From NCBI GenBank assembly GCA_021846565.1, contig JAJZWS010000013.1:1-58309 (forward strand): a stretch of 58,309 nucleotides of DNA. Direction: 5' to 3'. This stretch comes from Bacillota bacterium (lineage in GTDB: Bacteria; Bacillota; Sulfobacillia; Sulfobacillales; JAIMBI01). How positions within the stretch are numbered: the stretch's first letter is position 1; each line of letters opens with the position of its first letter. Below the pieces are notes generated by a model, which saw only the letters and a program-made list of their open reading frames with translations, made no database searches and was not told where the DNA came from. Shown one piece after another: positions 1-58,309 of the stretch. The translations under genes were made by a program, and so were the position numbers.

Positions 1-710
1 CGGTCGTCCAGCGCCAGCGTGCTGCCGGCGTACAGGGTGGCCAAGAGGCCCACCACCTGCGCGTTGATGTGAAACTGCGGCAGGGTGGACAGCCCCACCT
101 GGCCGCGCTCGAGGCGGTGATGCTGCGCGATGTGGGTTGCCGTGTGCGCGAGCCGCCCCGTGGACAGCTGCACGCCCTTGGAGTCGCCCGTGGTGCCCGA
201 CGTGAACAACAACACCGCTCCATGCACCGAGTCGCGCGGTACGGGCGCACCGGCACGCGGCCGGCGCCGCTGGGGCTGTGCCCACGCCGCGCCCTCGAGC
301 GGCCAGACCGGCACCGAACCGCTCCAAGGGGCATCCCCGGCGACGAGGGCGAGGCGCGGGTTGGCTTTTTGGGCCACCCGCGCCCGCTCGCCATCCGGCG
401 CATCCGGGTTCATCGGCACAGCGGTGGCCCCGGCCGACAGAATGCTCAAGTAGAGCAAGGAGAAGTTGAGCCCGTTGGGCAGGCACAACAGCACCCGGTC
501 GCCCCGGCGCACGCCAGAGCGGACCAGTGCCTGGCGCCATGCCGCCACCAGGCGTGCCGCTTCCTGATAGGTGACGCGCTGTCCGAGCCGCACATCCCAC
601 AGAAACAGGCGGTCGGGCTCGATGGCGGCCCAGGCGGCCAAACGCGCCTCAGGCGCCGCGCCCATCGGTCCCACCGTGCCCGTGGCGCCCATCGTCTCGT
701 CTGCTGGCAT
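1..710 (-). CDS. AMP-dependent acyl-CoA synthetase/ligase, 3' end missing
   Basis: Adenylate-forming enzyme that would activate a carboxylic acid with ATP and load it on CoA. The visible 236 codons hold the N-terminal part: a region like other acyl-CoA ligases (GVRRGDRVLLCLPNG, then MNPDAPD) and the P-loop-like signature LLFTSGTTGDSKGV around residue 175. The gene runs off the left edge, so the C-terminal domain is not seen. The ATG start at 708-710 is preceded by GGGAGGTG with 6 nt spacing. The substrate cannot be inferred. A second, complete family member (menE) lies at 28.5 kb and differs in sequence. Family call is firm, substrate unknown. Confidence 0.88.
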   Translation of the reverse strand, partial: MPADETMGATGTVGPMGAAPEARLAAWAAIEPDRLFLWDVRLGQRVTYQEAARLVAAWRQALVRSGVRRGDRVLLCLPNGLNFSLLYLSILSAGATAVPMNPDAPDGERARVAQKANPRLALVAGDAPWSGSVPVWPLEGAAWAQPQRRRPRAGAPVPRDSVHGAVLLFTSGTTGDSKGVQLSTGRLAHTATHIAQHHRLERGQVGLSTLPQFHINAQVVGLLATLYAGSTLALDD

Positions 711-822
711 AACGCACCTCCCACCCGGTCCGTCGGCTATTACCCTGTTAGGATAACCGCCAGACCCGATGGGAGGCTTCAAGAAACCCCAAAGATTAGC
801 TAAAGAACGGTTGAAGCTGCGC

Positions 823-2007
823 TTAGGCCCGCGTGAGGCGCCACTTGAGCGCCGGCGGCGGCAGGGCGCCTGTGGTACGCACATTCAGCTGCTGGCTTTG
901 GGATCCGGCGCTGACCGTCAGGGTTCCAATCCGGGTACCCGCGGCGATCGTCTTCGGGACGGGCCCGGGGGTGAACTTCAGGTGGACCACCATGCCGGGC
1001 CACGATATGAAAGAGACGCTGTGCCGCACGGTGGCAGCCACGGACGGGTGCCAGGCGGAGGTGACGCGGGCGGTTTCGTGGCCCGCCGCGAGCACCGTGG
1101 TGGTCGTGAGGACGGAGCTGCTGGCGTTGAGCATGCTCTTGCCAGCGTTCAGCGCGCTTTGCAGAATTTGAACGCCCCCCTGGCCCAGCACCGTGGCGAT
1201 AATCAACAGCCGATGCGTCCCCACCTGCCGATAGGCGGCAGCGACGTAGCAGCCGCCCGCCTGGGTGGTGCTGCCGGTCTTGACCCCGATGATGCCCGAC
1301 TGACCTAGGTCGTAGTTCACGTTGTACTGGACACCCCCGACCGGTAGCGTCACCTGGGGCATGGCGACGATGTGTCGAAACACGGGAATGGCCATGTCGC
1401 GTTCCGCCAGCACCGTCTGGTCGACGGCGGTCGACACCGTGGCGGGCGACACCCCGCTGGAATCGGCGTAGTACGTGTGGTTCATGCCCAGCTTCTTGGC
1501 CATGGCGTTCATTTGGGTCAAAAAGGCGGCGTTGCTGCCCGCCACCCACTGCGCCAGCATCGTGGCGATGTTGTCCCCCGATGGCAGCAGCAGCGCCTGC
1601 AGCATCTGGCGTTCGGTTAGCACTTCGCCCTGCGTTACCGGCACCACCGAGTCGCCGTTGGCTTTATCTTGTTGATACAGCGCCACGTCGGCCGCGCTGA
1701 CGGTAATCGAGGGGCCACTTTGACCCGTCGACAGTGGATGGGCCTTCAAGACCAAATACGCGGTCATCAGCTTGGCCAGGCTGGCGATGGCCTGGGGACG
1801 GGTGGAGCCGGCGTGTCCCACGACGCCGAGACCCTCGACGCCCAGCGCCGACTGGCCCTGGGTGGGCCACGCGAAGCTGGAGAGCGACCCGGGCACGCGA
1901 TATGTGGTGGCGGTCGTGGACTGCACGGCCAGCGCCGGCACCGGGCGCAGCAACTGAACAGCCAACAGCGCCACAATGATCACCAAAACAATGTAGAGGC
2001 GGTACAT
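823..2007 (-). CDS. D-alanyl-D-alanine carboxypeptidase (penicillin-binding protein, peptidase S11)
   Basis: Serine-type carboxypeptidase that trims the terminal D-Ala of peptidoglycan stem peptides outside the membrane. The 394-aa protein starts with a hydrophobic signal/anchor segment (about residues 5-28, ending ALA). It carries the three catalytic motifs: S76-L-A-K79, S143-G-D-N and K243-T-G. The second motif is usually S-G-N, so SGD is a small deviation. A C-terminal domain rich in beta strands follows from about residue 280, as in DacA/DacF proteins. ATG start at 2007, with GGGGAGA just upstream. It is separated from the acyl-CoA ligase by about 110 bp and is probably transcribed alone. 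Confidence 0.93.
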   Translation of the reverse strand: MYRLYIVLVIIVALLAVQLLRPVPALAVQSTTATTYRVPGSLSSFAWPTQGQSALGVEGLGVVGHAGSTRPQAIASLAKLMTAYLVLKAHPLSTGQSGPSITVSAADVALYQQDKANGDSVVPVTQGEVLTERQMLQALLLPSGDNIATMLAQWVAGSNAAFLTQMNAMAKKLGMNHTYYADSSGVSPATVSTAVDQTVLAERDMAIPVFRHIVAMPQVTLPVGGVQYNVNYDLGQSGIIGVKTGSTTQAGGCYVAAAYRQVGTHRLLIIATVLGQGGVQILQSALNAGKSMLNASSSVLTTTTVLAAGHETARVTSAWHPSVAATVRHSVSFISWPGMVVHLKFTPGPVPKTIAAGTRIGTLTVSAGSQSQQLNVRTTGALPPPALKWRLTRA

Positions 2008-2173
2008 GACATTCTCCCCTGAGGCCGCGGACGGCTAATTTGCACGCGATGACACGGTACTACGGACGGCCGTCCCTGGCCAGTCCTGACACCGTGGTGA
2101 TTCCTGGCACGTACAACGCCGCCCGCGGCCGTCAGGTAACACCGCCCGCGGTGCGCGGCAAGATCGCGAGGGG

Positions 2174-2362
2174 CTAAAAGTCAAAGGGCGCCCAAAAACG
2201 CCAGCCGCAGACGCAGTGCTCCTCGCAGCGCTGGCACCCCGAGCAGAAATGGGCGCCACAGCGGTCGTCGCCGCACTGCCGGCACTGGTACTCGGCCGGG
2301 CTGCCACACTGGCACGCCGGGCTGAAGCCTCCGGGTCCGGGCCCCCAATTGGTGGTGTTCAT
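2174..2362 (-). CDS. Small cysteine-rich protein with a B-box-like zinc finger
   Basis: A 62-aa protein, 10 of its residues cysteine. The order C-x-C, C-x2-C, C-x2-H, then C-x2-C and C-x-C near the end resembles a B-box type zinc finger (pattern within CGSPAEYQCRQCGDDRC and GAHFC). There is no membrane segment. A GTG at 2368 is in frame, but it would sit directly on the GGAGGG ribosome site; the ATG at 2362 lies 5 nt after it and is the better start. Codon use is like the neighbours. The function is unknown; a structural zinc protein or protein-interaction module is likely. The gene lies alone between dacA-like and the dehydratase gene. Confidence 0.7.
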   Translation of the reverse strand: MNTTNWGPGPGGFSPACQCGSPAEYQCRQCGDDRCGAHFCSGCQRCEEHCVCGWRFWAPFDF

Positions 2363-2417
2363 AGACACCCTCCCCTGGTCGGTCGATTGCGACTAGCATG
2401 GCGACCAGGAGCGGGGG

Positions 2418-3383
2418 CTATGCGGACAAAAGTTGAGCCAGCACCGATGGCGCGACATTGCCGCCCGACAGCACGGCGACCGTCCTGGTGCCCGCGAGGG
2501 GGCTCGGCCGCTGCCACGCGTAGGCGGCGGCGGCCGCGCCCGACGGCTCGACCACGGTTTTGACATGCGTCAGCAACAGGATCAGAGCCTGAACGATGGC
2601 CGCGTCGGACACGGTCACCAGGTCGTCCACCAGCCGCTCGATCATGGGATAAGTCAGTTCGCCGGGCACGACCGTCCGGAGCCCGTCCGCAATGGTGATG
2701 CCGGCTGGAATGGCGAGCCGCCGACCGGCCTGGCGGGACAGGAACGCCGCCGCTGACCCTTCGGGTTCGACGCCAATCACGCGCACGCTCGGCCGGGCCG
2801 CCTTGACGGCGGTGGCGATGCCGCTGATGAGACCCCCGCCCCCAATGGGGACCAGAATCACCTCGACGTCCGGCACCTGCTGAAGAATTTCTAGGCCCAC
2901 CGTGGCTTGGCCCGCCAGCACCTCGGGATGGTCATAGGGCGGAACATAATCCCATCCGTCCTCTGCCGCGAGCTGCTCCGCCCGCAGGAGCCGCTCGGCA
3001 CTTTTGGGGCCGACGCGCTCCACGGTCGCGCCGTAGGCTTCGGCGGCCGCGATCTTGGCTGGACTAGCGTCACTGGGCACCACGATGTGGGCGGCTAGAC
3101 CGGTCATCCGCGCTGCCAGCGCGACCGCTCCCCCGTGGTTGCCACTGGACGCCGTCACCACGCCACGGCGCACGCCGCGCTCCGCCAATTGGGACACCAA
3201 GTTGTAGGCGCCCCGAAACTTAAAGGCCCCTGCCCGCTGCAGGTTCTCCGCCTTCAACCCCAGGTGGAGGCCATAGCGCTCGTCCAAGAGCCGGCTGGTC
3301 AGGATCGGCGTCAAGTGGGCCATTCCCGCGAGGCGGACGCGTGCCGCTTCGATGCGTTCGGCGGGCAAGACGCCAGCGCTCAA
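2418..3383 (-). CDS. Threonine/serine dehydratase-like PLP enzyme (fold type II)
   Basis: PLP-dependent enzyme of the threonine dehydratase / serine racemase family, which deaminates or racemises hydroxy-amino acids in the cytosol. The 321-aa protein has the Schiff-base lysine in GAFKFRGAYN (K55), the cofactor phosphate loop GGGGLISG and the substrate loop SSGNHGG, where most relatives have SSGNHAQ. There is no C-terminal ACT domain, so it resembles the catabolic or racemase type rather than biosynthetic IlvA. The start is a TTG at 3383 that overlaps the upstream gene's stop as TTGA, implying translational coupling with the 141-aa hypothetical gene. Exact substrate uncertain. Confidence 0.85.
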   Translation of the reverse strand: MSAGVLPAERIEAARVRLAGMAHLTPILTSRLLDERYGLHLGLKAENLQRAGAFKFRGAYNLVSQLAERGVRRGVVTASSGNHGGAVALAARMTGLAAHIVVPSDASPAKIAAAEAYGATVERVGPKSAERLLRAEQLAAEDGWDYVPPYDHPEVLAGQATVGLEILQQVPDVEVILVPIGGGGLISGIATAVKAARPSVRVIGVEPEGSAAAFLSRQAGRRLAIPAGITIADGLRTVVPGELTYPMIERLVDDLVTVSDAAIVQALILLLTHVKTVVEPSGAAAAAYAWQRPSPLAGTRTVAVLSGGNVAPSVLAQLLSA

Positions 3384-3805
3384 AACTGCAGTTCCCACTG
3401 CACCGGCGGGCTGTCGACCGGGTGTGCGCTGGCCACGCGGTCCACCGATACTCGACGGCGCTTGGCCCCCGTCTTGATTCCCACCGAAAAGGCGCGCGTA
3501 TCGTAGACGACGGACTTCGGGTGATACTCGGTCCAGATGGCCCGCAGCACCTCCACCAAGTCCGGGCCAGCTAGTGCCCAGTCGCTTGCCGTCAGCTGGG
3601 TGAAGTATTTGTGGTGCCACATCGTAAGGCGCACGGTGAATTTGTCCAGCCAGACAACCGTCTGTGAGCGCTCGCCAAATCCGTGGGCGGTCAGTGCCCG
3701 TGTGAGCGCCACAGCATCCGAATGGGCGGGCCGCCAAACCACCAAATCCACCGAGAGGCTGGCCGCTTGCGGCGCCACCGTTGGTTTCTCATCATGCAGA
3801 CGCAC
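3380..3805 (-). CDS. Hypothetical protein coupled to the dehydratase gene
   Basis: A 141-aa protein I do not recognise. It is soluble, with many Trp/His residues and a basic patch (KTGAKRRRVSVDRV) near residue 115. It shares a 4-nt TTGA overlap with the downstream PLP enzyme, so the two are co-translated. ATG at 3805. Codon use matches its neighbours and there is no competing frame of similar quality, which supports it being real. Function not assignable. Confidence 0.65.
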   Translation of the reverse strand: MRLHDEKPTVAPQAASLSVDLVVWRPAHSDAVALTRALTAHGFGERSQTVVWLDKFTVRLTMWHHKYFTQLTASDWALAGPDLVEVLRAIWTEYHPKSVVYDTRAFSVGIKTGAKRRRVSVDRVASAHPVDSPPVQWELQF

Positions 3806-4316
3806 GGTTCATCCCCTCGCGGCCCAAGGGCCCAAAGTGCGGAAAGCGATCTGGGCACGGTGCCACACCCCCCTCGGAGGAACCCGGCCCGGTCCGCTTC
3901 AGTTCAGTATACTCCGGATAATCCGGGACAGCGGCCGCGGGGTTATGCGAGGTCGGCAGGAGGCGACCGTCGGAGGGCCAGTCGATTAGGCTCGCGCCGT
4001 CCCCGGGGAGAGACCGCCCTGACGCACAACAACCCCCGAGCGCCAGACGGAGGAGGTGGGGGGCACGGCCCCCGCTTCGGCCGCCTCCGCCAGGGTGAAC
4101 CGGTGGCCTCGCGGCACAGCCCAGCGCCACACCTCTGTGCGGCGTCGGACGACCCCGGGTGCCACGAGATTCGGAGCTCCCTCGCCGATGAGGTTCACCT
4201 TCCGCCTGTTTGTCTCGCGGACCAGCGAACGAGGACTGAGACGCGCGCAGGATCCGTCCACAGACCAGGCGGCCGCGACTAGCGGCATCGTCGTGCGCGG
4301 GCGCCGTGTCCGCCGA
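3806..4316. other. 511-bp stretch without a convincing gene
   Basis: Open frames exist on both strands. On the minus strand a 100-codon frame (3986-4288) includes RRRTEVWRWAVPRGHRFTLA, which looks protein-like, but it has no good ribosome site and matches no family I know. It may be a decayed gene. A run of C/G-rich sequence near 3850-3900 could hold the promoter of the 141-aa gene. Nothing else is supported. Confidence 0.4.
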
Positions 4317-5240
4317 TTACGATGGCGGCGCGGGGGGGCGGTGGTCCACGCGGGGCGAGGACACCACGCGGCTGTACGGAGGGACGCTGTCGGTCAGCCA
4401 CACGTTGCCACCCACTTCCGAATGATGGCCGACGACCGTGTGTCCTCCCAAAATCGTGGCCTCGGCGTACACGGTCACATGGTCCTCCAGCGTCGGATGG
4501 CGCTTGGGCTCCCGCACGACGTGGCCGTCCGCGTCGCGGGGAAAGCTAAGAGCACCCAGCGTCACCCCCTGGTACACGGTGACGCCCGATCCCACCGTGG
4601 TGGTTTCGCCAATGACGACGCCAGTGCCGTGGTCGATGAAGAACCGGGGGCCAATCGCTGCCCCGGGATGAATGTCGATGCCGGTCTGGCTGTGGGCCCA
4701 CTCGGACAGCGTGCGCGGCAGGAGCGGCACCTGCAGCTCCCAAAGACGGTGGGCGGCGCGGTAGACCAGCGTCGCGAGAAAGCCGGGATAGGTGGTGATC
4801 ACCTCCGCGACGCTGTCTGTGGCCGGATCGCCATGCACGGCCGCCTCGGCGTCCTGCATTAGCGTATCGCGCAGGGCCGGCAGGCCGCCCAGGAACTGCT
4901 GGGTCGTGTCCACAGCCCGGGGGAGCTCGGGACAGAGTACCTCGGCCGGACAGGCGTGGGGCGTCAGGTCATGCACCAAATGCGCGAGGGTCCAGCCCGC
5001 CCGCCCCAACACCCAGAGCCGATGACCGGCCCCAAGGCTGCCGTGTCCGCCCAGCCGGTCGGCGAAGTGCTCGGGAAACAGCAGGTGCGCCACGTCGGCA
5101 ATCAGATCGGCGGCCACGGTCCGGTCCAACACCGGACGGTGTCCCGCGCCCGGCTCGCCGCCCAGCGCCCGGGCCACCGCATCGAGATGGGCGATCCAGC
5201 CGCCCATCCAGCCTTCCGGCGCCGCGTGGGGAGTCGTCAT
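4317..5240 (-). CDS. cysE: Serine O-acetyltransferase
   Basis: Acetylates L-serine with acetyl-CoA, the first step of cysteine synthesis; the product is used by cysteine synthase (a cysK-like gene is at 36.96 kb). The 307-aa protein has an alpha-helical N-terminal domain and a C-terminal left-handed beta helix. Diagnostic stretches are YPGFLATLVYRAAHRLW, HSQTGIDIHPGA (H191) and FIDHGTGVVIGET with the catalytic Asp-His pair at D203/H204. It resembles the EpsC/long form of the family. ATG at 5240 with a G-rich ribosome site. The N-terminus is somewhat longer than in B. subtilis CysE. It is a single gene with about 165 bp upstream before the transporter gene. Confidence 0.93.
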   Translation of the reverse strand: MTTPHAAPEGWMGGWIAHLDAVARALGGEPGAGHRPVLDRTVAADLIADVAHLLFPEHFADRLGGHGSLGAGHRLWVLGRAGWTLAHLVHDLTPHACPAEVLCPELPRAVDTTQQFLGGLPALRDTLMQDAEAAVHGDPATDSVAEVITTYPGFLATLVYRAAHRLWELQVPLLPRTLSEWAHSQTGIDIHPGAAIGPRFFIDHGTGVVIGETTTVGSGVTVYQGVTLGALSFPRDADGHVVREPKRHPTLEDHVTVYAEATILGGHTVVGHHSEVGGNVWLTDSVPPYSRVVSSPRVDHRPPAPPS

Positions 5241-5406
5241 GGGGCCGTCCCCCGCTCTGCCATGGCGCGCTCACCGTCCCGTCGCATCTGCATCGCGCCA
5301 GCTCCCTTCAGTCCGACCCGGGCTGCTCCCGGACCAGAATGCCTTAATTGTGCCACGGCGGGCGAGCGTCGGTCCCCTCATGCGCAATCGACATTGGACT
5401 AGGCGG

Positions 5407-6615
5407 TTACAGCCAGGCGGCGGCGGCCAGCGCCAGGAACACCGCCGCCAACGCCACCCACACGAGCCGCTGCCACGGCTGATTGGCGAGCCGCCCCACC
5501 AGCGACGCGTCGTTGGTCAAACTGCCCAGAAACACCAGCATGATAGGCATCAGAAGCGCGGCCAGCGCCTGGGCGAACAACGCCAGGAATCCCTGGTGCC
5601 AGCCGGGCACCACCACCAGGGCCGCCGCCGCCAACAGCGAGCCCGCCTGAATGGTGCACCGGCGCCGCCGTTGGGTGGCCGGCTCGGCCGGAAACGCCTC
5701 GGTGACCATCCAACTCGACGAAAAGCCAATGGTGACCGCGGCCAGGAGTCCTGCGTCGAACAACCCCACGGCAAACAGGTCGGTCACGCCTGGCCCGGCG
5801 TTGACCCCCATCCACTGGAGGGGATTGAATACGTTCCCGGGGCTGCCGTGCAGGGAGGCGCCGATCCAAAGTACCACCGTGGCCATGGCCATTTGCACCA
5901 GCACGCCCACGAGCAGGTCAAAGCGGCCGCGGCGCACCTCCCACACCTTCATGCCACGGGCGACGACGGCGTTTTCCTGCCAGTACACCATCCAGGGCGC
6001 CACCGCATTGCCTGCCATGGCCAGCAGGAGAAAGTTGGTGTCGGCGGCGGGCGGTGCCAGCTTCCAGGGGCTTTCGACGCCGTGTCCCGCTGGCAGCCAG
6101 AACAACGCCGCGACAAAGGCGAGGTTCAAAACGCCCACGACCAGCAACAGGCGCTCCAGCGACTGGTAACGGCGCCGCGTCGCAATGGCGGCCGTGACCG
6201 CCACCGCCACGCCCCCGGCGGCCGGAAACGGCATGCCAGCCCACTGCAGCGCCAGCGCCATGCCGGACACTTCGGTGGCCAGCACGATCACGTTCAAGGC
6301 GTGCAACAGCAGGGCCTGCAACTGGGCGGCGCCACTGCCGAGCCGGTCGCCGACGAGGCGCTGAAAGGGGATCCGAGTTGCCAGCGCGAGGCGAAGCGCC
6401 ATGTCCTGAATGAACACGGTGGCCGCCCCCATCGCCAGCAGCGCTGGAATGAACAACCTGAGCTCGTGTTGAGCTCCGGTCAGCAGGTACGACATCATGC
6501 CCCCGGCATCGTTGTCAGCCATCAGACCCAGAATGCCCGGGCCTAGCGCCGCGAGCGCCACCATGACCGAGCGCGAGAGCCAAAACGGCCGAGGTGGGGG
6601 GATCGGGGAATCCAA
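5407..6615 (-). CDS. Nramp-related divalent metal transporter, likely Mg-type (NRMT-like)
   Basis: Polytopic membrane protein of 402 aa with about 11 hydrophobic helices, belonging to the Nramp (SLC11) superfamily. Helix 1 carries LMADNDAGGMMSY (D34-N-D-A-G-G) in place of the usual DPGN. Helix 6 carries GNAVAPW, so the metal-binding methionine of Mn/Fe Nramps is alanine (A206). Known Nramp-related magnesium transporters show this Met-to-Ala change, so Mg2+ (or Mn2+) is the inferred substrate. The start is a TTG at 6615, 7 nt after AAGGGGGG; the next ATG (codon 18) lacks such a site. It is transcribed divergently from the amidohydrolase gene. Confidence 0.82.
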   Translation of the reverse strand: MDSPIPPPRPFWLSRSVMVALAALGPGILGLMADNDAGGMMSYLLTGAQHELRLFIPALLAMGAATVFIQDMALRLALATRIPFQRLVGDRLGSGAAQLQALLLHALNVIVLATEVSGMALALQWAGMPFPAAGGVAVAVTAAIATRRRYQSLERLLLVVGVLNLAFVAALFWLPAGHGVESPWKLAPPAADTNFLLLAMAGNAVAPWMVYWQENAVVARGMKVWEVRRGRFDLLVGVLVQMAMATVVLWIGASLHGSPGNVFNPLQWMGVNAGPGVTDLFAVGLFDAGLLAAVTIGFSSSWMVTEAFPAEPATQRRRRCTIQAGSLLAAAALVVVPGWHQGFLALFAQALAALLMPIMLVFLGSLTNDASLVGRLANQPWQRLVWVALAAVFLALAAAAWL

Positions 6616-6745
6616 TCACGCGCCCCCCTTCGGGCGCATGGTATGGCGCTCGAGGAGGGTCGGTGCGGCCGCAGCCCTGGCTCGCCAATCTGTTAGGATG
6701 CGAAGACTAAGGACGGACGGGTGCGGGCCGGAGGGGGAGATGGGC

Positions 6746-8092
6746 ATGGAGGGCCCCGCAGAGAGGGGGCCGCGGTTGCCCGGAACGGTTTGGCTGCCTG
6801 ATTGGCTCTACGCCGACGGTGCGATGCGGGCCGGGTGGGCCGTGGCCGTGGCCGGCGGACAGCTGGCGGCCGTCGGCCCGGCGCCCGAGGTACTGGCTGC
6901 GCATGCCGGGTGGCGGCTGGAGCGGCTGGGGGACCGCCTTTTGCTCCCGGGCAGCATCAACGGACATAGTCACAGTTTTCAGATCCTCATGCGCGGGATG
7001 GGGGAGGATGACGATTTCTTCGGGTGGCGGTCGGGCGTCTTGTACCCCGTGTCCCAGAGGTTGTCGCGCGAGGAGATCGGCCTCGCGGCGGAGTTGGCCT
7101 ATGCAGACATGCTGCGCCATGGCGTAACGACCGTGGCCGACTTCTTTTATCTGAACGACCAGGGTATCGAAAACGCGCTCGTCGTCGCGGCGGCCGCGCG
7201 GCGCGTCGGCATGCGATTGGTGCTGGCGCGGACCTTCTACGACTGGGAGGGCGCCCCCGCCCGGTATCGGGAAACCCCGGCCCAGGCGCGCCAGCACACC
7301 CTGGAATTGGCCGCTGCGCTTCGGGGCGATCCGCTGGTGACGGTGCAGGTGGCGCCGCACAGCCCGCACGGCGCCTCGGCCGCCATGTTCGCGGCCGCGG
7401 TCGCCACAGCCGAGGAGCTGGACACCCCGCTCCATGTGCACGTGGCGGAGGGGGCGTATGAGCGCGAGCAGGTGCTGGCGGCGCACGGCGTGTCGCCGGT
7501 GGCCTGGCTGGACCAGGTGGGGGCGCTTGGCTCCCGCTCTGTGTTGATCCACGCGGTGTGGACCGATGAGGCTGACTGGGAGCTTATACGGGAACGGGGG
7601 GCCGCCGTCATCCACAATCCGGCCAGCAACATGATTCTGGGCGACGGGATCGCTCCGTTGCCGGCTCTGTTGGCGCGGGGCATTCGCGTGGGCCTCGGGA
7701 CCGACGGCGGCTGTACCAACGACCGCTCGAGCGTGCTGGATGAGATGCGCATGGCGGCGCTGTTGCAGAAGGTGCAGGCGAGAAACGGCCAGGCACTGGA
7801 CGCGGTGACGGCATTTCGCCTGGGGACGGAGGCAGGCGCGGACGCGCTGGGACTCTCCACCGGCCGGCTGGTGCCGGGATGCGCGGCGGACGCATTTACG
7901 GTGAACCTCCGCGACCTATCCCTGCTTCCCGGCCCGCCCACCATCCGGCACGTGGTGTACGCGCTGTCCGCCACCGCGGTGGACACGGTTTGGGTGGCCG
8001 GCCGGTCCGTGGTGGAGCACGGCCGACCGGTGCACCTGGACCCCGCGCGGGTGGCGTGGGCATCGGGCTGGCAGCGGGAACGGGGGTACTGA
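6746..8092 (+). CDS. Metal-dependent amidohydrolase / deaminase family protein
   Basis: Cytosolic hydrolase of the amidohydrolase superfamily (448 aa), in the branch with formimidoylglutamate deiminase, guanine deaminase and adenosyl/thiomethyladenosine deaminase. Visible metal ligands: NGHSHS (H74, H76), the later His in LHVHVAEG, a His in LIHAVW and the Asp in GLGTDGG. An N-terminal and C-terminal beta sandwich flank the barrel. The ATG at 6746 lies 8 nt after GGAGGGGG; an ATG at 6740 is too close to it. The insertion GEDDDFFGWRSGV after the HxH motif recalls HutF, but no hut genes are nearby. Substrate undecided. Confidence 0.86.
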   Translation: MEGPAERGPRLPGTVWLPDWLYADGAMRAGWAVAVAGGQLAAVGPAPEVLAAHAGWRLERLGDRLLLPGSINGHSHSFQILMRGMGEDDDFFGWRSGVLYPVSQRLSREEIGLAAELAYADMLRHGVTTVADFFYLNDQGIENALVVAAAARRVGMRLVLARTFYDWEGAPARYRETPAQARQHTLELAAALRGDPLVTVQVAPHSPHGASAAMFAAAVATAEELDTPLHVHVAEGAYEREQVLAAHGVSPVAWLDQVGALGSRSVLIHAVWTDEADWELIRERGAAVIHNPASNMILGDGIAPLPALLARGIRVGLGTDGGCTNDRSSVLDEMRMAALLQKVQARNGQALDAVTAFRLGTEAGADALGLSTGRLVPGCAADAFTVNLRDLSLLPGPPTIRHVVYALSATAVDTVWVAGRSVVEHGRPVHLDPARVAWASGWQRERGY

Positions 8093-8148
8093 CAGGAATC
8101 GGGCTGTGTTTGGCGAAAGGGGGCTCTACGACGCCGGAGACGGGTGGG

Positions 8149-9402
8149 ATGTCTGAGGGAGAAAAGGTGTTGCGCGACCCGGTATACGGGTACGTGTATA
8201 TTCACGATCCCCTCATCTGGGACGTGGTGAACACGCCCGAAGTGCAGCGGCTGCGACGAATCCGTCAGCTGGGGCCGGCGTATCTCACGTATCCCGGGGG
8301 GGAGCACAGCCGGTTCTCCCACGTACTGGGTACGTACGAAGTCGTGCGCCGGCTCCTGCAGGCGTTTGACCGCGAACGCCAGGGACTGGCCCCCGAGCGT
8401 GCGCGGCTGGCGATGGTGGCCGGCCTGCTGCATGACGTGGGGCATGGACCGTTTTCCCATGCGCTGGAGCCGCTGTGGGGCCCGTCGCATGAAGAGTGGG
8501 GGGCTCGGCTGCTGGCGGACCCGACGACGGCGCTGCACCAAGTGCTGGCCGCATATGAGCCATCCCTGCCGGGCCGGGTGGCGGACGTCATCTTAAAACG
8601 CCATCCGGATCGATTGGTGACGTCGCTGGTGTCGGGGCAGCTGGATGCCGACCGGCTGGACTACCTCAGGCGGGATGCGCTGTATTGTGGCGTCGACTAT
8701 GGCCAGTTCAACCTGGACCGCATCCTGCGCGTGGTGCATCCGCTGGACGACCGGGTCGTGGTCAAAAAAACCGGTCTGCAAACCGTGGAAGCTTACCTGT
8801 TGGCGCGCTACTTTATGTACGGGCAGGTGTACTTCCACCCCGTGTGCCGCAGCGCGGAGGTGGTGTTGCGCCAAGTGATGGCCCGGGCGCGCGCGCTGGC
8901 GGCCCGCGGGGAGGCTCCTCGGGCACCGTGGCCCCTGGACCGGTGGCTCGGCGGAGCCCCGCTCGAGGTCGGAGAGTACCTTGCCCTGGACGACAACCAT
9001 GTGATGGTGGCCTTTGAGATGTGGCGGACCCATCCGGATTCCGTGCTGGCCGACTTGGCTGCGCGCATTCCGGATCGCCGACTGTTTCGGTACACGGAGT
9101 TGCCTGCCGGGGGCAACCCGCGCGTTTTTGGGCGCGTGGAGCGGGCGGTGGCCGACGGGGGCTTTGACCCGGCATACTATCTCCAAGTGGATGAAGCGCT
9201 GGGGGTTTATTATGACTATTATCTGGGCGGGGAGGGTCGGGGGGGCAGCGAGCCCCTCTACGTGTGGGACGGCGTGGTGCTGACCGAGATGTCGCGCCTG
9301 TCCCGGCCGGTGCAGGCCATCAGTCGGGAGCGTCAGGGCCACCGCCGCCTGTATTTTCCTGCGGAGGTGGAGGCAGCGGTGTTGCGCGAACTGGGCCAGT
9401 GA
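8149..9402 (+). CDS. HD-domain phosphohydrolase
   Basis: Nucleotide or phosphoester hydrolase of the HD superfamily (417 aa), similar to dGTPase-like proteins such as YdhJ/YwfO. The N-terminus VLRDPVYGYVYIHDP and the metal site HSRFSHVLGTYE ... LLHDVGHGPFSH are typical, giving the His and His-Asp ligands. It keeps the downstream DADRLDYLRRDALYCG helix, also characteristic. ATG at 8149; the in-frame codons upstream belong to another frame of the amidohydrolase gene. It starts 56 bp after the amidohydrolase gene and is probably in the same transcript. Natural substrate unknown. Confidence 0.9.
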   Translation: MSEGEKVLRDPVYGYVYIHDPLIWDVVNTPEVQRLRRIRQLGPAYLTYPGGEHSRFSHVLGTYEVVRRLLQAFDRERQGLAPERARLAMVAGLLHDVGHGPFSHALEPLWGPSHEEWGARLLADPTTALHQVLAAYEPSLPGRVADVILKRHPDRLVTSLVSGQLDADRLDYLRRDALYCGVDYGQFNLDRILRVVHPLDDRVVVKKTGLQTVEAYLLARYFMYGQVYFHPVCRSAEVVLRQVMARARALAARGEAPRAPWPLDRWLGGAPLEVGEYLALDDNHVMVAFEMWRTHPDSVLADLAARIPDRRLFRYTELPAGGNPRVFGRVERAVADGGFDPAYYLQVDEALGVYYDYYLGGEGRGGSEPLYVWDGVVLTEMSRLSRPVQAISRERQGHRRLYFPAEVEAAVLRELGQ

Positions 9403-9499
9403 CCCACGGACCCTGCGCCGTTTCCGGTGCGGGAGCTGGGCTGGGCATCAAAAGGACGGGGGGAGATCGGGAACGACAACACCGAAAGGCGAGGTGGCC

Positions 9500-9871
9500 A
9501 TGGACCCAGTAGCATCCCCGGTCGAGGCGCCGGCGGATCCCATGCAGCCGGTGGAGGGGTTTCTTGCGTATGACTTGAGGGTGGGCACGGTCGTGGCCGC
9601 ACGCGTCAATGCGGGTGCGCGTGTGCCTGCCCTAGTGCTGACGCTGGATTTTGGTCCTTTGGGTAAGCGCACTACGAGTGGTCAGCTGACGCGGCGCTAC
9701 GACCCGGAGACGCTGGTGGGTCGACAGGTGGTAGCGGTCGTCAACTTTCCGCCCAAGCGCATTGCCGGGGTGCGCTCGGAAGTGCTGGTGCTGGGCGGTC
9801 TGCCGGGGGAAGGTGATGTGGTCCTGCTGGCCCCCGACGCCCCGGTGCCGAATGGGACGCGAATTGGCTAG
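9500..9871 (+). CDS. csaA: CsaA-like tRNA-binding-domain protein
   Basis: Small (123 aa) OB-fold protein of the tRNA-binding/EMAP-II family, like the export-related chaperone CsaA. Diagnostic segments are DLRVGTVVAARVN and GRQVVAVVNFPPKRIAG, followed by SEVLVLGGLP. A proline-rich tail of about 18 residues precedes the fold, unusual for CsaA. ATG at 9500 with GGCGAGG 5 nt upstream; a GTG two codons earlier would overlap that site. The last 20 nt overlap the glycosyltransferase gene. In one segment it has LGKRTTSGQLTRRYDPE where CsaA has a similar KSSAQIT motif. Confidence 0.85.
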   Translation: MDPVASPVEAPADPMQPVEGFLAYDLRVGTVVAARVNAGARVPALVLTLDFGPLGKRTTSGQLTRRYDPETLVGRQVVAVVNFPPKRIAGVRSEVLVLGGLPGEGDVVLLAPDAPVPNGTRIG

Positions 9872-10853
9872 CGCGCTGGCGGCTCCCTGGCGCGTGGTGC
9901 TGGTGGTGCGGGACGACACGCCGGTGGCCGGGGGCAACTGGCAGTCGGCCGCCCGGCTTGCTGGCGCGCTCCGCCGCCGAGGGACCGAGGCGCGCGTGGC
10001 GCGCTTGTCGGAGCGGCCCGCAGCGGACGTGGTGCATGCCTTTCACGCGTGGGCCACGGCGGCACCGCTGTTAGACCTGGGAGTGGATCCGGCCCGCCTG
10101 GTGGTGACCTGGACCGGCACCGACCTCGCCGCGCTGGACAGCCCCGCCAGCCTGCACCGGGTCGGAACCCTGTCGCGGGCCGCCCATCATACGGTGCTCA
10201 CGCGCGCGGCGCGGGATCGGCTGGCCGCGGCCGCCCCGGGTTGGCGCGTGTCCCACATTCCTCCGGGAGTGGACACGGGGCAGTTTCGGCCCGGGCCGCC
10301 TGCTGAGGCGTCTGCCCGCCTCCACCTGCTGCTGGTGGGGGCAGGGCGCCGGGTGAAGCGACCGCTGTGCGCCGTAGAGTTGGTGTCGGCCCTCTGGGCG
10401 GCGGGGATCGAGGCGCGCCTCACGGTGACCGGTCCTCCCCGGGATTCCGCACTGTGGACAGCCCTCACGGCTCAGGCCCAGATTCATCCCTGGTTGACCC
10501 TCGTGGAGGAGGTGGAGCCAGCCGCCATGCCGGGGTGGTACCGTCGGGCTGACGTCGTGCTGAATGTGTCTGAAACCGAAGGACTTTCCAACGCGCTCTT
10601 GGAGGGCATGGCATCGGGGGTGCCGCCCGCGGTGGTGGACATTCCCGGAAACCGGGCGTTGGTGGAGGCGGGTCACACCGGGCTGGTGTTTCGCACGCAG
10701 CCCGAATTTGTAGCGGGCATCGCGGCGTTGGTGCGCGATCCCGCCTTCCGGGGGAGGATGGGCGCGGCGGCCCGCACCTACGTCATGGCGCACCACAACG
10801 TGGAGCGCGAGGCCGACGCGTTCTCGGCCCTGTACCGACGGGTGGCCTCATGA
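9852..10853 (+). CDS. Glycosyltransferase, GT4-like (GT-B fold)
   Basis: A 333-aa retaining glycosyltransferase that would move a sugar from a nucleotide donor. The N-terminal half begins with WRVVLVVRDD and a glycine-containing acceptor loop. The C-terminal half has the donor-binding features VGAGRRVKRP (K around 170), DVVLNVSETEGLSNALLEGM (E-x7-E motif) and GVPPAVVDIPGNRALV. There is no signal peptide, so it works at the cytosolic face. It starts inside the csaA-like gene (20-nt overlap) and ends in an ATGA overlap with the deacetylase-like gene, so the two are co-translated. Probably makes a cell-surface glycan or glycolipid. Confidence 0.85.
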   Translation: MGRELASALAAPWRVVLVVRDDTPVAGGNWQSAARLAGALRRRGTEARVARLSERPAADVVHAFHAWATAAPLLDLGVDPARLVVTWTGTDLAALDSPASLHRVGTLSRAAHHTVLTRAARDRLAAAAPGWRVSHIPPGVDTGQFRPGPPAEASARLHLLLVGAGRRVKRPLCAVELVSALWAAGIEARLTVTGPPRDSALWTALTAQAQIHPWLTLVEEVEPAAMPGWYRRADVVLNVSETEGLSNALLEGMASGVPPAVVDIPGNRALVEAGHTGLVFRTQPEFVAGIAALVRDPAFRGRMGAAARTYVMAHHNVEREADAFSALYRRVAS

Positions 10854-12136
10854 AGCCATTGTTTGTGCGCCTAGACGTGGAGGACTGGCTGACCCCCGCC
10901 AGCACGTGGGCGCTGGATGGGATCTTGGGCGTGCTGGCCGAACGCGGCCTGGCGGCTCATTTTGCCCTGGTGGGGAAAAAAGCGCGGCAGCTGGCGGGCA
11001 GCGGTCGCAGCGACCTGTTGGCCCGCATGGCTGCCCAGGGCATCGTGGGGAGCCACTCGTGGAGCCACAGTGAGCACCCCACGCTGGCAGAGGAATTGGA
11101 GCCTCTGCCCGCCGAAACCGCCCGGGCGCGCCTGATAGAGCGCGAGCAGCCCACCGTGGACCTGCTGACTCGGCTGGGCGTGGCTCCGCGGTTCTTCACC
11201 CAGCCGGGAGGGAACTGGCTGCCTGACATGTCCGGCTCGGCCGGACGCGCCCTCGGATTTGCGGCGGTGCTGTCGGAGAGCTGGAACAGCTACTTAGAGC
11301 CTACGCCGGGACCCATGTGGTACGGCGATCTCCTGTACTGGGCTCCGGCCGTCGACCTCCCCAAGGGTCTCTTTTTTCGGTTGCCCGAGCCGGACGCCGT
11401 GCAGGAGGGTGCCGAGGCGCTCCGCGCCGCGTGGCGGGCGGGCCGTACGGCCGTGCTGGTGGCCCACCCGACGGAGCTGGTGACCACCGCGTTTTGGGAC
11501 CAGCGCAATTTCCACGAGGGGGCGGCCCACGGGCCGGCACTTCCGGGTCCCGCACGGCCGGCGGCTGCGTGGCAGCCGGCGTTGGATGGCCTGGCGCGGA
11601 TGTTGGATGCGCTCTGGGACTCCTCGGGCGGACCCGAAAGTGTGACCGTGGATCAGTGGCTGGGGACGGCGGTGGCCCCTGCGCCGACCCCGGTGGACCG
11701 CCTAGAGCTCGCGGACGTGCTGCGGCACGTGGGCGTGGGCCCCGCCCGGCTGACCCACGGCAGCCTCTCCGCGGCCGAAATCGCCTGGGCGCTTGCGCAT
11801 GGCGAGGCTGGGGGAGGAGACATGGCGGTGGTCCCGCCCGTGGGGGCGCCCGCCGGACGCTGGCCGGATGGCGGCGCGGACGGCATTCTGGCGGCTCACG
11901 CCGCCTGGGGACACCTGCCGGCGGTCGTGGGATCCGTCGCGCTGGGGGACTGGGTGGCCGGTGCTGGGGAGCGCTTGGCCGGGACCGCGCCGCGTTCGAC
12001 GTGGCGGGAAGCGGTGCGGGGCCCGGCGGCGCTGCATTGGGACTGGCCGATCTTTCCTCCGGGTTTCACCGCGCCGCGGCTGCTGGCCGAGGCACAGCGG
12101 CTCGCGTGGACGTTGAAGCCTCTGGTGGCGCGATAA
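10850..12136 (+). CDS. Polysaccharide-deacetylase-like (NodB-fold) protein
   Basis: A 428-aa protein whose first half resembles NodB-type deacetylases: an early Asp motif RLDVEDW (residues 7-13) and the metal site GSHSWSHSEHP with two histidines. The later FTQPGGNW matches the family's substrate-groove motif. The second half (from about residue 250) is not recognisable. No signal peptide is seen, so it may act on a cytosolic or membrane-face glycan intermediate. It overlaps the glycosyltransferase stop by 4 nt, suggesting the pair modifies the same sugar. Function beyond the fold is inferred. Confidence 0.75.
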   Translation: MKPLFVRLDVEDWLTPASTWALDGILGVLAERGLAAHFALVGKKARQLAGSGRSDLLARMAAQGIVGSHSWSHSEHPTLAEELEPLPAETARARLIEREQPTVDLLTRLGVAPRFFTQPGGNWLPDMSGSAGRALGFAAVLSESWNSYLEPTPGPMWYGDLLYWAPAVDLPKGLFFRLPEPDAVQEGAEALRAAWRAGRTAVLVAHPTELVTTAFWDQRNFHEGAAHGPALPGPARPAAAWQPALDGLARMLDALWDSSGGPESVTVDQWLGTAVAPAPTPVDRLELADVLRHVGVGPARLTHGSLSAAEIAWALAHGEAGGGDMAVVPPVGAPAGRWPDGGADGILAAHAAWGHLPAVVGSVALGDWVAGAGERLAGTAPRSTWREAVRGPAALHWDWPIFPPGFTAPRLLAEAQRLAWTLKPLVAR

Positions 12137-12168
12137 CAAAGAGACAGGCCAATGACGGGAGGATGACG

Positions 12169-13182
12169 ATGCGGGCAATCCTGGTGGAGCAGGGGGGCGG
12201 CCCCGAGGTGCTGGGGATTCGGGAGCTCCCGGACCCGGTGCCGGAATATGGCGAGGTGCTGGTGCGGGTCCGGGCGGCCGGCGTCAACCGCCGTGATGTG
12301 TGGGTGCGGAGCGGTCAGTTCGGCATTCCCGCAGCGGGCCTCGTGCCGGGCAGCGACGCGGCCGGGGATATTACGGCCGTCGGTCCGGGCGTGGTGGGCT
12401 GGCAGGTGGGCGACCGCGTGGTGGTGTATCCCGGCAGCAGCTGTGGGCGGTGCGAAGCCTGCCGGTCCGGCCGTACCAATTGCTGCCCGCAGTTTTCCCC
12501 CACGAACGGTGCTTATGCCGAGCTGATGGCGGTGCCCGTGGCCCGGCTGGCGGCCATGCCGTCGGGGATCACGTTTGAGGAGGCCGCCACGGTGGGAGTC
12601 CCGTATCTGACGGCCGAAGAAGCCTGGCTCCGGACCGGGGCGCAGCCGGGGCAGGTGGCGGTCATCTGGGGCGCCACCGGCGGGCTTGGGGTGGCGGCCG
12701 TGCAGCTGGCCCGTCTGCGCGGGATGCGGGTGCTGGCGGTGACCCGCGATGAGGACAAGGCGGAGCGCCTGCAGCGGGAAGGAGCGCCGGAAGCCCTGCT
12801 GTGGGACGGCCAGCACAGTCTCGCAGCCGAGGTGGAACGTCGCACGGGAGGTTTGGGGGCGGACGTGGTGTTCGACCCACTGGGGGCCGCGACCTTCGGT
12901 CAGTCGGTGACCATGGCTCGCCGCGGCGGGGTGGTGGTGACGGTGGGCACCACCACCGGCAGCCGGGTGGAGTTGGAGTTGCGCGAGGTGTTCACCAAGC
13001 GGCTGACGATTCTGGGCGCATTTTTGGGAGCCGCCGGCCTGCTGCCCCGCCTGCTGGGGCTGTTTTCCCGGGGGGTGCTCACGCCGGTGACCGACCGGGC
13101 GTACCCCCTCGATGAGGCTGCGGAGGCACATCGGGCGCTCGAGGCCGGGCACGTGTTTGGCAACGTGGTGCTGACGCCCTAG
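12169..13182 (+). CDS. Medium-chain dehydrogenase/reductase, quinone oxidoreductase-like
   Basis: NAD(P)H-dependent zinc-type oxidoreductase of 337 aa. It has a GroES-like N-terminal domain with a structural zinc knuckle (C92, C95, C98 and C105/106 in SSCGRCEACRSGRTNCC) and a Rossmann domain with GATGGLG near residue 165. The catalytic zinc ligands of true alcohol dehydrogenases are not clear, so an enone or quinone reductase role is likely. The ATG at 12169 follows GGGAGG by a normal distance; an ATG at 12163 sits on the ribosome site. It starts 32 bp after the deacetylase-like gene and may share its transcript. Confidence 0.88.
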   Translation: MRAILVEQGGGPEVLGIRELPDPVPEYGEVLVRVRAAGVNRRDVWVRSGQFGIPAAGLVPGSDAAGDITAVGPGVVGWQVGDRVVVYPGSSCGRCEACRSGRTNCCPQFSPTNGAYAELMAVPVARLAAMPSGITFEEAATVGVPYLTAEEAWLRTGAQPGQVAVIWGATGGLGVAAVQLARLRGMRVLAVTRDEDKAERLQREGAPEALLWDGQHSLAAEVERRTGGLGADVVFDPLGAATFGQSVTMARRGGVVVTVGTTTGSRVELELREVFTKRLTILGAFLGAAGLLPRLLGLFSRGVLTPVTDRAYPLDEAAEAHRALEAGHVFGNVVLTP

Positions 13183-13185
13183 CGC

Positions 13186-14580
13186 CTAGGGTGGGGCGGT
13201 GGCGGGCAGCCACACCGTGAATCGCGCGCCGCCGTGGGGCCGGTTGTTTGCCGTCACGTGGCCGCCGTGGGCTTCCACCAGCGCACGGACAATGGCGAGC
13301 CCGAGACCCATGCCACCGCGGTCGCGGCTCCGGGCGGCATCGCCGCGATAGAACCGCTCGAACAAGTGCGGCAGGATGTCGCCGGGGATGCCCGGCCCGT
13401 CGTCGTCCACGACTATGCGCGCTCCTCCATCTTGGGCGGGCCCCACGTGGACCGCGACTTTGCCTTCGGGTGGCGTGTGGCGCAGCGCGTTGTCCACCAA
13501 ATTCATCAACACCTCCACGAGGCGGTCCGCATCAATGCTGGCCCACACGGGGGTGGCGTCAATCGTCAGGCGGCTGCCGCCGAGCGCACGCAGGGTCGGT
13601 TCGTGCTCGCCCACCCACTGGGCCAAGTCCACGCGTTCCCGGTGCAGTTCCTGGGCGGGCGCCGCATCGAGCCGTGACAGCGTCAACAGCTGCGTGACGA
13701 GGCGCGTCATGCGCCGCGTCTCGCGCTGCATGGCAGAGAGAGCCTGCCGGCGCTCGTCGGGTGTGCCCTCGCCCTCCTCCCACAGCTGCAAAAACCCTGA
13801 CACTGCGGTGAGGGGCGTGCGCAGTTCATGGGACGCGTCGGCCAGGAACCGGCGCGCCTCGGCCTCGGCCTCGCGCTGGCGCTGAAAGGACAGCGCCACC
13901 GCCAGCGACATGCGGTTCACTGCGTCGCCCAGGCGCGCCAGCTCGCGGGGGGCGCGGTCCAGCACGGTGAGCTCGCCGTACTGGCCGGCGGCAATCCCCT
14001 CCGTCGTTTGGATGACGCGCTCCAGCGGGTCCAAGGTCCGGCGCACGGCGACGGCGCCCAGCCACCCCGCAGCGACGAGGAGCGCGAGGGCCAGGACGGC
14101 AAACAGCAGCGTGTCCGCGGTAAGGATGTGGCTCAAGGGGGCGGTGGACACCATCAGCCACAAGGTCCCGAGAAAGTGTCCATGCTGCCGAAGGGGGCTC
14201 GCCACCACCACCCGCCCGCTCCAGACGGCGTAGCTGCCCAGGGCGGGGACGGGGGGGCGGACGTTGGCCGGGAGACTGGCAGAGTTGGCGATGGAGAATC
14301 CGCTGGCATTGGCCACCAGCACTTCGACGCCCGGGCTGTGAAAGTGGTGAAACAGAATTGGCACCAGCGATGCGAACGTCTTGTGCGAAATCGAGTGGTG
14401 CAGGATGGGGGCCAGCACCGCGAGCTCACCCGTAAGCGTGCGCGCGCTTTGGTTGAGCAACACGCGCTGCAGGACCAGATACTGCGCCACCCCCACCACC
14501 GACAGCAGGACAAAGAGCAACCCCAACTGCAGACCAATGAGGGTGCGCGTCAGCGATGTGCGCCGCCGCCCGCTGGGCAT
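13186..14580 (-). CDS. Two-component sensor histidine kinase
   Basis: Membrane-bound sensor kinase of 464 aa. Two transmembrane helices (about residues 14-34 and 155-178) enclose an extracytoplasmic sensor domain, followed by a HAMP linker and a HisKA domain with the phospho-accepting His in FLADASHELRTPLTAVSG (H251). The ATPase domain keeps the N-box NLVDNALRHTP, the G1 box DDDGPGIP and the G2 box GMGLGLAIV. ATG at 14580. It lies 1 nt after the response regulator stop and is its obvious partner. The stimulus is unknown; the sensor domain has several His residues near HHSISHKTFA, which could bind a metal. Confidence 0.93.
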   Translation of the reverse strand: MPSGRRRTSLTRTLIGLQLGLLFVLLSVVGVAQYLVLQRVLLNQSARTLTGELAVLAPILHHSISHKTFASLVPILFHHFHSPGVEVLVANASGFSIANSASLPANVRPPVPALGSYAVWSGRVVVASPLRQHGHFLGTLWLMVSTAPLSHILTADTLLFAVLALALLVAAGWLGAVAVRRTLDPLERVIQTTEGIAAGQYGELTVLDRAPRELARLGDAVNRMSLAVALSFQRQREAEAEARRFLADASHELRTPLTAVSGFLQLWEEGEGTPDERRQALSAMQRETRRMTRLVTQLLTLSRLDAAPAQELHRERVDLAQWVGEHEPTLRALGGSRLTIDATPVWASIDADRLVEVLMNLVDNALRHTPPEGKVAVHVGPAQDGGARIVVDDDGPGIPGDILPHLFERFYRGDAARSRDRGGMGLGLAIVRALVEAHGGHVTANNRPHGGARFTVWLPATAPP

Positions 14581-14581
14581 G

Positions 14582-15247
14582 CTAGCTCCCCAACCGGTAC
14601 CCGAAGCCGCGGACGGTTTGGATCACGGTTTTATCACGGTCCTGCAACTTCTCGCGCAGACTGGATACGTGCACTTCGACCAGGTTTTCGTCGGCCCCAT
14701 AGTCGTGGCCCCAAACGTGCGTCAAAATCTGCGTGCGCGTCAGCACGCGGTGCGGATTCAGCAACAGGTAGCGCAGCAACTGGTATTCGCGAGCCGTCAG
14801 CTGCACCTCGCGCTCGCCCAGCTGCACCCGGTGGGCCGGGTCGTCCATCGCGAGCGCGCCGAACGTGAGCGAGTCGGCCGGCGAGTCCACTCGGCGGAGG
14901 CCGGCCCGGATGCGCGCCAACAACTCGTCCACCGAGAACGGCTTCACCAAATAGTCGTCGGCACCGCCGTCGAGTCCGGCGATCCGGTCCTCTACCGTGT
15001 CCCGGGCGGTGAGCATCAAAATGTAGATGTTGGGATCCTGCCGGAGGCGACGGCACAACTCAAACCCGTCCACGCGCGGCATCATGACGTCAATCACGGC
15101 GGCCTCCGGCCGAAAGGACGGCAACGCCGCCAGGGCCTCATCGCCGTCGGCGAACGTGGCCGCCTCGTAGCCCGCGCGCCCAAGCGCCATGCGCAACAGC
15201 TCGCGCAGACTCTCCTCGTCGTCGACGACCATGACCCGGCTGGCCAT
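14582..15247 (-). CDS. OmpR/PhoB-family response regulator
   Basis: A 221-aa DNA-binding regulator. The receiver domain has the acidic pair D9/D10, the phosphorylation site D53 in VIDVMMPRVDG, T80 and K102. The C-terminal winged helix contains LTAREYQLLRYLLLN and ends TVRGFGYRLGS, as in the OmpR family. It is encoded directly before its sensor kinase, and 1 nt after the 164-aa hypothetical gene. Target genes cannot be read from the sequence. Confidence 0.95.
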   Translation of the reverse strand: MASRVMVVDDEESLRELLRMALGRAGYEAATFADGDEALAALPSFRPEAAVIDVMMPRVDGFELCRRLRQDPNIYILMLTARDTVEDRIAGLDGGADDYLVKPFSVDELLARIRAGLRRVDSPADSLTFGALAMDDPAHRVQLGEREVQLTAREYQLLRYLLLNPHRVLTRTQILTHVWGHDYGADENLVEVHVSSLREKLQDRDKTVIQTVRGFGYRLGS

Positions 15248-15248
15248 G

Positions 15249-15743
15249 CTACGCCGGGGACCGGCTGGGTGCGTCGCCAGCTGGCGGCGGGGCCGTCGGA
15301 TTCACCGGGTCGTCGGTTGTCGGGTGCGCCGGCATGAAGTACTCGGCCACGTCCCAGCCGGCCCGGGAAATGACCCGGTCGCTCAGAGTGCGGTCGGCTG
15401 CCAGCCAACGCACCTCCCCCGCGAAGTCTGGCGCCGGCTCGGGCAGGCGATCCCGAAAGTGGGTGTACAGCGCCAAGCGGACCAAAAGGTGCGCGGAGAC
15501 CTGGTTGGCCTCATTCACTGACAGTTCGCCGAACGGTACGGACTTGCCCAGCACGGCGTCATCCACCATCAGCTCGGTCACCTGATTCGCATCCTGCACC
15601 TTGTGATAGCGGTCCAACAGCGCCTGCAGCTTCTGCTCCTGCTGCGCGGTGATGGGTCTCGCATCCGCGTAGCCCCACGACCGCAAATAGGCGGTGGTGC
15701 GCACGCTCTTCACCAGATTCATGGCCTCCTCGCCCCAGCCCAT
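15249..15743 (-). CDS. Hypothetical protein, first gene of the two-component operon
   Basis: A 164-aa protein I do not recognise. It is mostly helical and charged, with a proline-rich, probably disordered tail from about residue 140. No membrane segment or signal peptide is visible. Its stop lies 1 nt before the response regulator start, so the three genes form one operon. The ATG at 15743 has GGGAGGG about 10 nt upstream; an internal ATG at 15722 (after GAGGAGG) is an alternative start that would shorten the protein by 7 residues. Confidence 0.7.
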   Translation of the reverse strand: MGWGEEAMNLVKSVRTTAYLRSWGYADARPITAQQEQKLQALLDRYHKVQDANQVTELMVDDAVLGKSVPFGELSVNEANQVSAHLLVRLALYTHFRDRLPEPAPDFAGEVRWLAADRTLSDRVISRAGWDVAEYFMPAHPTTDDPVNPTAPPPAGDAPSRSPA

Positions 15744-15854
15744 GGCTGGGACTCCCTCCCCTCACTTGATGGCGTGCGGCCGCGCTGTCTCTTCCGCCGA
15801 CCTTCATCCCCCAGCATACACAAACCGGGCCCGGACGGCAGAACGGCGAACCTC

Positions 15855-16970
15855 TCAAACCGAGCGGCGCGGAAACGGCAGGGTGTCGTCCACGGCCGCC
15901 CAGGCCGCCCAAAACCGCTCCAGTTCGCTGTCAGTGCCCATCGTCACACGAATGTGACGGGCGAGGCCAAAGGGTTCCGTGGCGCGCACCATGACGCCCT
16001 GGTGCTCAAAGGCAGCCGCCACCTGCGGCCCCGCCGCCCCTCCGCGCAGGGTGACGAAGTTGGCCTGACTTTCAAAACCGATAAGCCGCTGGTCGGCCAC
16101 CTGGTCCAAAAACCGGCGACGCGCGCGGCGCGTGGCGTTCACGACGTTTTCCAAGTGCACCGTGTCGCCCAGGGCCGCTTCGGCCGCCGCGAGGGCCAAC
16201 CGATTGACGCTGAACGGTTCACGCACGGTCGCCAGCGCGTCAATCACGGGCTTGGGGGCGGCGGCCCACCCGATGCGCAGCCCCGCGAGCCCGTACGCCT
16301 TGGAAAAGGTGCGCAGCACCACCACGGGCAGGTTGGCGCGCACCAGCGCCAGTGAAGACGTGAACGTGTCCAGCGGGTCCACAAACTCCTGATATGCCTC
16401 ATCCACGACCGTCAACACCGGGCGCCCCGTCATCCGCTGGACCATCTCCCGCACATCGGCGGCGGCCACCGCAGGCCCGGTGGGGTTGTTGGGCGTGCAG
16501 ACAAACACGAGGCGGGTCACCGGCGACACCGCCTGGCTCAGTCGATGAGGGTCGACGGCCCCGTCGGCGGTCAGCGCCACCGGCACCGAGAGTCCACCAG
16601 CCACGGTGATGGCTAGGCTATATGCCTGAAAGCTGGGCCGCGGAATGACCGCGGTCTGCCCTGGGGCCACATAGGCAAGCGCCAAGAGGCGAATCAGCTG
16701 ATCCGCGCCGTCGCCAAGCAAAATTTGTTCGGGATCGAGCCGGTGGCGCTCGGCCAGACGCGCCGTGAGTTGCTCGCCCCCGGGGTCCGGATAGCGGTGC
16801 ATGAGCGCGGCGGCCTCTTGAACGGCCTGGATGGCGGCCGGAGACGGACCCCAGACGTTCTCATTGGACGCCAACAGCGCCGGCGGCACTCCGGTGGCGA
16901 CTTCCCCACTCCGGCCGGGCTGATACCGCGGCAGCTTCCACAGTTCGGGTCGGGGATCCAACAGCGTCAT
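15855..16970 (-). CDS. hisC: Histidinol-phosphate aminotransferase-like class I/II aminotransferase
   Basis: PLP-dependent transaminase (371 aa), most like HisC, which converts imidazole-acetol phosphate to histidinol phosphate. Features include ASNENVWGPSP near the N-terminus, the P-N-N-P-T-G loop at 160-165, DEAYQEF at 190 and the PLP lysine K224 in RTFSKAYGLAGLRIGW. The longer frame starting at 17036 would add 22 residues without a better ribosome site, so ATG 16970 was chosen. No other his genes are in the window; aromatic aminotransferases share this fold, so the exact substrate is not certain. It diverges from the superoxide dismutase gene. Confidence 0.85.
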   Translation of the reverse strand: MTLLDPRPELWKLPRYQPGRSGEVATGVPPALLASNENVWGPSPAAIQAVQEAAALMHRYPDPGGEQLTARLAERHRLDPEQILLGDGADQLIRLLALAYVAPGQTAVIPRPSFQAYSLAITVAGGLSVPVALTADGAVDPHRLSQAVSPVTRLVFVCTPNNPTGPAVAAADVREMVQRMTGRPVLTVVDEAYQEFVDPLDTFTSSLALVRANLPVVVLRTFSKAYGLAGLRIGWAAAPKPVIDALATVREPFSVNRLALAAAEAALGDTVHLENVVNATRRARRRFLDQVADQRLIGFESQANFVTLRGGAAGPQVAAAFEHQGVMVRATEPFGLARHIRVTMGTDSELERFWAAWAAVDDTLPFPRRSV

Positions 16971-17319
16971 CGTCCGCCGCCCTTCTGGCCACACCCACAG
17001 GCGGGCCGCCACACTTTTCCCCAGCATAGCAAACAATGGTGTACGGGCGCGCCTGCGCGAGACTTATAGACGCCACAGGTCAAGTCGAAAGGACGCTCGG
17101 ACGCGGAGGCCTCCCAAAAAGGCTCCGGTGTTGTGCCTGCGTCCCCGACGTGGAGCTGGCTCCACCGCGCCAGCCCAACGCCCACCGATCCGGGGTGGTC
17201 AAACCTCTCCGGTCTGCCGATCGCGGCCGCTCTGGCCAAGCTGGGCGCCGCTGGATATACTGAGTCCAGGGTCGGTCGCCCCAAAGGGAGCCGACAGCAG
17301 AAATGGAGGAGGGTAACAT
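16971..17319. other. Divergent intergenic region between hisC and the SOD gene
   Basis: About 350 bp with no credible gene. It contains the rightward promoter described at 17233-17261 and the GGAGG ribosome site of the SOD gene at 17309. A leftward promoter for hisC must also lie here but I could not pick one with confidence. Short inverted repeat near 17152 (GGAGCTGGCTCC, a perfect 12-bp palindrome) might be an operator. Confidence 0.5.
17233..17261 (+). promoter_or_regulatory. Predicted sigma-A-type promoter of the SOD gene
   Basis: TGGCCA (-35, 4 of 6 consensus) and TATACT (-10, 5 of 6) are separated by exactly 17 bp. The predicted start lies about 50 nt before the SOD start codon. Prediction only. 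Confidence 0.6.
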
Positions 17320-17919
17320 ATGGCAGACAAGCGGGACTTTCGGGACCTGAAGCAGGCGTGCCTGTCGATGGACGGCATCAGTCAGGCGGAGATCGACCAG
17401 CACTACGGGATTCTCTACAAGGGCTACGTGACGAAGCTGAATGAGATTCGCTCCAAGCTGGAGGCCGTGGATCTTACGACCGCCAACCAGACCTACAGTG
17501 ACCTGCGTGGATTGAAGACCGAGGAAATTTTCGCTCTGAACGGCAGCAAGCTGCACGAGTGGTACTTCGACAATCTCGGCGGCAAGGGCGGCAAGGCGCA
17601 CGGCCGGGCCCTGGAGCTGATCGAGCGCGACTTTGGATCCTATGAGAAGTGGGAGGCGGAGTTCAAGGCGATTGGGCTCGCGGTGCGGGGCTGGGTGGTC
17701 TTGTCGTATGATCTGGACGACCAAAAGCTCCACAACTACGGTCAGGATGCCCACAATGTGGGGGTGCCCTGGGGCGCGTACCCGCTGCTGATTTTGGATG
17801 TGTACGAGCACGCCTACGGGATTGACTACGGCGTGAAGCGCGCCCCCTACCTGGAGGCGTTCATGAAGAATCTGGATTGGGCGGAGGTCAACGAGCGGCT
17901 GGCGAAGTACCACCTGTAG
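17320..17919 (+). CDS. sod: Superoxide dismutase, Fe/Mn family (divergent type)
   Basis: Converts superoxide to oxygen and peroxide in the cytosol. The 199-aa protein keeps the four metal ligands of Fe/Mn SODs: H28 (DQHYG), H79 (SKLHEWYFDNLGG), and D160 and H164 (LDVYEHAYGIDYG). The segment after the first ligand reads GILYKGYV instead of the usual GKHHQTYV, so the second-sphere histidines are lost while the gateway Tyr is kept. This matches a divergent SOD subgroup of anaerobes and thermophiles. Metal preference cannot be told. ATG at 17320 after GGAGGAGGG. A GC-rich hairpin follows the gene. Confidence 0.92.
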   Translation: MADKRDFRDLKQACLSMDGISQAEIDQHYGILYKGYVTKLNEIRSKLEAVDLTTANQTYSDLRGLKTEEIFALNGSKLHEWYFDNLGGKGGKAHGRALELIERDFGSYEKWEAEFKAIGLAVRGWVVLSYDLDDQKLHNYGQDAHNVGVPWGAYPLLILDVYEHAYGIDYGVKRAPYLEAFMKNLDWAEVNERLAKYHL

Positions 17920-17943
17920 CCCGACGCGACCCGAACGCTGCGA

Positions 17944-17970
17944 GCGGCGCGGGGCGGGGTCCCGCGCCGC
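17944..17970 (+). terminator. GC-rich hairpin after the SOD gene
   Basis: Perfect 10-bp stem GCGGCGCGGG / CCCGCGCCGC with a 7-nt loop, 25 nt after the SOD stop. No U-rich tract follows, so it is a terminator or mRNA-stabilising hairpin candidate rather than a classical intrinsic terminator. Confidence 0.5.
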
Positions 17971-18021
17971 GTCATGCGTGAGGGCGGCGGCTGCGGGGCA
18001 CGCTACCAGCGGAGGTGGCGC

Positions 18022-19704
18022 ATGGCCAAGTCGGCAGCCGCCGTGTTGCTGGATGTCCTGGTGGCCCACGGCGTCGAGTACCTGTTTGGGATTCCCGGCG
18101 ACTCCATCGACCCGTTGATGGAGCCCTTGCGTCGCGACCGGCGACTTACGTTCGTGCAGGTGCGGCACGAAGAAGCCGGAGCGTTCATGGCATCCGCCGT
18201 GGGGAAGAAAACCGGCGGGTTGGGCGTGGCGGTGGGCACGGCCGGACCCGGCGCCATTCATCTACTGAACGGGCTCTACGATGCGAAGATGGACCACGCG
18301 CCGGTGCTGGCGCTCACCGGTCAGGTGTCCACCGACTATCTGGGCACAGACTACTTCCAAGAGGTCGACCTGCTGCAGTTGTTTGCCAACGTGGCGGTGT
18401 ACAACCATCAGATTACGGATCCCAACCAAATGGCCATCATGGCGGACAACGCCTGCCGCGCGGCGCTGGCCAAGCGCGGCGTAGCGCACCTGAACCTGCC
18501 GTTCGACGCGCTCTCAGGCCACGTCGAGGAGCCGCTGCACCATTACGGGGTCCGTGCGGCCCAGCCCGCAGCGATTGAAACGATCCCCACCGACGACGTG
18601 CTGGAGCGGGCCGCGGAGCTCATCGATCGCGCGGAGCGCCCGGTGCTGTTCTGCGGACGGGGCGCTCGGGGATCGCGGCCGGCGGTGGTGGATTTGGCCG
18701 AGCGCATTCAAGCCCCCATCGTGCATACGCTGCCCGGCAAGGGGATCGTCCCCGACGACCATCCGCTCGTGCTGGGGGGCTTGGGCCTCCTGGGCGCCAA
18801 GCCCGCCCACTCCGCCATGGAACAGTGCGACCTGTGCCTCATGGTGGGCACCTCGTACCCGTACCTGCAGTTTCTGCCGAAAAGCGCCAAGCTCCTGCAG
18901 ATTGACTGGGAGGTGTCCCAGGTGGGCAAGCGGGTCCAGGTCGACCTGGGGCTGGTGGGGCACGCCGGGCCCACGCTGGGGGCCCTGTCCGACCGGGTCC
19001 GCACGCGCCACGACCCCAGTACCTTCGTGTCCAACCTGCAGCATGCGCGGCGGCAGTGGCTCAAATGGGTCGACGGGCTGTCGCGGGATGAGAAGGCGCC
19101 CATCAACCCGCAGCGCGTGGTCAACGTGCTGTCCGGGCTGGTGGATCCCGATGCCAACATCGCGGTGGATGTGGGCAACTCCCTGGTGTGGATGGCGCGC
19201 GGGTTTCACATGCAGGACCAGGGCTGGTTGGTGTCGGCCTGGCTGGGGTCCATGGGCTTTGGACTTCCCGCTGCCCTGGCCGCCCGTCTGGTGGATCCCC
19301 ACCGGCAGTCCGTCGCGGTGGTGGGGGACGGCGGGTTTGCCATGCTCATGGCGGACTTTGTGACCGCGGTCAAGTACCAGCTGCCTGTCAAGATCATCGT
19401 CCTGGACAACGGCCGGCTGGCGATGATCAAATTCGAGCAGGAGGTAGAGGGCTACCCCGAGTTTGGCACCCACCTCACGAACCCGGACTTTGCGGCATAT
19501 GCCGAGGCGGCGGGAGGGCGGGGAATCCGTGTACAAGAGCCTGACGACCTGGAGGCCGCGTTGAAGCAGGCGTTGGACGACCCGCGCCCGGTGGTGGTGG
19601 ACGTATTGTGCGACCCCAATGAGCGTCCGCTGCCGCCGCGCATCACACTGAACCAAGCCAAGGGGTACGCCACCGCGCTCTTTCGCGAGACGTTCGGCCT
19701 ATGA
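18022..19704 (+). CDS. ThDP-dependent enzyme, pyruvate oxidase / pyruvate:quinone oxidoreductase-like
   Basis: A 560-aa thiamine-diphosphate enzyme of the POX family. The N-terminal Pyr domain has FGIPGDSIDPLME and the catalytic Glu in VRHEEAGAFMA (E50/E51). A central FAD/nucleotide-type domain holds LPGKGIVPDDHPLVLGGLG. The PP domain has the ThDP motif GDGGFAMLMADF. PoxB-type members oxidise pyruvate to acetate and CO2, passing electrons to a quinone, which would fit the menaquinone operon in this window; acetolactate synthase or oxalyl-CoA-type reactions are alternatives. ATG at 18022 follows GGAGGTGG. The stop overlaps the next gene as ATGA. Confidence 0.85.
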   Translation: MAKSAAAVLLDVLVAHGVEYLFGIPGDSIDPLMEPLRRDRRLTFVQVRHEEAGAFMASAVGKKTGGLGVAVGTAGPGAIHLLNGLYDAKMDHAPVLALTGQVSTDYLGTDYFQEVDLLQLFANVAVYNHQITDPNQMAIMADNACRAALAKRGVAHLNLPFDALSGHVEEPLHHYGVRAAQPAAIETIPTDDVLERAAELIDRAERPVLFCGRGARGSRPAVVDLAERIQAPIVHTLPGKGIVPDDHPLVLGGLGLLGAKPAHSAMEQCDLCLMVGTSYPYLQFLPKSAKLLQIDWEVSQVGKRVQVDLGLVGHAGPTLGALSDRVRTRHDPSTFVSNLQHARRQWLKWVDGLSRDEKAPINPQRVVNVLSGLVDPDANIAVDVGNSLVWMARGFHMQDQGWLVSAWLGSMGFGLPAALAARLVDPHRQSVAVVGDGGFAMLMADFVTAVKYQLPVKIIVLDNGRLAMIKFEQEVEGYPEFGTHLTNPDFAAYAEAAGGRGIRVQEPDDLEAALKQALDDPRPVVVDVLCDPNERPLPPRITLNQAKGYATALFRETFGL

Positions 19705-20039
19705 GCGAGCCAGGCTGGGATCCCGTCGGCGGCGAAGTGCTCCCGTATCGGATTGTCGCCCGCTCGAGCATGGGCGACCGGAGGGTGTTTTACGCGCGGA
19801 AGCTTCGGCTGTTGGACGGGTGGGTGGAGGCGGAAGGCAGCTTTCGCGGCGCCACCCGCCCCCGGCTCACGATTCGCCTGCCGATGACCTCGGTGCTTTA
19901 CATCGAGGAAACCAGTCCGGGCCCCTTGCGCCATGGCTGGGTCAAACCCCGGTTGGACACCAAAGAGCCCGGACCCGAGGCCATCGCGGTCACGCGGCGC
20001 CGTCCCCCGGCCCGCCGACTGCGGCGCCAGAGGCCCTAG
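19701..20039 (+). CDS. Hypothetical protein coupled to the ThDP enzyme
   Basis: A 112-aa protein without recognised domain. It looks like a small beta-rich domain (residues 10-75) followed by a basic Arg/Pro tail (VTRRRPPARRLRRQRP). ATG overlaps the stop of the upstream enzyme gene by 4 nt (ATGA), so it is translated with it. No membrane segment. Could be an accessory protein of the oxidase, but this is only inferred from position. Confidence 0.65.
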   Translation: MSEPGWDPVGGEVLPYRIVARSSMGDRRVFYARKLRLLDGWVEAEGSFRGATRPRLTIRLPMTSVLYIEETSPGPLRHGWVKPRLDTKEPGPEAIAVTRRRPPARRLRRQRP

Positions 20040-20434
20040 TGGCACCTTCGCCGTTGAGCCCGCACCACGCGGGGGCGTCATGTGCGGAGCGGGGTGGCGG
20101 TTGGGGTGCTGGGGGCGACCCGATGACTGGTCTCCCCATCAAGATGCTGGGAGAGAGCCCGTGTGCGCACGCCCTGTGCCACGCACGCCCGGCCTTTCGA
20201 CGGCGACGGCGCACGTCGGGCCAGCGGGTGGCCGAATGTGCTCCCGCCGCGAGCGGTGAGAGCACCACGTTTCTCTGGGCCGGGGTCACGCCGCGGCGTT
20301 CCCGACGGCTGGTTCACACTATACGGGCGTTGCCTGAACCCCGTCCGGCTTCGCGTCCGCAACGTCCCGCCACACTCCAAGAAGCCCCCGCACATGGTGA
20401 GTAGCGCGGCCAAGCCCGGCGTGGCGCTCCGCCG
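20040..20434. other. Intergenic region without a supported gene
   Basis: About 395 bp between two convergent genes. Open frames on either strand have no ribosome site and low-complexity Arg/Pro/Ser translation. I see no RNA gene or repeat in it. Confidence 0.5.
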
Positions 20435-21175
20435 CTACCGGGATGACCGCTCATAGACGCTCACGTGCCGCTGGCTGTACTCCGTGAACGGCTCTTCGTC
20501 CCACCCGCCCCACCGGTTCCGCAGGCGCAGGCCAGCTAGGCGCGCCATGAGATCAAATTCCGGCGGGGCAGCGAGACGCATGCGGATCGGTCCAAGGGTG
20601 ATGCCGCTCGGGCTAATGCGCACGTGACTTTCGTCCAGGATTTGCGAGACGGGATCGTAGTGACAGACGTCCAGCACCACGTAGTCGACGCCCACCTGCT
20701 CGGCGTCGACAAACTGTCGGCCGACGCGTTGCGCCGCGGTCGGCACCAAGCATTCCACGACGAAGACGCCGTCTGCCGTCAGATGGCGAGCGGCGTTTTC
20801 GAAGCAGCGGACCTGGTCGTCCTGCGTCAGCAAGTTGCCAATCGTGTTGTACACCAGGTACACGAGCCCATAGGTGCGCCCGGTGCCAACCTGCGCCATG
20901 TCTCCCATGGTCACCGGGATTCGATCGCCCCCAGGCTTCTCCCTCATGCGCTCAACCATGTGCCGCGACAGCTCGATGCCATCCACCGACACGCCGGCCG
21001 CCGCCAGGGGCAGGGCGATCCGGCCGGTGCCCACGGCGAACTCCAAGGCGTCCCGACCGCCGGCCAGCTGAGCCAGGAACGCGACCGTTTGGGCCTCGTC
21101 CCCGCGGGTGTCCTCAGCATCGTAGCGCAGTGATTCGTCATGACCGAAACTGGTCATCGGGGTGTAACCGTTCAA
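20435..21175 (-). CDS. SAM-dependent methyltransferase, class I
   Basis: A 246-aa Rossmann-type methyltransferase. Motif I is ALEFAVGTGRIALPLAAAGV (about residues 43-62), followed by the acidic ribose-binding GIELS and a motif-II-like GLVYLVYNTIGNLL. The substrate is unknown; small-molecule methyltransferases of this type are common. The start is a TTG at 21175, 6 nt after AAAGGAGA, better placed than the ATG at 21157. Adjacent upstream is a dead DNA methylase gene, with which it is not obviously linked. Confidence 0.85.
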   Translation of the reverse strand: MNGYTPMTSFGHDESLRYDAEDTRGDEAQTVAFLAQLAGGRDALEFAVGTGRIALPLAAAGVSVDGIELSRHMVERMREKPGGDRIPVTMGDMAQVGTGRTYGLVYLVYNTIGNLLTQDDQVRCFENAARHLTADGVFVVECLVPTAAQRVGRQFVDAEQVGVDYVVLDVCHYDPVSQILDESHVRISPSGITLGPIRMRLAAPPEFDLMARLAGLRLRNRWGGWDEEPFTEYSQRHVSVYERSSR

Positions 21176-21286
21176 GGCGCCTCTCCTTTCGGGCGGGCAA
21201 CGGGTGCCCAGCGACCAGGACGACCTCGCTGGTCGTTCCGTCTGTGCCGGCCTGTGTCACCAGGCTGGCAGACCGGCCCGAGCCCG

Positions 21287-22139
21287 TCAACCGGTCGTGA
21301 GGCGCAGAAGCCCCTCACCAGTTGTGGGCCTCCGCGGGGCCTCGTCCGCCAGAAACTGCGCCAGCAACTCTTGCGCCGTCCCCCGATGCTGACCGTCCCG
21401 GCGGATGGACCGCCGCACGGCAAATCGGTCGACGTGGGCGCCCGCATAAAGCACGCGGGACTCGGGCGTGTCGTGGTTGGACACCCGGACCGGAATGCCC
21501 CGCGCGCCCAGCGCGGGCCAACTGGGCCAGGTCGCCCTGGTCGTGGCGCGGAAACCGCCGCCAGCATAGTCGGTGAAGTGGGTCGTGGTGGACAGCGGGA
21601 CGTAGGCGGGCGCATTACACCACGTCCCCAGGCACAGCGGCGCGCATGACAGTGCGAAAGTCCCCGACGGCCAGGTGGGTGCGGGGCGCGGCGGCGATGA
21701 AGCCGGCCAGGTCGGTCTCGGGGAAGTAGGGGCGGGGGTAGCGCCCAAACGGCACGTTGAACAGTCCAGCGGCGTTGTAGTGGCAAAGGCCGTTGTAGCC
21801 GTGGCGGTTCAGATAGAGAAGCAGCCGGGCGCGCTCCCAGGGATCGCCAACCTGGGTGAAGCGCGCACGGGAGGCATAGTACCGGTCGGCGTCGTTGTGC
21901 TCAGGGGTGAACAACGCGCGGGCGGACGCACGAACGCGGCCCTCGTTCGGCAGCGTGCGGGTCAGGTTGATGAAGTCGGGATTGACGCCGGTCAGTCAGG
22001 CGTTAGCACAATTCGTATTGTGAAACACCGCCGCCGACCCCACAAACGGCTCCACCAGCCGCCGTCCGGCGGGAAGGCGGGCCACAATGCGGTCCAGGAC
22101 CCGGTATTTTCCGCCCGGCCACGTCAAAATCGGCGTCAT
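21287..22139 (-). pseudogene. DNA adenine methylase (D12 class, Dam-like), disrupted
   Basis: Reading across frames gives a clear N6-adenine methylase: MTPILTWPGGKYRVLDRIV at the start (SAM motif), VEPFVGSAAVF, NPDFINLTRTLPNEG, RHGYNGLCHYN and finally HFTDYAGGGF and VRVSNHDTPESR. Three kinds of lesion are visible. There is an in-frame TGA at 22001-22003, just before LTGVNPDF. A nonsense/frameshift near 21615 destroys the catalytic Asp-Pro-Pro-Tyr motif (GDVV-stop followed by APAYVPLS in another frame). Two compensating indels lie around 21510-21560. The gene is dead as read. No endonuclease partner is adjacent, so it was a solitary methylase or the remnant of a restriction system. Confidence 0.85.
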
Positions 22140-22295
22140 CGCCGCAGCCATACCGAAACACCCTCTCTGCATCACGCCCACGGGCTGCTGGACCCACGCT
22201 GCCACAGGCTCGGGCGGTTGGGAGCCGGTGGGCAGGAGTGCGGCGCCCGCCGCCGAATTCAAGCGCCGAGGCGACCCGGGGAGGAAGGATCAGGA

Positions 22296-22838
22296 ATGTC
22301 CCAAGGGGTAAACGTTGGGCCCGCCGTCCCTGCGGACGCCGCGGGCCTGTGCCTGCTCACCGCGGAGGTGGCGGCCGAAGGGGAGTTCATTGTTCCGGAC
22401 CGGCTGTTTTTCTCGGAGGCCCAGCAGGCGGCGGTGCTGGCCCAGCGGGACCCGGCCTACCATCAGATATGGGTGGGACGCGACGGCCCGCGGGTGGTGT
22501 GTGAGCTCGAGGTGGTGCGGGGCGTGTGGCCCAAGACACAGCATACAGCGACGCTGGCGGTGGTGGTTGCGAAAAGCCACCGGGGCGCGGGCCTGTTCAG
22601 CCGTTGTCTGGAGGCTGCCCAGGCGTGGGCCCGGGCCCAGCAGGTGGAGAAGCTTTGCCTGACGGTGTTTGCCACCAATGCGGGGGCGCGCGCGGCCTAC
22701 CGGCGGCGGGGGTTTGTGGAGGAGGGCGTGCGCCGCGGGCAGTATCGCATGGGCGGCGCACTGGTGGACGAGGTGCTGATGGCGCATTGGCTCAATCCGT
22801 CAGGGGGTGTCATGGATGGCCGCCAGCATGGCCCATAA
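22296..22838 (+). CDS. GNAT-family N-acetyltransferase
   Basis: A 180-aa acetyl-CoA-dependent acyltransferase. The core has the beta-4/alpha-3 acetyl-CoA loop AVVVAKSHRGAGLFSRCLE (R/Q-x-x-G-x-G/A type) and the C-terminal LTVFATNAGARAAYRRRGFVEEG, typical of RimI/PhnO-type GNATs. Substrate unknown. ATG at 22296 with GGGGAGGAAGG upstream. It diverges from the dead dam gene and its 3' end overlaps the convergent 192-aa gene by 39 nt. Confidence 0.88.
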   Translation: MSQGVNVGPAVPADAAGLCLLTAEVAAEGEFIVPDRLFFSEAQQAAVLAQRDPAYHQIWVGRDGPRVVCELEVVRGVWPKTQHTATLAVVVAKSHRGAGLFSRCLEAAQAWARAQQVEKLCLTVFATNAGARAAYRRRGFVEEGVRRGQYRMGGALVDEVLMAHWLNPSGGVMDGRQHGP

Positions 22839-23378
22839 GTCGTCTCCCCGATCAGGGGGCTTCACCACCTCGGCCAGTGTGGCCACGGCCGCGTCCGCCA
22901 TGGCCCGGGTGTAGAAAAAGTATGTTTCCTGGTCCTCCATGGCAAAGGACGCGGGCATGACCAGATCGGGGTCGCCGTCCGGCGCCGGATCCCCCTCCCG
23001 CAGGGCGGCATAGGCCAACGCGCCCCACACCGTGCGCAGTTGGTCGAGCCGGGCATCCCACGCCGAGTTGATCACTTCGTCCACGATGGCTTGGGCGTTG
23101 CCCGCCACCGGGACGCCCTCGGCCAATCCGTGGGCCGCCTGATGTAAAACGGCGTCGCGGAAGCGAAACAGGTGCTGGTCCCACCGCACCGTGGCCTGCG
23201 GGCCGATGAGCACGGTTTGGTCGAGGTACTCCCGCACTGTCCAGCCGCTGTCCTCGAGGTCCCTCTGCTGTTCCAGCTCCAAAGCGTGGCTGGGCACCCC
23301 ACCAAACAGTGGGCCCTGCCGGAGGTAGTGGTCGTCAATCTGCGTCTTCAGTTGGGGGGCCATGAGTTGTATTGCCAT
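22800..23378 (-). CDS. Hypothetical protein
   Basis: A 192-aa soluble, mainly helical protein with no recognised domain. Several tryptophans and acidic patches are spread along it. ATG at 23378 is preceded by AAGGAGA, a good site. Its first 44 nt overlap the end of the EamA transporter gene, indicating one transcript, and its end overlaps the acetyltransferase gene on the other strand. No function assignable. Confidence 0.7.
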   Translation of the reverse strand: MAIQLMAPQLKTQIDDHYLRQGPLFGGVPSHALELEQQRDLEDSGWTVREYLDQTVLIGPQATVRWDQHLFRFRDAVLHQAAHGLAEGVPVAGNAQAIVDEVINSAWDARLDQLRTVWGALAYAALREGDPAPDGDPDLVMPASFAMEDQETYFFYTRAMADAAVATLAEVVKPPDRGDDLWAMLAAIHDTP

Positions 23379-24348
23379 GCGCGTCTCCTTCCCCCGGGAC
23401 GCCCGGGTACGCTGCCGCCATTATAGGGTCTCCGACGCGCGCTTCTCCATGTCCGCGCACCGACGCCCCCGCCAGCAGACCAGCCGCGGCCAGTACCATG
23501 GCGCCGCCCGCCACCTGCACGGCGTTTAGGGGCACGTGCAGGAACAGGTGGGCCGACACGCCCGCCGCCACCGGTTCGACGGCCGCGAGCCAAGCCGCGG
23601 TCGTGGGGGCGATGTGCGACAAGCTGGCAAGGAACAGACCAAACGCCAAGAGCGTACCGCCCAGGACCACGGTCGCCACGAGCCCCACGACGGGCCAAGT
23701 CCATGCGGTCGGTCCCAAGGTGGGCGGACGGATGAGCGCCAGCGCCGCCGCGCCCACCAGCATGCTCCACGCCATCACCGCGACCGTCCCATGCTGTCGC
23801 AGCAGGGGGGGGGCCGTCCATGTGTACAGCGCGAGCGTGCCCGCCGCCAACAGGCCCCACACCAATCCGGCGGGGCTGACGACGAGGGAGGTTCCACGGC
23901 CCCCGGACACCAACAGCCAGGTGCCCAGCGCGGCCGCCGCCATCAGGGCGCCCTGCCGCGGGGCGATGGGGATCCGCGCGGCAAACGCGGCGACCCCCAC
24001 CAGGAGGACCGGCGCGAGGTACTGCAACAGTGTGGCGGTGGCCGCGTTGCTGGCGGCAATCGCAACCAGGTAGGTCAACTGCACGCCGGTGAGGCCCGCC
24101 AGGCTGAAGAAGAGAAAGCGCGGCAACGCCGCCGGGCTGCGCCAAATGCCCCACCACGCCCCAGGACCGGACCGGACGCGCAGCACCCCCAGCAGTACGA
24201 GGCCGGTCACGCCCATGCGGACCGTGGTGAGCCAGAACGGACTTACGCCGTCCGCGTGCATCAGCCACTCGGCGGCGGTGCCCGACAAGCCCCACAGGCA
24301 GGCGGCCGTAGCCACCATCACCGCATGGGTCCAAGACCACCGCCCCAC
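23335..24348 (-). CDS. EamA/RhaT-family DMT transporter
   Basis: Drug/metabolite transporter of 337 aa with about ten hydrophobic helices arranged as two EamA repeats (helices from residue 11 to about 295). Typical features are ACLWGLSGTAAEW in helix 1 and the second-repeat end GASVRGHG. It would export an amino acid or metabolite across the membrane. The start chosen is GTG at 24348, six nt after a perfect AAGGAGG; the ATG at 24318 has no such site. A hydrophilic C-terminal tail of about 35 residues is unusual and overlaps the next gene. Confidence 0.87.
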   Translation of the reverse strand: MGRWSWTHAVMVATAACLWGLSGTAAEWLMHADGVSPFWLTTVRMGVTGLVLLGVLRVRSGPGAWWGIWRSPAALPRFLFFSLAGLTGVQLTYLVAIAASNAATATLLQYLAPVLLVGVAAFAARIPIAPRQGALMAAAALGTWLLVSGGRGTSLVVSPAGLVWGLLAAGTLALYTWTAPPLLRQHGTVAVMAWSMLVGAAALALIRPPTLGPTAWTWPVVGLVATVVLGGTLLAFGLFLASLSHIAPTTAAWLAAVEPVAAGVSAHLFLHVPLNAVQVAGGAMVLAAAGLLAGASVRGHGEARVGDPIMAAAYPGVPGEGDAHGNTTHGPPTEDAD

Positions 24349-25120
24349 TGGCTGCCTCCTTGCCGCGCCTTCGCCGACGATTGTAGCGCAATTCCACGAC
24401 GGGCGGCCGGACGCCACGGCGCTCCGGCCGTTGGACGTTGGGGCGGGCGCCGCCCTCGGGGGCCGCCGCGCAGACCCGTGGCGGGTCCCGGTCGTGCGCG
24501 TGCGCACCCCCGAAACGATGGACGAGTCAGTGGCGGAATGTCGCGGCGCGGCGTTCCGTGGCCCGGAGTCAGAACCCACCGGACGGTCGGTCGAGGCCCG
24601 CCGGCCGCGTCGCGGGCAACGGTGGGCAGGGGCTGCGGTGGGCGTCACGGGACTGGCAGCTCCACAGCCAGCCACATCGAGGGGCCAAACGCCCACGGGC
24701 TCAGCGACGACCTTCGGAATCCCGAGCCGCTGGACCGCTAGCGGGCTTGCCATCCCCCGTCGACGGCCGCTGAGGGCTGGGTTACGTGTACATCGCCCCA
24801 CCTCAGAACCGTCCTCGGCCACGGACAACGTGACCAGCGGCTATTCCGCTTGAGGATCATCGCCGGCCCTGGATCACCAGGTCGGCGACCGTTTCGTCGC
24901 GGACGGGGGGTGGATGCGTCAAACCGGCCGGCTGGCCCCGGCTCCACTCGACCAGACCCTCGATCTCCCGGACCCCGCGCCGCCCCGAATCGTCGATCAC
25001 CTGAAATAGTTGGGGCAAGTCGCCGCGCGCGATGAGGAAGGACTCACCCGTCCGGCCGCCCGGCCGCTTGCACGGCCGCGACCCCCCGAGACCATGGCAC
25101 GGCAGCGTTGGCACACCTGC
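24349..25120. other. 772-bp gene-poor stretch
   Basis: No gene convinces me here. A minus-strand frame at 24857-25114 translates to 85 residues including DLPQLFQVIDDSGRRGVREI, which looks protein-like, but it has no clear ribosome site and no known relative; it may be the end of a decayed gene. The rest is GC-rich with frames on the plus strand that look like antisense artefacts. Confidence 0.4.
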
Positions 25121-25516
25121 TCAGACGTGGCGACGCGTCGGTGGCGGCATGACCACGTACCACGCCGAAATCCCGCCATTCTGCCCGTCCACGTAAACCT
25201 CATACAGCAAGGGGCCGCCCCACGGACTGGGCCGGGTGCCCTTTAGGGTCAGAAGCCAATCGCGGTGCCACGGACCGGTTGCCACCCGCTGTTCGCCCTC
25301 CACCAGCGTCCACACCACACGTTGCTGCACCGCCGCGATGCGACCCAACTCGGGTCGCATCAGGGTTTGCACGATCCGGCGCGCCGGGGACGGATTCACC
25401 ACCCGATACTGATTGTAGTAGACGGCGTTGCCCTCCAACCCGACCAGGACCCCCAGCGCGCCGAGCACCACCCATAGCCAGGGACGGCGGCGAAGGCTTC
25501 TCGGCTCTCGGGCCAT
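25121..25516 (-). CDS. Small membrane-anchored protein, second of a pair
   Basis: A 131-aa protein with a basic N-terminus (REPRSLRRRP) and one hydrophobic helix (about residues 13-30), then an extracytoplasmic domain ending in a beta-rich stretch (LLYEVYVDGQNGGISAWYVV) that resembles a PepSY-like half-domain. ATG at 25516 overlaps the upstream gene's stop (TGATG). The 25516-25893 protein has the same layout, so the two may be related or form a complex. Function unknown. Confidence 0.65.
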   Translation of the reverse strand: MAREPRSLRRRPWLWVVLGALGVLVGLEGNAVYYNQYRVVNPSPARRIVQTLMRPELGRIAAVQQRVVWTLVEGEQRVATGPWHRDWLLTLKGTRPSPWGGPLLYEVYVDGQNGGISAWYVVMPPPTRRHV

Positions 25517-25893
25517 CAGCCGCCTCCCCGCGCGGGAGGCAGCAGCGCGGCCAGCGCGGACGGCGGCATCGCCGCCACCGCCTGATCCACGTGCCCCGTT
25601 TGGCCGTTGACCCACGCCATTTCCGTGTACGCCACGCGGCACACTGCCGGTCCCGGTTGGCACACCAACCGGGTCACAAGGTAGTCGCGATGCAGATAGC
25701 CGTCGGCCGTCGACCACACGATGCCCAAGGATCCGGGCATGGTGGTCCCGCCATGCACCGGACCCCATCGGCGTGCGGCGGCGGCCACCGCTTCTGTGCG
25801 CGAGACCGTGACCCACGCGACGCGCCACCAACCAACCGCCGTCGCGGCGACCAACAGCGCCAATACCGTCGCCGCCGTCGGCCAAATGCGCAT
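25516..25893 (-). CDS. Small membrane-anchored protein, first of a pair
   Basis: A 125-aa protein with an N-terminal hydrophobic helix (about residues 5-24) and an extracytoplasmic part containing RTEAVAAAARRWGP and VAYTEMAWVNGQTGHVD, again PepSY-like in flavour. Two cysteines (in LVCQPGPAVCRV) could form a disulfide. The ATG at 25893 has a G-rich site; a start at 25929 would add 12 residues. One-nt stop/start overlap with the downstream gene. Function unknown. Confidence 0.65.
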   Translation of the reverse strand: MRIWPTAATVLALLVAATAVGWWRVAWVTVSRTEAVAAAARRWGPVHGGTTMPGSLGIVWSTADGYLHRDYLVTRLVCQPGPAVCRVAYTEMAWVNGQTGHVDQAVAAMPPSALAALLPPARGGG

Positions 25894-25925
25894 CCGCGAT
25901 CCCCCCTGTCCCGGACTCGTCCTAC

Positions 25926-27050
25926 TCACGGGACGACTTCATATGTCCACGGAAAGCTGGCGTTGCTCGTCCAATAGGACTCAAACGGCGACCAGTACTG
26001 CAACCGCGCCGTGGCCGTGCCGGAGTACCACCCCGTCGGCTGATCACTGTTGGCATAAAGCTCGATGCGCGAGGCAAAGCCGTTACCAGTACTGTCGCTG
26101 CTGTATTGCTTTGGCCCGGGACTCCATTTTCCTGATTCCGTCACCGTCCAGTTTGTCGCATCCCCCATTGATTGAGTAGATGCCGTTCCTAAGTAGTAGG
26201 TGACATTAAAGCCGTCGTAGCCAACACTGAATGACCACGTGTTGCCCGATCCCTGGGTGTACGGATACAGTTGCTGCTCGAAGACCTGCGGCTGACCATT
26301 GTCGGCGCTCATATATGCCTGTGTGACGTAAAAGTCGCTGTTGGTGCTTGTGGCAAACGAATTCGCCCACCACACTCTGTAATTGAAAAGGGTGTACTGA
26401 CCCTGGTGAATCTGGGGGTCCGATACGATTTGGGCGTAGGCCGCCGGTTCTGACTCCTCGGTGCAGTCCGACCACCCCTGGCCATCAACATACGGGTTGC
26501 TGCTGTAAGGCCAACAGCCGCCTCCGCCTCCCGGACCCGTCGTACTGCCGGGACCTGCGCCCGCGGCCAGCGTGCCGGCCATCATGCCGGAGTTCTCCAG
26601 AGCCTTCAGCGCGTTCTTTTTTCCCTGTTGGTACGTGATGGCCGGGTTGGCCATCGTAAAGGACTGGGTGGTCGAGCTGGCCCACAAGTGATGTCCTCCG
26701 GCACTGACCGACCACATGATGCCGTCCGGTCCACCTTTCGTTGCATCCATGTACGCGTTCTGGAACTGCCCCCCCCAAAGCATCCGCTGTGCCTCCAAAG
26801 GGAATCCGCTGACCATCAAAGTGTATGTCACCGCTTACCGTGATGGTGGTGGCCGTCCTGGCCTCGATCGTCCAGGTTGCTGTGGCGAGCCAAGGTTGGC
26901 CCATGTCACGCTGTAGGCAAATCCCCGGTCATGAAACGTGGCGCGGTCACTTTGAGCCTTCGCCCCCCCCCCTCCGACGAAAGCCCATGCCGAAGTTAAG
27001 AGCAACGCGCCAACCCATCCCCTGCCACGTCGTGTGCTCAATGGACCCAT
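25926..27050 (-). pseudogene. Secreted protein gene, frameshifted
   Basis: The longest frame (25926-26831, from a GTG) encodes 301 residues rich in Tyr, Trp, Ser and Asn, with a Gly-rich stretch (GPGGGGGCWPY) and a beta-rich end. It lacks a signal peptide. Upstream, two other frames supply what looks like the missing start: a signal sequence RGWVGALLLTSAWAFVGG ending in AKA, then FAYSVTWANLG, and then TATWTIEARTATTITVSG. Joining them needs two frameshifts, so the gene appears broken, unless the sequence has errors. The translated downstream part could still be made from the GTG. Composition is AT-richer than the neighbours, hinting at transfer. I cannot name the family. Confidence 0.55.
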
Positions 27051-27622
27051 CCCCATCAACCTTCTGTCAGCATCGAACCACATCGAAGGCTCTCACCGCT
27101 GGGTCTACCCTCGGCAATTCCAGTCATCGCTCCGAATTCCTGCTTGCGGAAAAACACTTTGTGGGTCGCTAGACGCAAGGGTGGCCAGCCCCAGGTTCCG
27201 TCGGCGCCGGGCCGACGGGCGCCAGAGACGCCGTGATGGGCTGCCAAGTCCTTCCGGACGGTGTTTTGGGAGCGGCGGTTCTCTCCGGTGGACGATGCAC
27301 TTGTACACGTCGGCTTTGGGGAGCCGGTCGCGATCGCCGCCCTGAGTGCGGAGAGGTTATCTACCCCTACCACCTGGCTGTGCTGGACCCGGCGGCTCTG
27401 CAGATCAGTCACGACCGTTGTCCCCAGTGCGCCGATTCGTAAGCCCCGATCCACCGGCCCCGGGCGTCCCGACAGCCGTCGCGGTCAACACGCACAACCG
27501 CCCCTGGGGACAGGCGGGCCAGGTGCACGCGGGAACTTGCAACGTACGGGGTGCGGTCAACCCGACAGTCCGGGCGCGTGGGCAGGGAGCCGCCCGACGG
27601 GCTGTGCTCGCCCCCGCAGGAG
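27051..27622. other. Gene-poor region upstream of the menaquinone operon
   Basis: About 570 bp. It contains the zinc-ribbon remnant at 27261-27442 and otherwise no coding sequence I can support. The minus-strand 132-codon frame here has no recognised motif. Confidence 0.4.
27261..27442 (+). pseudogene. Remnant of a small zinc-ribbon protein gene
   Basis: One frame gives MFWERRFSPVDDALVHVGFG and shifts near 27340 to another frame giving PECGEVIYPYHLAVLDP, then ISHDRCPQCADS and a stop. The second part has a paired-cysteine layout of a zinc ribbon, with the first Cys lost at the shift point. Low confidence; no ribosome site was identified. Confidence 0.35.
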
Positions 27623-27651
27623 TTGACGGATCGAGAGGTGGGCGAGAAAAT
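27623..27651 (+). promoter_or_regulatory. Predicted promoter of the menaquinone operon
   Basis: TTGACG (-35) and GAAAAT (-10, 4 of 6) with a 17-bp spacer, about 65 nt before the menB start. The -10 end abuts the tandem palindromes, so a bound repressor would block initiation. Confidence 0.5.
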
Positions 27652-27680
27652 GAACCATGGTTCACGTGAACCGCGATTCA
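27651..27680 (+). promoter_or_regulatory. Tandem palindromic operator upstream of menB
   Basis: A perfect 14-bp palindrome TGAACCATGGTTCA is followed after 2 bp by the related TGAACCGCGATTCA, so two half-site pairs stand 16 bp apart. Their place at the predicted -10 and start point suggests a dimeric repressor, TetR-like or similar. The core GAAC-N4-GTTC of the first copy also has the form of a LexA/DinR box, so the regulator is undecided. Confidence 0.65.
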
Positions 27681-27716
27681 TTTTGGCCCAACCAGTGGGC
27701 TTAGGGAGGTGGCGAC

Positions 27717-28538
27717 ATGGAGTGGGAAGCGTTCGGCCCGGCGACGCCGTATCAGGACATTAAGTTTGAGCGGCGGGGGGCGGTGGCCAAGATTACGATC
27801 AATCGGCCGGAGGTGCGGAACGCCTTTCGGCCCAAGACGCTGTTTGAGATGCAGGAGGCATTCCGTCAGGTGGCGGAGGACCCGACGGTGGGGGTGGCCA
27901 TCCTCACGGGCGAGGGCCCGCTGGCCTTTTGTTCCGGCGGCGACCAGCGCATCCGGGGCGACGCCGGCTACGTCGACGATGCTGGGGTGCCCCGGTTGAA
28001 CGTGCTGGAACTGCAGCGGCAGATTCGCCAGCTGCCGAAGCCCGTGGTGGCCATGGTGGCGGGGTACGCGATTGGCGGCGGCCACGTGCTGCATCTGGTG
28101 TGCGACCTCACAATAGCGGCCGACAACGCCGTGTTTGGTCAGACTGGCCCCAAAGTGGGCAGCTTTGACGGAGGGTTTGGGGCGAGCCTGTTGGCGCGAA
28201 CCATCGGGTGGAAGCGGGCGCGCGAAGTGTGGTACCTCTGCCGCCAGTACTCGGCCCAAGAGGCGCTTGACATGGGCCTCATCAACACGGTGGTGCCGCT
28301 GGACCAGCTGGAGGCCGAAACCCTCAAGTGGTGCGACGAGATGTTGCAGAAAAGTCCCATGGCGCTTCGGTTTCTGAAAGTCTCGTTCAACGCGGCGGAG
28401 GATGGACTGGTCGGACTGCAGCAGATGGCCGGCGACATGACCATGCTGTACTACATGACCGAGGAGGCCCAGGAGGGCCGCAACGCGTATCAGCAGAAGC
28501 GCACGCCGGACTTCACCCGCTTTGGGCGTCTGCCGTAA
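27717..28538 (+). CDS. menB: 1,4-dihydroxy-2-naphthoyl-CoA synthase
   Basis: Closes the ring of o-succinylbenzoyl-CoA to dihydroxynaphthoyl-CoA in menaquinone synthesis. The 273-aa crotonase-fold protein shows the MenB signatures [29 protein letters not shown] and the C-terminal [18 protein letters not shown]. Length is normal for the family. ATG at 27717 with GGGAGGTGG upstream. It opens the operon menB-E-A-F-D-H and is followed directly by menE (TAA then ATG). It is the gene behind the palindromic operator. Confidence 0.97.
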
Positions 28539-30020
28539 ATGACGCCGACGGGCGGCGAGGGACGCGGGCGCGCCGGGTCGTGGGACTGGCTGGGGCGCCG
28601 CGCCGCCATCCATCCGGAGCGGGAGTACTGGCGGTCGGACGCGGCCACCTTCACTGTGGGCGCGCTTGATGCGCGGGTGGACCGCGTGGTGGGGCTTCTC
28701 GACGACCGGGGGGTGAAGCCGGGCGACCGCGTGGTGAGCTTCCTGCCCGCGGAATACCAGCACCTGGAACTCCTGTTTGCGGCCATCCGCCTGGGGGCCA
28801 TCCTGGTTCCCCTGAACGCGGCGCTCTCGGCCGAGGAGCGGGCGGAGCGGATCCAGAGCGCCGACCCTCGCCTCGTAGTGACCCGGGCGGGGTTGGACGG
28901 CTTGTCCGGGCGAGACCTGCTGGTGGTGCCGGAGGCGGCTCCGCTGGACGACCTGCTGGCGGCGGGAGCGCCGAAGCCCCTCCCGTACGGGCCATCGGCC
29001 GACAGCGTGCAATGCCTGATGTACACGTCGGGCACCAGCGGATCGGCCAAGGGGGTCGCGCTCACGCTGGGGCAGCATGCCTGGGCCGCCCTCGGTTCCG
29101 CGCGCGCGATTGGGCATGACCCCGAGGACGTCTGGCTGCTGGCGCTGCCGCTTTTTCACGTGGGGGGCCAGGCCATTCTGCTGCGCGCCATCCTGGCGGG
29201 GGCGAGGGTAGTGGCGCTGCCGCGCTTCGACGCGGCTCGCACGGCCGGGCATCTGGCCGATGGCTCGGTGACGCTGGCGTCGCTGGTGCCCACTATGCTT
29301 CAGCGGGTGCTGGATCTGAGGGCCGGCCCGTTTTCCCCGCGGCTCCGGGCCGTGCTGGTGGGCGGTGGCCGCGCGGAGCCCGCCCTGCTGGAGCGGGCCC
29401 ACGCGGCGGGGCTGCCCGTGCGGACGGCCTACGGCATGACGGAGACCGCCTCCTCGGCCACGACGCTGGAGGCGGGGCAGGTGCCGGAGGGCTTCCACAC
29501 GAGCGGCACCCCCCTCTGGGGGGTGGAGGTGCAGATCGCCGAGCCCGGGCCGGACGGCGTAGGGGAAATCTGGGTCCGGGGTCCGCAGGTGGTGCGGAGG
29601 TATTGGGGCGAGTCGCCGCGGGCGGCGGACGAATGGTTTGCGACCGGGGACCTGGGGCGGATGGACGGCCAGGGCCGGCTGGTGGTGGTGGACCGACGCA
29701 CGGATCTCATCGTCTCCGGCGGGGAGAACGTGTATCCCGCGGAGATTGAGCGGGTGGTGGCCCGCCATCCGGGGGTCCGCGCGGTGGCCGTGGTGGGCGT
29801 GTCGGACGCCGTGTGGGGCCAGTCGCCCGTGGCGGTGGTGGTGCCCGCGGCCGGCGCCGCGCTCACGCCGGACGCCCTCAGCGTCTTTGCCCAGGAGCAC
29901 CTGGCCCGCTACAAGGTGCCCCGCCGGTGGATCCTCACGGCGTCACTTCCGCTCACAGGCAGCGGCAAGGTGTGGCGGGCGCGGCTCAGGACTCTGGTGG
30001 AGCGGGGGGAGCTTTGTTGA
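28539..30020 (+). CDS. menE: o-Succinylbenzoate--CoA ligase
   Basis: Activates o-succinylbenzoate with ATP and CoA, giving the substrate of MenB. The 493-aa adenylate-forming enzyme has the P-loop-like MYTSGTSGSAKGVALT, the motif AYGMTETASS, and the hinge/C-terminal YKVPRRWILTASLP and GSGKVWR with its catalytic lysine. ATG immediately after the menB stop, with no gap. Assignment as MenE rests on operon position as well as fold, since sequence alone would allow other acyl-CoA ligases. The stop overlaps the TTG of menA. Confidence 0.93.
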   Translation: MTPTGGEGRGRAGSWDWLGRRAAIHPEREYWRSDAATFTVGALDARVDRVVGLLDDRGVKPGDRVVSFLPAEYQHLELLFAAIRLGAILVPLNAALSAEERAERIQSADPRLVVTRAGLDGLSGRDLLVVPEAAPLDDLLAAGAPKPLPYGPSADSVQCLMYTSGTSGSAKGVALTLGQHAWAALGSARAIGHDPEDVWLLALPLFHVGGQAILLRAILAGARVVALPRFDAARTAGHLADGSVTLASLVPTMLQRVLDLRAGPFSPRLRAVLVGGGRAEPALLERAHAAGLPVRTAYGMTETASSATTLEAGQVPEGFHTSGTPLWGVEVQIAEPGPDGVGEIWVRGPQVVRRYWGESPRAADEWFATGDLGRMDGQGRLVVVDRRTDLIVSGGENVYPAEIERVVARHPGVRAVAVVGVSDAVWGQSPVAVVVPAAGAALTPDALSVFAQEHLARYKVPRRWILTASLPLTGSGKVWRARLRTLVERGELC

Positions 30021-30898
30021 CCCTGCGCGAATGGTGGGTGCTGGCGCGCCCCCCCACGTTGCCGGCGTCAGTGGCGCCGGTGGCCGTGGGCGTGGCCGCT
30101 GGGGCGTTGGCCGGGTCGGTGAGCTGGCTTTTGACCGGAGTGATGCTGGCGGTAGCGCTCCTGTTGCAGATTGGAACCAACATGGCCAACGAATACGCGG
30201 ACTTTCGGCGCGGTGTGGACCAGGCCGACTCGGTCGGCATTGCGGGTTTTTTGGTGACCGGCCACATGACGGCGCCCGAGATTCGCCGGTGGGCGGCCGG
30301 TACGTTTTTGGCCGCGCTCCTATTGGGGATGGTGCTGGTGGCGGCCCGAGGCCTGTGGCTGCTGGGACTGGGAGCGTTGGGCGCGTCAGCGGCTGGCCTG
30401 TACAACGCCGGGCCGCGGCCGCTGTCCGCCACCCCTTTCGGGGAGGCCGTGGTGTTTCTCATCATGGGGCCCATCGAGGTGGTGGCTTCGGAGTTGGCGG
30501 CGGTGGGCCGCTTCACGCCGGCGGGGGTGCTGGCATCGCTGGCCGTGGGCTGTACGGTGGCGTCGATCCTGATGGCCAACAACCTGCGCGACCGGCTGCC
30601 GGACCGCGATCGGGGGCGCCGAACGGTGGCTGTGCTGTTGGGGCCCCGGGCCGCTCAACGGGGGCTCGAAGCACTGGTCGCTGTGGGTTTGCTGCTGCCG
30701 TTGCTCTTCGGCGCCGCGTCGCTGCTGCCCATTACGGCCGGGGGGCCGGCGCTGTTGCTGCCGTGGGCATGGGCGCGGCTTCGCACCTTGGCGCGGCCGG
30801 AAGGACTCGCGAAAAGTGTCCTGGTGGCCGGGCGCATTCATTTGTGGTCCGGTTTGCTGTTGGCGCTGGGGTTGGCAGCCGGCGTGTGGGTGCGTTGA
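30017..30898 (+). CDS. menA: 1,4-dihydroxy-2-naphthoate octaprenyltransferase
   Basis: Membrane prenyltransferase (293 aa, about 8-9 helices) that attaches the polyprenyl tail to dihydroxynaphthoate. The Asp-rich first motif is NMANEYADFRRGVDQAD and the second is NNLRDRLPDRDRGRRTVAV, both characteristic of MenA/UbiA. The start is a TTG at 30017, overlapping the menE stop as TTGA; GGGGGAG lies 6 nt upstream. Between menE and menF in the operon. Confidence 0.94.
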   Translation: MTLREWWVLARPPTLPASVAPVAVGVAAGALAGSVSWLLTGVMLAVALLLQIGTNMANEYADFRRGVDQADSVGIAGFLVTGHMTAPEIRRWAAGTFLAALLLGMVLVAARGLWLLGLGALGASAAGLYNAGPRPLSATPFGEAVVFLIMGPIEVVASELAAVGRFTPAGVLASLAVGCTVASILMANNLRDRLPDRDRGRRTVAVLLGPRAAQRGLEALVAVGLLLPLLFGAASLLPITAGGPALLLPWAWARLRTLARPEGLAKSVLVAGRIHLWSGLLLALGLAAGVWVR

Positions 30899-30927
30899 CG
30901 CCACCGGAAACGAAAGGCGGGAAGCGG

Positions 30928-32286
30928 ATGAACCGGTCGCTGGTGGTGGGGCAGGTAGGGAGCCTGAGCGAGGTATCCCCCTGGGTGGACAGGGTGTTGG
31001 ACGAGGCCCGACGCACGGCCGATCGCCGCGGAGAGCCGGTCTGGGTCTCCGTGCGAGTGGGACTGGGGGATCCGGCGGCGGTGGATGCGCTGTCGGTGGC
31101 CAGCCCCGCCCTGACCTGGGCATTTCGCGAGCCCGACGGCCGGCTGACCCTCGCGTGGGGCGAGGCGCTCGGGGTGCGCGCCGACGGGGCAGAGGCACTC
31201 CGGACGGCCGCGAGCCGCTTGCAGGCGCTGGCTGCGGCTGCCAACCTGCCGACCGACCTGTGGGTGGGGGGCGGAGCGGCGTTCCAGGCCGGCCACTCCT
31301 GGAGGGGATTTCCGGATGCCAGTCTGGTGCTGCCCGAGTTAACGGTGCGGCGCGAGCCGGACGGTTCGGGCTGGTGGCAGCTGGTGGCGCGGGTGGCGCC
31401 ATCGGGAGCCCTTCGGCCGCCGCGGCCATTGCCACGCGTGCCGGGAACGACCGAGTCCCCGCCGGGCGTGACGCTCCTCACGACCCGCTTTGTCCCGCGC
31501 CCCGAACGGTGGCGCGACCAGGTGGCGGTGGTGGTGCGCGCCCTGGACCGCGGTCGCGTGGGCAAGGTGGTGCTGGCGCGGGCCGTGGATCTGGGGTTGG
31601 CCGAGCCGGTGGACCTGGACGCCCTGTGGGCCGCCCTGACACACGATGCGGCCGCCAGTGTGTTTCTGGTGCGCCAGGCGGGCGGTGTCTTTCTGGGGGC
31701 AACCCCGGAGCTTCTGGCGAGGGTGCAGGGGCGGCGGGTGTTCACGCAGGGGGTGGCGGGGACCGAGCGCGCGGAGGCGGGCCCCGACGTGCTGCTGGGA
31801 CGCTCCAAGGACCGTCGCGAGCACCGGGTGGTGGTGGAGGCGATTGCGGCGCGGCTGGGCCGGCTGGCCGACGACGTGGTGGTGGACCCCATCCGGGCAG
31901 TGCGCGCCGGGCCGGTCTGCCACTTGGTGACGCCGATCGCGGGCTGGCTCAGACCGGAGCAGGGCCTCTACGATGTCTTGACGGCGCTCCACCCCACGCC
32001 AGCCGTCGGGGGCGACCCCCCCAGCGCTGCGCTGGCCTGGCAGCACCGCCTGGAAGCGACGGCGCGTGGCTGGTATGCCGGACCCGTCGGCTTGGCCGAG
32101 GTCGGGGGAGCGTCGGGGGCCTTTTATGTAGGCTTGCGGTCGGCCTGGGTGCGTGGGCGGCGGCTGCGGTTGTTTGCGGGATGCGGGTTGGTGCGGGGGT
32201 CCGATCCGGATCAGGAGCTTTCGGAGTCGAGTCAGAAGCTGGCCGTCATGGTTCAGGCCCTGGCGGTTGGGGACGGCCCCTCGTGA
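30928..32286 (+). CDS. menF: Isochorismate synthase
   Basis: Converts chorismate to isochorismate, the entry to the menaquinone branch. The 452-aa chorismate-binding enzyme has an N-terminal divergent domain and a conserved C-terminal half: GKVVLARAVDLG, GVFLGATPELLARV, a Thr-rich TQGVAGTERAEA, then SKDRREHRVVVEAI and HLVTPIAGWL. These include the acid/base and Mg-binding residues typical of MenF/EntC. ATG at 30928, 29 nt after menA. Its stop overlaps the GTG of menD as GTGA. Confidence 0.94.
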   Translation: MNRSLVVGQVGSLSEVSPWVDRVLDEARRTADRRGEPVWVSVRVGLGDPAAVDALSVASPALTWAFREPDGRLTLAWGEALGVRADGAEALRTAASRLQALAAAANLPTDLWVGGGAAFQAGHSWRGFPDASLVLPELTVRREPDGSGWWQLVARVAPSGALRPPRPLPRVPGTTESPPGVTLLTTRFVPRPERWRDQVAVVVRALDRGRVGKVVLARAVDLGLAEPVDLDALWAALTHDAAASVFLVRQAGGVFLGATPELLARVQGRRVFTQGVAGTERAEAGPDVLLGRSKDRREHRVVVEAIAARLGRLADDVVVDPIRAVRAGPVCHLVTPIAGWLRPEQGLYDVLTALHPTPAVGGDPPSAALAWQHRLEATARGWYAGPVGLAEVGGASGAFYVGLRSAWVRGRRLRLFAGCGLVRGSDPDQELSESSQKLAVMVQALAVGDGPS

Positions 32287-33986
32287 GCGGCGACCCGCTG
32301 GGTGCCGCGGCGGCGGGGCTGGTGGAGGGGCTGTCGGCAGGAGGCGTCAGGGCGGCGGTCGTGTGCCCCGGTTCGCGCTCCACTCCGTTCGCCCTAGCGC
32401 TGGACCGTCATCCGGCCATCCGCGTCTGGATGCACGTGGACGAACGGTCCGCCGCCTACTTTGCGCTGGGGCTGGCCCGCGGACAGGGACGCCCGGTCGT
32501 CGTCCTCACGACCTCAGGCACCGCGGTGGGCAATCTCCTGCCGGCCGCCATGGAGGCGCGGTTCGGCGGAGGGGCCTTGGTGGTGCTGTCCGCCGACCGC
32601 CCGCCCGAGCTCCGCCAGGTGGGGGCGCCGCAGACGGTGGATCAGGTGAAGCTGTTTGGGCCGACCGTCAAGGCGTGTTGGGATCTGCCGGTGCCCGACC
32701 GCGCGGTGCCAACTGCCCACTGGGTTATGGCCGGGGTACGCGCGGCGGTGACCGCCAGCGGCGCCCCCACCGGCCCTGTGCACGTGAATGTACCGGTGCG
32801 CGATCCCCTTGTGCCCCAGTGGCCGTCGGTTTGGGATTCGCGGCACCCCGTGTCCGTCGCGCGACCCGCGCGCGCGACGGACTGGGGTGCGTTGGACGCA
32901 TTTGGGGCCGGCGAACCTCGGGGGCTCATCGTGGCCGGAGCCGAAAACCTGCTGGGTGCGCGCCGTACCGTCGCGCAGCTGGCCGATCGCTGGGGGTGGG
33001 CGGTGTGGGCCGATCCGCTGTCCAATCTGCGGGGGCGCATCCCGACGGTGGCGACCGCTGACTGGCTGGCCCACGCTCTGCCTGAGAAATATTGGCCTGC
33101 CAAGATTCTCCGGGTGGGTCCAGTCCCCACGTCGAAGGCGGCCAATCGGCTCATGGCGCAGGTGCCCACGGCCGTGGTGGACTCCGAAGGATCCTGGCGC
33201 GACCCGGGGGGATCAGCGGTGGCCTGGTTTCCCACGGATCTGCAGACATGGGATGACGACCCGTGGCCGTGGTCGGCCGGCAAATCGCGCGGTGCGCCCT
33301 GGCGCCAGGCGTGGGAGCACCTGGATGGACTGGCCGCAGGCTGGCTGGCCCGCCGCCTGGCTGAGGCTCCGGGGGGTGTGTCCAGCCACTGGGCGCACGG
33401 TCTCTCGTCGGTGGTGCCGGCGGACACGCTGGTCATGGTGGGCAACAGCCTGCCGGTGCGGGACCTAGACCAGTGGTTTGCCGGGTCCGAGCGCTTTACC
33501 CTGTTTGGCAACCGCGGGGTGAGCGGCATTGACGGCGTAGCGTCGACTGGGCTTGGGCTGGCGGCGGCTCGCGGCCAGCGGCTGCTGCTGGTGGTGGGGG
33601 ACTTGTCGTTTGTTCATGACCTGAACGCCTGGCTGCCCGTCCGGCGTGAGGGCCTTGGGGCCACGGTGCTGGTGGTCAACAACGACGGCGGGGGCATCTT
33701 CAACACGCTTCCGCAGGCGGAGCTGCCGCCCGAGTCGTTTGAGCGGTTGTTTGGCACGCCGCATGGGCTGGATCTCGCTGGGGCGGCCACCCTGTACGGG
33801 GGCCGATACGATAAGACGTCCCACTGGGCCGAGACGGCGGCGGTCTTGAGGGCCGGCCAGCGCGAGGATGGCCTCGAGATTGTGGATTGGCACACGGCGT
33901 CGCGGGTCGCGTATGCCGCCTGGCTGGCCGAGACCCGGGTCCTGTTGGGCCATGAACTGGCGCAGGCGTGGCGTGCCTTGGTTTGA
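32283..33986 (+). CDS. menD: 2-succinyl-5-enolpyruvyl-6-hydroxy-3-cyclohexene-1-carboxylate synthase
   Basis: ThDP enzyme that joins 2-oxoglutarate to isochorismate (567 aa). Conserved regions are VVCPGSRSTPFALALDRHP at the N-terminus, VDERSAAYFALGLARG, TTSGTAVGNLLPA, and the ThDP/Mg motif VVGDLSFVHDLNAW plus VVNNDGGGIFNTLPQ near the C-terminus. All are typical of MenD. GTG start at 32283 overlapping menF. The end overlaps menH by 14 nt. Confidence 0.96.
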   Translation: MSGDPLGAAAAGLVEGLSAGGVRAAVVCPGSRSTPFALALDRHPAIRVWMHVDERSAAYFALGLARGQGRPVVVLTTSGTAVGNLLPAAMEARFGGGALVVLSADRPPELRQVGAPQTVDQVKLFGPTVKACWDLPVPDRAVPTAHWVMAGVRAAVTASGAPTGPVHVNVPVRDPLVPQWPSVWDSRHPVSVARPARATDWGALDAFGAGEPRGLIVAGAENLLGARRTVAQLADRWGWAVWADPLSNLRGRIPTVATADWLAHALPEKYWPAKILRVGPVPTSKAANRLMAQVPTAVVDSEGSWRDPGGSAVAWFPTDLQTWDDDPWPWSAGKSRGAPWRQAWEHLDGLAAGWLARRLAEAPGGVSSHWAHGLSSVVPADTLVMVGNSLPVRDLDQWFAGSERFTLFGNRGVSGIDGVASTGLGLAAARGQRLLLVVGDLSFVHDLNAWLPVRREGLGATVLVVNNDGGGIFNTLPQAELPPESFERLFGTPHGLDLAGAATLYGGRYDKTSHWAETAAVLRAGQREDGLEIVDWHTASRVAYAAWLAETRVLLGHELAQAWRALV

Positions 33987-34845
33987 AGCGCCGGGCACCC
34001 AATGCCCGCAGGCGCTCTGGTATACGGCGGCCGGGCCCCCCGATGCCCCGCCCCTCCTGATGTTGCACGGCTTTCTGGGCACGCATGTCACCTGGCAGCC
34101 GCTGGTGCGCGGGCTCCGTCAAACGCATCGGGTGGTGCGACCCGACCTGTACGGCCACGGGCGCTCGGGGATCCCGTCCGACGGTGGGCACCTGGACCCG
34201 GACGGCCTGGCCCGCGATCTGCTGGCCCTGATGGCGTCCGTGGCGGCTGGGTCGTTTTCCCTGGTGGGCTACTCCATGGGGGGCCGCATTGCGCTCCGCA
34301 TGGCGGCGGCTGCGCCGGCACACGTGGCACGGCTGGTGCTGGTCAGCGCGTCCGCGGGCATCCCCGACGCCGCAGAGCGGGATGCGCGGAGGCGGGCGGA
34401 TGCGGCACTGGCGGCCCAGATCGAGGCGAGCGGGCTGGACGCCTTCCTGGCCCGGTGGGACCAAACCCCGGTGCTGGCCAGCGGCCGTCCGCTGACGGAG
34501 GCTCAGCGGCGCCGTCTCGCGCATGACCGGGCAAGGCACCGGCCGGAGGGCATTGCGGCAAGCCTCCGCCATACCGGGGCGGGCTCTCAGGTGGACAGCG
34601 GGCCTCTGCTGCCCGCCTGGTCGGTGCCCACACTTCTGGTGGCCGGCCGTCGCGACGGGAAGTATGTTGCCTCCATGCGGCAGATGGCTGCGATGATTCC
34701 CGGAGCGCAACTGGCGATTGTGGAGAGCGTCGGACATCGAGTGCCGCTGGAGGCGCCCGTCGCGTTGGCGGGCCTGGTTAGTCGGTTCCTGACAGGATTG
34801 CGGGTTCCGACGGTTCCAGGACCCCCTGGGCATTCAGCCGGTTGA
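33973..34845 (+). CDS. menH: 2-succinyl-6-hydroxy-2,4-cyclohexadiene-1-carboxylate synthase
   Basis: Alpha/beta-hydrolase that eliminates pyruvate from the MenD product. The 290-aa protein has the oxyanion HGFLGTHVTW, the nucleophile elbow VGYSMGGRIAL and the catalytic Asp/His region (ESVGHRVPLEAP). GTG start at 33973 within the last codons of menD; an ATG 21 nt earlier is possible. It is the last gene of the operon. Its 3' end overlaps the convergent 190-aa gene by 68 nt. MenC, which would take the next step, is not found here. Confidence 0.88.
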   Translation: MPWFEAPGTQCPQALWYTAAGPPDAPPLLMLHGFLGTHVTWQPLVRGLRQTHRVVRPDLYGHGRSGIPSDGGHLDPDGLARDLLALMASVAAGSFSLVGYSMGGRIALRMAAAAPAHVARLVLVSASAGIPDAAERDARRRADAALAAQIEASGLDAFLARWDQTPVLASGRPLTEAQRRRLAHDRARHRPEGIAASLRHTGAGSQVDSGPLLPAWSVPTLLVAGRRDGKYVASMRQMAAMIPGAQLAIVESVGHRVPLEAPVALAGLVSRFLTGLRVPTVPGPPGHSAG

Positions 34846-35350
34846 CCGCGTAGTAGCTGTACCGCTCATCGCGGGCCGGGGGCGCCATGCGAATCGACAC
34901 CGGGAAGGCGCCGGACACTTTGACCACTGCGGGCGGCAACACGTGTACCCACACCGACGGGTCGCCGGCGGGAATCCAGAGCGAGTCCGACGCCAACAGC
35001 ACATCATCCAGGAACACGGGCATCATGTAGGGCAACCCCCCCGGGGGAACGCCCTGCAGATGGGCGGACGTCAGTGCCGACACTTCCGTCGACGTGGCGG
35101 GGCGCACCTCGTACCCAAACCACCGCACGAAGATGCGATAGTCGATGCGCACGTCGGCCGTGGACAGTATCAAAATGGGCCGCGTACCGCACCAGCACAC
35201 CGTGGTGGTCACCACCTGGTTTAAGCGGCACGGCAACACCTCTGACACTTCGTAGGCACCCCGCGTCAGATGATGCAACCGCCGACGGCCAAGAATTTCT
35301 ATCTCGCGCGTCCGCATGATGTCCCAAAACGGCACCCAATACTGCTGCAT
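34778..35350 (-). CDS. Hypothetical protein convergent with menH
   Basis: A 190-aa protein with no recognised domain. It is beta-rich, with hydrophobic stretches (PILILSTADVRIDYRIFVRW) but no clear membrane helix. ATG at 35350; an in-frame start 36 nt upstream (MGATGGREG) is also possible. The last 68 nt overlap the end of menH on the other strand, an unusually long convergent overlap. Function unknown. Confidence 0.6.
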   Translation of the reverse strand: MQQYWVPFWDIMRTREIEILGRRRLHHLTRGAYEVSEVLPCRLNQVVTTTVCWCGTRPILILSTADVRIDYRIFVRWFGYEVRPATSTEVSALTSAHLQGVPPGGLPYMMPVFLDDVLLASDSLWIPAGDPSVWVHVLPPAVVKVSGAFPVSIRMAPPARDERYSYYAVNRLNAQGVLEPSEPAILSGTD

Positions 35351-35563
35351 GGACGCTGAACCCTCCCGCCCGCCCGTGGCTCCCATCGGTTTACTCCATT
35401 TATGCTGAAACACGGTGCGGGCCTGGTCAAACCTGTGTCGCCATTTGCCCACTGGGGACCCCACCCGACCCGTCACATCGTTCGCTGTGACATACTGCGC
35501 AGGGGACGGACCGTGGGCCGTCGGTGGAGCGGCCGAAAGCGCCCCTCGGGGAGGCCTCGGATT

Positions 35564-36295
35564 GTGCGGCTGACGATTGTGCATCTGTATCCCCGCGATA
35601 TGAACCTGTACGGGGACCGCGGCAATGTGCTGGCGCTGGCGCGCCGGGCCGAGTGGCGCGGCTGGGAGGCGCGCGTGCTGGACGTGGAGCCAGGTGTGCC
35701 CATATCGTGGGCGGAGGCGGATATTGTCTTTCTCGGGGGGGGCGAGGACCGCCACCAGGCATGGATTGCCGACGACTTGGTGACTCGGGGGGCCGGCCTG
35801 TCGGCGGCGCTGGCGGATGGGTTGCCCCTGCTGGCGGTGTGCGGCGGCTTTCAGTTGTTGGGGAGGGAGTACCAGGCCCAGGACGGGCGGACGCTGCCAG
35901 GGGTGGGCTGGTTTGATGCAACCACCCAAGCGGGTCGACATGGCCGGCATGTGGGCAACGTCGTGGCCAGGGCGACACTCCCCTTGGTGCCGGCCACGTT
36001 GGTGGGATTCGAGAATCATGCCGGGGAAACGGTGCTGCACGCGGGCCAGGGTCCGCTGGCGCGGGTCGCCGTCGGGGCCGGCAACAACGGGCATGATCGA
36101 ACCGAGGGAGCGGTGCGGGTCCACGCGGTGGGCACGTATCTGCACGGATCGCTGCTGCCCAAGAACCCGCATCTGGCCGACTGGCTGTTGTCGCGGGCGC
36201 AGGCACGGCGCACCGGGACGGCGGATCTACCGCCGCTCGCCGACGACTGGGAGTGGGCCGCCCATCGGGAACGGCTTACCCACTCGCGCGCTTGA
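35564..36295 (+). CDS. gatD: GatD-like glutamine amidotransferase (lipid II amidation)
   Basis: Class I glutamine amidotransferase of 243 aa, most like GatD, which with MurT amidates the D-Glu of lipid II. It starts VRLTIVHLYPRDMNLYGDRGNVLAL, has the nucleophile C93 in LLAVCGGFQLLG and the catalytic His H194 in GTYLHGSLLPKNP, both placed as in GatD. Start GTG at 35564 after GGGGAGG. MurT, normally the adjacent gene, is absent from both sides; CobB/CobQ-type amidotransferases are a less likely alternative. Cytosolic. It is followed by tatA. Confidence 0.87.
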   Translation: MRLTIVHLYPRDMNLYGDRGNVLALARRAEWRGWEARVLDVEPGVPISWAEADIVFLGGGEDRHQAWIADDLVTRGAGLSAALADGLPLLAVCGGFQLLGREYQAQDGRTLPGVGWFDATTQAGRHGRHVGNVVARATLPLVPATLVGFENHAGETVLHAGQGPLARVAVGAGNNGHDRTEGAVRVHAVGTYLHGSLLPKNPHLADWLLSRAQARRTGTADLPPLADDWEWAAHRERLTHSRA

Positions 36296-36326
36296 CAGGC
36301 ATGCGGCGGTGTGGGTGCGGTATACT
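36292..36326 (+). promoter_or_regulatory. Possible promoter elements of tatA
   Basis: A perfect TTGACA at 36292-36297 and a TATACT at 36321-36326 lie upstream of tatA but 23 bp apart, too far for one normal promoter. The TATACT is probably the real -10, with a weak -35. Included because both hexamers are otherwise near-consensus. Confidence 0.3.
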
Positions 36327-36373
36327 GAATCGTCGGGTATTGGCCTCGGGTCGTAAGAGAGAAGGTGGCCAGG

Positions 36374-36634
36374 ATGGGCGATTTGTTGTCGCCAGTGCAC
36401 ATTGTCCTGTTGCTCATCGTGGCGCTGCTGGTTTTCGGACCGAAGCGGCTGCCGGAGATTGGTTCGGGACTCGGGCGGGCCATTCGTGAATTTCGGGGGG
36501 CGATGTCGGGCGTGATGGATGAGCCGGGAAAGCCGCCCACGTATCCCATGTCCTACGATGCGACCGGTGCACCGAACGGAACCCCGGCGGACAGTCCGAA
36601 CCGTCCGCCGGACAACGCGGAGGAGAATCGCTAG
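36374..36634 (+). CDS. tatA: Twin-arginine translocase subunit TatA
   Basis: Pore-forming subunit that moves folded proteins across the membrane. The 86-aa protein has one N-terminal helix (about residues 6-20) followed by the hinge FGPKRLPEIGSGLGRAIREF, the family hallmark, and a flexible Pro/Asn-rich tail. ATG at 36374 with GAAGGTGG upstream; a GTG three codons earlier overlaps that site. No tatC is nearby, so the rest of the system lies elsewhere. Confidence 0.95.
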   Translation: MGDLLSPVHIVLLLIVALLVFGPKRLPEIGSGLGRAIREFRGAMSGVMDEPGKPPTYPMSYDATGAPNGTPADSPNRPPDNAEENR

Positions 36635-36650
36635 GCAGGGTAGCGGTGTC

Positions 36651-36866
36651 TTGAAATCTCAGCACGGCCGGGGGGCGAGTGCGGTGCCCTGGCTCAGTGT
36701 GGGGGCCGTCGCGTTTGTGGCGGCGGTGGTGTGGATGGCCTGGCGTCGGCCGCGGCAGGTTGCGCGGGTGGCGCCGTTTGTGTCTCCTTGGCTCAAGGCG
36801 GGGCGCAATCTGCCGCGGGAGCGGCCGCATCGGGATCCGCGAAACCGTCGCGGGAGCCGTGCCTGA
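36651..36866 (+). CDS. Small single-span membrane protein
   Basis: A 71-aa protein with one hydrophobic helix (VPWLSVGAVAFVAAVVWMAW, residues 13-32) and a basic Arg/Pro-rich tail. It would start from a TTG 17 nt after tatA with GCAGGG upstream. Real but uncharacterised if translated; the weak start makes it uncertain. It could be a TatA-associated or stress membrane protein, but nothing shows this. Confidence 0.45.
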   Translation: MKSQHGRGASAVPWLSVGAVAFVAAVVWMAWRRPRQVARVAPFVSPWLKAGRNLPRERPHRDPRNRRGSRA

Positions 36867-36958
36867 CGGACCGGAGCCGGTGGGGCCGACGCGCCCCGCG
36901 TCAGCCGCACGATGTGCGCCTGTACGGTCGATTTACTATTTCAAATCGGGGGGATCCC

Positions 36959-37930
36959 ATGACACAGCCAGGAGGCGCGGTGCTGGACCTGGTGGGCAAA
37001 ACACCCTTGGTGCCGCTCGACGCGCTGTCTCTGGAAACCGGGGCCACGGTGTGGGCCAAGCTGGAACGGCAAAATCCTGGAGGATCGGTGAAGGACCGGA
37101 CGGCTTGGGCCCTGATTCAGGATGCCGAGGAACGGGGGCGGATTCACCCGGGCAGCGTCTTGGTGGAAGCGACGTCGGGCAACACCGGCATTGCCCTCGC
37201 GATGCTGGCGGCGGCCCGCGGCTACCGGCTGGTGCTGGTAATGCCCGAAGGGCAGAGCATCGAGCGGCGCCAGTTATTTTCCGCGTATGGCGCCACGGTG
37301 GTGGAAAGCCCCCGCGCGGAGCGCACGGCGGGGGCGGTGGCGCGCGCCAAAGCCATTGAGAGCGCGTTACCGGACGCCTATATGACGCGCCAGCACGAAA
37401 ACCCGGCCAACCCGCGCGTACATGAGCGCACCACCGGTCCCGAGATCTGGTCGGCCACGGACGGGCGGGTCGACATGGTGGTGGCTGGCGTGGGGACGGG
37501 GGGGACCGTCACCGGGTTGGGCCGGTATTTGAAAAACCACCGGCGCAACATCGAAATGGTCGCGGTGGAACCCGCCACATCGGCGGTGCTGTCGGGGGGG
37601 CTCCCCGGACAGCACAACATACAGGGCATAGGCGCGGGCTTTGTCCCCATCATCCTGGACCGCTCGGTCATTGACCGCGTGGTGGCGGTGACCGACGACG
37701 ATGCGTGGTCGACGACGCGGTGGCTCGCGCAGCACGAGGGTCTGTTGGCGGGCATTTCGTCGGGGGCGGCCTATGCGGCCGCGCGCCAGGTGCTGTTGGA
37801 GACCGGGGGCCGGGGCCGCACCGTCGTGGTGATGTTTCCCGACGGGGGCGACCGGTATCTGTCGACGGGCCTCTACCCGCCCACACCCGCATTCCCTGAG
37901 ACATTTGGGATGGACCTGCCGCCGGTTTAA
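36959..37930 (+). CDS. Cysteine synthase family protein (O-acetylserine sulfhydrylase-like)
   Basis: PLP enzyme that makes cysteine from O-acetylserine and sulfide, or a close relative. The 323-aa protein has the PLP lysine K45 in GGSVKDRTAW, the asparagine loop TSGNTGIALAM and the phosphate loop GVGTGGTVTGLG, and SSGAAYAA near the C-terminus. ATG at 36959. Cystathionine beta-synthase-like enzymes share this fold, so cysK or cysM cannot be chosen. It complements cysE at 4.3 kb but is not linked to it. The upstream tract GGGGGGATCCC gives a ribosome site. Confidence 0.9.
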   Translation: MTQPGGAVLDLVGKTPLVPLDALSLETGATVWAKLERQNPGGSVKDRTAWALIQDAEERGRIHPGSVLVEATSGNTGIALAMLAAARGYRLVLVMPEGQSIERRQLFSAYGATVVESPRAERTAGAVARAKAIESALPDAYMTRQHENPANPRVHERTTGPEIWSATDGRVDMVVAGVGTGGTVTGLGRYLKNHRRNIEMVAVEPATSAVLSGGLPGQHNIQGIGAGFVPIILDRSVIDRVVAVTDDDAWSTTRWLAQHEGLLAGISSGAAYAAARQVLLETGGRGRTVVVMFPDGGDRYLSTGLYPPTPAFPETFGMDLPPV

Positions 37931-38381
37931 CCGGGATCCCCGCCGCCGACGTCCGCGAGGCCATCGGAGGCGAAAGGGACGTGCCGGGCCCCGTGGCCGA
38001 CGGGCAGCCATCGGGGGAGCCTGCGGATCGTTTGGACACGCTGGTTGCTGATGGTCCTGGGAAGCCGGTTCAAGGGACTGGTGCTTCCGTGGACCGTGCT
38101 CACGGTCAGTGGAGTTGGCGTCTGCAGCCACGTTCCTGATGGATGGGGCGCTGGCGGCCGCGGACCTGGGGATGGTCAGGCGAGCCAGCTACACTCTGTG
38201 GGCAGCGGCGCGGCGAGGCGCCCGTTTTTTGGGGGTGCCGGCGGCGCTTTGGGCACCCAATCTGCTTTAGGATGCTGGCCGGGCTCCTGGTGGGGGCGGG
38301 AACCTGGTTGGACGTGGGCGGCCGCCTAATCACCTCCGTGAGCGCGGTGGGCGCGGAGGCTCCCTGAGCCCCGGGGCCGCG
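37931..38381 (+). pseudogene. Possible decayed small membrane protein gene
   Basis: Fragments in three frames read like one protein: VLPWTVLTVSGVG, then MDGALAAADLGMVRRASYTL and ARFLGVPAALWAPNLL, then RMLAGLLVGAGTWLDVGG with a stop at 38367. Each join needs a frameshift. Hydrophobic helices alternate with basic segments. I cannot name the family; it may also be chance. Confidence 0.35.
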
Positions 38382-38411
38382 TTGACAGGTGCCCCCCGTC
38401 AACGCCATACT
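38382..38411 (+). promoter_or_regulatory. Promoter of the selenocysteine tRNA gene
   Basis: TTGACA (perfect -35) and CATACT (-10) with an 18-bp spacer end 10 nt before the tRNA. Transcription would start close to the mature 5' end, as expected for a tRNA promoter. Confidence 0.75.
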
Positions 38412-38421
38412 TTCGGCACAC

Positions 38422-38515
38422 GGGGGTAGATGGAGGACTGGTGCCTTCCACGGACTTCAAATCCGATGGCCGGCCGGCGGTCGGCGGTGGGTTCGATTCC
38501 CACATACTCCCGCCA
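38422..38515 (+). tRNA. selC: tRNA-Sec (anticodon UCA)
   Basis: Selenocysteine tRNA, 94 nt including an encoded 3' CCA. It has the anticodon loop CTTCAAA between CGGA and TCCG, the very long variable arm with a 7-bp stem (GCCGGCC with GGTCGGC), the T arm GTGGG-TTCGATT-CCCAC and an 8-nt acceptor ending in discriminator G. The D stem is GGAGG with CCTTC. By my pairing the eighth acceptor pair (G-A) and the first anticodon pair (A-A) are mismatched, so decay cannot be fully excluded. UGA decoding also needs selA, selB and selD, none of which is in the window. It sits alone between decayed genes, with its own promoter. Confidence 0.93.
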
Positions 38516-38643
38516 TGTTCTGGTGCGGGCGGCCAATCTGGCGGGGCGGCGAAGAAGACCCAGAGAGGCAGCCCCGGCGTGATGTATGCGTATCCTGCGG
38601 CCACTGACCCAATGGCGGCGCCGTTTGCGGATGGAGGACGAAC

Positions 38644-38996
38644 ATGACCCGCCGCGCCGCCGAAGCGACGGTTCAGCAATTTTGGAGCCACATGAACGCA
38701 CGCGACTCCGTGCACGCCGGCGCGTTATTGACGCACGACTGCGGAGTGGATTGGCCCAATTCGCGCGAATGCATGAGCAGAGACCAGTAGATGCAGGTGC
38801 CGGGGGTGTTCACCGACGCCGTCGTCGTCAGCGCCACGCGCGTGTCTGGCTACCGACCCTCCCGGGCTGGCCTGTCGCGTGATGTCGTTCTTCCGCTTCG
38901 AAGGGGGGCGGGTCTGTGCGCTGACCGAATATTGGAGCGAGGTTGTGGTGGCTGCGCCGCGGACCGCGTCACTGCCGGCCTGTCCCAAAATTATTA
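38644..38996 (+). pseudogene. NTF2-like/SnoaL-type protein gene, disrupted
   Basis: Starts with ATG at 38644 and reads VQQFWSHMNARDS, LLTHDCGVDWPNSRE, then meets TAG after 48 codons. A later frame gives MSFFRFEGGRVCALTEYWSE, the typical C-terminal half of an NTF2-like cone-fold protein. The middle is frameshifted, so the gene is broken. The full-length protein would have been about 120 residues. Confidence 0.7.
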
Positions 38997-39058
38997 GACG
39001 TGCCATGCGGATGCCACCGACGCCTTCGCCGCCGGTGGTGTGAAGGAGGTGTTCACCG

Positions 39059-39610
39059 GTGGATCCCGCGCCCCAAAGCCACGACGCGATGGTTCGCCGA
39101 CAGCTGGCGCGAGAAGGTGTGTGGGATGCCTTGGCCCGGTTTCATCCCGTGATGGCCGGCAGCATTCCCCTGGGTGTGGACACCGAAGCCAGCGATGTGG
39201 ACATGCTGGTGGAGGCCGGGAATCTGAAGGCCTTCGGACAAGAGTGCGAATTCACTTGGAGGGGTCGTCCGGGCTTCTCCCTGACCGAACGGGAATGGCA
39301 AGGAGCACCAGCCGTGATTTGTCGCTTCCAGGTCGATTCGCGGTTTTGTGAGGTGTTTGCCCAACCACTGCCCGTCGCCGAGCAGCGGGGCTTTCGCCAC
39401 CTGATTGCTGAGTGGCGTCTCTTGATTGCCGGCGGCGACGCCCTGCGCCACGCGGTGCGCGCTGCGCGCAGGGACGGCCTCAAGACGGAGCCGGCGTTTG
39501 CCGGGGTCTTGGGTCTGGACGGAGATCCCTACGTGGCGCTGTTGTTGGACCATGCTTCCGAGGACGCCCTGCGGGAGATCGTAGCAAGGTGGCAAGCCTC
39601 CGTGCGATGA
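39059..39610 (+). CDS. DUF4269-like nucleotidyltransferase-fold protein
   Basis: A 183-aa protein matching the DUF4269 family: it has the nucleotidyltransferase-like MAGSIPLGVDTEASDVDM (Gly-Ser followed by D-x-D) and a C-terminal domain with EQRGFRHLIAEWRLLI. The GTG start at 39059 lies 8 nt after a full GAAGGAGG. The biochemical role of the family is unknown. Intact, although the sequence on both sides is decayed. Confidence 0.85.
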   Translation: MDPAPQSHDAMVRRQLAREGVWDALARFHPVMAGSIPLGVDTEASDVDMLVEAGNLKAFGQECEFTWRGRPGFSLTEREWQGAPAVICRFQVDSRFCEVFAQPLPVAEQRGFRHLIAEWRLLIAGGDALRHAVRAARRDGLKTEPAFAGVLGLDGDPYVALLLDHASEDALREIVARWQASVR

Positions 39611-39633
39611 CATCGAGTGATCCGAAAACGGCT

Positions 39634-40203
39634 CTATGTCAAACCCTGTGGGATCTGGATCGGTGGGCGGAAGCCCAGCAACATCTTCCGGCGATAGCGA
39701 TCGCGGTGGCGGAACCCATCGCTTGGGCGCTTCGGGCTCGTGATCTGGGGGTGGCCGCCCTCGATGTACCCGTGGGTGAACGGCTGGGCCCATGGCAAGC
39801 GCGCCAACCACGCGGGCCGCCATCGGCGGAGCGGCTGGGCCCCTTGGTAGTCCTCGGCGTCGCGCCGCCGCGGCGGGGAGAAGCCCGCGGTTCCGCGGCG
39901 CGGTCGCCGCCGTGAGGTCCGACGCGTAGCGGAGCGTCCGCCAGTCTTCTTTCCCGCGGTGGCGTGGACCCAACGCCGGATAGGTGGTTGGAATCTGTGC
40001 GAGCGCCGCCGGCGGCCGGCCCGCCGGTGTTCGACGCCCTGGATCCGCGGCCCGCGCCGAATCGTTTGCTGGGTGAGGGTTTGCTCGAGACGGCGCGCCG
40101 CCTCCACCCGGGCCGTCCCGTCCTGCATGAGGGGAGCGGGGGCCACCCGGACGGCCCCCCACGGATACGGGCCCGCACCGACGTCGGGATCCGGGCCAAC
40201 CAC
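39634..40203 (-). pseudogene. Remnant of an ISL3-family-like transposase
   Basis: The last 50 residues of a minus-strand frame read FTHGYIEGGHPQITSPKRPS then DGFRHRDRYRRKMLLGF, close to the C-terminus of ISL3-type transposases (catalytic Glu in the Y-x-E-G motif, then K-R, then Y-G-F-R and the arginine-rich helix). Upstream parts are scattered over frames up to about 40600 and are not readable as one protein. No terminal repeats were found by eye. A degenerate insertion sequence, long inactive. Confidence 0.5.
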
Positions 40204-40740
40204 GCGTCCCGCGTGGCGAGGCGGTCATCCGCCCGGATCGGGAGCCCCCGGCGTGCGGGGGCCCGCCGCGCGCTGGGGGTGCACCGGGCGGGGCCCCGAA
40301 CCGCGGCTTCATCCATGGACCGCACCCAGTCCCCGGGGAGATCCCACCCCGGATCGTCCTCGAGCGCCCCCACGCGGTCCCCCCAGCGACGCCAGCGCCC
40401 GACGCCCACGCCCCGCACGGGGGCGACCCCGCGGCAGCTCAAGGCGCCGCCGACGCCACCGCGTGCCCCCGCCGGCGGGACAAATGGTCGGGCGCGGACC
40501 GCGCACGGCCCACCGCCCGCCCGTCGTCATCTTCGCCACCGTTTCCCCCGCGTCGGCGGCCCGCCCCCACACGGCGGCCGGCGAGGCCTGATACTCAGTC
40601 ACCGCGGGGGCCCCCTCCTTCGTCGATGTCAGCTATCAACGAATTAGACGGGCTGCCGCTTGTGTGCCGCCCATCCCACAGGTTTTAGCATAGAGCCTCC
40701 GAAAACTTGCGCGTCCCGTGGTATGCTATGGGAAACTGGG
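40204..40740. other. Gene-poor GC-rich stretch, probably more of the insertion-sequence wreck
   Basis: About 540 bp. Long frames on both strands are low-complexity Arg/Pro/Gly and have no ribosome sites. It probably holds the 5' part of the decayed transposase described for 39634-40203. Confidence 0.4.
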
Positions 40741-40756
40741 CTAGCGAGACTAGCGA
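40741..40756 (+). promoter_or_regulatory. Direct repeat, candidate operator of the marR-type gene
   Basis: CTAGCGA occurs twice with a 2-bp gap (9-bp period) immediately upstream of the marR-type gene. Such repeats near the start point could bind the autoregulator, though MarR sites are usually palindromic. Prediction. Confidence 0.35.
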
Positions 40757-40771
40757 ATGGAGCGTGCCGGG

Positions 40772-41224
40772 ATGAATGACGACGAGGTGACGCGGCTGGA
40801 CGATCTGTTGGAGCGATTTCGCCGCGAGTGGATGGCCGGTGTGCGGCAGGCGGCGCGCGACGCGTCAGGCGGGCGAGCGGGCCGAGGCGCGTTTCGAGTC
40901 CTGGAAGCACTGGTGGGCCGCGGTGAGCGGTCGCCGTCGGAGTTGGCCGAGGATGTCGGGGTGCGCACCAGCACGATGACGACCCACCTCGACCGGCTGG
41001 AGGAATGGGGCTGGGCACAGCGCCATGCCGATCCGGGGCACGGGGCGCGCGTCCGGGTGGCGGCCACGGAACAGGGTCGGGATGCCTACCAGCGGTTTGT
41101 CGCCGGTCGGCACGCGGTGCTGCGCCACCTGCTGGAGGCCGTGCCGCCCGACGGGCGCCACGCCTGGGCGGAGGCATTGACAGCTTGGGCGGAGCACCGC
41201 CGGACGGCAGGGGTGCCCTCATGA
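40772..41224 (+). CDS. MarR-family transcriptional regulator
   Basis: A 150-aa winged-helix regulator. The recognition region GERSPSELAEDVGVRTSTMTTHLDRLEEWGW matches the MarR fold, with the wing HGARVRVAATEQGRDAY. The ATG at 40772 follows GGAG by 9 nt; an ATG at 40757 has no such site. Its stop overlaps the ABC exporter start (ATGA), so it probably represses its own operon and the exporter and responds to a small hydrophobic ligand. Confidence 0.9.
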   Translation: MNDDEVTRLDDLLERFRREWMAGVRQAARDASGGRAGRGAFRVLEALVGRGERSPSELAEDVGVRTSTMTTHLDRLEEWGWAQRHADPGHGARVRVAATEQGRDAYQRFVAGRHAVLRHLLEAVPPDGRHAWAEALTAWAEHRRTAGVPS

Positions 41225-43083
41225 GCATGCACGGCATGCACGCCGTCTGGGAGCAGCGGCGGTCCCTGGGGTACATGGAGCAGGGCAAACCCAGCAAAGA
41301 AACGGCGCGGCGGCTGATGCGCACCCTCCGACCCCACCGCCGGCTCATCGCCGGTGCGCTGGCGCTCACCGTGCTGGGCGTGTTGCTGGGCTTGATCCCG
41401 CCTCTGCTCATGCGGCAAATCATTGACGGCGCGATTCGCCAGCGCAACTACGCGTCGCTGTGGTGGCTGGCCGTCGGCCTCCTGGCGTTTCCCGCCGTCG
41501 GCTCCGTGGTGAGCGTCGGGCAGAGCTATTTGAACGCGGTGGTGGCGCAGGCCGTTATTCATGACCTGCGCACGGCCATGTACCGCCATGGGCAGCGTCT
41601 CGGGATTCGGTTTTTCACCAAGACGCCGGGCGGGGAGATCCACTCACGGCTGGTCAACGACTTAAATGCGGTGCAAAACGTCTTGAGCCGCACCATGACA
41701 GGACTGTTCGTGAATGCACTGACCGTCACGCTGACCCTGGCCACGATGTTCATCATCAACTGGCAGCTGGCGATTGCGGCGGCTTTGGTGCTGCCGGCTT
41801 TTGCACTGCCCGTCCTGAGCTTTGGGCGGCGCACGTACGACGCCATCAATCGGACGCAGGAGTCCATGTCGCAGATGACCGCCCACCTGGAGGAAACCCT
41901 GACCCTGTCTGGGGTTCTCGTGGTTACCAGCTTCGGCACCCGGCGGCGTGAGGCCGATCGGTTTGGCGGGTACAGCGCGTCTGTGCGAACCAATCAGGTG
42001 CGGCAAAGCATGGTCGGTCAGTGGCTCAGCATGGTGGTGCGCATTCTGTCGGCGCTGGGGCCCGCTCTGCTGTACGGATATGGCGGATATCTGGTGATCG
42101 CGCACCGGGCGGAGCTGGGCACCATCGTCGCGTTTGCCACCTATCTGGTGCAGCTGTACAGCCCGGCCTCGTCGCTGGCCGGGTCCAACACCACACTCAT
42201 CGGGGGCTTGGCGCTGTTTGATCGCATCTTTCGGTTCCTGGATTTGCCCGCCGACGTGCCCGAGCCGTCCAAGCCGCGCTCGCTGCCCGGCGTTATGGGG
42301 GTGGCGCCGCTTCCCTTGGAGTTTGACCGCGTGCACTTCGGGTACAAGCCGACCGAGGAGGTGTTGCACGGGGTATCGTTTGTCGCCCAGCCCGGTCAAC
42401 TGACCGCGGTGGTGGGACCCTCGGGCGCCGGCAAAAGCACCATCCTATCGCTGGGCGCCCGGTTCTACGATCCCGAGGCAGGTGCGGTGCGGCTCGGGGG
42501 CGTACCGCTGGCAGAGCTGGCGGAAGCCGACCTCCGGTCCGCCATGGCGGTCGTGACGCAGGAGCTTTATCTGTTTCATACGACGCTCGCGGACAACGTC
42601 CGGTACGGACGCCCCACGGCCAACGACCGAGACGTGCGACAGGCGGCCGACGCCGCGCAGCTGGGCGAACTCATCGCGGCCTTGCCCGAGGGCTTGGATA
42701 CGGTGGTCGGCGAGCGGGGGTACCGGCTGTCAGGTGGGGAAAAGCAGCGCGTCGCGATTGCGCGGGCCATCTTGAAGAATCCGAGCGTGCTGTTGCTGGA
42801 CGAGGCCACGAGCTCGTTGGACAGCCATGCCGAGCGCCTGATCCAGGAGGCGCTGGACCGCCTCTTCCAGGGACGGACGGTGGTGGCCATTGCCCACCGC
42901 CTGTCCACCGTGCTGGCGGCGGACCAGATTTTGGTGGTCGAAGCGGGCCGGATCCGCGAGCGAGGGCCCCACGCGCAGCTGCTGCGTCAGGGCGGCCTGT
43001 ATGCTGCGCTCTACCACGAACAGTTCGATCCCGGACTGGTGATGGCGGACGGGCCGCGCGATCCAGCGGCCGCAGCGCAATAG
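41221..43083 (+). CDS. ABC exporter, fused permease-ATPase half-transporter
   Basis: A 620-aa half-transporter that works as a homo- or heterodimer, exporting drugs or lipids. Six hydrophobic helices lie in residues 40-340, with a coupling region. The ATPase has Walker A VVGPSGAGKSTIL, the signature LSGGEKQRVAIARA and Walker B VLLLDEATSSLD, then the H-loop AHRLSTVL. ATG at 41221 overlapping the regulator. As its gene follows MarR, efflux induced by the transported compound is a reasonable inference. No second half-transporter is adjacent. Confidence 0.95.
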   Translation: MSMHGMHAVWEQRRSLGYMEQGKPSKETARRLMRTLRPHRRLIAGALALTVLGVLLGLIPPLLMRQIIDGAIRQRNYASLWWLAVGLLAFPAVGSVVSVGQSYLNAVVAQAVIHDLRTAMYRHGQRLGIRFFTKTPGGEIHSRLVNDLNAVQNVLSRTMTGLFVNALTVTLTLATMFIINWQLAIAAALVLPAFALPVLSFGRRTYDAINRTQESMSQMTAHLEETLTLSGVLVVTSFGTRRREADRFGGYSASVRTNQVRQSMVGQWLSMVVRILSALGPALLYGYGGYLVIAHRAELGTIVAFATYLVQLYSPASSLAGSNTTLIGGLALFDRIFRFLDLPADVPEPSKPRSLPGVMGVAPLPLEFDRVHFGYKPTEEVLHGVSFVAQPGQLTAVVGPSGAGKSTILSLGARFYDPEAGAVRLGGVPLAELAEADLRSAMAVVTQELYLFHTTLADNVRYGRPTANDRDVRQAADAAQLGELIAALPEGLDTVVGERGYRLSGGEKQRVAIARAILKNPSVLLLDEATSSLDSHAERLIQEALDRLFQGRTVVAIAHRLSTVLAADQILVVEAGRIRERGPHAQLLRQGGLYAALYHEQFDPGLVMADGPRDPAAAAQ

Positions 43084-43157
43084 GGGCGCGGCAACCGTGT
43101 CCCGGTGCTCGGCGTTGTGACCAACAGGCGGCGAGGTCCACGGTGGGAGGCTAGGGC

Positions 43158-44045
43158 ATGGCGCAGGTGGCGACTGAGGCAGCGGTGCCGGTCATCACGG
43201 CGGGCCAGCGGCGTTGGCGGTCGCTGTCCCGCCATCCCCTGTTCTGGGCGGGCAGCACGCTGTTGGTGTTGCTGGCCCTCTTTTCGTTTGTCGGCCCTGA
43301 CGTTTACCCAAAAAGTCCGATCGCCACGCACATTGCCGATACGCTGGCACCGCCCGGCGGGGCGTTTCCGTTGGGGGCGGACGTCTTGGGGCGCAACGAG
43401 CTGGCCCGCCTCATGGTGGGAGGCCAGGGGTTCTTACTGGTCGGATTCGTGTCGGCGGCCGTCGCGTCGGCACTGGGCGTGCTGATTGGGTTGGTGTCGG
43501 GTTTGGCCGGCGGACTGGTGGACCGGGCGTTCATGTGGTTCACCGACACTGTGCTGGGCATTCCTCAGCTGGTCCCGCTGTTTTTGGTGGTGGTGTTGTT
43601 TCGGCCCAATGACGGCACCATGATTGCCGTGCTGGGTCTTACCGGCTGGCCGCTCGTGGCGCGGCTGGTGCGTGGCGACGTGCTGTCCGCCCGCGAACGG
43701 GAGTATGTGGAGTCGGCCCGCTCAGGTGGCGCGACGCCGGGCCGCATCATGCGCCGACACCTCCTGCCCAACGTGATGGGGACGGTGGTCGTAGCGGCCA
43801 GCGGCCAGGTCAGCACGACTTTGTTGGTGCTGGCCACCGCCAGTTTCCTGGGATACGGGCTGCCCCCGCCCAACCCCAACTGGGCGGGGATGGTGGCATC
43901 GAGCCGCCAGTATCTGTATGACAACAGCTGGTGGCTCCTGTGGCTGCCGGGCTTGGCGTTTGTCTTGCTCCAGCTGTCGGTGAACTTTGTGGCCGACGCG
44001 CTCCGACAAGCCTTCGACCCGAAAAATCAACGGGGGTGGGCCTGA
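43158..44045 (+). CDS. ABC transporter permease, DppC/OppC-like
   Basis: Membrane permease (295 aa, about 6 helices) of peptide/nickel ABC importers. The N-terminal cytosolic part is followed by LFWAGSTLLVLLALFSFVGP; the EAA-type loop is SARSGGATPGRIMRRHLLPN, which contacts the ATPase. It resembles DppC. ATG at 43158, 75 nt after the exporter. It pairs with the next gene; no binding protein or ATPase gene is nearby, so partners must be encoded elsewhere. Confidence 0.9.
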   Translation: MAQVATEAAVPVITAGQRRWRSLSRHPLFWAGSTLLVLLALFSFVGPDVYPKSPIATHIADTLAPPGGAFPLGADVLGRNELARLMVGGQGFLLVGFVSAAVASALGVLIGLVSGLAGGLVDRAFMWFTDTVLGIPQLVPLFLVVVLFRPNDGTMIAVLGLTGWPLVARLVRGDVLSAREREYVESARSGGATPGRIMRRHLLPNVMGTVVVAASGQVSTTLLVLATASFLGYGLPPPNPNWAGMVASSRQYLYDNSWWLLWLPGLAFVLLQLSVNFVADALRQAFDPKNQRGWA

Positions 44046-44965
44046 TGCTGGCGTATTTGGGTCAGCGCGTGGTGCAGGCGGTGTTCGCGCTGCTGGGCAT
44101 TGCGGTGATTATTTTCTTCGTTCTCCACTTGGATGCCGCCAGCCCGGCGCGCGCTGAGCTCGGGCTGCGCGCTTCCCAAAAGGCGGTCAATCAGCTGAAC
44201 GCGGAGCTGGGCCTCAATCTGCCGCTGCCCCTGCAGTTCTGGAACTGGTTCCGCTCCACGTTTTTGGTGCACGGCCTGATCCTGCAGTGGCTCCGCTTCC
44301 TGCCCCGCACCCTGGAGTTGGCGGCGCTGGGCATTGGCCTCGCTTTCGCGTCCGCGGTGGGCCTCGCGTCGTGGCAGGTGGGGCACCCCAACACCTGGGG
44401 CGACCATCTGTTGACCGCCGTCTTGTACGTGCTGAATGCCACCCCCGCGTTTTGGCTGTCGCTGCTGCTGGTGTGGGAGCTGGCCCTGAACCTTCTCCTC
44501 CTGCCGCCCGACGGGGTGCCGTCCGTCACCCACCCCGGGTTTTGGCAGTGGGGCTTGCATATGATCATGCCGGTAGCGACGGTGTACGCCGCGGCGGTGG
44601 GGGGCTGGACCCGGTACCTGCGGGCGTCGTTGGAGGAATCGCTGGAGACCGACTTTGTGCGGACGGCGCGGGCCAAAGGGGCGGATGAACACCGGGTGCT
44701 CCGCCGGCATGCGCTCCGGAACTCACTCTTGCCGCTGTTGACGCTCGCGGGCACCTCGTTTCCGGTGCTGATCAACACGGTAATTGTAGTGGAAATCGTG
44801 TTTTTCATTCCGGGTGCCGGTGCGCTGTTCTATCGGGAGCTCAACAGCTTGAACTTCGGCCCCGCCACCAGCCTGGCGTTTCTGCTGGCCGCGGTGGGCG
44901 TGCTGGGCGGCGTGCTGGCTGACATGGGTTACGCGGTAGTGGATCCGCGCATCCAGTATCGATAG
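44045..44965 (+). CDS. ABC transporter permease, DppB/OppB-like
   Basis: Second permease of the peptide-type importer (306 aa). It has the typical short N-terminal stretch YLGQRVVQAVFALLGIAVI, the long periplasmic-side loop after helix 1 and the EAA-type loop ARAKGADEHRVLRRHALRNS. ATG at 44045 overlaps the upstream stop (TGATG). The order C then B is the reverse of most dpp operons. Substrate unknown: peptides, nickel or oligosaccharides. Confidence 0.9.
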   Translation: MLAYLGQRVVQAVFALLGIAVIIFFVLHLDAASPARAELGLRASQKAVNQLNAELGLNLPLPLQFWNWFRSTFLVHGLILQWLRFLPRTLELAALGIGLAFASAVGLASWQVGHPNTWGDHLLTAVLYVLNATPAFWLSLLLVWELALNLLLLPPDGVPSVTHPGFWQWGLHMIMPVATVYAAAVGGWTRYLRASLEESLETDFVRTARAKGADEHRVLRRHALRNSLLPLLTLAGTSFPVLINTVIVVEIVFFIPGAGALFYRELNSLNFGPATSLAFLLAAVGVLGGVLADMGYAVVDPRIQYR

Positions 44966-45016
44966 CGACCTGTGACCCGGGGGCCGACGTCGCGGCGCAC
45001 GGTGGGCGGCTCTCGC

Positions 45017-45280
45017 TTACGGATTCCTGAGGACAGTGTCATGGTGCCCGCAGATGCGAAATACCAGTACATCGCCAGCCAAGAACTGGCATGTCAAGCG
45101 CAAGTCGCGGGACGCCCGAGCTTCCCAGATGCCGGGCACACCCTGAACCTTTTTCAGATGAAGGCTGGGATGGTTCCGGTCCGCTTGCACGCGATCCACA
45201 GCGTCCAGGACCGCGCGCCGGTCCTGGGGCTGGAGTTCGTTGTAGGCGCGGACAAATCGGCGCGTAAACTTGACCGTCAC
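45017..45280 (-). CDS. RelE/ParE-superfamily toxin
   Basis: An 87-aa RelE/YafQ-type mRNase or ParE-type toxin. The fold is suggested by FTRRFVRAYNELQPQDRRAV, LHLKKVQGVPGIWEARASRD and LRLTCQFLAGDVLVFRICGHH, which is the beta-rich core with a conserved basic residue. It starts at GTG 45280, overlapping the antitoxin stop (GTGA). Type II toxin: cleaves mRNA or poisons gyrase when unbound; RelE-like is likelier. Confidence 0.85.
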   Translation of the reverse strand: MTVKFTRRFVRAYNELQPQDRRAVLDAVDRVQADRNHPSLHLKKVQGVPGIWEARASRDLRLTCQFLAGDVLVFRICGHHDTVLRNP

Positions 45281-45624
45281 GCATCGCCGCCCGTTGTGTC
45301 ATCCGTGGTCTCATGCCCGTTCTCATCGTCCGCCGCAGCCGCCGCTCTCCGGAGGGCATCGGATGCCGTCTCCCCAGGACGACTGGCCACGACGCGCCCG
45401 TGAACTAAATCTTCTTCTGCCGCCTGTTCTGCGGCCTGCCACTCCGCCGTCCAAAACCACTCCTGGTCCGGGTCAATGGCCACCATCTTGCGGGGGCGCA
45501 AGAGCACGCCACGGTCATCGTCGCTGATTTGCACGTCCACGTAGTCCCCTTCGGCCAAGTGCAAGCGCTCGCGGACGGCTTTGGGAAGCGTGATCTGGCC
45601 ATGGCGTGTCAACTTGGTAAGCAC
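45277..45624 (-). CDS. AbrB/SpoVT-type antitoxin
   Basis: A 115-aa antitoxin. The N-terminal swapped-hairpin DNA-binding domain is LTRHGQITLPKAVRERL, then HLAEGDYVDVQISDDDRGVLL; the acidic C-terminal tail (residues 65-115) would wrap the toxin. Start GTG at 45624, preceded by AAAGGAGG at 7 nt, better than the upstream ATG at 45660. It is first in the pair and normally represses its own promoter. Toxin and antitoxin share 4 nt. Confidence 0.88.
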   Translation of the reverse strand: MLTKLTRHGQITLPKAVRERLHLAEGDYVDVQISDDDRGVLLRPRKMVAIDPDQEWFWTAEWQAAEQAAEEDLVHGRVVASRPGETASDALRRAAAAADDENGHETTDDTTGGDA

Positions 45625-45669
45625 CGGCGCCCCTCCTTTACTGGAAAGTCGGGAATCCAACTTTCGTCA

Positions 45670-45698
45670 ATCATATCGTCGGGTGGCGCGATGCGCAA
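45670..45698 (-). promoter_or_regulatory. Predicted promoter of the toxin-antitoxin operon
   Basis: On the minus strand TTGCGC (-35) and TATGAT (-10, 5 of 6) are separated by 17 bp, about 45 nt before the antitoxin start. A good sigma-A-type promoter by eye. Confidence 0.65.
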
Positions 45699-45948
45699 GG
45701 GGCAGCGTGGTCGGCGCACCGGGATTTGCCGTCTGCGTGCCGGGCCCAGCGTCGGCGCGGAGGGAGTCAATACGGCGGCCGCGCCGACGGCGCACCCAAA
45801 AAATATGTGCGGCCCCGGCCCGAGTGCCGGGCAGCCGCCGAGTGGTCGCTCGCGGCGGCCTCCTTCGGTGCCCCAAGGACCCGCGGGCACGTCCGACCGC
45901 CATAAGTGGGCGCATGACTCGAAGTGAGGGTGCCCGCTGAACGAGCGT
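45699..45948. other. Intergenic stretch, no gene seen
   Basis: 250 bp between the TA promoter and the lipoprotein gene end. No credible frame, RNA gene or repeat seen. Confidence 0.5.
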
Positions 45949-46725
45949 CTAGTTGGCGGAGGTTCGGCACCGATTGTGCGTGATGGCAGCGTACTGCCGC
46001 GGGATCGTTGACGACACGGCGGAGGCTTCCAAGACGGTGGTGCCGCCTAAGGTCGGGTTGAAGATGTCGAGCGGCGTGTTGAGGGGCACGCGGAGCCATC
46101 CATCAAACCCAATGCCCGTCCAGTGATGGCGGGCCACCACCCGGGTGAGGGGCGTCCACCCGGCCGCTTTAGCGGCGGCCAGCGCTTGCTGGATGGCGGG
46201 CGTGTTCACCGTGAGCGCTTCAACAGACCAGGTCACCAGCCGGTTTGAGGACACCGCCGGTCCTTTCAGAACGGGTACGGGGGTTGGGTGGGCCGACGCC
46301 ACATAAAGCAGGAGCCATAACGTTCCGTGCGCATCAACCAGGGACCCAAACAAGTCGCCGCTACCTTCGAAGTTGAACACCACACCGGTCGGGATGGGGA
46401 CCGAGACCCGGCCCCCGGTCCCCGCAAACGAGAGAACCGTTTCCGGGATGCCGGCGCCCTGGGTGGTCAGCGGGTGGCCAATCTCGATCGACAGGGTGGG
46501 GTGCCGGGACGCGACGGTCAGCGTCACATACGGGTCAGACTCGGGAATGCACGTGCGGACCATGGTCGACGAAAAGGCCGGCGGCCGGGCGCCCGTAGAC
46601 GCCGACCCGGCCGCCGCGGGGGCGTGGGGGGAGGGAGTTGCGGCGGTCCCAGTGGTCAGGGGGGAACCGCACCCCGCCACAACCCCCGCCAACAGGCATG
46701 ACACGACCCACACGGCGGTTCGCAT
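45949..46725 (-). CDS. Lipoprotein of unknown function
   Basis: A 258-aa lipoprotein: signal peptide WVVSCLLAGVVAGCGS with a lipobox (VAGC, Cys around residue 19), then a disordered Ser/Thr/Ala-rich linker (residues 22-50) and a beta-rich domain. The ATG at 46725 follows GGAGGAGGG at 7 nt; the longer frame starting at 46845 would put a signal peptide in the middle. The domain is not recognised. It is anchored to the outer face of the membrane. Confidence 0.8.
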   Translation of the reverse strand: MRTAVWVVSCLLAGVVAGCGSPLTTGTAATPSPHAPAAAGSASTGARPPAFSSTMVRTCIPESDPYVTLTVASRHPTLSIEIGHPLTTQGAGIPETVLSFAGTGGRVSVPIPTGVVFNFEGSGDLFGSLVDAHGTLWLLLYVASAHPTPVPVLKGPAVSSNRLVTWSVEALTVNTPAIQQALAAAKAAGWTPLTRVVARHHWTGIGFDGWLRVPLNTPLDIFNPTLGGTTVLEASAVSSTIPRQYAAITHNRCRTSAN

Positions 46726-46922
46726 GACGATCCCTCCTCCCGTGCCAACGAGATCCCTTCGAGAAAGGTTACTTCCCCACCGATGGCGCGTGTCTACGGG
46801 AGCCGTCGGGATGTCCCGCCCAGCCGGTGACCAGGGCTCCGTCATAGTCGCGGAAACGCATGACGGGCGTTAACGGCCGGAATCCGCTGAACCTTCGATC
46901 GGCCCTCGGGTAGGGAACCCCC

Positions 46923-47480
46923 ATGCATACCGACACGCCGACGATCCGCAGCCGGGTGGTGCCCCGGTGGCCGACGACCCGGGAGGTCCGGTTGGTGCGC
47001 CCGGCCGAACGCCCGGCGTGGCTTGATGGCGGTCCCCCACTACTTGGGCTTTCGGGGCTTGGTGGGGGAATCCCTCGGGTACGTGGCCTGCGTCGACACG
47101 GACGCGGCCGCCTGAATGGTGCGCGCGCGCGACCAGGGGATCGGGTGGAGCCACCCCAGCAACGGGCGCGGTTGAAGTTCGTCGCGAACAACGCCCAGTT
47201 CTTGATTCTCCCCGACATTCACATTCTGAATTTGGCCTCGGCGACGCTCGCCCAAAACACCTGGCGCCTCCGCGCGGACGGAACCGCGGTCTATGGACAC
47301 CCGGTCCGGGTGGCGGAAACCTTCGTGGACCCCACCCGGTTCGCCGGGACCAGCTATCGCGTCGGGTGGGACGACCTGAGCCAGACGCACGGCTTCGCGC
47401 GTCAGCATCAGCACGATGTCCGCCACGGTGGGCCCAAACACGTCTGGGTCCGCCCCCTGACCCCGACCGCTCCGGGCCCC
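46923..47480 (+). pseudogene. Remnant of a DruA-like (DUF4338) protein gene
   Basis: The plus-strand frame contains QQRARLKFVANNAQFLILPD, then IHILNLASATLAQNTWRL, then YGHPVRVAETFVDPTRFAGT and SYRVGWDDLSQTHGF, then HGGPKHVWVRPLTP. This is the conserved core of DUF4338 proteins, known as DruA of the Druantia phage-defence system and also found next to transposases. The N-terminal domain is missing or scrambled, and the region before the core reads through several frames. Probably a transposon-associated fragment rather than an active defence gene. Confidence 0.65.
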
Positions 47481-47499
47481 GTTCCTCACGCCCGCCCTG

Positions 47500-47742
47500 A
47501 TGGGAGGCACCCCGACGATGCGCGACGTCAACACCTTGAATGGGACCGGTCCCGACGGGGTCCGCGCCCGCTTGGCCGCCCTGCCCGACCCGTGCCACCG
47601 GCGGGGGATCCGCCACCGCCACGACCAGCTTCTCCTGCTCGCCTTGGCATACGACCTGGCCCACGAATCTGACTACGGACCAAGAGGCCGTGACCCGTAT
47701 ATGAGGTCATGGACCACCGCTGCCTTGCGGTCACTCCGCTAG
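47500..47742 (+). pseudogene. Fragment of an ISAs1-like transposase N-terminus
   Basis: An 80-residue frame with ARLAALPDPCHRRGIRHRHD, then QLLLLALAYDLAHESDY, matching the N-terminal domain of ISAs1/H-repeat transposases (D-P-x-x-x-R-G-x-R-H). Everything downstream is missing. It follows the DruA-like fragment directly, as in elements where the two are joined, so both come from one degraded insertion. Confidence 0.55.
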
Positions 47743-48269
47743 GATGTCGGCGACGGTGAGCGGCATCCGAGGTACGTGATGGCGTCCCCGGCACTCAACC
47801 GGTCCGTGGCAACGAATGCCGGGCCGTCTCGGCGAAACACCTGCACGGTGCCTTCAGCGGGATCCACCGCCCAGTATTCGTTCACGCCGTAGCGTCCGTA
47901 CGCACGGAGCTTGCGCCCCAAGTCAACCCGGCGGGTGCTGTCTGACAGCACCTCCACCACGAGATCCGGCGGCCCCTTGACAGGGCTTTCCGTCACGATG
48001 GCCAAGTGCTCGGCGTGGATGAACAGGACGTCCGGTTCGAACACGGTGTGGCGGTCAAGCACCACATCCAGCGGTGCCGAATAGACGCGGCCCAGCCTAG
48101 CCGCTTCCCACCGGGATAGGGCGACGATGAGGTTTTTGGCAATGTGCTGGTGGCGTGGCATGGCTGACGGGCTCACCATCAGGTCTCCCGCCAGCAGTTC
48201 GTATCGATGGCCATCATCAGGCATGGTCAGCAGATCGTCGTATACGTAGCGCAGGTCTACCACGCCCAT
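47739..48269 (-). CDS. Uma2 family (PD-(D/E)XK-type) endonuclease
   Basis: A 176-aa protein of the Uma2/DUF820 family, which has a restriction-endonuclease fold. Key parts are HRYELLAGDLMVSPSAMPRH, a catalytic EPDVLFI and PDLVVEVLSDSTRRVDLGRK, then LRAYGRYGVNEYWAVDP. The family is common in cyanobacteria and mobile regions; its biological role is not settled. ATG at 48269 with GAGGGGATGG upstream. It ends convergent with the transposase fragment. Confidence 0.88.
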   Translation of the reverse strand: MGVVDLRYVYDDLLTMPDDGHRYELLAGDLMVSPSAMPRHQHIAKNLIVALSRWEAARLGRVYSAPLDVVLDRHTVFEPDVLFIHAEHLAIVTESPVKGPPDLVVEVLSDSTRRVDLGRKLRAYGRYGVNEYWAVDPAEGTVQVFRRDGPAFVATDRLSAGDAITYLGCRSPSPTS

Positions 48270-48424
48270 GCAACCATCCCCTCGGCACCATCGTATGACT
48301 CCAGGCTCTCCCGTCGAGACAACTCGGCATCACGTGTGCATGGTCGGACGGACGGCCCGTGACGCCGGGGCACGCGATGCCCAGCCGCAGGTCTCCCGCC
48401 CGGCGGACGACGCCCAGATCCCTG

Positions 48425-48520
48425 TCATCGATACTCGGATACTCTCGGCGCGCGCCGGCCCGCCGTCCAGCGAAACCCGCCGAAGCCTCCGCCAAACACC
48501 CCGCCGATGAGCCCGCCCAT
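48425..48520 (-). CDS. Possible 31-aa glycine-rich peptide
   Basis: A very short frame MGGLIGGVFGGGFGGFRWTA followed by a basic tail. It has AGAGGG 5 nt before the ATG. Too short to be sure; it may be a chance frame. It runs divergently from the selenoprotein gene, 30 nt from its promoter. Confidence 0.25.
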   Translation of the reverse strand: MGGLIGGVFGGGFGGFRWTAGRRAPRVSEYR

Positions 48521-48550
48521 GACTGCCCTCTGAGCCGGTGACCGCCCCGC
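48521..48550. other. Non-coding gap before the selenoprotein promoter
   Basis: Short G/C-rich linker. The 280-bp stretch from 48270 to here contains no other gene I can support. Confidence 0.4.
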
Positions 48551-48578
48551 TTGACCGCCGGGTGGGTCCGGCCATAAT
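48551..48578 (+). promoter_or_regulatory. Promoter of the selenoprotein gene
   Basis: TTGACC (-35, 5 of 6) and CATAAT (-10, 5 of 6) with a 16-bp spacer. It predicts a 5' leader of roughly 60 nt before the ATG at 48646. The gene therefore seems to have its own transcript. Confidence 0.7.
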
Positions 48579-48645
48579 AAATAGGCGCCTGGCGTGAGAA
48601 GCACAGATTCGAGAATTGGGCGACGAGGCGAACGGAGGGCGAACT

Positions 48646-48912
48646 ATGTCAAGTATCGTGATTTATGGGACGCCCACCTGAGGCGACTGCATCGGAGCGA
48701 AAGCGTGGCTTTCGCAAGCAGGCATCCCGTTTACCTATCATGACGTGACGGAGGATGCCGAGGCCCGGGATCGGTGGCTGGAGCTGTCGGACGGGGGGAA
48801 CCCGACGATTCTGGTCAATGGACGCATCGTGATGGCGGGGGGCGTGTTCACACCGTCCGTGTTTGACGGCGTGGTGCCGGAGGGGAAGCGTCGAGAGCCG
48901 GCGGACCATTAA
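48646..48912 (+). CDS. Glutaredoxin-like selenoprotein (in-frame UGA read as selenocysteine)
   Basis: Thioredoxin-fold oxidoreductase of 88 residues whose active site is T-U-G-D-C: codon 12 is TGA (48679-48681), followed by C15. The frame stays open for 76 codons after it and continues as a glutaredoxin: GAKAWLSQAGIPFTYHDVT, the cis-proline in GGNPTILVNGR (P53) and the C-terminal VMAGGVFTPSVFDG. Read with TGA as stop, it would be an 11-residue peptide. ATG has GGAGGG 5 nt upstream and its own promoter. Cysteine forms usually carry C-x-x-C at this spot. A hairpin 15 nt past the TGA fits a bacterial SECIS element, and selC is 10 kb away. A selenocysteine glutaredoxin is the best reading; mutation of an ancestral TGC to TGA is the alternative. 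Confidence 0.85.
48697..48715 (+). promoter_or_regulatory. SECIS-type hairpin in the selenoprotein mRNA
   Basis: A perfect 8-bp stem GCGAAAGC / GCTTTCGC closes the loop GTG, with the stem starting 15 nt after the UGA and the loop 23 nt after it. This distance and the G-U in the apical loop fit bacterial SECIS elements bound by SelB. It is coding sequence at the same time. Confidence 0.75.
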
Positions 48913-48927
48913 GGCGTCCGCCGGCTC
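48895..48927 (+). terminator. Bidirectional terminator-like hairpin
   Basis: Perfect 12-bp stem GAGCCGGCGGAC / GTCCGCCGGCTC, loop 9 nt containing the selenoprotein stop codon. It separates the selenoprotein gene from the convergent 149-aa gene. No U-tract follows, so its termination strength is uncertain. Confidence 0.6.
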
Positions 48928-48931
48928 CCGG

Positions 48932-49381
48932 CTACTCCAGGGTAATGGTGACGCGGTCTCCGCGGTCGCTGTCCACCTCCACGATGTGGCCCACGCCCGC
49001 TGTGCGGATCCGGTCCAGCAGCTCGTCGACCGAGATCACCGTGTCGTTGACGGTGACGTGGCGGCCCGGCAGCCAGCTCGCCACTTGGCTCACCAGGCCA
49101 ATCGGCAGGCGAACGTTCACATTCTCGCCGCTGGCCGACTGCACGCGAATGCGGAGGTGCCGCGGGCGATTGTCGGTGCTTGCGGCGTCGGCCAGCACCT
49201 GCTCCGGCGAAAGGGTGCCTTCGGCCACCTCATGCAGCATGCGGCGCAGCTGCTGTGGCCGGTCCGGCTGCTGAAGCCCCTCGGGATGAGGATCCAGCGG
49301 GACGTACAGCCCGAACGCCTCGGCCTCCGTGATGCGCCCTTGAGCCAGCATCGTGAGTACCTGTTGCTGTGGACTCGTCAT
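48932..49381 (-). CDS. SHOCT-like domain protein
   Basis: A 149-aa protein with an N-terminal short helical SHOCT-like segment (VLTMLAQGRITEAEAFGLY) and a second half with RHLRIRVQSASGENVNVRLP then IGLVSQVASWLPG, as in proteins linked to cell-envelope stress modules. ATG at 49381 after AGGAGG. No transmembrane helix. Convergent with the selenoprotein gene; the hairpin lies between them. Function unknown. Confidence 0.75.
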   Translation of the reverse strand: MTSPQQQVLTMLAQGRITEAEAFGLYVPLDPHPEGLQQPDRPQQLRRMLHEVAEGTLSPEQVLADAASTDNRPRHLRIRVQSASGENVNVRLPIGLVSQVASWLPGRHVTVNDTVISVDELLDRIRTAGVGHIVEVDSDRGDRVTITLE

Positions 49382-49617
49382 GGCGAACCTCCTGCGCTTA
49401 GTTTGGGATCTCGGATTCGGTGGGCCCGGGGCGCCCCCAGGGCCTGCGGACCATCAACATCGGACCATGGCAGGCGTGGGCCGTCAATGCGATGGGCCGA
49501 TCATTGGTCTCCAGTACAGGGTGGACGGGGGTCTGGGGGCGTGGACCGCCCCGGACGCCCCTTCGAACGTTTTCAAAGCGGTTGCCGGGTGTTATACGTA
49601 GGAGGGAGGGCGAGCCT

Positions 49618-50751
49618 ATGGATTTTGACTTGACGGCGGATCAGGCGCTGATTCGCACCACCGTCAAAGACTTTGCGGACCACGTGGTGGCTCCAGGCGC
49701 GGCGGAGCGCGACGAAACCGGCGAGGTGCCGCTCGACATCATGCGGCAGATGGGGGAGCTTGGGCTCTTTGGGATCCCGTTTCCCGAGCGCTGGGGCGGG
49801 TCGGGCGGTGACACCGTCAGCTACGCGCTGGCCGTCGAAGAAATCGGCCGGGTGGATGCGTCGCTGGGCCTGGGATTTGCCGCCCACGTGTCACTGGGTT
49901 GCTCGCCTCTGTATCTGTACGGCTCGGATGCCCAGCGGGAGCGGTTTCTCATCCCGGCGGCCACCGGCCAGTACTTGGCGGCGTTCGGGCTTACCGAGCC
50001 CGGGGCCGGTTCGGATGCCGGCGGCACCGCCACCCGCGTCGAAGAGACGCCCGACGGCTACCGGATCACCGGCACAAAAATCTTCATCACCAACGCGCTG
50101 CACGCGGGGTACATTGTGGCCACCGCCCGCCAGCCGGAAGACCAGCGCATTTCGTCTTACATTGTTCCCGCCGGGACGCCGGGGTTGACCGTGCGGGCGG
50201 ACTATCAAAAACTGGGCATGCGTTCATCCGAAACGTGCGAAATTCATCTGGACGGGGTCGAGGTGCCTCGGGATCTGCGGCTGGGCGAGCCCGGTCGCGG
50301 ATTTCGCCAGTTCCTCGAGATTCTGGACGGGGGCCGCATCAGCATCGGGGCGCTGTCCGTGGGGGTGGCGCAGGCCTCGCTCGAGGCGGCCTTGGCATAC
50401 AGCCAGATGCGACGGCAGTTTGGACACGAGCTGGCGCACTTTCAGGCCATTCAGTTTAAGCTGGCCGATATGGCCATGGAGGTGGAGCTGGCGCGGACCA
50501 TGGTGCTGAAGGCAGCCTGGCTCAAGGATCAGCGCCGTGAGTACGCCAAAGAGGCGGCGATGGCCAAACTATACGCATCGGAGGCGGCTATGCGGGCGTC
50601 GCTGGAGGCAGTGCAGATTCACGGCGGTTACGGCTACATGCGCGACTACCCGGTGGAGCGCTACATGCGCGACGCCAAGCTGCTGGTGATTGGGGAGGGG
50701 ACCTCCGAGATTCAGCGGCTCGTGATTGCGCGGCAGCTGCTGGCCCGGTGA
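49618..50751 (+). CDS. Acyl-CoA dehydrogenase
   Basis: FAD enzyme that oxidises the alpha-beta bond of an acyl-CoA, passing electrons to ETF. The 377-aa protein has the first signature [14 protein letters not shown], the loop [12 protein letters not shown] and the C-terminal catalytic Glu in [11 protein letters not shown] (E360), with [14 protein letters not shown] before it. By context an isovaleryl- or short-branched-chain acyl-CoA dehydrogenase is likely. ATG at 49618 after GGAGGGAGGG. First gene of the 49.6-55 kb operon. Stop overlaps the next gene as GTGA. Confidence 0.92.
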
Positions 50752-51437
50752 CCACGCTTTTGGCGTGGCTCGCCACGCTGCCGGCGGAGCACCCCGCCCG
50801 CCGCGCGGATGCTGGTCGCTCCCTGCCGCTGGCCCCCGGCCCGTTTGGGGTGGCGCGGGTGGACCCTGGGCTCTGGCTGGCCGCGTGGCGAGCGGGCGCG
50901 CCGGTGTGGTGGATGGCGGCGGGAAGCCGAGGCTGGCTCTCGCCGAGCGCCGGGTATCCCACAGCCGGGCGGCCCGCGCCCGCGGACCCGGCGCTGTTGT
51001 GGCCGCGTCCCGGGGGCGTGCTGGTATTTTCGCACCGAGCGCTGTGGGCGGCGATTCAGGGAGTGGCCGCGCTGGGCGCGGCCGGGCGAATGGCTGGGCC
51101 GCTGGGGTTTGTGCATGGGGCGGCCGCGTGGCTGGACGCCCAGGTGTTTGGGGCGGGCCCGCCGCTGTACCCCGACCCGGCGGTTGCGGGCGCGGTGACG
51201 GATGGCAGGCAGCGATGGGCGTGGGCGGACGAGCTGTTGGGGGCCTATCGCCGCTTGGCGCCGGACCACGCTTGGGACCCGGGCACCCGGGCGGCGGAAG
51301 ATGGGGCGGGCGTCAAAAGTACCAGGCTGTTTGACGGCTGGTGGCGCGATGGCGGCCTAATCCCGGCCCGGTTCCCGGGCGGCTCTTGGCCGCTGACCGG
51401 GGGCGACGGATGGAACGTGGAGGAGGAACAGGCATGA
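50748..51437 (+). CDS. Unknown protein in the acyl-CoA degradation operon
   Basis: A 229-aa protein I cannot assign. It is Trp/Gly/Pro/Ala-rich, with short hydrophobic stretches but no clear membrane helix, and ends in an acidic [12 protein letters not shown] start at 50748 overlaps the acyl-CoA dehydrogenase stop, and its own stop overlaps the biotin carrier start as ATGA, so it is translated as part of the operon. It takes the place where related operons have the biotin carboxylase, but it shows no ATP-grasp motif. A real gene, function unknown. Confidence 0.75.
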
Positions 51438-51646
51438 CGGCGGTTCAGGCAAGTTTGGCAGGTACGGTCTTTAAGATGCTGGTGGCCGTGGGGGATCGGG
51501 TGGAGGCGGGCCAGGAAGTGGCGCGGCTCGAGTCCATGAAGATGGAAATTCCCATTGAATCAGAAGTGGCCGGCACGGTGCGCGAAGTGTTGGCGGTGGA
51601 GGGCACCTTCGTCAACGAGGGGGATCCCTTGGTGATTTTGGACTGA
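51434..51646 (+). CDS. Stand-alone biotin carboxyl carrier domain
   Basis: A 70-aa protein made of one biotinyl domain, carrying biotin on K36 in RLESMKMEIPI. The rest is the flattened beta barrel (GTVREVLAVEGTFVNEGDPL). Similar single-domain carriers occur in methylcrotonyl-CoA carboxylase operons, for example in Bacillus. ATG at 51434 overlapping the preceding gene. It would shuttle CO2 between a biotin carboxylase, which is absent here, and the carboxyltransferase in the next gene. Confidence 0.93.
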   Translation: MTAVQASLAGTVFKMLVAVGDRVEAGQEVARLESMKMEIPIESEVAGTVREVLAVEGTFVNEGDPLVILD

Positions 51647-51695
51647 ACGCGCCGATGGCTTGCGCGATAGGAGATCACACGACGGGAGCGATCGC

Positions 51696-53213
51696 ATGGA
51701 CACCAATGAACTGACCGAGCACCGGCAAAAGGCCCTGGCGGGCGGGCCGCCGCGCTACCACGAGCGCCTGGCGGCCGCCCACAAGCTCTCGGTCCGTGAG
51801 CGGCTTGCGCTGCTGCTGGACCCCGGGTACGTGGAGGATGGCGTGTTTGCCAACGCCTTGGCCGATGAACTGGCGGCCGACGGAGTGGTCACGGTGACCG
51901 GGACCATTGACGGGCGGCGGGTGGTGGTGATGGCCAACGACCCCACGGTCAAAGCGGGGTCGTGGGGCGCCCGCACGGTCGAAAAGATTCTGCGCGTGCA
52001 GGAGCAAGCCGAGCGGTATCAATGCCCCATCTTCTATCTAGTGGACTCGGCGGGCGCCCGCATCACGGATCAGGTGGAGATGTTTCCGGGCCGGCGCGGT
52101 GCGGGCCGCATCTTTTACAACGAAGTGAAACTGTCCGGGCGGGTGCCCCAAATCTGCCTGCTGTTTGGCCCCTCGGCGGCCGGTGGTGCCTATATCCCGG
52201 CATTTTGCGACGTGGTGGTCATGGTCGACCAGAACGCGTCCATGTACCTGGGCTCGCCTCGCATGGCCGAGATGGTGATTGGGGAAAAAGTGACATTGGA
52301 GGAAATGGGCGGCGCTCGCATGCACTGTACCGTAAGCGGCACCGGGGACCTATTGGCACCCGACGAACCGACGGCCATTCGCTGGGGTCGGGAATACCTC
52401 GCGTACCTGCCTGACAACTTTGAACAGGAGCCGGCCCGCGTCCCGAGTCGTCCGGCCGCGGCCGTCGACTGGATGCGGGTCATTCCCGACAACCAGAACG
52501 TGCCGTTCGACGTGAAGCGCGCGATCGAGGGATTGGTGGACGGCGAGTCATTTTTTGAATTGAAGCCGTTGTGGGCGGCAGAGCTGGTGATTGGCTTCGC
52601 GCGCCTGGATGGACGCCCCATCGGCATTGTGGCCAACCAGTCGAAGGTCAAGGGCGGCGTCCTGTTCGTGGACTCGTCGGACAAGGCCGCCCGGTTCATC
52701 ACGCTGTGCGATGCGTTTAATGTGCCCCTGCTGTTTTTGGCGGACGTACCCGGGTTTATGATTGGAACGAAGGTGGAACGAGCCGGGATTATACGCCATG
52801 GCGCCAAGCTGGTGGCGGCAGTGTCCGAAGCCACGGTGCCGAAAATCTGCGTGGTGCTGCGCAAGGCGTACGGTGCCGGGCTGTACGCGATGGCGGGCCC
52901 CGCCTTTGGGTCGGACGCCGTGCTGGCCCTGCCCACCGCCCAGATTGCGGTCATGGGCCCGGAGGCGGCGGTGAACGCGGTGTACTTCAACCGCATCCAG
53001 GAGTTGGACGGCGAGGCGCGCACCGAGTTCGTGGCAGAGAAGCAGGCGCAGTATCGGGAGGACATTGACATCCTGCGGCTGGGGGCGGAACTCGTGGTGG
53101 ACGACATTGTCGAGCCCGCGAACCTGCGCGGGGAACTCACGCGCCGGTTTGAGCGGTACCGGGGCAAGGATCGGCACTTCAGCCGGCGGCGCCATCCGGT
53201 CACCCCGGTGTGA
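51696..53213 (+). CDS. Acyl-CoA carboxylase carboxyltransferase (beta) subunit
   Basis: Transfers the biotin-bound carboxyl group to an acyl-CoA (505 aa, crotonase superfamily). It has both acyl-CoA and carboxybiotin halves: GRRGAGRIFYNEVKLSGRVP, GPSAAGGAYIPAFCDVVVM, and later VPGFMIGTKVERAGIIRHGA and GAGLYAMAGPAFGSD. The closest context is a methylcrotonyl-CoA carboxylase beta subunit (leucine pathway), but propionyl- or geranyl-CoA carboxylases are alternatives. ATG at 51696. Follows the biotin carrier by 49 nt; HMG-CoA lyase is next. Confidence 0.92.
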   Translation: MDTNELTEHRQKALAGGPPRYHERLAAAHKLSVRERLALLLDPGYVEDGVFANALADELAADGVVTVTGTIDGRRVVVMANDPTVKAGSWGARTVEKILRVQEQAERYQCPIFYLVDSAGARITDQVEMFPGRRGAGRIFYNEVKLSGRVPQICLLFGPSAAGGAYIPAFCDVVVMVDQNASMYLGSPRMAEMVIGEKVTLEEMGGARMHCTVSGTGDLLAPDEPTAIRWGREYLAYLPDNFEQEPARVPSRPAAAVDWMRVIPDNQNVPFDVKRAIEGLVDGESFFELKPLWAAELVIGFARLDGRPIGIVANQSKVKGGVLFVDSSDKAARFITLCDAFNVPLLFLADVPGFMIGTKVERAGIIRHGAKLVAAVSEATVPKICVVLRKAYGAGLYAMAGPAFGSDAVLALPTAQIAVMGPEAAVNAVYFNRIQELDGEARTEFVAEKQAQYREDIDILRLGAELVVDDIVEPANLRGELTRRFERYRGKDRHFSRRRHPVTPV

Positions 53214-53258
53214 GGATACCGGGGTCGCCGGGCAGGATTAGGGAAAGGGGTGGCGGGT

Positions 53259-54188
53259 ATGCGGCTGCCGGATCGGGTAGTGCTTCGGGACGTATCACCA
53301 CGGGATGGGCTGCAATCGGAACCGGTGATGGTATCGACCGAACACAAGCTGGAGCTGATTGACGGCTTGGCGCATGCTGGGGTTTCCCGCATCGAGGCCG
53401 TGTCGGTCGTGCATCCAAAACTGGTGCCCCAGTTGGCCGATGCCGAGGCGGTGATGGCTAACTTGACACGGCGGGCGTACTGCCGGTATGCGGTGCTGGT
53501 GCCGAACATCAAGGGGGCCCAGCGCGCCGTGACCATGAACCCCGATGAGATTACCGTGTTTCTCTCGGCCAGCGAGACGCACAACTGGAAAAACGTGCAT
53601 CGGAGCATCACCGACTCGCTCCAAGAGCTGCAGACGGTGTGCGACATGTCCCGCGCCCACCACGTGCCGCCCAGTGCCGTGATTGTGGCATCCTTCGGCT
53701 GCCCCTACGAGGGGGAGGTGCCCACGTCTGTGGTCGTGGATCTCGCGTATCGGCTGTTTGGCATGGGCGTGCGGGAGATCACGCTGGGGGACACCGTGGG
53801 CGTGGCCAACCCCAAAAAGGTGCAGGCGATATTCAGCCAGCTGCGCCAGGACATTCCCGGCCTGAACCTGGGCGGTCATTTTCACGACAATCGCGGCACC
53901 GCGCTCGTCAACATGCTGGCGGCCATCGACGTAGGGATCACGCTGTTTGATACGGCGCTGGGAGGCATCGGAGGCTCCCCGTTCTCCCCGGGGGCGGGCG
54001 GCAATCTCGCGACCGAGGATGCGGTGTACATGCTGGAAGAGTCGGGGGTTGCCACGGGCATCAACCTGGATGCGCTGCTGGCGCTGGGGGACCGGCTGGA
54101 AGTGTGGGTGGGACACCCGTTGCCGTCGCGGGTGCGCCGCGCCCGGGGCCGCATGGTGCCGGTGGGGCCGGAGGGATATGTGCAATGA
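53259..54188 (+). CDS. Hydroxymethylglutaryl-CoA lyase
   Basis: Cleaves HMG-CoA to acetyl-CoA and acetoacetate, the last step of leucine degradation. The 309-aa TIM-barrel protein begins VVLRDVSPRDGLQSEP (metal Asp and Arg), has SFGCPYEGEV, LGDTVGVANP and the conserved HFHDNRGTALVNML (metal His pair), and GIGGSPFSPGAGGN. ATG at 53259. It follows the carboxyltransferase by 45 nt and overlaps the enoyl-CoA hydratase start (ATGA). Other members of the DRE-TIM family act on similar acids, but operon context supports HMG-CoA lyase. Confidence 0.92.
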   Translation: MRLPDRVVLRDVSPRDGLQSEPVMVSTEHKLELIDGLAHAGVSRIEAVSVVHPKLVPQLADAEAVMANLTRRAYCRYAVLVPNIKGAQRAVTMNPDEITVFLSASETHNWKNVHRSITDSLQELQTVCDMSRAHHVPPSAVIVASFGCPYEGEVPTSVVVDLAYRLFGMGVREITLGDTVGVANPKKVQAIFSQLRQDIPGLNLGGHFHDNRGTALVNMLAAIDVGITLFDTALGGIGGSPFSPGAGGNLATEDAVYMLEESGVATGINLDALLALGDRLEVWVGHPLPSRVRRARGRMVPVGPEGYVQ

Positions 54189-54961
54189 CAGAACCCGGCG
54201 TCCTGGTGGAGCGCGATGGCCGGGTGACCACGCTGCGCTTGAACCGCCCGGCGGTGTCCAATGCGTTGAACAGTGCCGTGATTGACGAGCTGGTCGACCG
54301 GCTCGCGGAGGTGGGGGCGGAGGACGCGACAGCGGTGGTGCGTCTCACCGCCGCGGGGAACCGGGCATTTTGTGCGGGGGCCGATTTAAAAGAGGTAGGG
54401 GCTCTGGACGGCGTGGACGCCGTCCGTCGCTACTTCGGAGGCATGGCGCGGCTCATCGAGGCCATGGAGCGCTGCCCCAAGCCGCTGGTGGCCGCCGTGT
54501 TTGGCTATACGCTGGCGGGTGGGATGGGGCTCGCGGCCGGCGCCGACCTGGTGGTGGCGGCAGACAATACGGTGTTTGGGCTGCCGGAGATTCAGGTGGG
54601 CCTGTTCCCCATGGTGGTGATGGCGCCAATCTCCCGGCACCTTGGGCGTCGGCGAACCTTGGAATTGGCGTGGACTGGGGATCGCGTGGACGTTGCCACC
54701 GCGGAACGGTGGGGGTTTGTCAACCGCGTGGTGCCCGTCGAAGAAGTGGACGTCGGCAGCCTGGCGTACTGCCAGCGGCTGGCGGAGCACAGCGCCTTCA
54801 TTTTGCGCATGGGCAAGGAAGCGGCGGGGGTGTTCCCCAGCCTGCCAGCGTCCGAGCAGATGCACTACCTGCGGGAGATGGTGGGTCTGGTGGCCCTCTC
54901 AGACGATTCGCGGACAGGGTTGGCCGCCTTCTGGGCCCAGAGGGCGCGGCCGGGTTCTTAG
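54185..54961 (+). CDS. Enoyl-CoA hydratase/isomerase family protein
   Basis: Crotonase-fold enzyme (258 aa), by context methylglutaconyl-CoA hydratase of the leucine pathway. It has the oxyanion-hole region AFCAGADLKEVG and GYTLAGGMGLAAGADLVVA, with catalytic acids in GLPEIQVGLFP. ATG at 54185 overlapping the lyase stop. Last gene of the operon. Confidence 0.9.
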   Translation: MTEPGVLVERDGRVTTLRLNRPAVSNALNSAVIDELVDRLAEVGAEDATAVVRLTAAGNRAFCAGADLKEVGALDGVDAVRRYFGGMARLIEAMERCPKPLVAAVFGYTLAGGMGLAAGADLVVAADNTVFGLPEIQVGLFPMVVMAPISRHLGRRRTLELAWTGDRVDVATAERWGFVNRVVPVEEVDVGSLAYCQRLAEHSAFILRMGKEAAGVFPSLPASEQMHYLREMVGLVALSDDSRTGLAAFWAQRARPGS

Positions 54962-55288
54962 CTGGCAATCGGCCCGTCGGGTGGAGCGCGTCAGGGACGA
55001 GATGCTGGAGTCGCGTGAGGATGGTCGCCAAGATATGGACAATAAGCGGACAATCTTTCGCCGAAGATCTGAGCTAACGTGTCATGCGGGTTCCTGTCGA
55101 ACTTGGGGCCCCTTGATCTTGGCGTCCTGATCTTCGAACCGGGTATGGACACGGTTTTGAGCAAGGCCCCGCGTTGCTTTGGGTCCGCGCTCATGACATG
55201 CCGCCGGCCCGCTCCTCTTGGGCCCAAGCCAAGAGGAGCGGGCCGATTCGGATCAGTCCTCGTGGTTATATTTGCCGCTTGGATGCCC
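54962..55288. other. Intergenic region with insertion-sequence-end-like repeats and a hairpin
   Basis: No gene is supported. GGACAAT occurs twice 11 bp apart (55037 and 55048), resembling the short repeats at ends of IS21-type elements, and a minus-strand 78-codon frame overlaps it. The 17-bp hairpin at 55205-55245 lies in the second half. Confidence 0.35.
55205..55245. terminator. Strong hairpin before the imuB-like gene
   Basis: A perfect 17-bp stem CGGCCCGCTCCTCTTGG / CCAAGAGGAGCGGGCCG with a 7-nt loop. It follows the acyl-CoA operon by about 240 nt and could end its transcript. No U-tract follows, so an imperfect terminator or a structured repeat is possible. Confidence 0.55.
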
Positions 55289-55317
55289 TTGCAGCGGGTT
55301 GGATGGGCACTTATGAT
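55289..55317 (+). promoter_or_regulatory. Predicted promoter of the imuB-like operon
   Basis: TTGCAG and TATGAT (-10, 5 of 6) with a 17-bp spacer. The predicted start point lies inside the SOS box. Confidence 0.6.
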
Positions 55318-55319
55318 GG

Positions 55320-55331
55320 GAACATAAGTTC
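55320..55331 (+). promoter_or_regulatory. LexA/DinR-type SOS box
   Basis: GAACATAAGTTC fits the Gram-positive SOS consensus GAAC-N4-GTTC exactly and overlaps the expected start point, where LexA would block transcription. Its place in front of an ImuB-like gene is what would be expected for a damage-inducible promoter. Confidence 0.75.
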
Positions 55332-55348
55332 CATTCGAGGGTGGGAAC

Positions 55349-56434
55349 GTGTTCGTCGCGTTTGAACTGCGTCAGGTGACGTCGCCGGGGTTGCCTGCAA
55401 CCACGGAGTATGTCGTCCTGCGGGACGGCAAAGTCTTTGACGCGTCGCTGCCGCTGTGGGATCAGGGGGTCAGCTGGGCCATGGCTGCGGCGGAGCTGCG
55501 CTGGCATGCCCCCACGGCGGCACGCTGCGACTGGCAGGCATCCCTCTACCGTGACGCCCAGCGAGACATAGGCTATCAACTGTCCCAGTGGGGAGGGCCG
55601 TGGGCGCTGCCGGATGTGCGCCGGGGGTGGGTGGCGGTGAATGCCCCCACCCCGCGGGACTGGAGTGCGCTGGCGGGCATGCTGGTTCCGACGGGGGCGG
55701 GGTGGATCCGTGGGGGGGTGGCCCCGCATCCCCTGTTGGCCGGATGGGTGGCACGCGCTGGTGGGGCACTGGGCCTGCCGATGTGGGGAGCAGAGGCGCC
55801 GGGACGCTGTTGGGTGGTGGGGCCGGCAGAAACCGCGGCGGCCTGGGCCAGCTTCCCGCTGAAGGCGGTGCCGGCACCGCTGGCCGACCATACTCGCTGG
55901 CGGCAGTTCCACTGGGATCGGGTAGGCGATGTGCCGGGATTGGCCCGGCGATTGGCACGGTCCCCGTATCCGGCAGTTGAGGCACCGCCGCTGGTGGTGG
56001 TGGAGCGCCGCTGGCCCGATCCGCTGGGGGTGGGCCTGCGGTCGGTGTGGATCGAGCTGGTGCAGGAATTGTCGGCAACCCTCAAGGCCGGACGGTGGGT
56101 GGCGTCGGGTCTCCGCGTCGTCTGGGAAGGGGAGGCCACTCCCCCGGTCGAGTGGCGGCGACACTGGTCCGTGGGCGTGCAGGACGTCACCACCCTGCTG
56201 CTGCGCATTCTGAGCCTGGTGCCACTCCAGGGCGTGGCCCCGCCAATTCGTGTGGCCATTGCAGCGAACCAGCTGGCGGCTGCCCCCCATCCCCAGATGT
56301 CCTGGTGGGAGAGCCCAGCACCCCGTGGGAGTGCCGCGCAGTCGCAGGCGCTGCTGACGTCCATGACACGGGAGGAATCGCTGCGGGAGCGGCGGTTGGC
56401 CCTGTGGGATCCCTGGCGGAGTGCGGCGCGGTGA
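55349..56434 (+). CDS. ImuB-like (catalytically dead Y-family polymerase-related) protein
   Basis: A 361-aa protein resembling ImuB, a Y-family DNA polymerase homologue that acts as a hub for damage-tolerance synthesis. The N-terminal part (LRDGKVFDASLPLWDQGVSW) and the later little-finger-like half (PPLVVVERRWPDPLGVG, LQGVAPPIRVAIAANQL) follow the ImuB layout. The catalytic acidic residues of active polymerases are not found. A possible beta-clamp motif is Q316-M-S-W-W. Start GTG at 55349. It has an SOS box upstream and a DUF6504-like gene fused in GTGA overlap downstream. DnaE2 and ImuA, the usual partners, are not in the window. Confidence 0.75.
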   Translation: MFVAFELRQVTSPGLPATTEYVVLRDGKVFDASLPLWDQGVSWAMAAAELRWHAPTAARCDWQASLYRDAQRDIGYQLSQWGGPWALPDVRRGWVAVNAPTPRDWSALAGMLVPTGAGWIRGGVAPHPLLAGWVARAGGALGLPMWGAEAPGRCWVVGPAETAAAWASFPLKAVPAPLADHTRWRQFHWDRVGDVPGLARRLARSPYPAVEAPPLVVVERRWPDPLGVGLRSVWIELVQELSATLKAGRWVASGLRVVWEGEATPPVEWRRHWSVGVQDVTTLLLRILSLVPLQGVAPPIRVAIAANQLAAAPHPQMSWWESPAPRGSAAQSQALLTSMTREESLRERRLALWDPWRSAAR

Positions 56435-56670
56435 GCCGTTGGCAGGCGATCGAGGTCTGGGCGGCGTCGGGGGAGCCCCGGCGGTTTCGGTGGCGGCGCC
56501 ACTGGTACCGCGTGGAGCGCATTTTGGATCAGTGGCAGGACCAGGGCGCTTGGTGGGCCGATGACATTCCCTGCTGGTTTTTTCGTGTGAGCGTCAACGG
56601 CGGCGGGGTGTTTGAGGTGGCATCGGACCTGGATCAACATCGGTGGTGGCTGTACCGGGTGTACGACTGA
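56431..56670 (+). CDS. DUF6504-like protein, partner of the ImuB-like gene
   Basis: A 79-aa Trp/Arg-rich protein. EPRRFRWRRHWYRVERILDQ, then QGAWWADD, a Trp-Phe-Phe stretch and GGGVFEVASDLDQHRWWLYR match DUF6504, a family found beside imuB/dnaE2 in Actinobacteria and relatives. GTG at 56431 overlaps the stop of the imuB-like gene. It may help assemble the mutasome; the biochemical role is unknown. Confidence 0.75.
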   Translation: MSRWQAIEVWAASGEPRRFRWRRHWYRVERILDQWQDQGAWWADDIPCWFFRVSVNGGGVFEVASDLDQHRWWLYRVYD

Positions 56671-56743
56671 CGAGGGGCCACCCCGTGCCAAGCTTTGTTG
56701 GGGGACAGCCAGGGCCCTTGTCCACCCAGAGGGGGGGCATCGC

Positions 56744-57587
56744 ATGGCATGGACAACCACCCGCGGCACCGAGGTGCCGCCGCTGGGGCAGGGCACTTGG
56801 CGGTTCGGGGAGGACGCGGCCGAGCGCATCCGGGAAGTGGACGCGCTCTGTGCCGGCATCGAAGCCGGTCTTACGCTGATCGATACCGCCGCGGCGTATG
56901 CGGAGGGGCGTTCGGAAGAAATTGTGCGGGACGCGGTGGCCGACTGCCGGGACCAGGTGTTCCTCACCACTAAGGTGTGGCCCTCTCATGCGGGCCGCGC
57001 TGCCGTGCTGTCAAGCCTGGACCAGTCGTTAAAGCGGCTGGGGGCCGACTGGGCCGACCTGTATCTGCTGCATTGGCCGTCGTCCCAGACGCCTCTGGCG
57101 GAGACGATGGCCGGCCTCGTAGACGCACTGGATCGGGGACTCGCGCGCCACATCGGGGTGAGCAATTTCCCCGCAGCCCTGCTGGAGGAGGCGCATCGGC
57201 TCAGGCGGGCGGGTGTTTGCCAATCAGGTGCGCTATGGGCTGGCCACGCGGGAGCCAGAAACCACGCTCGCGGCCGTGGCCGCCCGGCTGGACACCACCC
57301 TCATGGCATACAGCCCCATTCGGCACGTGCTGGGACCGGACATTGCGGTACACGATGTCCTGGCAGCGGTGGCGCACGAGCACGGCGTCTCGCCGGCGGC
57401 CGTGGCTCTGGCGTGGATCCTGCGACCGGCCGCAGTCCGGTGGGTGGTGGTGGTGAAAGCCGCCAACCGTGCCCACCAGGCGGACAATGCCGCTGCGCTG
57501 CGCTTGACGTTGTCGGCTGTGGAGTTGGACCGCCTGGATCGGGTCTTTCCCGCCAGCGGCGAGGATCTCAAACTGCAGACGTTTTAA
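56744..57587 (+). pseudogene. Aldo/keto reductase, single frameshift
   Basis: First frame (ATG 56744): VPPLGQGTWRFGEDAAERIR, DTAAAYAEGRSEEIVRDAV, TTKVWPSHAGR, DLYLLHWPSSQTPL and HIGVSNFPAALLEEAHRLR. Near 57210 it shifts to another frame: FANQVRYGLATREPETTLAA, LMAYSPIRHVLG, then VVVVKAANRAHQADNAAALR to the stop at 57587. Joined, this is a normal-length aldo/keto reductase with the Asp-Tyr-Lys-His tetrad intact, so the lesion is a single-base event or a sequencing error. It would reduce small aldehydes with NADPH. Confidence 0.8.
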
Positions 57588-58102
57588 TCCGGCGGCCGGA
57601 GATCCAGGCGGTACCGCTCATAGGGCTGGCCCCCGGGGTCGACCCCGGTGGCGGCCAGGACAAAGCCCGCCGACTGAAACAGCCGCCGGCTCCCCACGTT
57701 GTACAACCAGATTTCCTTCGCTTGCAGCGTGGGCCAGCCCAGTTGCCGGGCGCGGGCAATCAGCAACGCCAGCACGCGCCGACCGATGCCCTGCCGCCGC
57801 GCGGAGGGGTCCCCAATCACGATGGGGAGCGTGTCCGGAGCCAGCATCACGTCGCCAATGGGGCGCCAGAGGCCTCCGTCGCGTTGGTCGCGCACCTCGA
57901 TGATGTAAAAATCCCCGTGCTCCACCTGATACTGGTACATGCGCGCCACGCGGTCGCGGGACAGGGGCTCGGTACCCGGGCGTTGAGACAGCGCCAGCGT
58001 CTGCTTGTCCTGATACCAGGACCACGCCACCTCGATGTCGCCCGGCAGGGACACTGGGCGCAGACGCAGATCACCATCCTCCAGCGTGGGCAACGCGGGC
58101 AT
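57584..58102 (-). CDS. GNAT-family N-acetyltransferase
   Basis: A 172-aa acetyltransferase, similar to RimJ/RimL-like or aminoglycoside-type GNATs. It has GDFYIIEVRDQRDGGLWRP, the acetyl-CoA loop GDPSARRQGIGRRVLALLI and IWLYNVGSRRLFQSAGFVL. ATG at 58102. Its last 4 nt overlap the aldo/keto reductase pseudogene on the other strand. Paired ACTACCGG-type repeats lie upstream. Confidence 0.88.
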   Translation of the reverse strand: MPALPTLEDGDLRLRPVSLPGDIEVAWSWYQDKQTLALSQRPGTEPLSRDRVARMYQYQVEHGDFYIIEVRDQRDGGLWRPIGDVMLAPDTLPIVIGDPSARRQGIGRRVLALLIARARQLGWPTLQAKEIWLYNVGSRRLFQSAGFVLAATGVDPGGQPYERYRLDLRPPD

Positions 58103-58137
58103 GGCTGCTAGCCTCCTCTGAAAAATAGATTGATCGT

Positions 58138-58184
58138 ACTACCGGTAGTGTGATGCCATGCACCTGGCACTACGGGTGGTGTGG
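58138..58184. promoter_or_regulatory. Tandem palindrome-like repeats upstream of the acetyltransferase
   Basis: ACTACCGGTAGT (perfect 12-bp palindrome, 58138) and ACTACGGGTGGT (58169) are the same motif 31 bp apart, about three helical turns, both followed by GTG. They lie about 35-80 nt before the acetyltransferase start. Likely a pair of operator sites. Confidence 0.45.
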
Positions 58185-58189
58185 GGTGA

Positions 58190-58309
58190 TCACCCCGCAG
58201 CCGAGGTCACCGGCTCCAGCGTCACGCGATACCCCAGCACCTCTAGGCGGTGCAACTCCCGCCGAACGACCGCCGCCCGGTCCCGCGCCTCGAAGTAATG
58301 CGCACCCAA
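58190..58309 (-). CDS. C-terminal end of an unidentified protein
   Basis: The last 39 codons before a stop, HYFEARDRAAVVRRELHRLE then VLGYRVTLEPVTSAAG, running in from the right edge. The basic helix and short beta end recall the tail of some transposases or DNA-binding proteins, but this is too little to name it. Partial. Confidence 0.4.
   Translation of the reverse strand: MGAHYFEARDRAAVVRRELHRLEVLGYRVTLEPVTSAAG

Follow-up and report, generated by a model that had tools for sequence, protein, structure and literature searches.

The stretch analysed here, a window of 58,309 nucleotides from an uncultured Bacillota lineage, raises the question of whether a glutaredoxin-like reading frame that is interrupted by one stop codon at its catalytic position is a broken gene or a gene in which UGA is decoded as selenocysteine (Sec). 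The frame lies on the forward strand at 48646-48912. It opens with an ATG at 48646, contains a single in-frame TGA at 48679-48681, continues through 76 open codons and ends with a TAA at 48910-48912, which gives an 88-residue product beginning MSSIVIYGTPTUGDCIGAKAWLSQAG when the TGA is read through. The preliminary description had placed this TGA at codon 12, the nucleophile position of a glutaredoxin (T-U-G-D-C), and re-reading of the frame showed that this is exact. It had also stated that ordinary ORF calling misses the gene; indeed, annotation would truncate it to 11 codons or overlook it altogether. As argued below, we are highly confident that the gene encodes an 88-residue glutaredoxin-fold selenoprotein to which Sec is delivered at UGA 48679 by means of a downstream hairpin.

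Upstream of the frame there are a ribosome-binding site and a promoter-like motif, as had been proposed. The ATG is preceded at a distance of 6 nt by the ribosome-binding site, GGAGGG (48634-48639), whose GGAGG core is invariant in six orthologues. Further upstream, a motif scan detected a sigma-70-like promoter (TTGACC-N16-CATAAT, 48551-48578) matching at 10 of 12 positions; among the orthologue flanks, those of the two closest, G002 and G003, share it and those of G001, G004 and G006 do not. At the other end of the gene, a roughly 11-bp inverted repeat rich in G+C (48896-48932; -23.3 kcal/mol for the 37 nt) runs across the stop codon and also encodes the last residues, REPADH. These residues are kept in three members of the genus and the repeat sequence itself in G002 and G003. 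The repeat sits between two convergent genes and is probably a terminator. The two downstream neighbours, an acyl-CoA dehydrogenase gene and a short convergent gene, are syntenic in G001-G003. Elsewhere in the window, on the reverse strand at 45017-45660, an overlapping gene pair looks from its sequence like a RelE-like toxin with an AbrB-like antitoxin. G002 has the antitoxin-like protein at 99% identity, against 60-93% for the neighbouring proteins, and it did not turn up in the other orthologue flanks compared; it has possibly moved recently.

The product of readthrough matches the Pfam glutaredoxin family PF00462 with an E-value of 2e-13 and 50.7 bits, above the gathering score of 22.9. 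The active site reads U12-(G/S)-D-C15 in six orthologues, and P53, the proline of the predicted cis-Pro loop, is invariant among them, in agreement with the glutaredoxin features that had been noticed past the TGA. The glutaredoxin fold is also recovered in the predicted secondary structure and by Foldseek. AlphaFold models of the six orthologues have a mean pLDDT of 83, and the top PDB matches of the predicted fold are the thioredoxin-like protein BC3987 and glutaredoxins, including Synechocystis glutaredoxin A and the dithiol cGrx1.

A good glutaredoxin frame with one stop is also what a pseudogene would look like, all the more since a single base change converts TGC or TGT, the codons of the catalytic Cys, into TGA. 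The comparison with relatives, all of them MAGs, speaks decisively against such a nonsense mutation: TGA stands at codon 12 in all 5 of the 5 orthologues found, which span two genera at 60-86% protein identity, and substitution rates past the TGA are those of a protein. Within the genus, pairwise dN after the TGA is 0.039-0.132 against a dS of 0.24-1.22 (Nei-Gojobori); in wider pairs dN rises to at most 0.29 with dS at about 1-2 (maximum 1.98) or saturated, and four pairs in all are saturated. No further lesion of the frame was found, and the sole length difference inside the conserved core of the orthologue alignment is 6 nt and in frame. The frame beyond the TGA thus evolves as a protein. 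The preliminary description had also considered that the TGA might be private to this strain, with no covariation in the hairpin, and the opposite was observed on both counts. Together with the complete Sec machinery and the covarying hairpin described below, this makes a pseudogene extremely improbable. Outside this group, many homologues, which the preliminary description had proposed to look for, have Cys at the UGA position. The orthologue group itself was found in only two genera of one family: among 398 genomes sampled across the phylum, the window's own was the only one that its profile matched at 1e-15. Three matches in viral contigs were all Cys glutaredoxins, and the Sinorhizobium and Acetoanaerobium matches in a plasmid collection were likewise Cys forms.

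The frame would be conserved just the same if the UGA were translated as a residue other than Sec (Trp or Cys), either by a changed code or by plain readthrough. As to the decoding machinery, a complete Sec set is present in the genome to which the window belongs (3.42 Mb in 134 contigs, 95.7% complete). The Sec reading hung on the presence of selA, selB and selD, and all three were found, at 443 bits for selA, 321 bits over the frame for selB, with its C-terminal match included, and 350 bits for selD, which has an in-frame TGA of its own at the catalytic position (TSKSG-U-GCK). The tRNA-Sec gene announced 10 kb away from the glutaredoxin gene was detected by both ARAGORN and Rfam (67.8 bits) on the forward strand at 38422-38515, with anticodon TCA, 10.2 kb from it within the window; the two genes also share a contig, 7-10 kb apart, in each of the other three genomes searched within the genus (G001, G002 and G003). 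One relative departs from this pattern: in G004, a 97% complete bin with selB and a TGA-bearing Sec-glutaredoxin, no selA and no tRNA-Sec with a full score could be found. The simplest reading is that these genes fall into a gap of the draft bin, although they may really have been lost. Against a reassigned or leaky UGA, TGA terminates 12 of the 22 likely genes in the window, a gene set in which Trp is encoded by 162 TGG codons; moreover, the in-frame TGAs fall at redox Cys positions, and the hairpin persists in the Sec copies but is not maintained in the Cys copies. With selA, selB, selD and tRNA-Sec all present, insertion of an amino acid other than Sec is very improbable. Sec formate dehydrogenases have been reported in Sulfobacillus (PMC4378227), and Sulfobacillus thermotolerans grown on ore upregulates a Sec peroxiredoxin (PMC7409299); if the window lineage is related to Sulfobacillus, its use of Sec is unsurprising.

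Insertion of Sec in bacteria needs a SECIS hairpin, which is bound by SelB (PMC13188914). The hairpin GCGAAAGC-GTG-GCTTTCGC (48697-48715) has a perfect 8-bp stem that begins 15 nt after the UGA, exactly as first described. According to the model quoted in PMC13188914, bacterial SECIS elements have an apical loop of 3-9 nt, an upper stem of 4-16 bp, a G within the first two positions of the loop, usually with G or U next, a UGA-to-loop distance of 16-37 nt and an MFE of at most -7.5 kcal/mol. The predicted element of the window agrees with these sequence and fold constraints: its loop has 3 nt and its stem 8 bp, the loop reads GUG (GUU in G004, G006 and G083), the UGA-to-loop distance is 23 nt and the region folds at -11.6 kcal/mol. 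Its energy is unremarkable, with a z-score of -0.3 to -0.9, and 50 of the 1190 TGA triplets of the window (4%) are followed in SECIS position by a hairpin of 8 bp or more. We consequently rejected the hairpin as stand-alone proof; it is the conserved TGA, the protein-like evolution past it and the covariation that together exceed chance.

This frequency of comparable hairpins, and the fact that the peptide K-A-W-L-S-Q is nearly invariant within the genus, leave room for another reading, in which the UGA is translated and the hairpin simply reflects the conserved peptide, with no role as an RNA element. We compared the stem in 11 Sec copies, namely the six orthologues, the second glutaredoxin of the genome and the Sec-glutaredoxins of G005, G014, G023 and G083. 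Across these, 96.6% of the cells are paired, a value that is partly selected for because the copies were picked for their fit to one hairpin register, and 10 cells carry double changes, those inside the six orthologues being free of this selection. Three pairs covary (C-G to A-U, A-U to G-C or U-G, and C-G to A-U), and pairing fails at the outer pair in G014 and, in G004 and G006, at the second one. The covariation score, from a small sample of 11 sequences of which several are closely related, is 0.395; shuffles give 0.158 +/- 0.034, and not one of the 500 attains 0.395, while slid partners give at most 0.18. In contrast, 19 Cys homologues of the class, some of them with the K-A-W-L peptide, have only 42.1% of the cells paired, and sliding the partners by two or three columns gives 42.1-43.4%, so that the real register does no better. 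Cys homologues with the same K-A-W-L form just 3-6 of the 8 pairs, and in G004, G006 and G083 the peptide switches to R-E-F or K-E-F with both arms of the stem changing together. The difference between Sec and Cys copies indicates that the presence of the hairpin tracks the UGA codon rather than the peptide, and there is very little likelihood that it merely follows from the coding sequence. The decoding of UGA as Sec that had been proposed is thus supported by the machinery, the conserved TGA and the covarying hairpin; adding the computed evidence from protein-level selection past the UGA and from the fold, we strongly infer Sec insertion at codon 12.

Searching the window's own genome with a covariance model of the UGA context and hairpin returned the window gene (E 2e-12), a second glutaredoxin on contig 21 (E 1e-9) and a locus on contig 14 (E 5e-5). 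Both glutaredoxins had been used in building the model and the contig 14 locus had not, so that the latter is an independent success of the UGA and hairpin model. A fourth match (C69, E 9.6) lacks a glutaredoxin-like frame and was set aside as chance. The second glutaredoxin (L003:1480-1731) is a paralogue with the sequence TQPGUGACEAEKAWLSQAG; in its stem an A-U replaces one C-G pair, and Cys counterparts of it occur in its order. The contig 14 locus (L070:1474-1830, at about 4185 of the contig) is a 119-residue ArsC/Spx-like frame with U10 (YHYRGUSTC) and the identical hairpin; it matches Pfam ArsC at 7.6e-13 and reaches 29.7 bits with NF041106, whose cut-off is 85. With SelD, this indicates that the genome has at least three Sec genes besides that of the window. 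More glutaredoxin-type genes of the class have one TGA at the same catalytic position. Six of these (L045, L046, L048, L049, L050 and L052), in G002 (C13), G008, G015, G024, G072 and G074, are without an 8-bp hairpin in the register of the window gene; some have shorter or shifted hairpins, so that these genes may use a SECIS of another shape.

In the mechanism that we propose, SelA, SelD and tRNA-Sec would supply the Sec-tRNA, and SelB would recognise the hairpin 15 nt after UGA 48679 and deliver Sec to the U-G-D-C active site. By analogy with the redox chemistry of UxxC proteins, Sec12 would act as the attacking selenolate and Cys15 as the resolving thiol, and the targets for reduction could be disulfides, oxidised proteins or metalloid adducts. 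Bacillithiol is unlikely as the reductant because no bshC was found in the genome, and the reductant is probably another one. Glutathione is only partly excluded: for its synthesis the search covered the GCS2 type of gshA (PF04107), of which no copy was found in the genome. Tentatively, and with more doubt than belief, we suggest that the two Sec-glutaredoxins, the Sec ArsC/Spx-like protein and Sec-SelD might form a Sec redox set working without bacillithiol and perhaps without glutathione, driven by a thioredoxin-type or other reductase and possibly directed against arsenic or oxidative stress, with the window gene as founder of a Sec-only glutaredoxin subfamily.

In all, the analysis indicates that an uncultured Bacillota lineage uses Sec in at least four proteins. 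That a single class contains both Sec and Cys homologues offers a natural test of how a SECIS hairpin is acquired and lost. Sec-glutaredoxins are among the experimentally studied bacterial selenoprotein families, and both the Sec-glutaredoxin (UxxC) and UXX-star families are already known (PMC13188914). The window gene belongs to this known kind, and its orthologue group possibly constitutes a new subfamily. No NCBIfam model scored above its cut-off for the window protein and the two orthologues scanned, and a new model would mend the annotation of the group.

Among known systems, the UXX-star (seleno)proteins (NF041212, NF041114 and NF041211) are also glutaredoxin-like and have Sec near the N-terminus. 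Every UXX-star model nevertheless falls short of its cut-off for the window protein and the two orthologues scanned, NF041212 reaching 42.7 bits (E 5e-11) in the window protein against a cut-off of 66. The selenoprotein glutaredoxin of the Clostridium oremlandii type (cGrx1; UxxC, PF00462) shares the small glutaredoxin fold and has Sec as the first residue of UxxC. The window protein matches the dithiol cGrx1 structure 7c10, which we take to be the C. oremlandii protein, in a phmmer search at 3e-4, but the sequence similarity is only distant and the active site here is U-G-D-C. The nearest solved relative, both by sequence (9e-7) and by fold (33% identity, rmsd 1.3-1.6), is the thioredoxin-like BC3987 of Bacillus cereus (3zij and 3zit), which has Cys where the window protein has Sec.
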